Below are positions 1 through 33,990 of a stretch of DNA of 33,990 nt, piece by piece (positions within the stretch are counted from its first letter, which is position 1; each line of letters opens with the position of its first letter). Under the pieces are notes generated by a model. It was not told where the DNA came from and searched no databases. It worked only from the letters and a program-made list of their open reading frames with translations. Source of the stretch: Campylobacterales bacterium (GTDB lineage Bacteria; Campylobacterota; Campylobacteria; Campylobacterales; Hydrogenimonadaceae); assembly GCA_027065515.1 (NCBI GenBank), contig JAMOOM010000162.1:1-33990 (forward strand), given 5' to 3'. A program made the position numbers and the translations under genes.

Positions 1-261
1 AACATCCATGCCTCCACAAAGCGTAGAGTTCAATACCCCTTTTTCTTTACTGAACCATATATGCCACTCGTCTGTCTCTTTTTCACAAACCAGATATCCG
101 ATACCATGTCTATCGGCGATCATCAGCAATGGCTGCGGCATACGATGGATAACGAGCTTGAAAAGATCGTTTCGTTGCATATTTTTCAGCACTTCTACCG
201 ACCTCTCCAGTGGCTCGGGATGCTCCAAGCCGCGCACATCCAGCTCAACCGTGGGCTCCAT
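1..261 (-). CDS. DUF2249 domain protein, C-terminus cut by window edge
   Basis: Partial gene: 87 codons are open from an ATG at 261 to the window edge with no stop. The protein opens with an acidic LDVRGLEHPEPLER stretch, a good match to the DUF2249 family as I remember it (a small alpha/beta, TusA-like fold of unknown biochemical role). The ATG overlaps the TGA of the upstream hemerythrin gene (ATGA), so the two are translationally coupled. DUF2249 proteins often sit beside hemerythrins and NO reductase genes, which fits this window. The function is unknown; a role in NO handling is inferred from context only. Confidence 0.75.
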   Translation of the reverse strand, partial: MEPTVELDVRGLEHPEPLERSVEVLKNMQRNDLFKLVIHRMPQPLLMIADRHGIGYLVCEKETDEWHIWFSKEKGVLNSTLCGGMDV

Positions 262-692
262 CAGAGTATTCGCATCTTTTCTACGATCTCTTCGGCATTG
301 GTGCCAAGAGCCCTGTCACACATCGCATAGAGCATCTGCTCCTCTTTCATATTGTGCTGCTGCAAAAGAACCATTAACGTATCGGCAACGGAAAAGAATC
401 TCTCCTTGTCCTCGTTTTTAATCGCTTCGGCAAGCTGTTCCAAAAGATTTCGAACCTGATTGTGCTCGTGGCGCATCATCTGCGTCGGGCCTTCACTGCT
501 TCCTGTAGCCTCTTCGAATGCAGGAAACAAAATCTCCTCTTCTTTGTCGAAATGCTTGAGCGTATCTACCATAAAATCTTCAAAAAATGTAAATGCTTCG
601 GTAAAATTTCCGTTACTTGCAGCCTGCTCAGCTTTCGAGAACGTTTCATCGCATCGCCTGTGCTCGGTCTGCATAAAATTTGAAATTTGCAT
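261..692 (-). CDS. Hemerythrin-like (HHE) domain protein
   Basis: A 143-residue soluble protein made almost entirely of helices, with the spaced His/Glu ligands of an HHE-type di-iron four-helix bundle: H11, H47 with E51 (HFDKEEE), H75/H77 (RHEH) and H113 with E117 (HNMKEEQ). Such proteins bind O2 or NO at a di-iron site, and some act in iron-sulfur repair or nitrosative stress defence. It starts at an ATG with AGGAG seven bases upstream, 17 bases after the stop of a 24-codon ORF, and overlaps the next gene by ATGA. The unit lies behind an FNR-type promoter (817-858), so I infer expression under anaerobic or nitrogen-oxide conditions. The exact ligand is not known. Confidence 0.85.
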   Translation of the reverse strand: MQISNFMQTEHRRCDETFSKAEQAASNGNFTEAFTFFEDFMVDTLKHFDKEEEILFPAFEEATGSSEGPTQMMRHEHNQVRNLLEQLAEAIKNEDKERFFSVADTLMVLLQQHNMKEEQMLYAMCDRALGTNAEEIVEKMRIL

Positions 693-709
693 ACTATCTC
701 CTGTTTACT

Positions 710-784
710 CTATTTGAACATAAAATATATTTTTCCCATCAACACACTCGTAAGAAAAAGAAAAGAGACTAAAATCCAATCCAT
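710..784 (-). CDS. 24-residue single-span membrane miniprotein
   Basis: A 24-codon ORF starting MDWIL and ending FMFK, almost entirely one hydrophobic helix with a lysine near the centre and one at the C-terminus. The start ATG at 784 is preceded by AAAAGGAG with a 7-base gap, the best ribosome-binding site in this stretch. A longer in-frame reading to an ATG at 892 has no ribosome-binding site and would run through the FNR-type box and -10 element, so I reject it. An internal ATG at 802 would lie only about 8 bases from the predicted transcription start. It is the first gene of the hemerythrin-DUF2249 unit. Its size and shape recall oxidase miniproteins such as CydX, but I recognise no family. 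No function is assigned. Confidence 0.55.
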   Translation of the reverse strand: MDWILVSFLFLTSVLMGKIYFMFK

Positions 785-816
785 AAACCTGCTCCTTTTC
801 ATCTGTTTGTCCGGTG

Positions 817-858
817 ATTTTACTATAAACCGGCCTAAAACACGTTGATGCTCATCAA
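817..858 (-). promoter_or_regulatory. FNR-type class II promoter for the hemerythrin unit
   Basis: A perfect TTGAT-N4-ATCAA palindrome lies at 845-858. Reading toward the hemerythrin genes, 22 bases separate it from TAAAAT (822-817), which places the box centre at -41.5 for a start near 810. This is the standard geometry of class II activation by FNR/DNR-type proteins. The box lies 206 bases upstream of nrdD on the other strand, so an effect on nrdD is possible, but I see no well-placed -10 in that direction. Confidence 0.8.
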
Positions 859-1008
859 TCGTCACTACATAGTCACAAAGGATATATTTCATATATTGAC
901 GTGACGCTATCGTGAGATATTTTTTTATGGCTTAAAAAGTGCGCTTGGCCTATCATTTGAATGTCGAAAATATTTCGGTATTTACCTCAAATACCCAAAC
1001 TGCATACG

Positions 1009-1041
1009 GGAGCGATGGCCGAATGGCTTTGGCTCCGCTCC
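1009..1041 (+). other. Stem-loop in the nrdD leader
   Basis: GGAGCG (1009-1014) pairs perfectly with CGCTCC (1036-1041). An inner GGCC/GGCT pairing (1017-1020 with 1025-1028) can form in the loop. It ends 22 bases before the nrdD ATG and is not followed by a T run, so it does not look like a terminator. It may affect translation or mRNA stability. The rest of 785-1063 holds the FNR-type promoter and no other feature I can support. Confidence 0.4.
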
Positions 1042-1063
1042 TTAATATAGAAAAGAGAACAGA

Positions 1064-3232
1064 ATGAGAATCAAAGAGATTTTAAAACGCGACGGTTCCA
1101 CGGAACCATTCGCTCCATACAAGATTGAAGATGCGATCAAGGCTGCATTCCAAAGCCGCGCCAAGCCCTACAACCCGACTATCTTCTTTGCCGTCATAGA
1201 TCGTCTCTCAAACACCAGACGCGTTGCGGTGGAAGAGATACAGGACATGATCGAACAGACACTTTTTGAAGCCGGACATTTCGAGGTGATGAGGTCGTTT
1301 ATGCTCTATCGTCACACTCACAAAATGCAGCGTGAGCATATCATGGGGCTTACTGACGATACGACCTATATCGATTCCAGTGCGACGATCGAAGAGTATA
1401 TCTCCAAAAGCGACTGGCGCATCAACGCCAATTCCAACACCGGATACTCCCATGCAGGCCTTATCAACAATACTGCCGGGAAAGTGATTGCAAACTATTG
1501 GCTCGACAAAATATATTCCAAAGAGGAAGGATATGCTCACCGAAATGGCGATTACCATATTCATGACCTCGATTGCCTGAGCGGTTATTGCGCAGGATGG
1601 AGTCTGCGCGTATTGCTTGACGAGGGATTCAACGGGGTCAGAGGCAGAGTAGAGAGCCGACCGCCAAGCCACTTTCGTGAAGCCCTTGGACAGATGGCGA
1701 ATTTTTTGGGGATTTTGCAAAGCGAGTGGGCTGGAGCGCAGGCTTTCAGCTCGTTCGATACATATCTTGCTCCATATGTATTCAAAGACAAGTTGGACTA
1801 TTCCGAGATCAAAAAGGCGGTGCGTAGTTTTGTTTACAACCTGAACGTTCCTGCAAGATGGGGGCAATCTCCCTTTACGAATATCACGATCGACTGGACG
1901 GTGCCGGAAGATCTAAAGGAGCAGATTCCCACGAAAAACCAACACCATCTTTTCGAAGAAGTGAATGACGAAACGCTGCTCGAAGAGGCGAAAAAAAGAG
2001 ACTCTGGTGTAAAATCTCTCAAAGATCTCCAGTATCGCCACTTTCAAAAAGAGATGAACCTGATAAACCGAGCATACTATGAAGTGATGACCGAAGGCGA
2101 CAGCACTGGACAGCCTTTCACTTTTCCGATTCCTACCGTCAACATCACCGAAGATTTCGACTGGTATGGCGAAAATACCGATATACTCTTTGAAAATACG
2201 GCAAAAATCGGATCCTCCTATTTTCAAAATTTCATAGGCAGCCAGTATATTCGAGGTGAAAACGGCGAGCTTATACCGAATGAAGAGGCATACAAACCAG
2301 GTCATGTGCGCAGCATGTGCTGCCGTCTGCAGCTGGATCTGCGCGAACTTCTCAAGCGCGGCGGCGGACTCTTTGGAAGTGCGGAGATGACCGGAAGCAT
2401 AGGAGTAGTCACCATCAATATGGCACGCCTTGGATATCTCTACAAAGGCGACAAAGAAGGCCTTTTGACACGCCTAGAAGAGTTGATGGATATGGCCAGC
2501 TCTACACTGGAGAAAAAAAGAGCCTTTATCCAAGACCTCTACGATCGGGGACTCTTTCCGTATACAAAGCGCTATCTTCCGGGCTTCAACAACCACTTTT
2601 CCACAATAGGCATCAACGGTATGAATGAAATGATACGCAACTTCACCAGCGATACGGACCATATCGCAAGTGAAAGCGGCCAACGATTCGCGATCGAAAT
2701 TCTCGATTTCATGCGAACAAAACTCAAAAAATACCAAGAGGATACAGGCAACCTCTACAATCTCGAAGCCACACCTGCGGAAGGGACTACCTATCGATTC
2801 GCCAAAGAGGACAAGAAGCGCTACCCGAACATATTGCAAGCGGGTATGGAGGAAAATATCTATTACACAAACTCTTCGCAGATTCCCGTGGATTGGACCG
2901 AGGACCCGTTCGAGGCCCTGATGCTGCAAGATGAGCTACAGTGCAAATATACCGGCGGTACGGTTTTGCATCTATATATGCGTGAGAGAATAAGCTCGGC
3001 ACAGACATGCCGAAATCTGGTCAAAAAGGTCATTACCAACTTCCGGCTCCCATATATCACGATCACACCGCTTTTTTCGGTCTGCCCCAAACACGGATAT
3101 ATTCCGGGTGAACACGAGTATTGCCCCAAGTGCGATGAAGAGATTCTGCTCGCTTGTGAAACCGATGAAATCTGTGAAGCGGACGTGAACGATAAACCCA
3201 ATTCAACAAAGGAGGAAAAAGATGCATCGTAA
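1064..3232 (+). CDS. nrdD: Anaerobic ribonucleoside-triphosphate reductase, large part without glycyl-radical tail
   Basis: A class III ribonucleotide reductase that makes dNTPs without oxygen. Residues 1-90 are an ATP-cone (opening MRIKEILKRDGS), followed by the ten-stranded barrel with the active-site MCCRL segment and a GGGLFGSAEMTGSIG stretch. Near the C-terminus is the zinc site, CPKH at 674 and CPKC at 687-690. The protein then runs through a polar tail and stops at residue 722 without the usual R-V-x-G-Y glycyl-radical motif. That motif is present in the next ORF, in the +1 frame, which overlaps this gene by 11 bases. The start ATG follows AAAGAGA. It is followed by nrdG. The family call is secure; the split tail is the unusual part. 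Confidence 0.93.
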   Translation: MRIKEILKRDGSTEPFAPYKIEDAIKAAFQSRAKPYNPTIFFAVIDRLSNTRRVAVEEIQDMIEQTLFEAGHFEVMRSFMLYRHTHKMQREHIMGLTDDTTYIDSSATIEEYISKSDWRINANSNTGYSHAGLINNTAGKVIANYWLDKIYSKEEGYAHRNGDYHIHDLDCLSGYCAGWSLRVLLDEGFNGVRGRVESRPPSHFREALGQMANFLGILQSEWAGAQAFSSFDTYLAPYVFKDKLDYSEIKKAVRSFVYNLNVPARWGQSPFTNITIDWTVPEDLKEQIPTKNQHHLFEEVNDETLLEEAKKRDSGVKSLKDLQYRHFQKEMNLINRAYYEVMTEGDSTGQPFTFPIPTVNITEDFDWYGENTDILFENTAKIGSSYFQNFIGSQYIRGENGELIPNEEAYKPGHVRSMCCRLQLDLRELLKRGGGLFGSAEMTGSIGVVTINMARLGYLYKGDKEGLLTRLEELMDMASSTLEKKRAFIQDLYDRGLFPYTKRYLPGFNNHFSTIGINGMNEMIRNFTSDTDHIASESGQRFAIEILDFMRTKLKKYQEDTGNLYNLEATPAEGTTYRFAKEDKKRYPNILQAGMEENIYYTNSSQIPVDWTEDPFEALMLQDELQCKYTGGTVLHLYMRERISSAQTCRNLVKKVITNFRLPYITITPLFSVCPKHGYIPGEHEYCPKCDEEILLACETDEICEADVNDKPNSTKEEKDAS

Positions 3233-3374
3233 AGAACTTTTAAAACAGATGGCTCACAAGAGGACACGCTGTACAGTCTATACCCGCGTGATGGGATACC
3301 ATAGGCCCGTGGAGAGTTTCAATATAGGCAAAAAAGGCGAACATCGCCAGAGAAAACAATTTGTCGAACGATAA
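3222..3374 (+). CDS. nrdD: Separate glycyl-radical domain of NrdD (50 residues)
   Basis: A 50-codon ORF carrying the missing NrdD C-terminal motif: VYTRVMGYHRPV at residues 19-30, with G25 as the expected radical site, then a basic tail ending KQFVER. Conventional NrdD proteins end with a very similar stretch (R-V-x-G-Y-x-R-P-V). The ATG lies 6 bases after a near-perfect GGAGG site inside the end of the large nrdD gene. It overlaps nrdD by 11 bases in the +1 frame and nrdG by 14 bases. The strong ribosome-binding site argues for a separate polypeptide that docks onto the large part, as YfiD does for pyruvate formate-lyase. A +1 frameshift fusion or a sequencing indel are the alternatives. Confidence 0.85.
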   Translation: MHRKELLKQMAHKRTRCTVYTRVMGYHRPVESFNIGKKGEHRQRKQFVER

Positions 3375-4038
3375 AATCATATACGACATTACCCCGTTTA
3401 CCCATCTGGACTATCCGGGTAAACTGGCGGCAATAGTCTGGTTTGCAGGGTGCAACATGCGTTGCATCTATTGTTACAACAGCGATATCGTGTTCGCCAA
3501 AGAGGGAAGCTATACACCAGAAGAGCTATATGCATTCCTGCGCAAAAGAGAAGGATTGCTCGATGGCGTAGTGCTAAGCGGAGGCGAACCGACGCTTCGT
3601 GATATAGAACCGATCTGTAGCACGATTAAAAAGATGGGGTTTTCCGTAAAGCTCGACACCAACGGGCTTCGCCCAGATCGAATCAAATATTTGATAAAAG
3701 AGGAGCTGATAGATTACATTGCACTCGATTTCAAAGCCAAAAATGAAAAATTCGGCTATATTACAGGATCGAGCCTTTTTCAAAACTTTATGGAAACGCT
3801 CGATTTTCTGATTACAGAATCTTTCGATTTCGAAGTTAGAACCACTGTCCACGCCGATCTTCTAGAGCCAGAAGATATCAATGAAATGATACAGGAATTG
3901 GCAAAAAGGGGATACAAAGGAAACTATTATCTACAAAAATTCGTTCCTACACAGGCCAATATAGGAAACATCGACTCTCCCGTTCAACATTTCGATACCA
4001 CCCTTCTGAGCGAAACCATTCCTGTAATTTGGCGATAG
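3361..4038 (+). CDS. nrdG: Anaerobic ribonucleotide reductase activating protein, radical SAM
   Basis: A 225-residue radical SAM activase that generates the glycyl radical on the reductase. The CNMRCIYC motif (C-x3-C-x2-C, near residue 31) binds the [4Fe-4S] cluster, and LSGGEPTL is the SAM-contacting GGE motif. The length and C-terminal half match the larger NrdG2-type activases rather than the roughly 150-residue E. coli NrdG. The start is a TTG at 3361, inside the end of the 50-residue glycyl-radical ORF; the first in-frame ATG would fall inside the cluster motif. It ends 7 bases from the convergent response-regulator gene, with no obvious terminator between them. Confidence 0.9.
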   Translation: MSNDKIIYDITPFTHLDYPGKLAAIVWFAGCNMRCIYCYNSDIVFAKEGSYTPEELYAFLRKREGLLDGVVLSGGEPTLRDIEPICSTIKKMGFSVKLDTNGLRPDRIKYLIKEELIDYIALDFKAKNEKFGYITGSSLFQNFMETLDFLITESFDFEVRTTVHADLLEPEDINEMIQELAKRGYKGNYYLQKFVPTQANIGNIDSPVQHFDTTLLSETIPVIWR

Positions 4039-4045
4039 CACTACT

Positions 4046-4744
4046 TCAGTCGCCAATACCGTTTTTCACCCTTAGCACATACCCCTGTCCAGATATATTT
4101 TCTATCAACGATTTATCGCTCTTTTTGCGAACACGCCGTATAAACGTCCGCAATCTTTCGTCGCTGACATTTTCATCCTCCCAGAGCCTCTCCTTGATCG
4201 CCTCGTTGCTGAGATAGTTATTGGGGCTGTGCAGCAATTGGGCTATAAACCGGCTCTCTCTTTGACTCAAATGTATAAGTATTCCGTTTTTGAAAAGCTG
4301 TTCGCTTTGCAAGTCATACGCAAAAGGCTCTTTGAGCGCTATCAGGCTGCGCTTTTTCAATGTTTTGGCCAAAGAGCAAAGGTATGTCAGAAGCTCTTCG
4401 GGGTCGAAAGGCTTGATGAAATATTTCACCACTCCTGCATCGATGGCACCTAGAAGCTTCTCTTTGTCGCTGTATGCGCTTAAAATCACCACAGGAAGAT
4501 CGGGAAACTCCTTTTTGACCACACCCGTCATCTCCAGACCGTTCATTTTAGGCATCGTGATATCGGTAATCAATACATCCGGTTTTACATCTCTTATCTT
4601 TGCGACTCCCTCGATACCGTCGTATGCCACGACAAAGCGTTCGAAGTAGTCCCCTATCGCCTCTTTCAAGAGTCCAGCCAGCCTAGGCTCGTCCTCGACC
4701 AACACCACTTTCATCCTTGCAAGCCTGCCAGAACAAGGCATCAC
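4046..4744 (-). CDS. OmpR/PhoB-type response regulator
   Basis: An N-terminal receiver domain: acidic pair in VEDEP, phospho-acceptor Asp in LITDITMPKMNG (D61 from the first Met, D51 from the internal one), Ser in ILSAYSD and Lys in KYFIKPF. It is followed by a winged-helix DNA-binding domain with LSQRESRFIAQLL and a terminal GQGYVLR. The first ATG overlaps the TGA of the kinase gene, and a GGGGGAAGAG site precedes it. A start at 4714 (MKVVLVEDE) would match the usual N-terminus of the family; both are possible. The regulator and kinase form a pair. The target genes are not known. Confidence 0.9.
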   Translation of the reverse strand: MMPCSGRLARMKVVLVEDEPRLAGLLKEAIGDYFERFVVAYDGIEGVAKIRDVKPDVLITDITMPKMNGLEMTGVVKKEFPDLPVVILSAYSDKEKLLGAIDAGVVKYFIKPFDPEELLTYLCSLAKTLKKRSLIALKEPFAYDLQSEQLFKNGILIHLSQRESRFIAQLLHSPNNYLSNEAIKERLWEDENVSDERLRTFIRRVRKKSDKSLIENISGQGYVLRVKNGIGD

Positions 4745-5958
4745 TCTTCCCCCTTCATTGGCAGATCGATCAAAAATACCGCACCTTCTGGGGTATTGTC
4801 TACCTTAATCGTACCCGCAAAACTCTTTTCGATAATCATCTTCGACATAAAAAGCCCCAATCCGGTTCCTTTCGCTGCATGCTTGGTGGTGTAATATGGC
4901 TCAAAAAGTCTCTCCAGTACATCTTCGGGGATACCCCCCGCGTTATCCTCCACGCTTATTCTCACACACCCATTTGGTCCTTTGGCCACTGAAATATCGA
5001 TATTTCGCCCACTCTCTTTCGAAGCTCCTTCGAAAGCCTCGTTGGCATTTTGAAAAAGATTTATAAATACCTGGGAGAGCTCGTTGCGTACGCCTTTGAT
5101 TTTCAAAGACTCATCTATCCTCTTCTTTATGTCGATTTGATTTTTATCGAGTGTCTTTCCAAAGACCTGTAGCGCATCCTCTACGCTTTGTGCCGGAGCG
5201 AACACCTCTTTGGGCTTTCCAGGTTTGAAAAAGTTGATGAAATCCTCGATCGTTTGCGACATATTCTGCATTATCTGCTTGGATTCTTCATAAAAAGCAT
5301 CCACCTTTTTCAGATCTTGTTGATGGGCGACCTTTTTCATATTGAAAAGCGTCAGTGACAGTTCCGTAAGAGGCTGCCTCCACTGGTGGGCTATATTGGC
5401 CATCATTTGCCCTAGATTGGCCATACGAGATTGAAAAAAGAGCATTTTCTGTTTCTCTTCATTCTTGCGAACCTCTTCGGCCACTCTCTCTTCAAGGCTT
5501 TTGTTGAGCTCATATAGTTTTCTCGTCTGCATACGCACCCTCTCTTCAAGAGTCCGGTTGAGCACTTCGAGCTCTCTATCTTTTTTCTCCAGCGCTATTT
5601 TTAATTTCATCTCCTTTGTTACATCGTATCTAATCGCGATGAACTCTTCTATTTCACCTTTTTGATCGAGTATAGGAATGATGGTCGTATTGACATAAAA
5701 AGTGGATCCATCCTTGGCCATATTCATCACGGTGGAGCGAAAAGTCTTTTTGGCTAAAATCGTAGCCCACAACCGACGAAAACTCTCTTTCGGTACATCG
5801 GGATGGCGAATGATATTATGGTTTTGTCCCACCAGCTCATCTTTTGAATAGCCTGAAATTTTGCAAAACTCATCATTGACGAATGTGATAATTCCATTAA
5901 TGTCGGTTTTGGAAACGATATTCGAATTCTCTATCGCCTCTTTGTATTGTTGAAACAA
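4741..5958 (-). CDS. Cytoplasmic PAS histidine kinase
   Basis: A 405-residue sensor kinase with no membrane span. Residues 15-115 form an Aer-like PAS domain (NGIITFVNDEFCKISGYS, then RHPDVPKESF). A long coiled coil covers about 115-175. The phospho-acceptor is H191 in NIAHQWRQPL, a form common in Campylobacterota kinases. The ATPase domain shows the N box (NLFQNANEAF), DNAGGIP and GTGLGL. The start is TTG at 5958, with AAGGAAA about 8 bases upstream; the nearby ATG at 5962 is out of frame. The Aer-like PAS suggests redox or flavin sensing. That is inference, and the cofactor cannot be read from sequence. It ends by overlapping its response regulator. Confidence 0.88.
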   Translation of the reverse strand: MFQQYKEAIENSNIVSKTDINGIITFVNDEFCKISGYSKDELVGQNHNIIRHPDVPKESFRRLWATILAKKTFRSTVMNMAKDGSTFYVNTTIIPILDQKGEIEEFIAIRYDVTKEMKLKIALEKKDRELEVLNRTLEERVRMQTRKLYELNKSLEERVAEEVRKNEEKQKMLFFQSRMANLGQMMANIAHQWRQPLTELSLTLFNMKKVAHQQDLKKVDAFYEESKQIMQNMSQTIEDFINFFKPGKPKEVFAPAQSVEDALQVFGKTLDKNQIDIKKRIDESLKIKGVRNELSQVFINLFQNANEAFEGASKESGRNIDISVAKGPNGCVRISVEDNAGGIPEDVLERLFEPYYTTKHAAKGTGLGLFMSKMIIEKSFAGTIKVDNTPEGAVFLIDLPMKGEE

Positions 5959-5988
5959 CCATTTTCCTTTCTGTTTTTACGCGATCCT

Positions 5989-6978
5989 TTATGCGTATCC
6001 GCTCTCCCACTCTTCAAACTCCGGCGAAAAATAGCGTATTCGCACCTTTTTGAACTCTCTTGTCGAATAGAGATAATCATACTCGTTCACGCCGATCTCT
6101 TCAGCCATCTCTTCGACGATACTCTCCACCTCTTCACGGCTCTTGCCATGCACCATCGAAAAGAGAGGATATGGCCACTCGGGATATACAGGGCGCAGAT
6201 AGCAGTGACTGACCGCACTGTAGGCGGCCACAGTCTCTCCTATCTCTTCGGCGCTATCTTCTGGCACCTTCCATACCACCATCGCATTGGCGGTAAAGCC
6301 CGCTTTTCTATGGTATAAAATAGCAGCGAACCTCCGCATAAGCCCAGCTTTTTTCATACGCTCCACCTCTTTGGAAAGCGTTTCGTAGTCTATACCGAGC
6401 TCCTCGACGACTGGAGCAAAAGGCTCTTTGAACGGCTCGATATCTTTTTGCAACGCCCTGACGAGCTCGTAATGGATATGCTCCATCGTCATGGGCTCTT
6501 TTTTTGAACGCCTGAGTCGCTCTTTTTTCGCTCGGTCGCCTTTGACATCGAGCTGAACGGATATTTTGAACATCTTCTTGGTCGGCAATATCACATATCT
6601 CTTTGCACCTGTCTTTTTTGCGAGCAATTCCACGGTTTTCTCCAGCCCCAGCTTGGAATCTGGCGCCACTGCGATCGTGAACCACAAGTTGAAGGGATTG
6701 TCACGCTCGTAATTGTGGCTGACTCCAGGATGAGTGTTTATGATAGCCGCCGCTTCATCGATATTGTCGGTTTTAAATGCCACGAGGGATGATTTGTAAC
6801 CAAGCGATTTTGTATCGAAAATCGCCGATGTCTGACGAATGACCTTTCGCTCTTTCAGCGAACGGTAAAGATCCAATACATCATCCTCGTTACTTTCCAA
6901 TTTTTCGGCCAGATCGGCGAAAGGTCGCTGCGAAACAGGAAAGCCCTTCTGGATGAGTGTCAAAAATTCTTTTTCCAT
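5989..6978 (-). CDS. Fused siroheme decarboxylase (AhbA-AhbB / NirDLGH type)
   Basis: A 329-residue protein with two AsnC/Lrp-like halves. The N-half (1-155) has a winged helix and an AhbA-like core with SHNYERDNPFNLWF at 87-100. The C-half (165-329) has a second winged helix and the AhbB-like VSHCYLRP and WPYPLFSMVHG stretches at 256-278. This family removes the two acetate side chains of siroheme to give 12,18-didecarboxysiroheme, the branch point to heme d1. Many denitrifiers use four separate or partly fused subunits (NirD, L, G, H); here one gene holds both types. It is often misannotated as a transcription regulator. It diverges from sirC across a 146-base region. A sigma-70-like promoter (TTGACT at 7071-7066, TATTAT at 7046-7041) could serve it. 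Confidence 0.85.
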   Translation of the reverse strand: MEKEFLTLIQKGFPVSQRPFADLAEKLESNEDDVLDLYRSLKERKVIRQTSAIFDTKSLGYKSSLVAFKTDNIDEAAAIINTHPGVSHNYERDNPFNLWFTIAVAPDSKLGLEKTVELLAKKTGAKRYVILPTKKMFKISVQLDVKGDRAKKERLRRSKKEPMTMEHIHYELVRALQKDIEPFKEPFAPVVEELGIDYETLSKEVERMKKAGLMRRFAAILYHRKAGFTANAMVVWKVPEDSAEEIGETVAAYSAVSHCYLRPVYPEWPYPLFSMVHGKSREEVESIVEEMAEEIGVNEYDYLYSTREFKKVRIRYFSPEFEEWESGYA

Positions 6979-7057
6979 AACAATATTCCCCTTTGTCGTT
7001 CAGTGACACCACTTTGAGGCGTCCACAACTCTTTGATGAAATAATACAATATTTTTC

Positions 7058-7099
7058 TTGATAGCAGTCAAACATACACAAGCTGGGCTATGGTAATAT
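7058..7099 (+). promoter_or_regulatory. FNR-type class II promoter for sirC
   Basis: TTGAT-AGCA-GTCAA at 7058-7071 (nine of ten consensus half-site bases) is followed after 22 bases by TAATAT (7094-7099). The box centre is therefore at -41.5 for a start near 7106, 19 bases before the sirC TTG. In the other direction, toward the siroheme decarboxylase, no -10 sits at this spacing, so activation looks one-sided. Confidence 0.78.
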
Positions 7100-7124
7100 A
7101 CTCCACTTCAAAAAGGATATCATA

Positions 7125-7706
7125 TTGGCCTATTTCCCGGCATTCATCAAACTAGACAACCGCAAAGTCCTGCTGGTTGGAGGTGGTCATATCGCCACTG
7201 AAAAACTTGAAAAACTGGTAGATTTCACAAACGAAATCACGATAGTGGCGCCAGAAATTTCCGAAGAGATCGAATCCATAGCAAACGAAAGAGGAATCGT
7301 TTGCCATCGCCGCACCTATCGACATGAAGATTTGAACGATATTTTCATTGTTGTCGTGGCAGTTGACGATATGGCGTTGCAAAAAGAGATATACGAAGCG
7401 TGCCAGAGTCGGCACATACTCTGCAACAGCGTCGATTCGGTAGATTATTGCGATTTCATTTTTCCTTCATATACGAAAAAAGGATCTCTTACCGTCGCGT
7501 TTTCGACTTCGGGCATTTCGCCCTCTGTGGCGAAATATCTTCGTCGAGCGATCGAAAAGGTTATACCGGACTCAATTTCCGACTTTCTTGAAGAGATGAA
7601 AACACTCCGGAAATCTCTACCAAAAGGAAAAGAGCGAATGAAACTGCTCGATGATAAGGCCAAAGAGTATATCGACAATCTGTTCGACAAAAAGGAAAAA
7701 CAGTGA
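7125..7706 (+). CDS. sirC: Precorrin-2 dehydrogenase / sirohydrochlorin ferrochelatase
   Basis: A 193-residue protein matching the N-terminal half of CysG (Met8/SirC family). It has the NAD-binding Rossmann loop VLLVGGGHIATEKLEKL at 15-31 and the conserved SGISPSVAKYLR segment. It oxidises precorrin-2 to sirohydrochlorin and may insert iron to give siroheme. Whether it does both steps cannot be told from sequence. The start is a TTG at 7125 with AGGAT upstream. It sits behind its own FNR-type promoter, next to the methyltransferase and decarboxylase that act before and after it, so it probably serves heme d1 synthesis as well as siroheme. Its TGA overlaps the ATG of the next gene. Confidence 0.88.
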   Translation: MAYFPAFIKLDNRKVLLVGGGHIATEKLEKLVDFTNEITIVAPEISEEIESIANERGIVCHRRTYRHEDLNDIFIVVVAVDDMALQKEIYEACQSRHILCNSVDSVDYCDFIFPSYTKKGSLTVAFSTSGISPSVAKYLRRAIEKVIPDSISDFLEEMKTLRKSLPKGKERMKLLDDKAKEYIDNLFDKKEKQ

Positions 7707-8092
7707 TGTTCAGCAAAAAAACCGTCTACCTTCTTATGGCCGTATTCGCCTTCTTGAGTATATCCGCATTCATAGTCAATATGCCGGCAAAAAAAGACGA
7801 AGTCGTGTTGGCCAAGATCAAGCCATATTTTCCCTATGAAATAACCAAAACATTCGGAGGACTCGATCTTCTCGACAAACGCACGGGCGAGCGTCTCAAG
7901 CTAGACAATGCAAAAATCTTCATTGCCTACGATGATTATCTCAAAAAATGGGGAAAAGGGCACCTGAAACTCGAAGGCAACCGTTTAATCATAATGGATG
8001 ACAACGGTACGCAGATAGATTCGATGGAACTCGATCCAAAGCAGTTATCTTTCGTCAGAAGTTTTTTCTTCGAGCGTACACCCGGGTCATAG
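7706..8092 (+). CDS. Unknown membrane-anchored protein in sirC operon
   Basis: A 128-residue protein with a short basic N-terminus, one membrane span or uncleaved signal (about residues 6-25) and a roughly 100-residue, charged, probably extracytoplasmic domain containing PYFPYEITKTFGGLDLLD and ending ERTPGS. I do not recognise the family. The ATG at 7706 overlaps the sirC stop; a GTG one codon earlier lies on the same ribosome-binding site (AAAGGAAAA). Being coupled to sirC, it should be expressed from the same FNR-type promoter, which hints at a role linked to nitrite reductase or tetrapyrrole handling. That link is inference only. Confidence 0.7.
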   Translation: MFSKKTVYLLMAVFAFLSISAFIVNMPAKKDEVVLAKIKPYFPYEITKTFGGLDLLDKRTGERLKLDNAKIFIAYDDYLKKWGKGHLKLEGNRLIIMDDNGTQIDSMELDPKQLSFVRSFFFERTPGS

Positions 8093-8098
8093 TAGCAA

Positions 8099-8128
8099 GA
8101 GAGGGCAGTACAAACTATACGCCCTCTC
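8099..8128. terminator. Hairpin between convergent genes
   Basis: GAGAGGGC (8099-8106) and GCCCTCTC (8121-8128) form a perfect 8-base-pair stem, with a possible GTA/TAC extension inside the 14-base loop. It lies between the stop of the sirC partner gene and that of cobA/nirE, which converge here. It could end transcription in both directions, but the T tracts are short. Confidence 0.6.
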
Positions 8129-8130
8129 CC

Positions 8131-8877
8131 CTATTTACCTTCGTCAATCCATTCGAGATCTTTTTTAAGCTCTACGACGCGCCCCACGACAATGAGTGCT
8201 GGCGTTTCAACCTTTTCATCCCTGACTTTACCGGCGATATCAAAGAGTGTACCTGTCACACTTTTTTGCTCGGGCGTTGTACCCTTGGAGATTACGGCCA
8301 CTGGCGTATCTTTTGGCCTTCCTATACGGATCAGATTCTCGGCAATATTTTTCAGGTTGTGTAGGCCCATTAGAAAAACGATCGTCTCATCGGCCTTCAT
8401 CGATTCCCAGTCAACCTGTGAATGCTCTTTGTTCGGTGCTTCATGCCCCGTAACGACTTTGAAAGAGACTGCGACATTTCTATGCGTTACAGGGATGCCT
8501 GCATAGGCCGGCACCGACACTGCGGATGTTATTCCAGGAATGAACTCGAACCCTATTCCACGCTCTTTTAGATACTTCGCCTCTTCCCCACCACGACCAA
8601 AAACCAAAGGATCTCCACCTTTCAATCGCACAACATTCTCATACTTGAGAGCATTCTGGTAGATCACTTCATTGATCTGATCTTGCGGCAATGTATGTCG
8701 CCCATCCTCTTTTCCCACATATACAAATTCGCATTCCGGTTTCGCTTCCTTGAGGATATCCGGATTGGCAAGCCGATCATAGATGATGACATCCGCCTCC
8801 CGTACTACGCGCAATGCCTTGACAGTCAGCAGATCGATATCACCAGGTCCTGCACCCGTTAGATAGACTTTACCCAT
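8131..8877 (-). CDS. cobA: Uroporphyrinogen-III C-methyltransferase
   Basis: A 248-residue SUMT-family enzyme (CobA; called NirE in d1 clusters). It transfers two methyl groups from SAM to uroporphyrinogen III to make precorrin-2. Visible motifs are VYLTGAGPGD at the N-terminus, VRLKGGDPLVFGRGGEE, the PGITSA loop and PVTHR. It is a stand-alone methyltransferase without a CysG N-terminal part, which is encoded separately on the other strand at 7125. It is the last gene of the nor-nir unit, 30 bases after nirJ, which supports a role in heme d1 synthesis, though it could also supply siroheme. Confidence 0.92.
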   Translation of the reverse strand: MGKVYLTGAGPGDIDLLTVKALRVVREADVIIYDRLANPDILKEAKPECEFVYVGKEDGRHTLPQDQINEVIYQNALKYENVVRLKGGDPLVFGRGGEEAKYLKERGIGFEFIPGITSAVSVPAYAGIPVTHRNVAVSFKVVTGHEAPNKEHSQVDWESMKADETIVFLMGLHNLKNIAENLIRIGRPKDTPVAVISKGTTPEQKSVTGTLFDIAGKVRDEKVETPALIVVGRVVELKKDLEWIDEGK

Positions 8878-8907
8878 TTATTTCCTTTTCACCGCAATAA
8901 AGAGATC

Positions 8908-10032
8908 TTATTTTTCACTTTTTTCAATTTCGTTCAAATAGCATGACGGATCTTCCGCCCACAGATCTCCATGGATCGCCCACGCCCTGCTTCTTGAACC
9001 GCCGTTGCAAATTTCCATTACGCCGCAATTTTCACATTTGCCGCCAAGTTTTCTCGGGTGCTCACGCAACTTTGCAAGCATCTCATTCTCGCTGTCTAGC
9101 CATATTTCACTAAAAGGCTTCTCGGTCATATTTCCAATCACAAACGGAAAGAACGGATCAGGCTTCACATTGCCCATCCAGTCGATATTGACGAGTTTCC
9201 TGCCCGCACTGTTGCCTCCCCAGCTTTTTAGGCGTTTTGTCATCTCTTCTTTTAAATCCGGATACTTTTTTGAAAACTTTTCGAGAAACAGTACCGCATC
9301 CATCTCCATATTTCCAGTCACGATATCTATTTTACGCCCTTTTTCGATATATTCGAACGCCTTGTCGATTATATATTCTACAAATTTACGGCGCTCCTCT
9401 TTGGAAATATCGATCTTGAGGTTATCGAGACCGCGTCCACTGTAAACCAGATGAGAAATGTATATCTTGTCCACTCCAATCTCTTCTGCCAGTTCGAACA
9501 TCGCAAAAAAACTCTCTTTTGTCTCGTTCGTGATCGTAAAACGGATTCCCGCATTGCCTCCGTGCTCCTGTATGAGCGCGATTGCATCGAGGCTCTTTCG
9601 GTAGGCGCCCTTCAGTCCGCGAAATTTATCATGGACCTCTTCTATACCATCGATACTGATCCCGATATAGTTGAATGTATCGATAATGCGATCTACATTT
9701 TTTTCACTTACATAAAGTCCATTGGTGGAGAGGTATGTGACGATACCTTCCTGACGCATCTTCTTAGCAATATCGAAGATGTCCCTTCTGATCAAAGGTT
9801 CTCCTCCACTGAATATAACAAACTTGATTCCCGCTTTTTTCAGCTCAGGAATCGAATCCATGATGAATTCCGTGGAGAGAAAATCTTCGGAATTTGGATC
9901 CGCATAACTATAGCAGTGATGGCAGGCAAGGTTGCAGCGATTTGTAAAATTCCAGATAGCGATGCTTCCGTCCAGCACCCTCTCTTTTTTTCCTTCTGTG
10001 ACGGAAGTGATTAGATTGGAGAGACGAAACAC
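8908..10032 (-). CDS. nirJ: Heme d1 biosynthesis radical SAM protein NirJ
   Basis: A 374-residue radical SAM enzyme. CNLACHHC at 33-40 binds the SAM cluster, and FSGGEPL follows near residue 80. The C-terminal cysteines at 333, 336, 342 and 364 (CENCGVMEIC, then SC) match the auxiliary-cluster region of NirJ and other SPASM-like proteins. NirJ removes the propionate side chains and installs the oxo groups on didecarboxysiroheme on the way to d1. It begins directly after the nirF stop with no gap and lies in the nirS unit. AhbD and PqqE-like enzymes are related, but the location favours NirJ. Confidence 0.92.
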   Translation of the reverse strand: MFRLSNLITSVTEGKKERVLDGSIAIWNFTNRCNLACHHCYSYADPNSEDFLSTEFIMDSIPELKKAGIKFVIFSGGEPLIRRDIFDIAKKMRQEGIVTYLSTNGLYVSEKNVDRIIDTFNYIGISIDGIEEVHDKFRGLKGAYRKSLDAIALIQEHGGNAGIRFTITNETKESFFAMFELAEEIGVDKIYISHLVYSGRGLDNLKIDISKEERRKFVEYIIDKAFEYIEKGRKIDIVTGNMEMDAVLFLEKFSKKYPDLKEEMTKRLKSWGGNSAGRKLVNIDWMGNVKPDPFFPFVIGNMTEKPFSEIWLDSENEMLAKLREHPRKLGGKCENCGVMEICNGGSRSRAWAIHGDLWAEDPSCYLNEIEKSEK

Positions 10033-11175
10033 TTATTGGCTCACTTTCTTCAATATCGGTGCTGGCTCATCAGGCGCTTCGAAAAGAAATATGCCAGAAG
10101 GTTTCGGAACCGGCCACTCGAAATGTTTCCACCATTTTTTAGGGTCTGGATCGGAGACGTTGTAGGCAAGCACCATATCCTTGGTGTTTACACTGAAATA
10201 CAGATGTGGCGTATCCACAGACCAGCGAAGATGCAGTATCCACCCGGGAAACTTAAGAGTTCGTACAATTTTCAGTGTTTTTGTATCGATAATCTGAACA
10301 TATGGGAAGTCTCTACCGCTGAATGTGACCGCAAGCCACTTCTTATCAGGGCTCAAAGCTGTAAAGACGGGATTTCCTTTGACATCGATGGAAGTAATTG
10401 GATGAAACTCGTGGTCGAAAACGAATACTTTTCTGTTACCTACCGCGGGAATGAAAAAATAGTCACCGCTGATGCTCCAGAAGCCAAAATGCGGAACTTT
10501 TAAAATACGCTCTTTTTTTCCAAGATTCAAAGGAACTTTGCGATATTCCATCGTATCAAGATTCAAAACCCCTATATTGGGTGAATTGAAAAGGCCGACG
10601 ACATAGAGATTTTTATCGATCATTGCATCGAAAGGAACTTTTCCGATATTTGTGACTTTTTTCTCGAGTACGAAATGCGGCTCTTTCTTGCCTGCATTTT
10701 CATCACGCATCACCCAGATCTCATCACTGTCCATACATGCGAATACAAGTCTGTCTCCATACTCTTTTATGCCTACATTGCGACTTCCTGTCTTGATCGT
10801 CTGTAGGTGATTGAGATCTCGATCGAGTATCTCGACAGTTTTGTTGTCGTAATTGGCGACTGCAACATAGTTGTCGCCGACTATGAAACCGATGGCGCTT
10901 TTGGAGGTTTTATACTCTTTAACCTTTTTGTCGTTGATTGGATCGATTTTGATCACATAACCGTCTCTCGTGATGACATATCCGTCATTGTCCCGAAACT
11001 TTACGACTGCGTGATTACAGTTGTGCATATTTTTGATCTCATCCCACACCAGATTGTGCTTGATGACCGCCAATGCCGAATTTTCTCTCTCTACTACAAA
11101 TATCTTCTCACCGGCTGTAGCCACTACCCCTGCAAAAAGTAGTGAGCCCAATATCAGGTGGACGACTCTTCTCAT
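10033..11175 (-). CDS. nirF: Heme d1 biosynthesis protein NirF
   Basis: A 380-residue protein with an N-terminal signal segment (about 1-21) followed by an eight-bladed-propeller-type sequence resembling the d1 domain of NirS but with no c-heme motif. H51 and H55 in NMHNCNHAVV are candidates for the catalytic or heme-binding histidine of the family. NirF acts in the periplasm late in d1 assembly, probably as the dihydro-d1 dehydrogenase. The start overlaps the stop of the upstream cytochrome gene by ATGA. No nirN is seen in the window, so NirF may carry the last steps alone or with another factor elsewhere. Confidence 0.9.
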   Translation of the reverse strand: MRRVVHLILGSLLFAGVVATAGEKIFVVERENSALAVIKHNLVWDEIKNMHNCNHAVVKFRDNDGYVITRDGYVIKIDPINDKKVKEYKTSKSAIGFIVGDNYVAVANYDNKTVEILDRDLNHLQTIKTGSRNVGIKEYGDRLVFACMDSDEIWVMRDENAGKKEPHFVLEKKVTNIGKVPFDAMIDKNLYVVGLFNSPNIGVLNLDTMEYRKVPLNLGKKERILKVPHFGFWSISGDYFFIPAVGNRKVFVFDHEFHPITSIDVKGNPVFTALSPDKKWLAVTFSGRDFPYVQIIDTKTLKIVRTLKFPGWILHLRWSVDTPHLYFSVNTKDMVLAYNVSDPDPKKWWKHFEWPVPKPSGIFLFEAPDEPAPILKKVSQ

Positions 11176-11504
11176 TTTTTATCCTTGAATTTCATTATAT
11201 AATCCGCCAGCGCCTCGAGCTGTGAAGCGTTTAGATCGCCAAAGGCCGGCATCGAGTTTCTACTGTATCCGAGTTGCTTGTATGTATTGTCAGGATCTGC
11301 TATCTGAGCGATAATCTCCCCTTTGGTGCGATTGTTTGCAATGGTTTTGAATGATGGCCCAAATGCCTCGGCAGTCTGATGATGGCATCCCCAGCAATAT
11401 TCCTTAAAGAGTATTTCTCCCTTTGAAGGCTCTGATGCGCACAAAAATTGCGAACTAGTTACAGCGGCTACCATCAAAGCGGCCGAAGCGATCTTTATCT
11501 TCAT
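11172..11504 (-). CDS. Small periplasmic monoheme cytochrome c (NirC/NirM-like)
   Basis: A 110-residue class I cytochrome c with a Sec signal peptide (about 1-23), one heme site CWGCH (37-41) and a likely Met ligand in NSMPAFG. By position between the pentaheme gene and nirF it corresponds to NirC or NirM, small cytochromes that donate electrons to NirS or to the d1 maturation step. Sequence alone does not separate these. The ATG follows directly on the TGA of the upstream gene, and the stop overlaps nirF. Confidence 0.85.
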   Translation of the reverse strand: MKIKIASAALMVAAVTSSQFLCASEPSKGEILFKEYCWGCHHQTAEAFGPSFKTIANNRTKGEIIAQIADPDNTYKQLGYSRNSMPAFGDLNASQLEALADYIMKFKDKK

Positions 11505-12635
11505 TCATTTTACCTCGTATATCTTTTTTTCCATCAATATCGGCTCCATAAGGCTCTTGTCTTTTAGCTTGAGAGTGGACCAACAGCTCGGTTTAACCAA
11601 ATATAGCATCAAAGAGACGGAGATTTTATCACCTTTTTTCAAAATTGGAACTTTATAAACCAAAGTTCTTTTTTCTTTTGCCTCTAGGTTGTTGACAAAA
11701 CCATATCCAAAGGCAAATGAAGGGATTGCCACAGGGTGTCCATCTTTATCTACGAATTCCGTAACGAAAGTTCCCTTTTTATCTTCATATGGAGATTTTG
11801 AAAAATTTTTCCATATTACTTTTCCATCCCGTAATATTTCGATTTTCAGATACTTCATTCTGGCGGCTTGAATAATGAGCGGATGGCCCATTTTATTGAC
11901 GAGCACAATTTTTAGTGTAGTGTCACCAGGTTTGGCGGAGATATTGATATCTACGGCTTTTTTCCGCATGGATGCATCGTGTATTCCCTCAAAACGATGG
12001 GAATGGTGTGATTGCCGCGCTTTTTTATTCATCTTTTCGGGAGGTCCGGGTGTTAATGGCATATGACATTTGATGCACGATTCGCTGCTCTCGCCTTTTT
12101 TCATCGCGCGGAAAATTGTAACATTGTGATCATTAACTTTATGCGAGTGGCAGCCCACGCAGGCGTATCTTTTATATATAGGGCTTTTAACCATGCTGTG
12201 TTTATCACTGCTATCCGGATTTTTCAAAGAGCCAAAAATTGTAGGCTTGTATCCCTCCGCCTGTTTTGCCAAAACGATTTTGTTGCGCTTGTGCGCCTCT
12301 TTGACGAATGCGATCTCATGACAGTAAAAACAGGATACACCCTCTTTTTGCCGCTTATGAATAGGATTTGGTCGCGCAAGTCCCCTCTCCATCGCTTTTA
12401 GATTTTTTGCTGCAGGCATATGACATGCACCGCAATCATACTTTCTTTGACTGGCAAGCTCCGCTACTCTTCTATGCAACTCATCGTTGAAATAATTTTT
12501 TGAATGATATGAACTCTTAAACTCATCGTAAATGTCGGGATGACATTCGTCACATGACTTGTTCGTCATATATACTGCATAGAGCAACAGCGGAGATAAA
12601 ACTGATAATAGTACTATATTGAAATGTTTGAACAT
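11505..12635 (-). CDS. Membrane-anchored pentaheme cytochrome c in the nirS unit
   Basis: A 376-residue protein with a single N-terminal span (about 6-22) and five CxxCH heme sites at C28, C68, C102, C159 and C187 (CDECH, CGACH, CFYCH, CVGCH, CIKCH). The heme part recalls the cytochrome c554 family. The last 170 residues carry no heme and look like a beta-sandwich domain (DTTLKIVLVNKMGHP onward). It is not a standard component of nirS clusters as I know them. It may carry electrons from the membrane to NirS or act on d1 loading; both are inferences. I chose the ATG at 12635 because the longer reading to a GTG at 12671 has no ribosome-binding site and would run through the hairpin at 12662-12683. 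Confidence 0.82.
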   Translation of the reverse strand: MFKHFNIVLLSVLSPLLLYAVYMTNKSCDECHPDIYDEFKSSYHSKNYFNDELHRRVAELASQRKYDCGACHMPAAKNLKAMERGLARPNPIHKRQKEGVSCFYCHEIAFVKEAHKRNKIVLAKQAEGYKPTIFGSLKNPDSSDKHSMVKSPIYKRYACVGCHSHKVNDHNVTIFRAMKKGESSESCIKCHMPLTPGPPEKMNKKARQSHHSHRFEGIHDASMRKKAVDINISAKPGDTTLKIVLVNKMGHPLIIQAARMKYLKIEILRDGKVIWKNFSKSPYEDKKGTFVTEFVDKDGHPVAIPSFAFGYGFVNNLEAKEKRTLVYKVPILKKGDKISVSLMLYLVKPSCWSTLKLKDKSLMEPILMEKKIYEVK

Positions 12636-12661
12636 TGAGAATCGGTCCCTATAAGAGGATT

Positions 12662-12683
12662 CCCCCTCCACAAAGGAGAGGGG
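12662..12683 (-). other. Intercistronic G/C-rich stem-loop after nirS
   Basis: CCCC and TCC arms at 12662-12669 pair with GGA and GGGG arms at 12675-12683, with small bulges. It starts nine bases after the nirS stop (12693) and has no T run on the transcribed strand. It is more likely an mRNA 3'-end stabiliser or attenuator between nirS and the pentaheme gene than a full terminator. Confidence 0.4.
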
Positions 12684-12692
12684 TGTTAGGTT

Positions 12693-14402
12693 TTATGCGC
12701 CCGGAATTTCTTGTCTGTGTTCGACAGAATATGTAAATGTCGGGGTCGTCATATTGTAGATATATTTGATGAATTTTCCGGTCTTGGCATCATATACACC
12801 AATACGTCCGGTTGTCCATTCAGAAATAAATGTCCATTTTCCATGGTTCGCAGGCTCTGCATGGAGGAGTCTTGGCTGTACAGGATGCTTGACTTTTCTA
12901 CCATGTTTAGAGGTATATGTCAACAATTTTTCTTTCGAAAGCTTGGATGGTACCTCTTTACCTTTGATTGTCTGATACTGAGTCGCATTCCAACTCTGCA
13001 GGACTTTGCCGGTATGAGCATCGATAAGGCGGCCTTTTTTCTTGCCGACTTCAATGATGCGGTCAGTTTTGAGCGTCTGCTTGTCGATAAGATACACTTT
13101 GTTGTAATTGGCTGGCCCACCAAGTACACAGTCAGACCAGATATAAGGCGTATCTTTGCTGGTTCCTACGAAAAGTCCGCCGCCGGCTGTCGGCACATTC
13201 GCAACCACTTCGTTGTCCATATCCCAGATAACGACGTTACCGACATTCATACTGTTGGTGGCGTTGAGCTGACCATACTCTTTGTTAAACCATGAGCTTC
13301 CCTGACCAGGGTGTGGCTTGGTGCCTGGTCCTGTATAGATTTTTGCAGCAAGTTTTTTCGTTTTGAGATCCACGACACCCATCAGGTCGCTTCCTTGAGA
13401 AGCAACATAAACGAAACGTCCCATTTGCTTGCCTTCATTTTCGAATGCATCGTGAAGAATTTTTCCGATATTTGGAATATCTCCTACAATCGGGAAATCA
13501 GGCTTGCTGTAATCGACGATATATACATGTCCGCCATCTTTGAGGGCAAAACTGAAATATGGTGCATATGGCGTATCGGCGATATAGGCTACACGGCTTG
13601 GTCCGATGTTTCCATCAGGATCGATTACGCTCGATGTAGGATAGACTTTAAGTGGCTCGAGTGTCTTTGCATCACACAAAACTGCGCCGCCTGGATTGTA
13701 GTTACCCGCCATAACGTATTTGCCATCCGGAGAAACGGCCAATCCGCGCGATTCCTGTCCTACCTGCACACTGGCGATTGCCGGTTGTCCTGGAGCGTTG
13801 AGATCGAACATCGTCAAACGTCCCGAACGGCTTATCGAATAGGCATATCGAGGCATACGCTTGTTAGTAACGGTAACGTGGACAGCGAAGCCGGCTTTAT
13901 GGCGCGAAAGTACCTTACCGGTCGTCCCATCGATAAAATCAACCAAGGAAGCATCTCTCTCCGTTGCGAAAACGATGTCTTTTACATCTTTTACATCAAC
14001 AGGATGAGGGTATTTTTTATAAAGGGCATTTCTGTCTGCAAGCTTCTTCCATGATTTTTTGACTTCATCGAGTGAAAGCTTCAATTCGACTGTATTTTTC
14101 CAGTTCATCAGCCAATTGACCATACCTGCGGCATCGTCTTTGCTGAACATATGCTTCCATGCCGGCATTGCCGTACCTTCACGGCCATTCATAATCGTTT
14201 CTGCCAACATCTGGGCATTCTTTTTCTTCAATGCCTTCGGTCTCAGATCGGAACCGACACCACCCTGGTGAATCGGTCCATGACACCCCTGGCACTCTTT
14301 TTCATAGACTTTTGCAAAGTTCATATTTGATGTACCTGCATATGCCGTCGCTGTAACCATTGCTGCAGCAGCCGTAATACTCAAGAATTTACCAATTTTC
14401 AT
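12693..14402 (-). CDS. nirS: Cytochrome cd1 nitrite reductase
   Basis: A 569-residue periplasmic enzyme reducing nitrite to NO. A signal peptide ends near residue 22 (AYA), the c-heme site is CQGCH at 37-41, and the rest is the eight-bladed d1 propeller. H175 (FAVHVTVT) is the probable d1 axial ligand. H317 (KILHDAF) and H364 (KPHPGQG) align with the two catalytic histidines of Pseudomonas NirS (H327, H369). The sequence after HPGQG differs from the proteobacterial consensus I remember (GANFVHP, then TSHLGD), so it is a divergent NirS. NirN was considered, but the length, operon lead position and both histidines favour NirS. The start ATG has AGGAGA 5 bases upstream; a longer in-frame reading lacks a site and a signal peptide. 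Confidence 0.92.
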   Translation of the reverse strand: MKIGKFLSITAAAAMVTATAYAGTSNMNFAKVYEKECQGCHGPIHQGGVGSDLRPKALKKKNAQMLAETIMNGREGTAMPAWKHMFSKDDAAGMVNWLMNWKNTVELKLSLDEVKKSWKKLADRNALYKKYPHPVDVKDVKDIVFATERDASLVDFIDGTTGKVLSRHKAGFAVHVTVTNKRMPRYAYSISRSGRLTMFDLNAPGQPAIASVQVGQESRGLAVSPDGKYVMAGNYNPGGAVLCDAKTLEPLKVYPTSSVIDPDGNIGPSRVAYIADTPYAPYFSFALKDGGHVYIVDYSKPDFPIVGDIPNIGKILHDAFENEGKQMGRFVYVASQGSDLMGVVDLKTKKLAAKIYTGPGTKPHPGQGSSWFNKEYGQLNATNSMNVGNVVIWDMDNEVVANVPTAGGGLFVGTSKDTPYIWSDCVLGGPANYNKVYLIDKQTLKTDRIIEVGKKKGRLIDAHTGKVLQSWNATQYQTIKGKEVPSKLSKEKLLTYTSKHGRKVKHPVQPRLLHAEPANHGKWTFISEWTTGRIGVYDAKTGKFIKYIYNMTTPTFTYSVEHRQEIPGA

Positions 14403-14432
14403 ATTCTCTCCTTTTTGGGTTTTGTCTCCCCC

Positions 14433-14462
14433 TATCGAGAGTGACAGAGCCACTCTCGGATA
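14433..14462 (-). other. Intercistronic stem-loop upstream of nirS
   Basis: GAGAGTG (14437-14443) and CACTCTC (14451-14457) with a TATC/GATA extension form an 11-base-pair stem with one bulged base and a 7-base loop. It lies between the 51-residue ORF and nirS. There is no T run, so it is more likely an mRNA processing or stability element separating nor and nir messages than a terminator. I find no FNR-type box in this gap. Confidence 0.5.
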
Positions 14463-14475
14463 TATCACACTACTT

Positions 14476-14631
14476 TCAGTTCTCTTCCTGCAAGCGTTTC
14501 TTCTCCTGAAAATAGATGAAGAACATCGGAATTACGACAACCGTATGCAAAAAAAGTGTCAATGTCAATGGACCCTGATTGAGCCATGCGAATAGATTGT
14601 TGCAAGATATATCAGCACATGTTTCCCACAT
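14476..14631 (-). CDS. 51-residue membrane protein between norB and nirS
   Basis: A 51-codon ORF with AGGAG 5 bases before its ATG. The protein has a short polar N-terminus with two cysteines (C5, C10), one clear membrane span from about residue 21 to 41 (LTLTLFLHTVVVIPMFF) containing a histidine, and a charged C-terminus (QEKKRLQEEN). It sits 56 bases after norB. I recognise no family. By analogy with small oxidase subunits such as CcoQ it could be an accessory subunit or assembly factor for the NO reductase. That is inference from position and shape. Confidence 0.7.
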   Translation of the reverse strand: MWETCADISCNNLFAWLNQGPLTLTLFLHTVVVIPMFFIYFQEKKRLQEEN

Positions 14632-14687
14632 AAATACTCCTTTTTATTAAATTGAATCCGGAAGAGACGACTCTCTTCCGATTGGTC

Positions 14688-16145
14688 CTATGCAGTTGCT
14701 GCGGCTGCAGCACCTTCGGACTCTTCCTGAGCGGACTCGACTGCACCGATCGTGAGCAGATCCCAGGCGAGATAAACAAATCCGGCAAACGTCACGATAC
14801 CCATTACCAGACGCCATCCTTGTGCCTGGATATACCATGGCAGATTTTGTGCGGTAAAGAATGCATCCCATCCGCCACCAAGATCTGCACGTTCGACAAG
14901 CACCTGCTCATAGCCTGCAATTGTCAATGCTACAGCCATACCCAATACGCCGAATATGGTAAGGAAAAGTGACATTTTTGTTTTGAATGTCATTGTCATT
15001 CTTTTTATGCCGTATGCACCCTGAACTGCCAGATACATCATAGCGATCAGAATCGTGGCATAAGCTCCGAAGAAAGAAAGGTGCCCGTGCGCAGCGGTAA
15101 ACTGTGTACCATGCGTATAGATATTAACCTGTGGCAACGTATGGAAAAAGCCCCAGATACCTGCACCCAGGAAGTTTCCAAAAGCATTGGCCACAATCCA
15201 GGCCATCGCTGGCGTATTGTTGATAACTTTGGCATCGCCTTTTGCTTCAGCATGCCCTTGCTCCTTACCCCAGTCGTATAGAACGTGTACGAACATAGCC
15301 ACCAGAGGCACAGGCTCAAGAGCACTAAATAGCGCACCAATTTCCCACCAGTACTCGGGTGTACCGATCCAGAAGTAGTGGTGTCCAAGACCAAGAATAC
15401 CTGATCCAAACAGCATCAGAACTTCGATCCAGAGCCACATTTCAACGATTTCACGCTTGGCACCGATAATTTTGATCAATGCATAGGCCGCAAGCGTACC
15501 TACAAAGACTTCCCATGTAGCTTCAACCCACAGGTGAATGACCCACCACCACCAGTACTGATCCATAGAGATGTTGTCTGTAAAGAACATTCCGCACAGA
15601 TAGAGGCCAGCCAGTGCAAAGAGGTTGGCAACCATTACCGTCATGATTCCTGTTCTTTTGCCTTTTATATAGGTCGCGAACACATTGTAATAAAATACCA
15701 AAATTACAGCAACGATACCGATATCCGCCCATCGTGGAGCCTCGAGATATTCACGTCCCTCATTGATAAACCAGATACTGGCTTCGGATCCGGAACCCAC
15801 CTGGACAAAGATAAACACGAGCACGACAACGGTAATAGCGGCAGTGAGCACCCAAAATGCGAGCTTGCCCAGCTTTATGCCCACAGCTTCTTCGCCCGTC
15901 TCGTCTGGAATCATATAATAGACCGATCCGATCATTGCAAAAAGCATCCATACTACGAGTGCATTGATATGCACCATTCTTGCGACACTAAAATCGAAAA
16001 TTTCAAAAAGAAATCCTGGATAAACGAACTGAATCGCGACGATCAGTCCCATCACTAGCTGTGCGCCAAATAGTACGAGCGCCACGCGGAAATAATTCAT
16101 CGCGAGCTTCTGTGATTCATATTTCAAATGAGCATCAGTGAGCAT
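14688..16145 (-). CDS. norB: Nitric oxide reductase large subunit
   Basis: A 485-residue heme-copper-oxidase relative with about 12 membrane spans, reducing two NO to N2O. Ligands are visible: H59 (heme b), H204, H256 and H257 (FeB), H354 and H356 in AAHGHLSFF (hemes b3 and b). The glutamates E208 and E212 in HLWVEATWE are those of the NO reductase active site. It lacks the N-terminal extension of quinol-type enzymes, and norC is adjacent, so it is the cytochrome c-dependent type. The start overlaps the norC end by 11 bases, with AAGGAGG 5 bases upstream. The C-terminus is an alanine- and glutamate-rich tail. Confidence 0.95.
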   Translation of the reverse strand: MLTDAHLKYESQKLAMNYFRVALVLFGAQLVMGLIVAIQFVYPGFLFEIFDFSVARMVHINALVVWMLFAMIGSVYYMIPDETGEEAVGIKLGKLAFWVLTAAITVVVLVFIFVQVGSGSEASIWFINEGREYLEAPRWADIGIVAVILVFYYNVFATYIKGKRTGIMTVMVANLFALAGLYLCGMFFTDNISMDQYWWWWVIHLWVEATWEVFVGTLAAYALIKIIGAKREIVEMWLWIEVLMLFGSGILGLGHHYFWIGTPEYWWEIGALFSALEPVPLVAMFVHVLYDWGKEQGHAEAKGDAKVINNTPAMAWIVANAFGNFLGAGIWGFFHTLPQVNIYTHGTQFTAAHGHLSFFGAYATILIAMMYLAVQGAYGIKRMTMTFKTKMSLFLTIFGVLGMAVALTIAGYEQVLVERADLGGGWDAFFTAQNLPWYIQAQGWRLVMGIVTFAGFVYLAWDLLTIGAVESAQEESEGAAAAATA

Positions 16146-16800
16146 GTGTACCTCCTTCTAAACGTTTGGCAGACTGGGAGAAGTTTCGCGGGAACCCGTT
16201 CGTATCGATAGAGCTCATATGCTTAAGAAACGCTACCAATGCCACTGCCTCATTCTTCGTGATACCAAGATCGGGCATCATGCGCGCATGAGTTGGATAC
16301 TGGGAAGGATGCATCAGAAATTCAGCCATAGCCTCTTCTTTTGTATTTTTTCCGGTGATTCCGGTCATCGTGCCATCGTTCCACTTGGTATCGAGCCAGG
16401 CTTTTGTCAGGTCAGGCGCATAATAGCCACCGTTTCCAAGCAGCGTATGGCAATCCATGCAGTTTTTTGCCTGAGAAGTCAATTTTCCAAGATGCAGCAG
16501 TGCAGCCGCGTCTTTGGCGCTCCACTCTTTACCAAAGAATTTCTCTTTTTCACCGATAACCGGCACCTCATGACCACGTTTATCATCCATTTTGTAGTCG
16601 ATATGGTAATTGATTACCGTTGCGGCAGGAATTCTTTTCTTGATTCCTTTTGCCAGATCGGCATCGCTTCCCATTGAAATCTGGCCCATCGTATCGAACG
16701 TCAGCCAAATAAGCAATACGGTTGCCGTACCGGTCACCCATGCCGCAGAACGGCGCCAGAACCGGATACTGGTCCAGACAGAAGCACTCTTGTTGCTCAT
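16135..16800 (-). CDS. norC: Nitric oxide reductase cytochrome c subunit
   Basis: A 221-residue membrane-anchored cytochrome c that feeds electrons to NorB. One N-terminal span (about 20-37), a periplasmic domain with a CMDCH heme site at 114-118, and a likely Met ligand in RMMPDLG. The ATG at 16800 has AAGGAGGAG just upstream; a GTG one codon earlier is also open. At 221 residues it is longer than the roughly 146-residue NorC of Pseudomonas, owing to an extra segment (about 45-105) between the span and the heme. It overlaps norB by 11 bases. Confidence 0.93.
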   Translation of the reverse strand: MSNKSASVWTSIRFWRRSAAWVTGTATVLLIWLTFDTMGQISMGSDADLAKGIKKRIPAATVINYHIDYKMDDKRGHEVPVIGEKEKFFGKEWSAKDAAALLHLGKLTSQAKNCMDCHTLLGNGGYYAPDLTKAWLDTKWNDGTMTGITGKNTKEEAMAEFLMHPSQYPTHARMMPDLGITKNEAVALVAFLKHMSSIDTNGFPRNFSQSAKRLEGGTHAH

Positions 16801-16815
16801 CACTCCTCCTTTAGA

Positions 16816-17154
16816 TTATTGTCCGTCTTCGGACGACTCATAGCGTTTTTCCGACTCATCGATAAGGTAGAAATACAGATGCGGCGCAAACAGATAGGCC
16901 AGCATTGCAACAGCCAATACCTTGGTCGTGAATGGACTGCTATGAATACGCATCCCAAGATCGTACAGAGTATACACCTGCAATATCCAAAAAGTGTACC
17001 CGAAAAGTTGCCATTTCTTCGCGATAAAACCCATTTTGGAAAGCGTGATCGACGCAGCATATCCGACACCGAACACTAATACCATCGTTGCAACGATGAA
17101 TATCCCCAAAAATTGGTCTGCAGCTAACTGCGGCATATAGATCGTCGATTCCAT
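16816..17154 (-). CDS. Unknown three-span membrane protein leading the nor operon
   Basis: A 112-residue protein with three predicted membrane spans (about 8-33, 41-63 and 76-98 with AMLAYLFAPHLYFYLI) and an acidic C-terminus (ESSEDGQ). I chose the ATG at 17154 because AAAAGGAG lies just upstream; an upstream in-frame ATG at 17187 would sit at the predicted transcription start. It is the first gene after the FNR-type nor promoter and ends 15 bases before norC. I recognise no family. Its place suggests an NO reductase accessory or assembly protein, which is inference. Confidence 0.78.
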   Translation of the reverse strand: MESTIYMPQLAADQFLGIFIVATMVLVFGVGYAASITLSKMGFIAKKWQLFGYTFWILQVYTLYDLGMRIHSSPFTTKVLAVAMLAYLFAPHLYFYLIDESEKRYESSEDGQ

Positions 17155-17197
17155 AACACTCCTTTTCAAGATACACCTTGAGGACAAGGCATAGGAA

Positions 17198-17239
17198 AGT
17201 ATAACTTTATTTGCTTAAGTTGAGATTGATTTTCGTCAA
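17198..17239 (-). promoter_or_regulatory. FNR-type class II promoter for the nor-nir operon
   Basis: TTGAC-N4-ATCAA (read on the minus strand, 17239-17226) is followed after exactly 22 bases by TATACT (17203-17198). The centre is at -41.5 for a start near 17191, 37 bases before the first gene. No other such box lies between here and 8131 on this strand, so it may drive up to ten genes. Confidence 0.82.
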
Positions 17240-17280
17240 GAAGAGAGATTTTATCTGAATTTTCGCGTTTAATCGCTGCA

Positions 17281-17309
17281 ATAATGGAATTATGAAGATA
17301 ATCCATTAT
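17281..17309. repeat. AT-rich 12-base-pair palindrome upstream of the nor promoter
   Basis: ATAATGGA-(A)-TTAT and ATAA-TCCATTAT form a 12-base-pair inverted repeat around GAAG, with one unpaired base. It lies between the membrane gene ending at 17360 and the nor promoter, 42 bases upstream of the FNR-type box. There is no T run on either side. It could be an operator for a second regulator or an AT-rich transcription end. The remaining bases of 17240-17359 show nothing else. Confidence 0.5.
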
Positions 17310-17359
17310 ATTCGCAGATAAATAAAACTGAAGAGGATGTAAAAATAGTTAATCTTCCT

Positions 17360-17749
17360 TTATGGAATATGGGGTTTGGCCTTTTTATAGACAATGCAGC
17401 GTGCAGCAAAAAACGGACGACTATAGGCATCTGAGACGAAATAGTCGCCATTCAGTCTCCAGCCCTGGGATTTTTTCAATATTATAGACTGCGCACCCTT
17501 TCGGATCAGCCGGCTTTCACATATGATCGGTTCGTCTTTTTCAAATGCCTCCTTGACGCCTGCAATGCGGCTCATGGTAACTATATAGTGAGCTCCTATT
17601 GCAAAAGCCAATATCAATGAAACTCCAGCCAAGCCTTTTTTTACAGCCCCTTTTCCCATAAAAGGACGTGTCGTTACAAATAGAGTGATAAGTAAAACAA
17701 ACAGCCCCAGAATCAGATATCCACCCTCGAGGAAAAAGAAGTTTTTCAC
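17360..17749 (-). CDS. Unknown two-span membrane protein under FNR-type control
   Basis: A 129-residue protein with two membrane spans (about 8-28 and 40-60) and a soluble C-terminal domain of about 65 residues, probably outside the cytoplasm, with two cysteines (ICESRL, ARCIVY) that could form a disulfide. I chose the GTG at 17749 (VKNFFFLEGG) because AAGG lies 6 bases upstream; a TTG at 17767 is also open. I recognise no family. It has a well-formed FNR-type promoter (17783-17824) and lies between the nor and nap clusters, so it probably belongs to the same anaerobic programme. Confidence 0.7.
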   Translation of the reverse strand: MKNFFFLEGGYLILGLFVLLITLFVTTRPFMGKGAVKKGLAGVSLILAFAIGAHYIVTMSRIAGVKEAFEKDEPIICESRLIRKGAQSIILKKSQGWRLNGDYFVSDAYSRPFFAARCIVYKKAKPHIP

Positions 17750-17782
17750 GTGTAGCCTTAAAATCAAAGATTTAAAAAATGT

Positions 17783-17824
17783 ATATTAGCACAGTTTCAA
17801 ATATTTCTTTTTGATTCTCATCAA
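17783..17824 (-). promoter_or_regulatory. FNR-type class II promoter in divergent region
   Basis: A perfect TTGAT-N4-ATCAA box at 17811-17824 is followed, on the minus strand, after 22 bases by TAATAT (17788-17783). That is exact class II spacing for the 17360-17749 gene. On the plus strand a TATACT (17854-17859) lies 29 bases away, a less usual distance, so control of the 61-residue ORF and the Crp/Fnr gene by the same box (including self-regulation) is possible but less supported. Confidence 0.78.
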
Positions 17825-17890
17825 ACCTAAACATACATTTAGCAAAAAACTTCTATACTATCTCATATTTTAAAAAACAAAGGGAATGAT

Positions 17891-18076
17891 TTGAACATTG
17901 TTTTGACATTGGTTTTTAGTATTGTAATGCTTTTTTTTATGGCCTTTCCTGCGATGAAAATCACTGATTGGATCGATGCAAGGTACCCCATTCCAAAAAA
18001 ATTATACACACCTGTAATGCTGACGATAGTGGTAATATTATCTTTAATAATAGGGATCTTTTTAAAATATGCGTAG
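17891..18076 (+). CDS. 61-residue two-span membrane protein upstream of the Crp/Fnr gene
   Basis: A 61-codon ORF beginning TTG at 17891, with AGGGAATG upstream. The protein is two hydrophobic helices (about 3-20 and 40-58) joined by a short loop containing DWIDARYPIPKK. Its end overlaps the start of the Crp/Fnr gene by 8 bases, so the two are probably coupled. I recognise no family. It could be a membrane partner of the regulator or a respiratory accessory protein; neither is shown. Confidence 0.6.
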   Translation: MNIVLTLVFSIVMLFFMAFPAMKITDWIDARYPIPKKLYTPVMLTIVVILSLIIGIFLKYA

Positions 18077-18725
18077 ATCTGAAATTGCGGAAAAACTCAA
18101 AGGATTCTATTTCTTTCGCCATATAGAAGAAGAGAGACTTCAAAGAATAATAGAAATCTCATCTATCGTGGAATACAAGCGAGGAAGCGTCCTTTTCTAC
18201 GAAGGCGAGGAAGCCAAATCGCTCGTAGTGCTTCTTGAGGGAATGCTGCAGATATACAAGACCGATCGAAAGGGAAACAGGATCATACTGCACCATTTCG
18301 TTCCGACGGCCATGATTGCCGAAATCGTGAATCTCGAACACATGAAATACCCTGCGACCGGGGAGTTCGAGAGTGATGGAAAAGCGCTCCTTATCAACTA
18401 CGAAATCTTCGAAAAGGAGTTTTTGAAAGATCCGGAAATCTCTCTCTCTTTCATAAAATCGCTTTCTAAAAAGATCAAATATCTGGAAAATGTCATCGCT
18501 ACCAATATGGTGATGAACTCCACGGCACGCGTAGCGAAATTCATCTGCGAGCACACCAACGAACTGGCACATTTGAAAAAAAGTATGATAGCCGCCGATC
18601 TCAATATGACACCCGAAACCCTTTCGCGGATACTCAAAAAACTAGCCACTCTAGGGCTCATAGAAAAGAGCAGTGATAGTATCAAAATCATCGATAAAGA
18701 GGGTCTTGAGACCTATTATCTCTAA
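18069..18725 (+). CDS. Crp/Fnr family regulator, likely nitrogen-oxide responsive
   Basis: A 218-residue Crp/Fnr protein: cyclic-nucleotide-binding fold (about 15-125), a long dimer helix (about 125-155) and a winged helix. The recognition helix reads PETLSRILKKL; the E-x2-S-R pattern is that of FNR, which reads TTGAT half-sites. The N-terminal cysteine cluster of O2-sensing FNR is absent (the only cysteine is in FICEHTNE), and so are the cAMP-contact residues of CRP. That combination resembles DNR/NnrR regulators, which sense NO through heme. Five boxes it could bind lie in this window. NO sensing is inference; the fold and helix are seen. Confidence 0.88.
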   Translation: MRRSEIAEKLKGFYFFRHIEEERLQRIIEISSIVEYKRGSVLFYEGEEAKSLVVLLEGMLQIYKTDRKGNRIILHHFVPTAMIAEIVNLEHMKYPATGEFESDGKALLINYEIFEKEFLKDPEISLSFIKSLSKKIKYLENVIATNMVMNSTARVAKFICEHTNELAHLKKSMIAADLNMTPETLSRILKKLATLGLIEKSSDSIKIIDKEGLETYYL

Positions 18726-18791
18726 ATATTTCCCATAAAGTCTTATCAGTTTTTCATTCATCAATAATACTTTACAAGATTCACAAAATAT

Positions 18792-18833
18792 TTGACATAA
18801 ATCAAGCTTACTATAAGGGAAAAGTTGTAGAAT
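18792..18833 (+). promoter_or_regulatory. FNR-type class II promoter for napA
   Basis: TTGAC-N4-ATCAA at 18792-18805 is followed after 22 bases by TAGAAT (18828-18833). The predicted start is near 18840, about 98 bases upstream of the napA ATG. The long hairpin at 18844-18908 would therefore form the very 5' end of the nap mRNA. Confidence 0.8.
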
Positions 18834-18843
18834 TAGTTTGTGT

Positions 18844-18908
18844 TGGAATCGTAGTGCCTAGATGTAAGGAATTTTTTATTCTTTGCGTCTGGGTGCTATG
18901 CGGTTCCA
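18844..18908 (+). promoter_or_regulatory. Long near-perfect RNA hairpin at the 5' end of nap mRNA
   Basis: The 65 bases fold into one stem: TGGAA at 18844-18848 with TTCCA at 18904-18908, then 18849-18872 with 18878-18903, leaving a 5-base T loop and one 2-base bulge (18899-18900). About 28 pairs form, of which 7 are G-U. Those G-U pairs break symmetry at the DNA level and favour an RNA of this strand as the functional form. It ends 29 bases before the napA ATG; the AGGAGG ribosome site (18929-18934) is outside it. I match it to no known riboswitch. Confidence 0.7.
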
Positions 18909-18937
18909 GAAATGTGTAAATTTATTAGGAGGTAATT

Positions 18938-21745
18938 ATGTCAACCATCTCACGACGTGACTTCCTCAAGAGTGCAGCGGCCGCAACGGCTGCAAGCGCT
19001 GTTGGGATGTCTGTTCCTACCGAAGTAGAAGCCAAAGCCAATACAGCCGAGGGAGGCTGGCGTTGGGACAAGGCAGTCTGCCGATTCTGCGGAACCGGCT
19101 GCGGCATCATGGTCGCCACTAAAAACGGCAAAATCGTTGCCGTCAAAGGCGACCCTGCGGCTCCGGTGAATCGCGGCCTTAACTGTATCAAAGGATACTT
19201 CAACGCCAAGATCATGTATGGCGCCGACCGTCTGACAACACCTCTGCTTCGCATGAATAACAAAGGCGAATTCGACAAACATGGAAAATTCGCACCTGTC
19301 AGCTGGAAGCGGGCTTTCGATGAAATGGAAACACATATTCGCAGAGCTCTCAAAGAGGGCGGCCCTGAAGCGATAGCGGTATTTGGCTCGGGTCAATATA
19401 CGATTATGGAAGGTTACGCTGCTGCCAAAATGATGAAAGCGGGCTTCCGCTCTAATGCAATCGATCCGAACGCACGACACTGTATGGCATCGGCGGTCGT
19501 TGGATTTTTCCAGACATTCGGTATCGACGAGCCATCTGGATGTTACGACGATATCGAAATTACCGATACGATCGTCACATGGGGCGCCAATATGGCAGAA
19601 ATGCACCCAATTCTCTGGGCACGTGTCACAGACCGCAAACTCTCCGATCCAGAACGCGTCAAAGTCGTCAATATTTCTACATATAGACACCGATGTTCCG
19701 ACTTGGCGGATATTGAGATCATCTTCCGTCCCGGCTCCGATCTTGCGATGTGGAACTATCTTGCACGCGAAATCGTTTACAACCATCCGGAAGTAATCGA
19801 TTGGGATTTTGTCAAGAAACATACAGTATTCGCGACAGGTTTCGTCGAAACAGGATATGGTATGCGCATGCCGGATGAAGCGAGAGCACTCGGATATAGC
19901 GGTAAAGAGCTCGAAACGATTAAAGAAGAGGCAAATCACACTGTATCGGAGCGCGAAGCTGCGGGACTGTCACCGCTGGGGTATAAAGCGGGCGACAATA
20001 TGAAAATGGTCCACCGCGGACATGCCCTGGGACACTGGGGAATCAGCTTCGAAGAGTTCAAAAAAGGGCTCGAACCATATACGCTTGATTATGTCGCGAG
20101 TGTAGCCAAAGGCGATCCGGATGAAAGCATCGAAGTGTTCAAAGGCAAGCTCGAAGCGCTTCGCGACCTCTATATCGACAAAAGCCGCGGCATGGTCAGC
20201 TTCTGGACGATGGGAATGAACCAGCACTATCGTGGATCATGGGTCAACGAACAGTCATATATGGTACACTTCCTGCTCGGAAAGCAGGCAAAACCGGGAC
20301 AGGGAGCCTTCTCGCTCACAGGTCAGCCTTCCGCTTGTGGTACAGCTCGCGAAGTCGGCACATTTACCCACCGTCTGCCAGCCGATATGCTTGTAAAAAT
20401 TCCCAAACACAGAAAGATATCCGAGAAAATCTGGAAACTGCCGTCAGGTACGATCAACCCGGTAGGTACGCAGCATATGGTTAAAATCCATAGACAAATC
20501 GAAGATGGAAAGATCAAGTTCGCATGGGTCAACGTATGTAACGCATTCCAAGATACCGCCAATGCCAACCACTGGATCAAAGCGGCACGCGAAAAAGATG
20601 TCTTCATCGTTACATCCGATGGCTATCCTGGCATCTCGGCAAAAGTTTCCGACCTCGTTCTTCCTTCTGCAATGATCTACGAAAAATGGGGCGCATACGG
20701 AAATGCCGAACGTCGTACACAGCACTGGAGACAGCAGGTTCTTCCAGTAGGGGATGCCATGAGCGATACCTGGCAGTGGATCGAGCTTTCAAAGCGCTTC
20801 ACAGTCAAAGATCTCTGGGGGGAAGCTCCGATCGCCAACGGCAAAAAGAAATTGCCAAATGTCATAGGCAAAGCCAAAGCGATGGGCTACGATGAAAATA
20901 CGACAATGTTCGAAATTCTCTTTGCCAATGACTACTTCAGAAGTTTCAAAGCCGATGATCCGATCGCAGCGGGCTTTGATGATACAGAGACGAATGGTGA
21001 CAGCCGCAACGTTCTTGGAAGTGATGGCAAACCATGGAAAGGATATGGCTTCTTCATCCACAAAGCCTTGTGGGAAGAGTATCGCAAGTTTGGTATCGGA
21101 CATGGCCACGACCTCGCGGATTTCGATACATATCACAGAGTACGTGGACTCAGATGGCCTGTCGTAAACGGAAAAGATACTCCTTGGCGCTACAATGTCA
21201 AATACGATCCGTATGCACGAAAACACGCTAAACCAGGTGAGCAGTTCGCCTTCTATGGACCGGCACTCAAAACGATCAAAAGAGGAAATCTCAAGAGAAT
21301 CGACCCCAAGCTTGGTAAATTGCATCTGCCAAACAGAGCGAAAATCTTCTTCAGACCATACATGGATCCGACAGAGCAGCCGGACAACGAGTATGATGTA
21401 TGGTTGTGTACCGGTCGTGTAATCGAGCACTGGCACTCAGGTACTATGACGATGCGCGTACCAGAACTGTTCCGTGCGATGCCGGAAGCTCTATGCTATA
21501 TGAATCCGGAATATGCAAAATCCAAAGGTCTCAAAGATGGAGATCTGGTCTGGGTAGAGAGTAGGCGTGGCAGAGTCAAAGCACACATCGAAACACGTGG
21601 ACGTAACCGACCTCCAAAGGGCCTTGTGTTTATTCCATGGTTCGACGAACGCGTTTTCATAAACAAAGTATGTCTGGACCACACGTGTCCTATGTCAAAA
21701 CAGACAGACTACAAAAAATGTGCGGTCAAGATCTATAAAGCATAA
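18938..21745 (+). CDS. napA: Periplasmic nitrate reductase catalytic subunit
   Basis: A 935-residue molybdoenzyme reducing nitrate to nitrite in the periplasm. It has a twin-arginine signal (SRRDFLK at 5-11), [4Fe-4S] cysteines C48, C51, C55 and C83, and the Mo ligand C182 ([10 protein letters not shown]). The length (about 100 residues more than E. coli NapA) and extra insertions match the Campylobacterota form. The ATG follows a strong TTAGGAGG site. It leads napAGHBFLD, driven by the FNR-type promoter at 18792-18833, with a long hairpin in the leader. Confidence 0.97.
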
Positions 21746-21759
21746 AAAGGAAATTCAAT

Positions 21760-22602
21760 TTGGAGCAATCTAAAAGAAAAGTCGATTCGGCCCTGAAAAA
21801 GCCAAAAGTAACTGAAAGAAGACGTTTTCTGACCATAATGGCGCAGAGTATCGGACTTTCTGCGCTTGGAGGCATCATCTGGACAGGGTATGTCGAGGAG
21901 GCCAAATCGGCACCCTTGACACTTCGCCCACCAGGTGCACTGGCCGAAGATGACTTTCTTCGTACTTGCATCAAATGTGGTCAATGCGCAGAAGCGTGCC
22001 CATATGATACACTGATCATGGCAAAGCCCGGTGACAGAAAGCCGATGGGTACACCCTATTTCATTCCCAGGGATATTCCATGTTATATGTGTACGGATAT
22101 TCCATGTGTGCCGGTCTGCCCGACCGGAGCACTAGATGAGGATTCGGTATCGAGCATTGTCGATGGCAAAAAGAGTCTCGATATCAACAAAGCCAAAATG
22201 GGTATCGCTATCGTGGACCACGATTCGTGCATCGCTTTTTGGGGCATACAATGTGATGCCTGCTACCGCGCATGCCCTATTCTTGGAGATGCGATTTCTA
22301 TCGAATTCATTCGAAACGAACGCACCGGCAAACATGCAAAACTGGTTCCTGTCGTACACTCCGACCACTGTACCGGATGTGGACTGTGCGAGCACGCCTG
22401 CGTTACCGAAAAAGCGGCTATATTTGTACTACCGCGGGAAGTCGGAATGGGAAAACCCGGTGACTATTACGTCAAAGGGTGGAGCAAAAAAGACCAAGAG
22501 AGGGTCAAGGAGCGCAATCTGAATGAATTGAAAACCAAAACAGAGCGCAGCGAGAAGAAACCTCAGGATTATCTAAATATGGATGAGGAGTTGTTTCAAT
22601 GA
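21760..22602 (+). CDS. napG: Periplasmic ferredoxin-type quinol dehydrogenase subunit
   Basis: A 280-residue iron-sulfur protein with a twin-arginine signal (ERRRFLT, 19-25) and four [4Fe-4S] cysteine groups at C70-80, C108-120, C157-172 and C204-214. With NapH it forms the menaquinol dehydrogenase that replaces NapC in this group. The start is TTG at 21760 with AAGGAAA upstream, 14 bases after napA. Its TGA overlaps the napH ATG. Confidence 0.95.
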   Translation: MEQSKRKVDSALKKPKVTERRRFLTIMAQSIGLSALGGIIWTGYVEEAKSAPLTLRPPGALAEDDFLRTCIKCGQCAEACPYDTLIMAKPGDRKPMGTPYFIPRDIPCYMCTDIPCVPVCPTGALDEDSVSSIVDGKKSLDINKAKMGIAIVDHDSCIAFWGIQCDACYRACPILGDAISIEFIRNERTGKHAKLVPVVHSDHCTGCGLCEHACVTEKAAIFVLPREVGMGKPGDYYVKGWSKKDQERVKERNLNELKTKTERSEKKPQDYLNMDEELFQ

Positions 22603-23429
22603 AAACGCTCTACAAAATGCGCTATCTGATTTTGCGCAGGATAACTCAGGTGGGCCTGCTGTTTCTCTATTTTGCAGCCAACGCATATGGTTGGAACATT
22701 CTGAAAGGTACATTGAGCGCTTCGCTACTGTTCGACAAAATCCCTCTTGCCGACCCATTTGCCGTACTGCAAATGCTTTCAGCCGGCGCTGTGATGGGCA
22801 TCAACGTCTTTATAGGCGCTGGTATCATAACACTCTTTTATGGAATCATAGGCGGACGGGCATTTTGCAGTTGGGTCTGCCCTGTCAATATGGTGACAGA
22901 TCTGGCCAACTGGATTCGCCGGGAGCTTCTGCTTGATAAAGCGGAAAGAAAAGTATGGGTAAGCCGAAATGCCCGTTATTGGGTTATGGGGCTCGCTTTG
23001 ATCGTATCTGCACTGACAGGGTTGGCGGCTTTCGAGCTTGTCAGCCCTATCACCATTTTCAACCGGGGAGTGATCTTCGGGATGGGAATGGGCGGCGGCG
23101 TATTGGTTGCGATATTTCTTTTCGATCTTTTCGGCGTCAAGAATGGATGGTGTGGACACATCTGCCCTCTTGGGGGTTTTTACTCTCTTGTCGGGCGCTT
23201 CAGTCTGATTCGTGTCCGTCACAATCAGCCCAATTGCACGCTTTGTATGAAATGCAAAGATGTATGCCCGGAATCCGAGGTCCTCTTCATGATAGGAAAA
23301 GAGAGCACTACAGTAAATATGGGTGAATGCGTAAACTGCGCCCGCTGTATCGAAGTATGTGATGACGATGCATTGGAGTTCAGTCTGCGCGATTTTACAA
23401 AAAGCAAAACCAAAGGAGTCAACCAATGA
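22599..23429 (+). CDS. napH: Membrane quinol dehydrogenase subunit
   Basis: A 276-residue membrane protein with four spans (about 14-30, 62-84, 127-147, 158-178), two cytoplasmic-side CxxxCP motifs (CSWVCP at 90-95, CGHICP at 185-190) and two C-terminal [4Fe-4S] groups (C213-223, C244-254). It passes electrons from menaquinol to NapG. It overlaps napG (ATGA) and napB (ATGA), showing tight coupling. Confidence 0.95.
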   Translation: MKTLYKMRYLILRRITQVGLLFLYFAANAYGWNILKGTLSASLLFDKIPLADPFAVLQMLSAGAVMGINVFIGAGIITLFYGIIGGRAFCSWVCPVNMVTDLANWIRRELLLDKAERKVWVSRNARYWVMGLALIVSALTGLAAFELVSPITIFNRGVIFGMGMGGGVLVAIFLFDLFGVKNGWCGHICPLGGFYSLVGRFSLIRVRHNQPNCTLCMKCKDVCPESEVLFMIGKESTTVNMGECVNCARCIEVCDDDALEFSLRDFTKSKTKGVNQ

Positions 23430-23989
23430 AAAAATTGATATTTTCGGCACTTACAGCCGTGCTGGCACTGAGTCTTAGCGCTTGTGCCGACAAAGGCGAA
23501 ACAAAAGCGAAAGAGCAGAGTGCCGCTACAGCCAAACCAACCATCAGTGAAGAGTCACTGGGTCTGCGAAAAGAGAATCTATACACCGAAAGCGGCGTTG
23601 CGCCCGTTAGGAAAGTTGCGCGCACCGAAGCACCTGGAACAGCAAAACGCTTCGAGCGATCCTATGAAAATGCTCCACCACTCATTCCGCATAGCGTGGA
23701 TGGATTGTTGCCGATCACCAAAAACAACAATGCATGTCTTGGATGCCATATGCCCGAGGTCGCCTCGAGTGTCGGTGCAACACCTATCCCAAAAACTCAC
23801 TTTATGGATTTCAGAAGCCAAAAGATGCTCGATCATCTGGCACAACAGCGATATAACTGCTCACAGTGCCACGTACCTCAAGCTAATGTCAAACCACTGG
23901 TCGAAAATAAATTCAAGCCAGACTATCGACGTCCAGGAGATAAAAGCAAATCTTCCCTCATTCATGACCTCAATGAAGGCGTGAAATAA
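23426..23989 (+). CDS. napB: Diheme cytochrome c subunit of nitrate reductase, probable lipoprotein
   Basis: A 187-residue diheme cytochrome with CLGCH (104-108) and CSQCH (145-149), and histidines such as H89 and H125 placed for bis-His ligation. It transfers electrons from NapGH to NapA. The N-terminus reads LALSLSAC at 13-20, a good lipobox with C20 as the lipid-bearing residue, followed by a charged linker. That suggests membrane anchoring rather than a free periplasmic subunit. A cleaved Sec signal with a chance cysteine is the alternative. Confidence 0.93.
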   Translation: MKKLIFSALTAVLALSLSACADKGETKAKEQSAATAKPTISEESLGLRKENLYTESGVAPVRKVARTEAPGTAKRFERSYENAPPLIPHSVDGLLPITKNNNACLGCHMPEVASSVGATPIPKTHFMDFRSQKMLDHLAQQRYNCSQCHVPQANVKPLVENKFKPDYRRPGDKSKSSLIHDLNEGVK

Positions 23990-23990
23990 G

Positions 23991-24506
23991 ATGATCGATC
24001 GCAAAAGGCGGAGCCTCTTCGCTCCGCTTGGCGCACTACTTGGAGAACAGGAAGCGACAGAAATAGATTCTGTCGCTATACGTCCACCCTACAACACCGA
24101 CACATCTCTTTTTCATATGCTTTGCCCTTCATGCGAAGCGAAATCTTGCGTAAAAGCATGTGAAGAGGAGATCATATCTGTCGATCCATCGGGCATACCC
24201 ACTTTGGACTTTTCAACCAGAGGATGCACCTTTTGCGACGCATGTGCCGATGCATGCACACTGGGTGTTTTAAGCGATAAAACGATAAACTGCATTCAGG
24301 CTAAAGTGGAGATAGATATACTCAAATGTATCGCTTGGCACGGTGTTTTATGCAGCAGCTGCAAAGATCCATGCCAAGACGACGCCATAGCTTTTCTTGG
24401 ACTTTTTCGTCCAGAAATAGAAGATGCAAAATGCACCGCATGCGGCTGGTGCGCGCATGTATGTCCAGCGGATGCCATAATTTTTACAAACAAAGGAGAG
24501 GCGTAA
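23991..24506 (+). CDS. napF: NapF-type cytoplasmic ferredoxin
   Basis: A 171-residue protein with no signal peptide and four cysteine groups for [4Fe-4S] clusters (C45-57, C79-89, C113-128, C148-158). NapF is a cytoplasmic iron-sulfur protein thought to help mature NapA before export or to recycle electrons. The ATG lies one base after the napB stop. Its stop shares a base with the napL start. Confidence 0.92.
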   Translation: MIDRKRRSLFAPLGALLGEQEATEIDSVAIRPPYNTDTSLFHMLCPSCEAKSCVKACEEEIISVDPSGIPTLDFSTRGCTFCDACADACTLGVLSDKTINCIQAKVEIDILKCIAWHGVLCSSCKDPCQDDAIAFLGLFRPEIEDAKCTACGWCAHVCPADAIIFTNKGEA

Positions 24507-25465
24507 TGAAAAGATTGTTTACGATCCTGTTTGCACCACTGTTTCTGCTTGCGGCCACCACCATCAAGCCCGCAGATACGATCGAAGTGGATGGCAACAT
24601 CATGGACAGTGTCCTTTATGGCGATACAATTTTTGTAGGTACGGATGCTGGAACATTTGAAATATTCAACTGGAATACAAAAAAACTTATATCGAAAATC
24701 GTCTATCCGAAGATCGAGGATTTTATGGGCGATTTGATGAATCCAAAAATACTCGGAGTCGATTATGACCCCAAAAGTGGAGCCAAAGTGGTTCAGGTAG
24801 AAGCAAAAGATGGTCAGCGCAATCTATATTATTACGATAAAAGCGGTAAAATATCGACCTTGATCGACGAGCATATGCATCTTCCAATGCGTGAAGTCCG
24901 CTTCGTCGACAGCGACCATCTCCTGATCGCGACGATGGGTAATGAAATAATGCTATTCGATATTCCTCAAAAAAGGGTGATCTATCGAAAACAACTTTCA
25001 GAATCGGTCTTTTCGGACTATCAAATGGATGAAACCCATACGAAAGTGGCCAGCAGCTGCGAATCGGGTGCGCTCTTTATCACGGATATCAAAAATGGAA
25101 AAACGATCAAAAAATATTTCGATATCAATAAAGACAACGTATTCAAAGTGGATTTCAAAAATCACCATGTACTCACATGCGGAAAGGATAAACGTGCCGT
25201 CATATATAACCTGCCTGCCGATTCTCATAAAATCATAATGAGTGATTTTTTCATTTATGCAGGGGGCCTGAACGCAGATGCATCTTTGGCGGCCATTCAG
25301 ATCGATGAGCAAAATACCATCGCAATATACGATGCAAACGATCTCGCCATTCAAAGCAAACTGGTTGGCCACCAATCTACGGTCAACAACATCTTTTTTA
25401 TCGACGACAAAACGATCATCAGTACAAGCGATGACAACAAAATTTTAATTTGGAGACTTCCATGA
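24506..25465 (+). CDS. napL: NapL, periplasmic WD40-like nap accessory protein
   Basis: A 319-residue protein with a Sec signal (about 1-17, FAPLFLLAAT) and a beta-propeller-like sequence, most plainly near the end (STVNNIFFIDDK, then SDDNKILIWRL). NapL is found in Campylobacterota nap operons; its function is not established. The ATG at 24506 follows AAAGGAGAGG; a longer in-frame reading back to 24326 lies inside napF and is not credible. The stop overlaps napD (ATGA). Confidence 0.88.
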   Translation: MKRLFTILFAPLFLLAATTIKPADTIEVDGNIMDSVLYGDTIFVGTDAGTFEIFNWNTKKLISKIVYPKIEDFMGDLMNPKILGVDYDPKSGAKVVQVEAKDGQRNLYYYDKSGKISTLIDEHMHLPMREVRFVDSDHLLIATMGNEIMLFDIPQKRVIYRKQLSESVFSDYQMDETHTKVASSCESGALFITDIKNGKTIKKYFDINKDNVFKVDFKNHHVLTCGKDKRAVIYNLPADSHKIIMSDFFIYAGGLNADASLAAIQIDEQNTIAIYDANDLAIQSKLVGHQSTVNNIFFIDDKTIISTSDDNKILIWRLP

Positions 25466-25818
25466 ATATATCGAGTATTGTAGTGCAGGTAAGACAGGAA
25501 TTTGTTGACGAGGTAGTCGAAGCTCTCAAGGCTGCCGATTTTTGCGATTATCATTTCCATGACAAATCGATAGGCAAAATCATCGTCACTGTAGAAGGCG
25601 AAGACGTGGGTGAGGAGATCACGAAGGTTAAGCGAATACAGGCTGTCCCGCATGTCATCGCTGCGGATATGATGATGGCCTACAGCGAAGATGAGCTTGA
25701 CAAAGAGCGATCGAAGCTTGAAATGGGAGGTCCGAATATACCGGAAATGCTAAACGACGATACGCTCCGTGCCGAAGATATCGTCTATCATGGCGACCTG
25801 AAGAAAAAAGATATTTAA
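25462..25818 (+). CDS. napD: NapA signal-peptide chaperone NapD
   Basis: A 118-residue cytoplasmic protein of the NapD family, opening NISSIVVQVR and with the ferredoxin-like alternation of strands and helices. NapD binds the NapA twin-arginine signal until the cofactor is loaded. It is longer than the 87-residue E. coli protein because of a C-terminal extension (about 78-118). The ATG at 25462 has GGAG upstream and overlaps the napL stop. It ends 26 bases from the convergent chalcone-isomerase-like gene. Confidence 0.9.
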   Translation: MNISSIVVQVRQEFVDEVVEALKAADFCDYHFHDKSIGKIIVTVEGEDVGEEITKVKRIQAVPHVIAADMMMAYSEDELDKERSKLEMGGPNIPEMLNDDTLRAEDIVYHGDLKKKDI

Positions 25819-25844
25819 GCACGAACTTCGCCAAGAATGGGAGC

Positions 25845-26393
25845 TTAAAGCCCCAGCAATGCTTTTTTGAGGCTTTGCTGGGCAGGCAACTCACCCAGCC
25901 AGATGCCAAAAAGCGCCTCTTTGAAATCTCTACCCGGGATCGTTGTGAGAATATGTCCATTTTTTACCACCGAAACTCCTGTGCCCGGGCTATAGAAAAG
26001 ATCGTACTCATCCCCTTTTTGAATCCCCGAAGCAAAAGCCGCTATAAAGTTGTCGATTCTTTTCCCAAGAGACCCCATTTGTCCGGAGGTAGATTTTTCA
26101 AACCCCTTCTCTATCCCTTCTCTCATCGCTTTATCCGAAATGAAAGAGGAGACGATTACCACTTTTACCAGTTGCGGCTGCTCCTCTTTGATGATGAACG
26201 ATGCTTTGCGGCACTTCGCAGGAATATATAGACCGATGCGGTACAGGTCGATCCAGAACTTCTCTCTTGTGCCAACACCATTCAAACGGAGCGTAACGTT
26301 ACCCTCCACCAAGAGAGTTTGCGGAAATTTTTCTGCCGGCGCAGCGAATACCGTCACTATTGCCATGGCAAAGAACAATACCAAATATTTCAC
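25845..26393 (-). CDS. Chalcone-isomerase-like periplasmic protein
   Basis: A 182-residue protein with a cleavable signal peptide (about 1-17, VFAAPAEK). The body matches the bacterial chalcone-isomerase-like family: LNGVGTREKFWIDLYRIGLYIP near residues 37-58 and GISVV/GxxFKEALFGIWLG toward the end. Bacterial members are mostly uncharacterised and probably bind fatty acids or similar ligands rather than isomerise flavonoids. It begins 10 bases after the end of the GGDEF/EAL gene and is probably co-transcribed with it. Confidence 0.82.
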   Translation of the reverse strand: MKYLVLFFAMAIVTVFAAPAEKFPQTLLVEGNVTLRLNGVGTREKFWIDLYRIGLYIPAKCRKASFIIKEEQPQLVKVVIVSSFISDKAMREGIEKGFEKSTSGQMGSLGKRIDNFIAAFASGIQKGDEYDLFYSPGTGVSVVKNGHILTTIPGRDFKEALFGIWLGELPAQQSLKKALLGL

Positions 26394-26403
26394 GATTTTC
26401 CTT

Positions 26404-28683
26404 TCATGATTTTTTTAACATTGCACTAAAATTATCGTGATCCATAGGTCGGCTAAATAGATATCCCTGATAGAATATCGATGGATCCATGGAAGCGAGT
26501 TTTTCACGCTGCAAGTCCTTTTCGACCCCTTCTGCTATAACACGATATCCAAACTCTTTGGCGATGTCTAGAATCGCCCGCACCAATGTCACATCCTCTT
26601 CATCCGTCAATATATCTCGAATGAAAGAACGATCGATCTTGAGCGATTCGAAATGGTACCGCTTGAGATAGGAGAGTGACGAATACCCGGTTCCAAAATC
26701 GTCGATCAAAAATCCGATCCCCTTTGCGATAAAACGCTCCAATACCGCCTTGGTCTGTTCGCTCTCATCCATCAACACGCTTTCGGTGATCTCAAATTTT
26801 ATCGCTCTATTTTCTATGCCACTGTTTTTGATTTTGGACATGGTGTTTTCGAAGAAATTGGTATGTTTGACCTGCCTGGGGCTTAGGTTGATACTGACAT
26901 AGTCAATTACAAAGCACTCTTCACGCTGCCATTTCGCAATCGATTGGCATACCTGATCGATCAACCAATCTCCAATCGGGTGAATCAGCCGCGACTCTTC
27001 TGCAATAGGTATAAACTCGGCCGGCGATACCATTGTGCCATCGGATTGTTTCCAGCGTAGCAGAGCTTCAGCCCCTTTCATTCTCTGGCCAACGATATCT
27101 ACGATAGGCTGATAATAGACTTCGAGCTCGTTGCGCTCGATTGCCTGCCGTAGTCGATGCTCCAGTTTTATCGCCTGTTTCACCTTCTCGTCCATCTCCA
27201 CTTCGTAAAAACTTGTAATACCCCTTCCCAGTTTTTTGGCATGATACATCGAAATATCGGCGCATCTCAACACCTCATCCAGACCCATATCCATCCCGGC
27301 GATCATGACTGCGCCTATACTTGTGGAGTTGTAAAGTTTCAATCCATTGATTTCGCAAGGCTCGCTAATAGCACGGTGGATTTTCTCGCAAATTCGCTGG
27401 ACCTGCATGACACTTTCTTGAAGATCTGAAGAAATCATCGGCAAAAAGATGATGAACTCATCGCCGCCCAGGCGACAGACGGTATCGCTTTGGCGCAAAA
27501 CCATCTGTAGTCGCCTGGTCGCCTCCTTGAGCAACTCATCACCTACTGTATGTCCATAGGTATCGTTGACGTGCTTGAATTTGTCCAAGTCCAGAAAAAG
27601 CAATGCCGAATATTGATTGTTTCGGGCCGCTTGCGCTGTCTGTAATCTATAGCGATCGGCCAGCAGTTTTCTGTTCGGCAATCCCGTCAGCTCATCGTGT
27701 AGCGCAAGGAACTCATATTTTTCATATACTTCGTGCTCTTTTGTCTTGTCCTCGAGCACGGCGATGGCACCAATTATCTTCCCGGAGTTTGAAAAGAGTG
27801 GAGCCACAACGGCGCTTATCCAAATCTCTTTTCCACTCAACATACTTGTATAAGGGCCTTCGTATCTGAGCCTGTTTTTCTCTTCAACCACCCTCTTTAA
27901 TATCTGAAAGGCTTCTATATTATGAAGGAGTGTCAGATCCAGCCCAATTAACCTCTCTTTGGAAACACCCATCAAATCGCTCAAGGCCTGGTTGCAATCG
28001 ATGATTTTGAAGCTCAAATCGTAATAAAATATTCCCGTAGGCGTCTGATCGAGAATCATATCGAGCCGATTGCGGACGGCAGTGAGCTCTGAACGCTGAA
28101 GTATCCCCTTGGACAATATATTACCCAGAAGCTGGATGCTCAATCCAAGAATCACCATGAATACGAGCGCCATGCCAAACAGGATCAAATGGGAAGTGTC
28201 TCCGCACATCAAAAAGCGTAATGCCAATGCCGACAGGGGCAGATAACTGTAGGCCTGTGCAATATTTTTATCGATTACAAGCGTAATCGCACCACCACTG
28301 GAAATCCCTGCCACGATAAGCGCCAGGAGCAGCTGATACTCCGTCTGATCTTCAGGAAAGAAGAAGAAGGCGGCAAAAGCCCACAGTAGTGCCGTTATCA
28401 TCACTTCGATCCGGAATCTTTGGTAACTCGCCTCGATCGAGAGTCCTCGATACCTACAACCATGTATCGCATGATACATGCGCTCGAGCGCCAAGAAGCT
28501 AAGCAGTACGTACCATCCGACAAGCCACTCTCTTTCGACGATTTGCCAAAAAAGCACCACCACCCATGTGGCAATGAAGATCGTGGCTACCATTGTCGCA
28601 GGCACTTTTGAACAAAGCGTCGAAAGGACTTCGTCACGAAGAAAACGGTGTACGCTATCGCTATCCGATTTTTTTATCGGCAT
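26404..28683 (-). CDS. Membrane PAS-GGDEF-EAL cyclic-di-GMP protein
   Basis: A 759-residue protein: a membrane sensor region with several spans (about 30-190), a PAS domain (about 205-325), GGDEF (about 340-500) and EAL (about 505-755). The cyclase site is intact (RLGGDEF), with an inhibitory RxxD site (RQSD) five residues before it. The EAL domain keeps EALLR, FEITES, IDDFGTGYSS and IAEGVE, so both synthesis and hydrolysis of cyclic-di-GMP are possible; which dominates cannot be told. I chose ATG 28683 (MPIKKSDSD) with AAAGG upstream; a longer reading reaches 28734. A structured-RNA candidate lies about 100 bases upstream. Confidence 0.9.
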   Translation of the reverse strand: MPIKKSDSDSVHRFLRDEVLSTLCSKVPATMVATIFIATWVVVLFWQIVEREWLVGWYVLLSFLALERMYHAIHGCRYRGLSIEASYQRFRIEVMITALLWAFAAFFFFPEDQTEYQLLLALIVAGISSGGAITLVIDKNIAQAYSYLPLSALALRFLMCGDTSHLILFGMALVFMVILGLSIQLLGNILSKGILQRSELTAVRNRLDMILDQTPTGIFYYDLSFKIIDCNQALSDLMGVSKERLIGLDLTLLHNIEAFQILKRVVEEKNRLRYEGPYTSMLSGKEIWISAVVAPLFSNSGKIIGAIAVLEDKTKEHEVYEKYEFLALHDELTGLPNRKLLADRYRLQTAQAARNNQYSALLFLDLDKFKHVNDTYGHTVGDELLKEATRRLQMVLRQSDTVCRLGGDEFIIFLPMISSDLQESVMQVQRICEKIHRAISEPCEINGLKLYNSTSIGAVMIAGMDMGLDEVLRCADISMYHAKKLGRGITSFYEVEMDEKVKQAIKLEHRLRQAIERNELEVYYQPIVDIVGQRMKGAEALLRWKQSDGTMVSPAEFIPIAEESRLIHPIGDWLIDQVCQSIAKWQREECFVIDYVSINLSPRQVKHTNFFENTMSKIKNSGIENRAIKFEITESVLMDESEQTKAVLERFIAKGIGFLIDDFGTGYSSLSYLKRYHFESLKIDRSFIRDILTDEEDVTLVRAILDIAKEFGYRVIAEGVEKDLQREKLASMDPSIFYQGYLFSRPMDHDNFSAMLKKS

Positions 28684-28786
28684 ATTGAGACCTTTAAAAA
28701 AATATAACATCCGCTTCAACATTCGATAAAACATCTTACAAGAATCATTTCAGTTACCTCTTCTGTTCGTCATATAAAGAATACAG

Positions 28787-28878
28787 CTCACGATATGAAG
28801 GTCGCGGTTGGGCCGCAACGCAATCGAGCCTTCTGTCCACAGTAGCGATTCCCACCGGCCCGTCAGCCATATCACGAG
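28787..28878 (-). ncRNA. Candidate three-way-junction RNA upstream of the GGDEF/EAL gene
   Basis: On the minus strand CTCGTGATAT (28878-28869) pairs along its full length with ATATCGTGAG (28796-28787), closing two inner hairpins: CGGTGG/CTACTG around a 6-base loop (28857-28840), and GAAGG/CCTTC (28833-28797) with inner GCG/CGC and TTG/CAA pairs. Two G-U pairs in each of the closing stem and the first hairpin become A-C mismatches on the plus strand, so the minus-strand RNA is favoured. It lies between mutS2 and the GGDEF/EAL gene and could be a leader element or a small RNA. It does not match the cyclic-di-GMP riboswitch consensus I know. The rest of 28684-28917 shows nothing else. Confidence 0.4.
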
Positions 28879-28917
28879 ACTACACACTCTCTTTTTTCCT
28901 TCTCACGCTTTTACCCA

Positions 28918-31122
28918 TTACAGCTCTACGACCGTAGCCCCGAAGCCGCCCATGTGTTGCGGAGCATCGGAAAACCCTTTGACACTTGGATGTCTTTTGA
29001 GAAACTCCCTTACGGCATAGGAGAGTTTTCCCGTGCCGATACCGTGATAAACCAGCACTTCGTCAAAGCCGGCCAACAGCGCATCGGATAGAAACTTGTC
29101 GAGCTTTTCGATCGCCTCTTCCGCCCTCAATCCATGCAGATCCAGTTTTACGCCGGCAGTGGCCCCGCTTCGCTGGAGCGTAATAGACGTATTCTTTTTT
29201 TTCGGCTCTTTGGGAGGGTTTCCGGAGCGCCTGATCTCGCTTAGCGGCACCCTCAGCTTCATTCCTTCCACTTCGATCATCGCCTCTTTGGCTTTGAGCG
29301 CTACGATCTTTCCACGGTTTTTCCGGTATTTGACCATATCTCCGACTTTGTAGCGCTCAATTGGCTTCGGCGCTTCTATTTTTGCCTTCTGTGCAATCTT
29401 GTGAGCGCGTCCGAGCTGACGATGAATCTGCTTTTCATCCCTCATTTTCAACGCCTCTCTGGCCTCCTTTGTAGCCTCTTGGTATATCTTTTCAAGCTCT
29501 CTTTTTTTGGCATACAACTCGGCTTCGAGAGTATCGTTGAGTGTTTTGTAGCGCTCTTTCTCTTTTTCGAGCGCTTCTATTTCATGTTCAAGCTTTTCGC
29601 GTTTTTCACGAAGCTCCTTTTCCAGTGTACTGGAGCGCTCGATCAACTCGTTGAGACGCTCCTTGTCCTCACCATATTCGACACGGGCCTTGGCTACGAT
29701 ATTTCGCGGCACGCCATATCGTTCGGCAGTCTCGAATGCATAGCTCTTACCGATAATTCCTTGCAAAAAGGTATAGGTGGGCACCTGATTCTTTTCATCG
29801 TACACAGCTGCTACAAGCTCTACTCTCTCATCGCCAGCCATCATCGCAGCAAGACGCTTGTGGTGAGTCGTGATGACGATCTTTATCTTACGCCGCATCA
29901 GCTCCTCTATCATCACCTTGAAAAGCGATGCCGCCTCGTCGCTGTCGGTTCCGAGCTCGATCTCGTCCACGCCAACCAACACGCCATTCTGACCGAAAAG
30001 TTTCGAAAACTGGCGCATACGTCCTGCAAATGTGGAGATATCGTTTTTGACGTTTTGCGGATCTTCGATGATCGCTTCGATGCGCTTGAAACTTCCAATT
30101 TCGGTATTTTTGGCATCGCACCTCATGGGAAGCAGATATTTGGCCAGCCATGCCGATGCGAGTATGGATTTCAGCAGCATGGTCTTACCTCCCGCGTTGA
30201 CGCCTGTAATCATCAAAACGTTTTTGGAAAAATCGATAGAAACCGGCTTCGGGTGCGCAAGTGCCGGATGGGCAAATTGTGAAAGCCTGATCGTGTCGTG
30301 ATTTTTGGGAAGAACGAACGAAAGGTCCTCCATTCTGGCCATTTGCATTCTGGCTTGATAATGGTCGAATCTATCGAACGCCTTGTCTATGAAACGCCAA
30401 AATTTCAGCCATCCAGCCATCACGCCCGAGCTTTTTTTGGCGATATCGTCATATACCTCTTCGAGCCTGCTCGCAATGCCGGCCTCTTTGGCTTTTAACT
30501 TGCTTATGGCTTCCGGGAGCACATAGAAAAATCCGCCGCTGGTACGCCCTATAACGGTGCCTTTGAGCACATGGTTGAAGCCGCCGCGAACCAAAAGAGC
30601 CTCTTCGTCGTTGACATAATGTATCTGCCTATCCACCAGATATGGGATAAGTTTCGAGCTGCCGAGCATTCTGGAAAGAGTCTGCCTGATCGCTTCTTTG
30701 TTCTGTTTCATCGCCGCTTTCAAAGAAGCCAGACGCTCATCCACGCTCTCTACGACCTCTCCTTTTTCATCGAAAATTCTTTCTATTTGATGAATCGGCT
30801 CAGGAATCTGTATCTCTTTTAGCCATTCTCCCAGCTCGTTCTCGATTTTGAGCTGCTTCAGATAGGCAAAATAGCGCACAATCTTAACCGCTTCGAAAAT
30901 CTCGTCCAGACGCAAAACACCCTGCTTGCTCAGGCGCATCCAAAGATCGTCGAGATTTTTCACTTTTGGCGGAGATTTGAACTCTACGCTCTCAAGAGCC
31001 CTTATAAATCGATAGTGGAGCGCGCGGTCTCCTTCCATGTAGAGTGATTTGGGCCTGGCCAGCAACCCTTCGAAACGCTGGATATATGCTCCAAGATCCA
31101 GCTGCTTGATCAATTGGCTCAT
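28918..31122 (-). CDS. mutS2: MutS2-type ATPase/endonuclease
   Basis: A 734-residue MutS2. The MutS ATPase core has its Walker A at 307-314 (GVNAGGKT). A long charged coiled coil follows (about 480-580). The C-terminal Smr nuclease domain (about 655-734) has LDLHGLRAEEA and VYHGIGTGKL. MutS2 lacks mismatch recognition; roles in suppressing recombination and in rescuing collided ribosomes are known from other bacteria. It overlaps murC by ATGA and is the last gene of a four-gene minus-strand unit. Confidence 0.93.
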   Translation of the reverse strand: MSQLIKQLDLGAYIQRFEGLLARPKSLYMEGDRALHYRFIRALESVEFKSPPKVKNLDDLWMRLSKQGVLRLDEIFEAVKIVRYFAYLKQLKIENELGEWLKEIQIPEPIHQIERIFDEKGEVVESVDERLASLKAAMKQNKEAIRQTLSRMLGSSKLIPYLVDRQIHYVNDEEALLVRGGFNHVLKGTVIGRTSGGFFYVLPEAISKLKAKEAGIASRLEEVYDDIAKKSSGVMAGWLKFWRFIDKAFDRFDHYQARMQMARMEDLSFVLPKNHDTIRLSQFAHPALAHPKPVSIDFSKNVLMITGVNAGGKTMLLKSILASAWLAKYLLPMRCDAKNTEIGSFKRIEAIIEDPQNVKNDISTFAGRMRQFSKLFGQNGVLVGVDEIELGTDSDEAASLFKVMIEELMRRKIKIVITTHHKRLAAMMAGDERVELVAAVYDEKNQVPTYTFLQGIIGKSYAFETAERYGVPRNIVAKARVEYGEDKERLNELIERSSTLEKELREKREKLEHEIEALEKEKERYKTLNDTLEAELYAKKRELEKIYQEATKEAREALKMRDEKQIHRQLGRAHKIAQKAKIEAPKPIERYKVGDMVKYRKNRGKIVALKAKEAMIEVEGMKLRVPLSEIRRSGNPPKEPKKKNTSITLQRSGATAGVKLDLHGLRAEEAIEKLDKFLSDALLAGFDEVLVYHGIGTGKLSYAVREFLKRHPSVKGFSDAPQHMGGFGATVVEL

Positions 31123-32435
31123 TTTTGACCCCGTATCTGATAGGTGATGTCGCCTGCGCCAAACGCCACCACCAGGCCGTTGCCGAACTCTTTTACGACC
31201 TCTTCTTGCGAATTGAGCACCTTCACCCTGCCCCCCTCTTTCGTCACCCTTTTGGCCATCGTAAGATCGTAGTGGGAAAAAGCCCCTTTGAGATCGATGG
31301 GCACTTCCACTTCACCGGCTGCCCAGATAGGCAAAATCACCAATTCATCCACTCCGTCGAAACAGTCGATAAAGCCTGCCAGATTATCCATCGTTCGGCT
31401 ATATTTATGGGGCTGCCATATAGCGCGTATCTTGCTGAATCCGCGCATATCGGCATAGGTTTTGAGTGCGTCCATAGTCGCTTTTATCTCGGTCGGGTGG
31501 TGACCATAATCATCTATCACTGCAAAATCATCACCGTTTTCAATGATGTCGAAACGCTTTTTTATACCTTTATAATTTTTCAGGTTTTCACGCACCGCCT
31601 CGAGAGACTCCCCCTCGTGCAGAGCCGCCAAAATAGCCAAAGAGGCATCCAGAGCGATATGCTCACCCAATCCAAAAACATCGAAACTTCCAAACTCTTT
31701 GAGGCAGAAACGCGTATGGGGTTCGCCATCTATCAGCACATATTCCAGATCCGTAATATCGCGGCTTGGGTAGAGTCTGATGGATGGCATATCCAGTGAA
31801 GAGATAAACGGGTCTTCGCCATTCAAAACACGTACGCTCGCCTTCGATAGAAATTGCCGATAGGCATCATAGAATCGTTTGGTATCGTATTCGTAATACT
31901 CCATATGCTCGGGCTCCACATTCGTAACGATTGCCATGTAGGGATTGGAGTTCAGAAAGCTGGCGTCACTCTCGTCGGCTTCGAAAACGACACGATCGCC
32001 AAGAGCGACACGGACATTGGATCGAAAGGTTTTGCAGATCGCCCCAATCAACGCGTTGGTATCAGGCAAAAGCTCAGCCAGCATCGCGGACGTGGTGCTT
32101 TTACCATGCGCGCCGCCCACAGCGTATACGCGCTTTTCGTTCAAAATGAAACCGAGTGCCTCTTTTCGCGAATAGAGCGAGATCGCCAGCTCTTTGGCGC
32201 GGATATACTCGGGGTTGTTTTTGCGCACAGCCGCCGAGTGGATAACCATATCCGCCCCCTCTACGGCGTCAGCGTGGTGCGGAATCGTAATTTTAGCTCC
32301 ATACTTCAGCGCCAACTCATCCGTAATCTCACTCTGTTTGATATCGGACCCGCTGATGAGATGTCCATCTCCCGCCATAAATTTGGCAAGCGCCGATATG
32401 CCTATACCGCCTATGCCTATAAAATGAATCCTCAC
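31119..32435 (-). CDS. murC: UDP-N-acetylmuramate--L-alanine ligase
   Basis: A 438-residue cytoplasmic ligase adding L-alanine to UDP-MurNAc, the first peptide step of peptidoglycan synthesis. It opens HFIGIGGIGIS (N-terminal Rossmann part), has the ATP loop GGAHGKST at 107-114, and shows YGHHPTEI and PHKYSR in the C-terminal half. The length is normal. It overlaps the upstream unknown gene by ATGA and mutS2 downstream by 4 bases. Confidence 0.96.
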   Translation of the reverse strand: MRIHFIGIGGIGISALAKFMAGDGHLISGSDIKQSEITDELALKYGAKITIPHHADAVEGADMVIHSAAVRKNNPEYIRAKELAISLYSRKEALGFILNEKRVYAVGGAHGKSTTSAMLAELLPDTNALIGAICKTFRSNVRVALGDRVVFEADESDASFLNSNPYMAIVTNVEPEHMEYYEYDTKRFYDAYRQFLSKASVRVLNGEDPFISSLDMPSIRLYPSRDITDLEYVLIDGEPHTRFCLKEFGSFDVFGLGEHIALDASLAILAALHEGESLEAVRENLKNYKGIKKRFDIIENGDDFAVIDDYGHHPTEIKATMDALKTYADMRGFSKIRAIWQPHKYSRTMDNLAGFIDCFDGVDELVILPIWAAGEVEVPIDLKGAFSHYDLTMAKRVTKEGGRVKVLNSQEEVVKEFGNGLVVAFGAGDITYQIRGQK

Positions 32436-33016
32436 TTCTTCAGTGTCTCCAGTTCGTTCAAAGCTCCTTGAAGCACCTCACTTTTTTCCTTCATAAAACC
32501 CTCCACGCTCGGCTTGAAATTGGTGAGAAAAAAGCCATACGTTTCACTTTGGTTTGGATTGTCCACATCAACCAGCTCGTCGATGAAATCGTCGAATTTC
32601 ATTTGCGAAGCGGCGGCGGCAATGTGTGGCATCATCGCCTTGGAGATCGTCTCATCGTTGGCCGTATGGTGCAGGATCAAAAATATCTCTTTGGCACCTT
32701 TGAAATCGTTGTCGCTGTAGCGCTCTATACCGTGCTCATAGATTCCCCGCATCGTATATAGATCTCTTTTGTCACCAATATCGAAAAACTCCTGTGCCGA
32801 GAGTTTCTCTGCCAGTCGATCGAATACTGTCTGCAAAATTTCGGTATATATGCGATCGAGTCTTTCGCTGGAGAGATCGAGCATCACCGAAGTGTCGAGC
32901 ACATCGTACATACCGACGATATCTTTCGCTTTTACAGCTTTCTCCTCTTTGTTCGCCAATTCCATCATAAATTCAGGGTTCTTTTTCAAATCTTCAAACT
33001 CACCTGTTTGCATCAT
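32432..33016 (-). CDS. Unknown 194-residue soluble helical protein
   Basis: A 194-residue acidic, mostly helical, soluble protein with no signal peptide or membrane span. Segments such as YEHGIERYSDNDFKGAKEIF resemble a tetratricopeptide-like helix pair (about residues 92-112), with a second helical half to the end. I recognise no named family. It is tightly coupled to both neighbours: its first ATG overlaps the aminotransferase TGA, and its stop overlaps murC. The placement is cell-envelope related, but no function can be given. Confidence 0.8.
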   Translation of the reverse strand: MMQTGEFEDLKKNPEFMMELANKEEKAVKAKDIVGMYDVLDTSVMLDLSSERLDRIYTEILQTVFDRLAEKLSAQEFFDIGDKRDLYTMRGIYEHGIERYSDNDFKGAKEIFLILHHTANDETISKAMMPHIAAAASQMKFDDFIDELVDVDNPNQSETYGFFLTNFKPSVEGFMKEKSEVLQGALNELETLKK

Positions 33017-33990
33017 CGTTCTTCTCCATTGTTAAATTTTTCCAAACACTCTTTTAGGCGTTTCATCGCCTCGAGTATCTTTTCGGGTTCTTCCACCAGG
33101 GCGATACGGACAAACCCCTGACCGGCGCCCTCGCGCCCCAGGAAACTTCCCGGCAGCACCTTCACGTTATACTCTCCATAAAGGCGCCTGGTGAACTCCA
33201 GTTCGTCTCCCACTTCCATCCAGACATAGAAGGTCGCTTCCGGAATCTTTATGCCCAGCACTTCATGGGCGATTTCGAAATTTTCTCTGTATTTTTCGCG
33301 AAAGGCGATAACGTGCTCACTATCATCCCATGCAGCGGCGGCTGCCATTTGAAGAGGCAATGGCGAAGCACACCCGACATAGGTGCGATAGCGCATATAT
33401 TCGCGCAGCACGGCATCGTCTCCTGCGATGAAGCCGCTACGCAGACCAGGGGCGCTGGAGCGCTTGGAGGCGGAGTTGATCACCAGAACGTTCCTGAATG
33501 TGGGGTTGCCCGCCTCGATCGAAGCCTGAAGAAGCGAAGGAGGGGGCGTATGTGTGAATATTTCACTGTAGCATTCATCGTTAATGAGCACAAAGTCGTG
33601 CTTCAAAGCCAGCTTCACCCATTCGGCCATCACCGAAAGGGGCATCACCGATGCGGTCGGGTTGTTCGGAAAGTTCAAAATCACCAGATCGCACCCCGAG
33701 AGCTTCTCTTCGTCGATTGTCGGCAGAAAATGGGACTCTTTGGAAAGATTCAGGTAGATGCGTTTTGCACCGCTGGCTATCGCCGCTCCTTCATATATCT
33801 GATAAAAAGGGTTCGTATATGCCATCACGGGCGCTTCCATATCGGCAAGTAAAAACTGCGGAAAATTGAAAAGCAGCTCTCTTGTGCCGAAGGTGGGAAT
33901 GATCTGCGAATCGTCCAGTTCGATATGAAACCTTCGCTTCACGAACCTCCGCTGGGCCGCTCGAAGCTCAGGCTCTCCCGTGGTCTTGGG
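33013..33990 (-). CDS. dapC: Aminotransferase class I/II, probable succinyldiaminopimelate transaminase (N-terminus cut)
   Basis: Partial gene: the frame stays open to the window edge, so the start lies beyond 33990; a GTG at 33942 is internal, since the codons before it encode the conserved PKTTGEPELRAAQRRF. About 325 residues are present of an expected 370 or so. The PLP lysine is in VINSASKRSSAPGLRSGF, and ILNFPNNPTAS and NDECYSEIF are the conserved cofactor loops. The sequence resembles the Campylobacterota DapC group, which acts in lysine and diaminopimelate synthesis. That fits the murC neighbour. Exact substrate is inferred. Confidence 0.85.
   Translation of the reverse strand, partial: PKTTGEPELRAAQRRFVKRRFHIELDDSQIIPTFGTRELLFNFPQFLLADMEAPVMAYTNPFYQIYEGAAIASGAKRIYLNLSKESHFLPTIDEEKLSGCDLVILNFPNNPTASVMPLSVMAEWVKLALKHDFVLINDECYSEIFTHTPPPSLLQASIEAGNPTFRNVLVINSASKRSSAPGLRSGFIAGDDAVLREYMRYRTYVGCASPLPLQMAAAAAWDDSEHVIAFREKYRENFEIAHEVLGIKIPEATFYVWMEVGDELEFTRRLYGEYNVKVLPGSFLGREGAGQGFVRIALVEEPEKILEAMKRLKECLEKFNNGEER

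What the first reader, a model, noticed from the sequence alone, without database searches (positions are those of the whole stretch)
18844..18908. 28-base-pair hairpin forms the predicted 5' terminus of the nap mRNA
It begins about 4 bases after the predicted transcription start, is almost fully paired with a single 2-base bulge, and includes 7 G-U pairs that only make sense as RNA. Such an element could protect the operon mRNA from 5' decay, bind a protein, or be processed into a small RNA. I know of no described counterpart for napA.
Basis: seen in the sequence. Interest (0 to 1): 0.65.

Follow-up and report, generated by a model that had tools for sequence, protein, structure and literature searches.

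The report
Conserved hairpin starting nitrate-reductase mRNA
In the vent bacterium Hydrogenimonas the message for the nitrate-respiration enzyme Nap is predicted to begin with a long RNA hairpin that evolution has kept folded through matched changes on both arms, most likely a built-in guard against decay of the message and a previously undescribed RNA element.

Summary
Confirmed and strengthened. The hairpin (18844-18908) has 29 pairs, one 2-nt bulge and 8 G-U pairs; RNA MFE is -39.4 kcal/mol, z = -9.4. The window is from a Hydrogenimonas MAG. All 15 Hydrogenimonas napA genes with a readable leader carry it at a fixed register: 44 nt after the centre of an FNR-type box, and 9 nt after the -10 element in the 13 where that was measured. 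G-U outnumbers A-C 55 to 5, so the sense RNA is selected, not a DNA palindrome. A covariance model finds the element convincingly only at napA in Hydrogenimonas; Rfam has no match. Stem arms are 68-89% identical, against 40-53% for loop, promoter spacer and synonymous sites. Sulfurimonas nap leaders independently start with another conserved hairpin, several other lineages with further unrelated ones. Most likely function (inferred): a 5'-terminal barrier to 5'-end-dependent decay, in organisms with RNase J and no RNase E/G hit above cut-off. RNase III processing or binding of a specific protein remain open. The transcription start is predicted, not measured.

The parts
18069..18725 (+). Crp/Fnr-type regulator gene directly upstream of the nap operon
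   Evidence: Pfam PF00027 and PF13545 above cut-off
18792..18805 (+). FNR-type box TTGACATAAATCAA, centred about -41.5 from the predicted start
   Evidence: pattern TTGAN6TCAA; present upstream of all 15 Hydrogenimonas napA genes at constant spacing and upstream of most other Campylobacterota napA genes
18828..18833 (+). -10-like element TAGAAT; +1 predicted near 18840
   Evidence: sequence; -10 end to hairpin 9 nt in the 13 relatives where it was measured; no classical -35 found, as expected for an activator-dependent promoter
18844..18872 (+). 5' arm of the hairpin
   Evidence: fold, covariation
18873..18877 (+). apical loop, free to vary in length and sequence among relatives
   Evidence: fold; 40% identity
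18878..18908 (+). 3' arm of the hairpin, with the bulge at 18898-18899; extra unpaired bases on this side at this place are a feature of the genus
   Evidence: fold and alignment
18909..18937 (+). single-stranded part of the leader with the ribosome-binding site AGGAGG (18928-18933); spacing from hairpin to start codon 27-30 nt in all relatives
18938..21745 (+). napA, first gene of the nap operon (Tat signal, molybdopterin oxidoreductase); iron-sulfur proteins, NapB and further genes follow
   Evidence: Pfam; ORFs

Best explanation
The sequence is a cis-acting RNA element, a hairpin of about 29 pairs that begins 3-5 nt after the predicted start of the FNR-type-controlled nap transcript in every Hydrogenimonas with a readable nap leader. 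Most likely it works as a 5'-terminal decay barrier: by leaving only a few unpaired 5' nucleotides it hinders pyrophosphate removal and loading of the 5'-to-3' nuclease RNase J, prolonging the life of the long nap mRNA. Shown: the fold, covariation, strand, register, nap specificity, and presence of RNase J and RNase III with no RNase E/G hit above cut-off. Inferred: the transcription start and the stabilising function.
For: Fold z -9.4. Covariation in 15 relatives: 95.3% of cells paired, 9 pairs with two-sided change, 0 of 500 shuffles as high, slid controls at most 4 pairs; 13 independent two-sided events on the napA tree. G-U 55 versus A-C 5. Fixed placement: FNR-box centre to hairpin 44 nt in 15/15. 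Only at napA. Loop free to vary (40% identity) while arms are 68-89% identical, against 42% at 4-fold sites. Unrelated hairpins at the same place in other lineages point to a function that needs a 5'-terminal hairpin rather than one sequence. RNase J present, no RNase E/G above cut-off. Precedent in the phylum: disrupting the vacA 5' stem-loop of Helicobacter pylori shortens mRNA half-life and restoring pairing restores it (PMC4843948); 5' hairpins stabilise mRNA in Bacillus, where RNase J acts (review PMC3997798). The hairpin stays folded at 55-70 C in the model.
Against: A plain barrier does not need the arm sequences to be so conserved, nor conserved wobble pairs (columns 27-50 G-U in 13/15, 14-63 U-G in 11/15), and 29 pairs is more than a barrier needs. 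A near-perfect stem this long is also a plausible RNase III substrate, and RNase III is present. Many Campylobacterota have nap leaders of 21-37 nt and no hairpin, so the function is dispensable in the phylum. The Sulfurimonas hairpin is weak (about -3 kcal/mol) but sequence-conserved, which fits protein recognition better. No transcript data.
Confidence: 0.45

Rival explanations
1. The hairpin is an RNase III processing site: cleavage of the stem removes the 5' end, generating a processed nap mRNA that is either stabilised or exposed to RNase J, and possibly a short stable RNA.
For: Length of 29 pairs with few interruptions; RNase III present; Campylobacter jejuni RNase III cuts an intramolecular duplex and a 5' hairpin of pre-CJnc190 (PMC8687705). 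Conserved stem sequence and wobble pairs would fit a positioned cut.
Against: No RNA data; the 5'-terminal position fixed to the promoter is not needed for RNase III; the hairpins of other lineages at the same place are mostly too short for RNase III.
Confidence: 0.2
2. The hairpin is the binding site of a specific RNA-binding protein (or other trans factor) that adjusts translation or stability of nap mRNA; the stem sequence is conserved because it is read.
For: Arms 68-89% identical while 4-fold sites are 42% and the promoter spacer 53%; 3'-side bulge about 8-9 pairs above the base kept throughout the genus; Sulfurimonas nap leaders carry a sequence-conserved hairpin with GGA in its loop at the same place, and CsrA is encoded in both genera.
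Against: The variable loop leaves only a helix to read; no ANGGA site sits in a loop of the Hydrogenimonas hairpin (sequence); the element occurs at one operon only, so there is no regulon for a dedicated protein; no candidate protein identified.
Confidence: 0.25
3. The palindrome acts in DNA, as a cruciform or an operator downstream of the start site.
For: Inverted repeat next to the promoter; some opposite-strand model hits, which a palindrome gives automatically.
Against: G-U outnumbers A-C mismatches 55 to 5 and the opposite strand folds worse in all 15; hairpin length varies from 65 to 73 nt; compensatory changes.
Confidence: 0.03
4. The hairpin is an attenuator, thermosensor or riboswitch expression platform controlling access to the ribosome-binding site.
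For: It lies in the leader of a regulated operon.
Against: No T-run follows it and no terminator is called there; in folds of the leader alone the ribosome-binding site lies outside the hairpin; it stays folded from 37 to 70 C in the model; no Rfam family.
Confidence: 0.05

Closest known systems
vacA 5' UTR stem-loop of Helicobacter pylori (PMC4843948)
   Same: Stem-loop in the 5' UTR of an mRNA in the same phylum, in a species with RNase J and no RNase E; conserved across strains; loss shortens mRNA half-life
   Different: Different gene and unrelated control; function there tested, here inferred. I did not compare sequence or length with vacA.
5'-terminal stabiliser stem-loops (ompA and papA of Escherichia coli; 5' stabilisers of Bacillus; review PMC3997798)
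   Same: A hairpin within a few nucleotides of the 5' end, ribosome-binding site left outside it
   Different: From general knowledge those are usually shorter; this one has 29 pairs with conserved arm sequence and sits on a nitrate respiration operon
RNase III-processed intramolecular duplex of Campylobacter jejuni CJnc190 (PMC8687705)
   Same: Long intramolecular RNA duplex in a Campylobacterota transcript
   Different: That is a small RNA precursor; no cleavage is known here
Sulfurimonas nap leader hairpin GUUAAUGGACACCUUAAC (seen here)
   Same: Starts at the predicted start of FNR-box nap transcripts (box centre to hairpin 41-43 nt); found at napA in the loci checked
   Different: Unrelated sequence, 5-pair stem, conserved loop

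Membership tests
5'-terminal mRNA stabiliser stem-loop | Hairpin begins within about 5 nt of the transcription start | tested here: inconclusive
   Constant spacing to FNR box and -10 predicts about +5; the start itself is not mapped
5'-terminal mRNA stabiliser stem-loop | Real, selected RNA base pairing | tested here: met
5'-terminal mRNA stabiliser stem-loop | Ribosome-binding site left outside the hairpin | tested here: met
   AGGAGG at 18928-18933 begins 20 nt past the hairpin and is not paired with it in leader folds. When napA codons are included it pairs with coding sequence in some folds.
5'-terminal mRNA stabiliser stem-loop | Disruption shortens mRNA half-life, restored pairing restores it | not testable with these tools
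   Needs rifampicin decay assays
RNase III processing hairpin | Duplex of about two turns or more, and RNase III encoded | tested here: met
   29 pairs, RNase III found
RNase III processing hairpin | Staggered cleavage in the stem | not testable with these tools
   Needs in vitro cleavage or RNA-seq in a strain without RNase III
Known Rfam family (any) | Covariance-model score at the gathering threshold | tested here: not met
   No match for the window, three Hydrogenimonas loci and two other nap leaders; best sub-threshold hits are microRNA-precursor models far below threshold
CsrA-regulated leader | ANGGA in a hairpin loop plus csrA in the genome | tested here: not met
   csrA present, but no ANGGA in a loop of the Hydrogenimonas hairpin; the ribosome-binding site resembles a site but is not in a consistent hairpin loop

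The most novel reading that the evidence does not exclude
Nap mRNAs across Campylobacterota share a previously unrecognised layer of control: a 5'-terminal hairpin anchored at the start site of the FNR-controlled transcript, evolved with unrelated sequences in different genera (29 pairs in Hydrogenimonas, GUUAAUGGACACCUUAAC in Sulfurimonas, GUUAU...AUAAC forms in Sulfurovum-like genomes), recognised by a specific factor that sets the life or translation of nap mRNA.
Probability: 0.25. Interest if true: 0.7.

Novelty: new member of a known kind. Interest (0 to 1): 0.52.

Why it matters
It is a covariation-supported RNA element absent from Rfam, tied to one respiratory operon in every member of a vent genus whose nap leader could be read, and the recurrence of unrelated 5'-terminal hairpins at nap start sites suggests that mRNA lifetime of nitrate reductase is under selection in Campylobacterota, a phylum that appears to rely on RNase J rather than RNase E. 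It gives a direct, testable case for how 5' structure sets mRNA stability there.

Tried and rejected
DNA-level palindrome: rejected by the G-U versus A-C bias. Terminator or attenuator: no T-run, none called. Thermosensor: fold persists at 55-70 C in the model and the ribosome-binding site lies outside it. Known riboswitch or RNA family: none. A second copy elsewhere in the genome or a regulon: the model finds only napA leaders above noise; the opposite-strand hits at the same loci are a by-product of the palindrome, and other hits at E 0.04-0.9 were not pursued. Small upstream ORF in the left arm: read by eye on the leader printouts, no frame or stop kept across relatives. Pairing of the ribosome-binding site with the Tat-signal codons GACUUCCUC of napA: appears in folds that include coding sequence but is inconsistent between relatives and coding-constrained, so not claimed.

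Full report
WHAT IS THERE. The window lies in a contig of a Hydrogenimonas MAG (G000:C162; named relatives). The stretch 18844-18908 folds as RNA into one hairpin: 29 pairs, 5-nt loop, a single 2-nt bulge on the 3' side, MFE -39.4 kcal/mol, z -9.4 against dinucleotide shuffles. The opposite strand gives -11.6. It is the strongest 70-nt fold on either strand of the window. In relative G016 the same hairpin ranks first among hairpins in a 400-kb two-strand sample when scored by pairs minus twice the interruptions.

PLACE. napA starts at 18938; a Crp/Fnr-type gene lies upstream at 18069-18725; iron-sulfur proteins, NapB and further genes follow napA. An FNR-type box TTGACATAAATCAA (18792-18805) and a -10-like TAGAAT (18828-18833) put the start near 18840. 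No classical -35 was found, as expected for an activator-dependent promoter. From FNR-box centre to hairpin the distance is 44 nt in all 15 Hydrogenimonas leaders; from -10 end to hairpin it is 9 nt in the 13 where my pattern found the -10 (in the other two the pattern hit a different site, but the same -10 is visible); from hairpin to start codon 27-30 nt. The hairpin is therefore anchored to the promoter.

COVARIATION. Leaders of 15 Hydrogenimonas napA genes (the window's and 14 others, proteins 88-93% identical to it) were aligned by sequence alone. On the structure taken from the window, 95.3% of cells form standard pairs, 9 pairs carry two-sided changes in 18 cells, and none of 500 shuffles reaches any of the five measures; sliding the partner by 1-3 columns drops pairing to 30-53% and two-sided pairs to at most 4. 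RNAalifold independently predicts nearly the same helix with 9 compensated pairs. A model-based realignment with a 16th copy gives nearly the same result, but that alignment is fitted to the structure. On a napA tree the two-sided changes need 13 events in 9 pairs; several branches of that tree are weakly supported. Non-Watson-Crick cells are G-U 55 times and A-C 5 times, so the sense strand is the selected one; the p-value printed there ignores relatedness.

SPECIFICITY. A covariance model finds the element in 15 of 18 Hydrogenimonas genomes, at every convincing score in a napA leader. Of the three without it, two show no close napA match and one has only the end of napA on a contig edge. In 200 genomes of the order nothing else scores convincingly; three genomes outside the genus give E 0.04-0.09, which I take as noise. 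Rfam has no match.

CONSTRAINT. Mean pairwise identity is 68-89% in the stem arms, 40% in the loop, 53% in the spacer between FNR box and -10, 84% in the FNR box and 42% at 4-fold degenerate sites of napA (the last without L002, for which the codon register was not matched). The arms are thus about as constrained as the activator site, more than I would expect if any stem would do.

OTHER LINEAGES. With the start set at 41.5 nt after the FNR box, 32 of 59 distinct non-Hydrogenimonas leaders are 21-37 nt long, and only one of those has a 5' hairpin. Of 27 leaders of 40 nt or more, 9 have a 5'-terminal hairpin at least as strong as the best 5% of shuffles (about 1.4 expected; leaders are not independent). 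In Sulfurimonas the sequence GUUAAUGGACACCUUAAC, or a variant with up to 2 changes, starts 41-43 nt after the box centre where the box was found. Among the fetched loci with at most 2 mismatches, nearly all are followed by a napA start by my motif; in two (L146, L178) the strict motif did not match, and L146 does show a napA-like start by eye. These hairpins share position, not sequence. The set was chosen by napA similarity, so proportions are not phylum-wide.

MECHANISM. Hydrogenimonas encodes RNase J, RNase III and CsrA, and has no RNase E/G hit above the curated cut-off. In Helicobacter pylori, which by PMC4843948 lacks RNase E and has an RNase J degradosome, disrupting the vacA 5' stem-loop shortened mRNA half-life 1.6-fold and restoring the pairing restored it. 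5' hairpins are long known to protect mRNA in Bacillus (PMC3997798). Hence the preferred explanation: a 5'-terminal decay barrier (0.45). Sequence conservation beyond pairing, conserved wobble pairs and length keep two rivals alive: binding of a specific factor (0.25) and RNase III processing (0.2), the latter with precedent in Campylobacter jejuni (PMC8687705). No published start site for nap in these genera was found in the open-access library.

VERDICT. The element is a new, genus-wide, nap-specific cis RNA of a known general kind. Its function remains inferred.

Noticed in passing
L145-L151, L176, L180, L182, L183, L187, L189-L191, L193, L195-L197: Sulfurimonas nap transcripts are predicted to begin with a conserved small hairpin GUUAAUGGACACCUUAAC (GGA in the loop), 41-43 nt after the FNR-box centre where the box was found; no Rfam match in the one such locus scanned (L148).
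   Followed up: partly
L035 3004-3083: A napA about 80% identical to the window's, in a MAG labelled Deltaproteobacteria, sits behind a multihaem cytochrome gene; its leader keeps the Hydrogenimonas-like tail TATTCCAGAAAGTAATTAAAATCAGGAGG but carries a different strong hairpin (AATAATCCCCC/GGGGGATTATT) and no FNR box. Looks like lateral transfer with the promoter end of the leader replaced, or a binning problem.
   Followed up: partly
L106 leader; L019 and L062 leaders; L082 leader: Other Campylobacterota nap leaders with long hairpins of unrelated sequence at or near the predicted start; L106 and L019 exceed shuffles, L062 does not, and L082 lacks a clean FNR-box match.
   Followed up: partly
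window 17226-17239 and 17811-17824: Two further FNR-type boxes close to the starts of minus-strand genes next to the nor/nir cluster; five such boxes in the window against 1.45 expected.
   Followed up: no
window 18928-18933 with 18978-18990: The napA ribosome-binding site AGGAGG is complementary to Tat-signal codons (within GACTTCCTC) of napA and pairs with them in some folds; probably a coding by-product.
   Followed up: partly
G004:C28 and G004:C90 (L113, L127): One Hydrogenimonas MAG holds two contigs with a nap leader and napA start, each with the hairpin and slightly different; duplicate or strain mixture not resolved.
   Followed up: no
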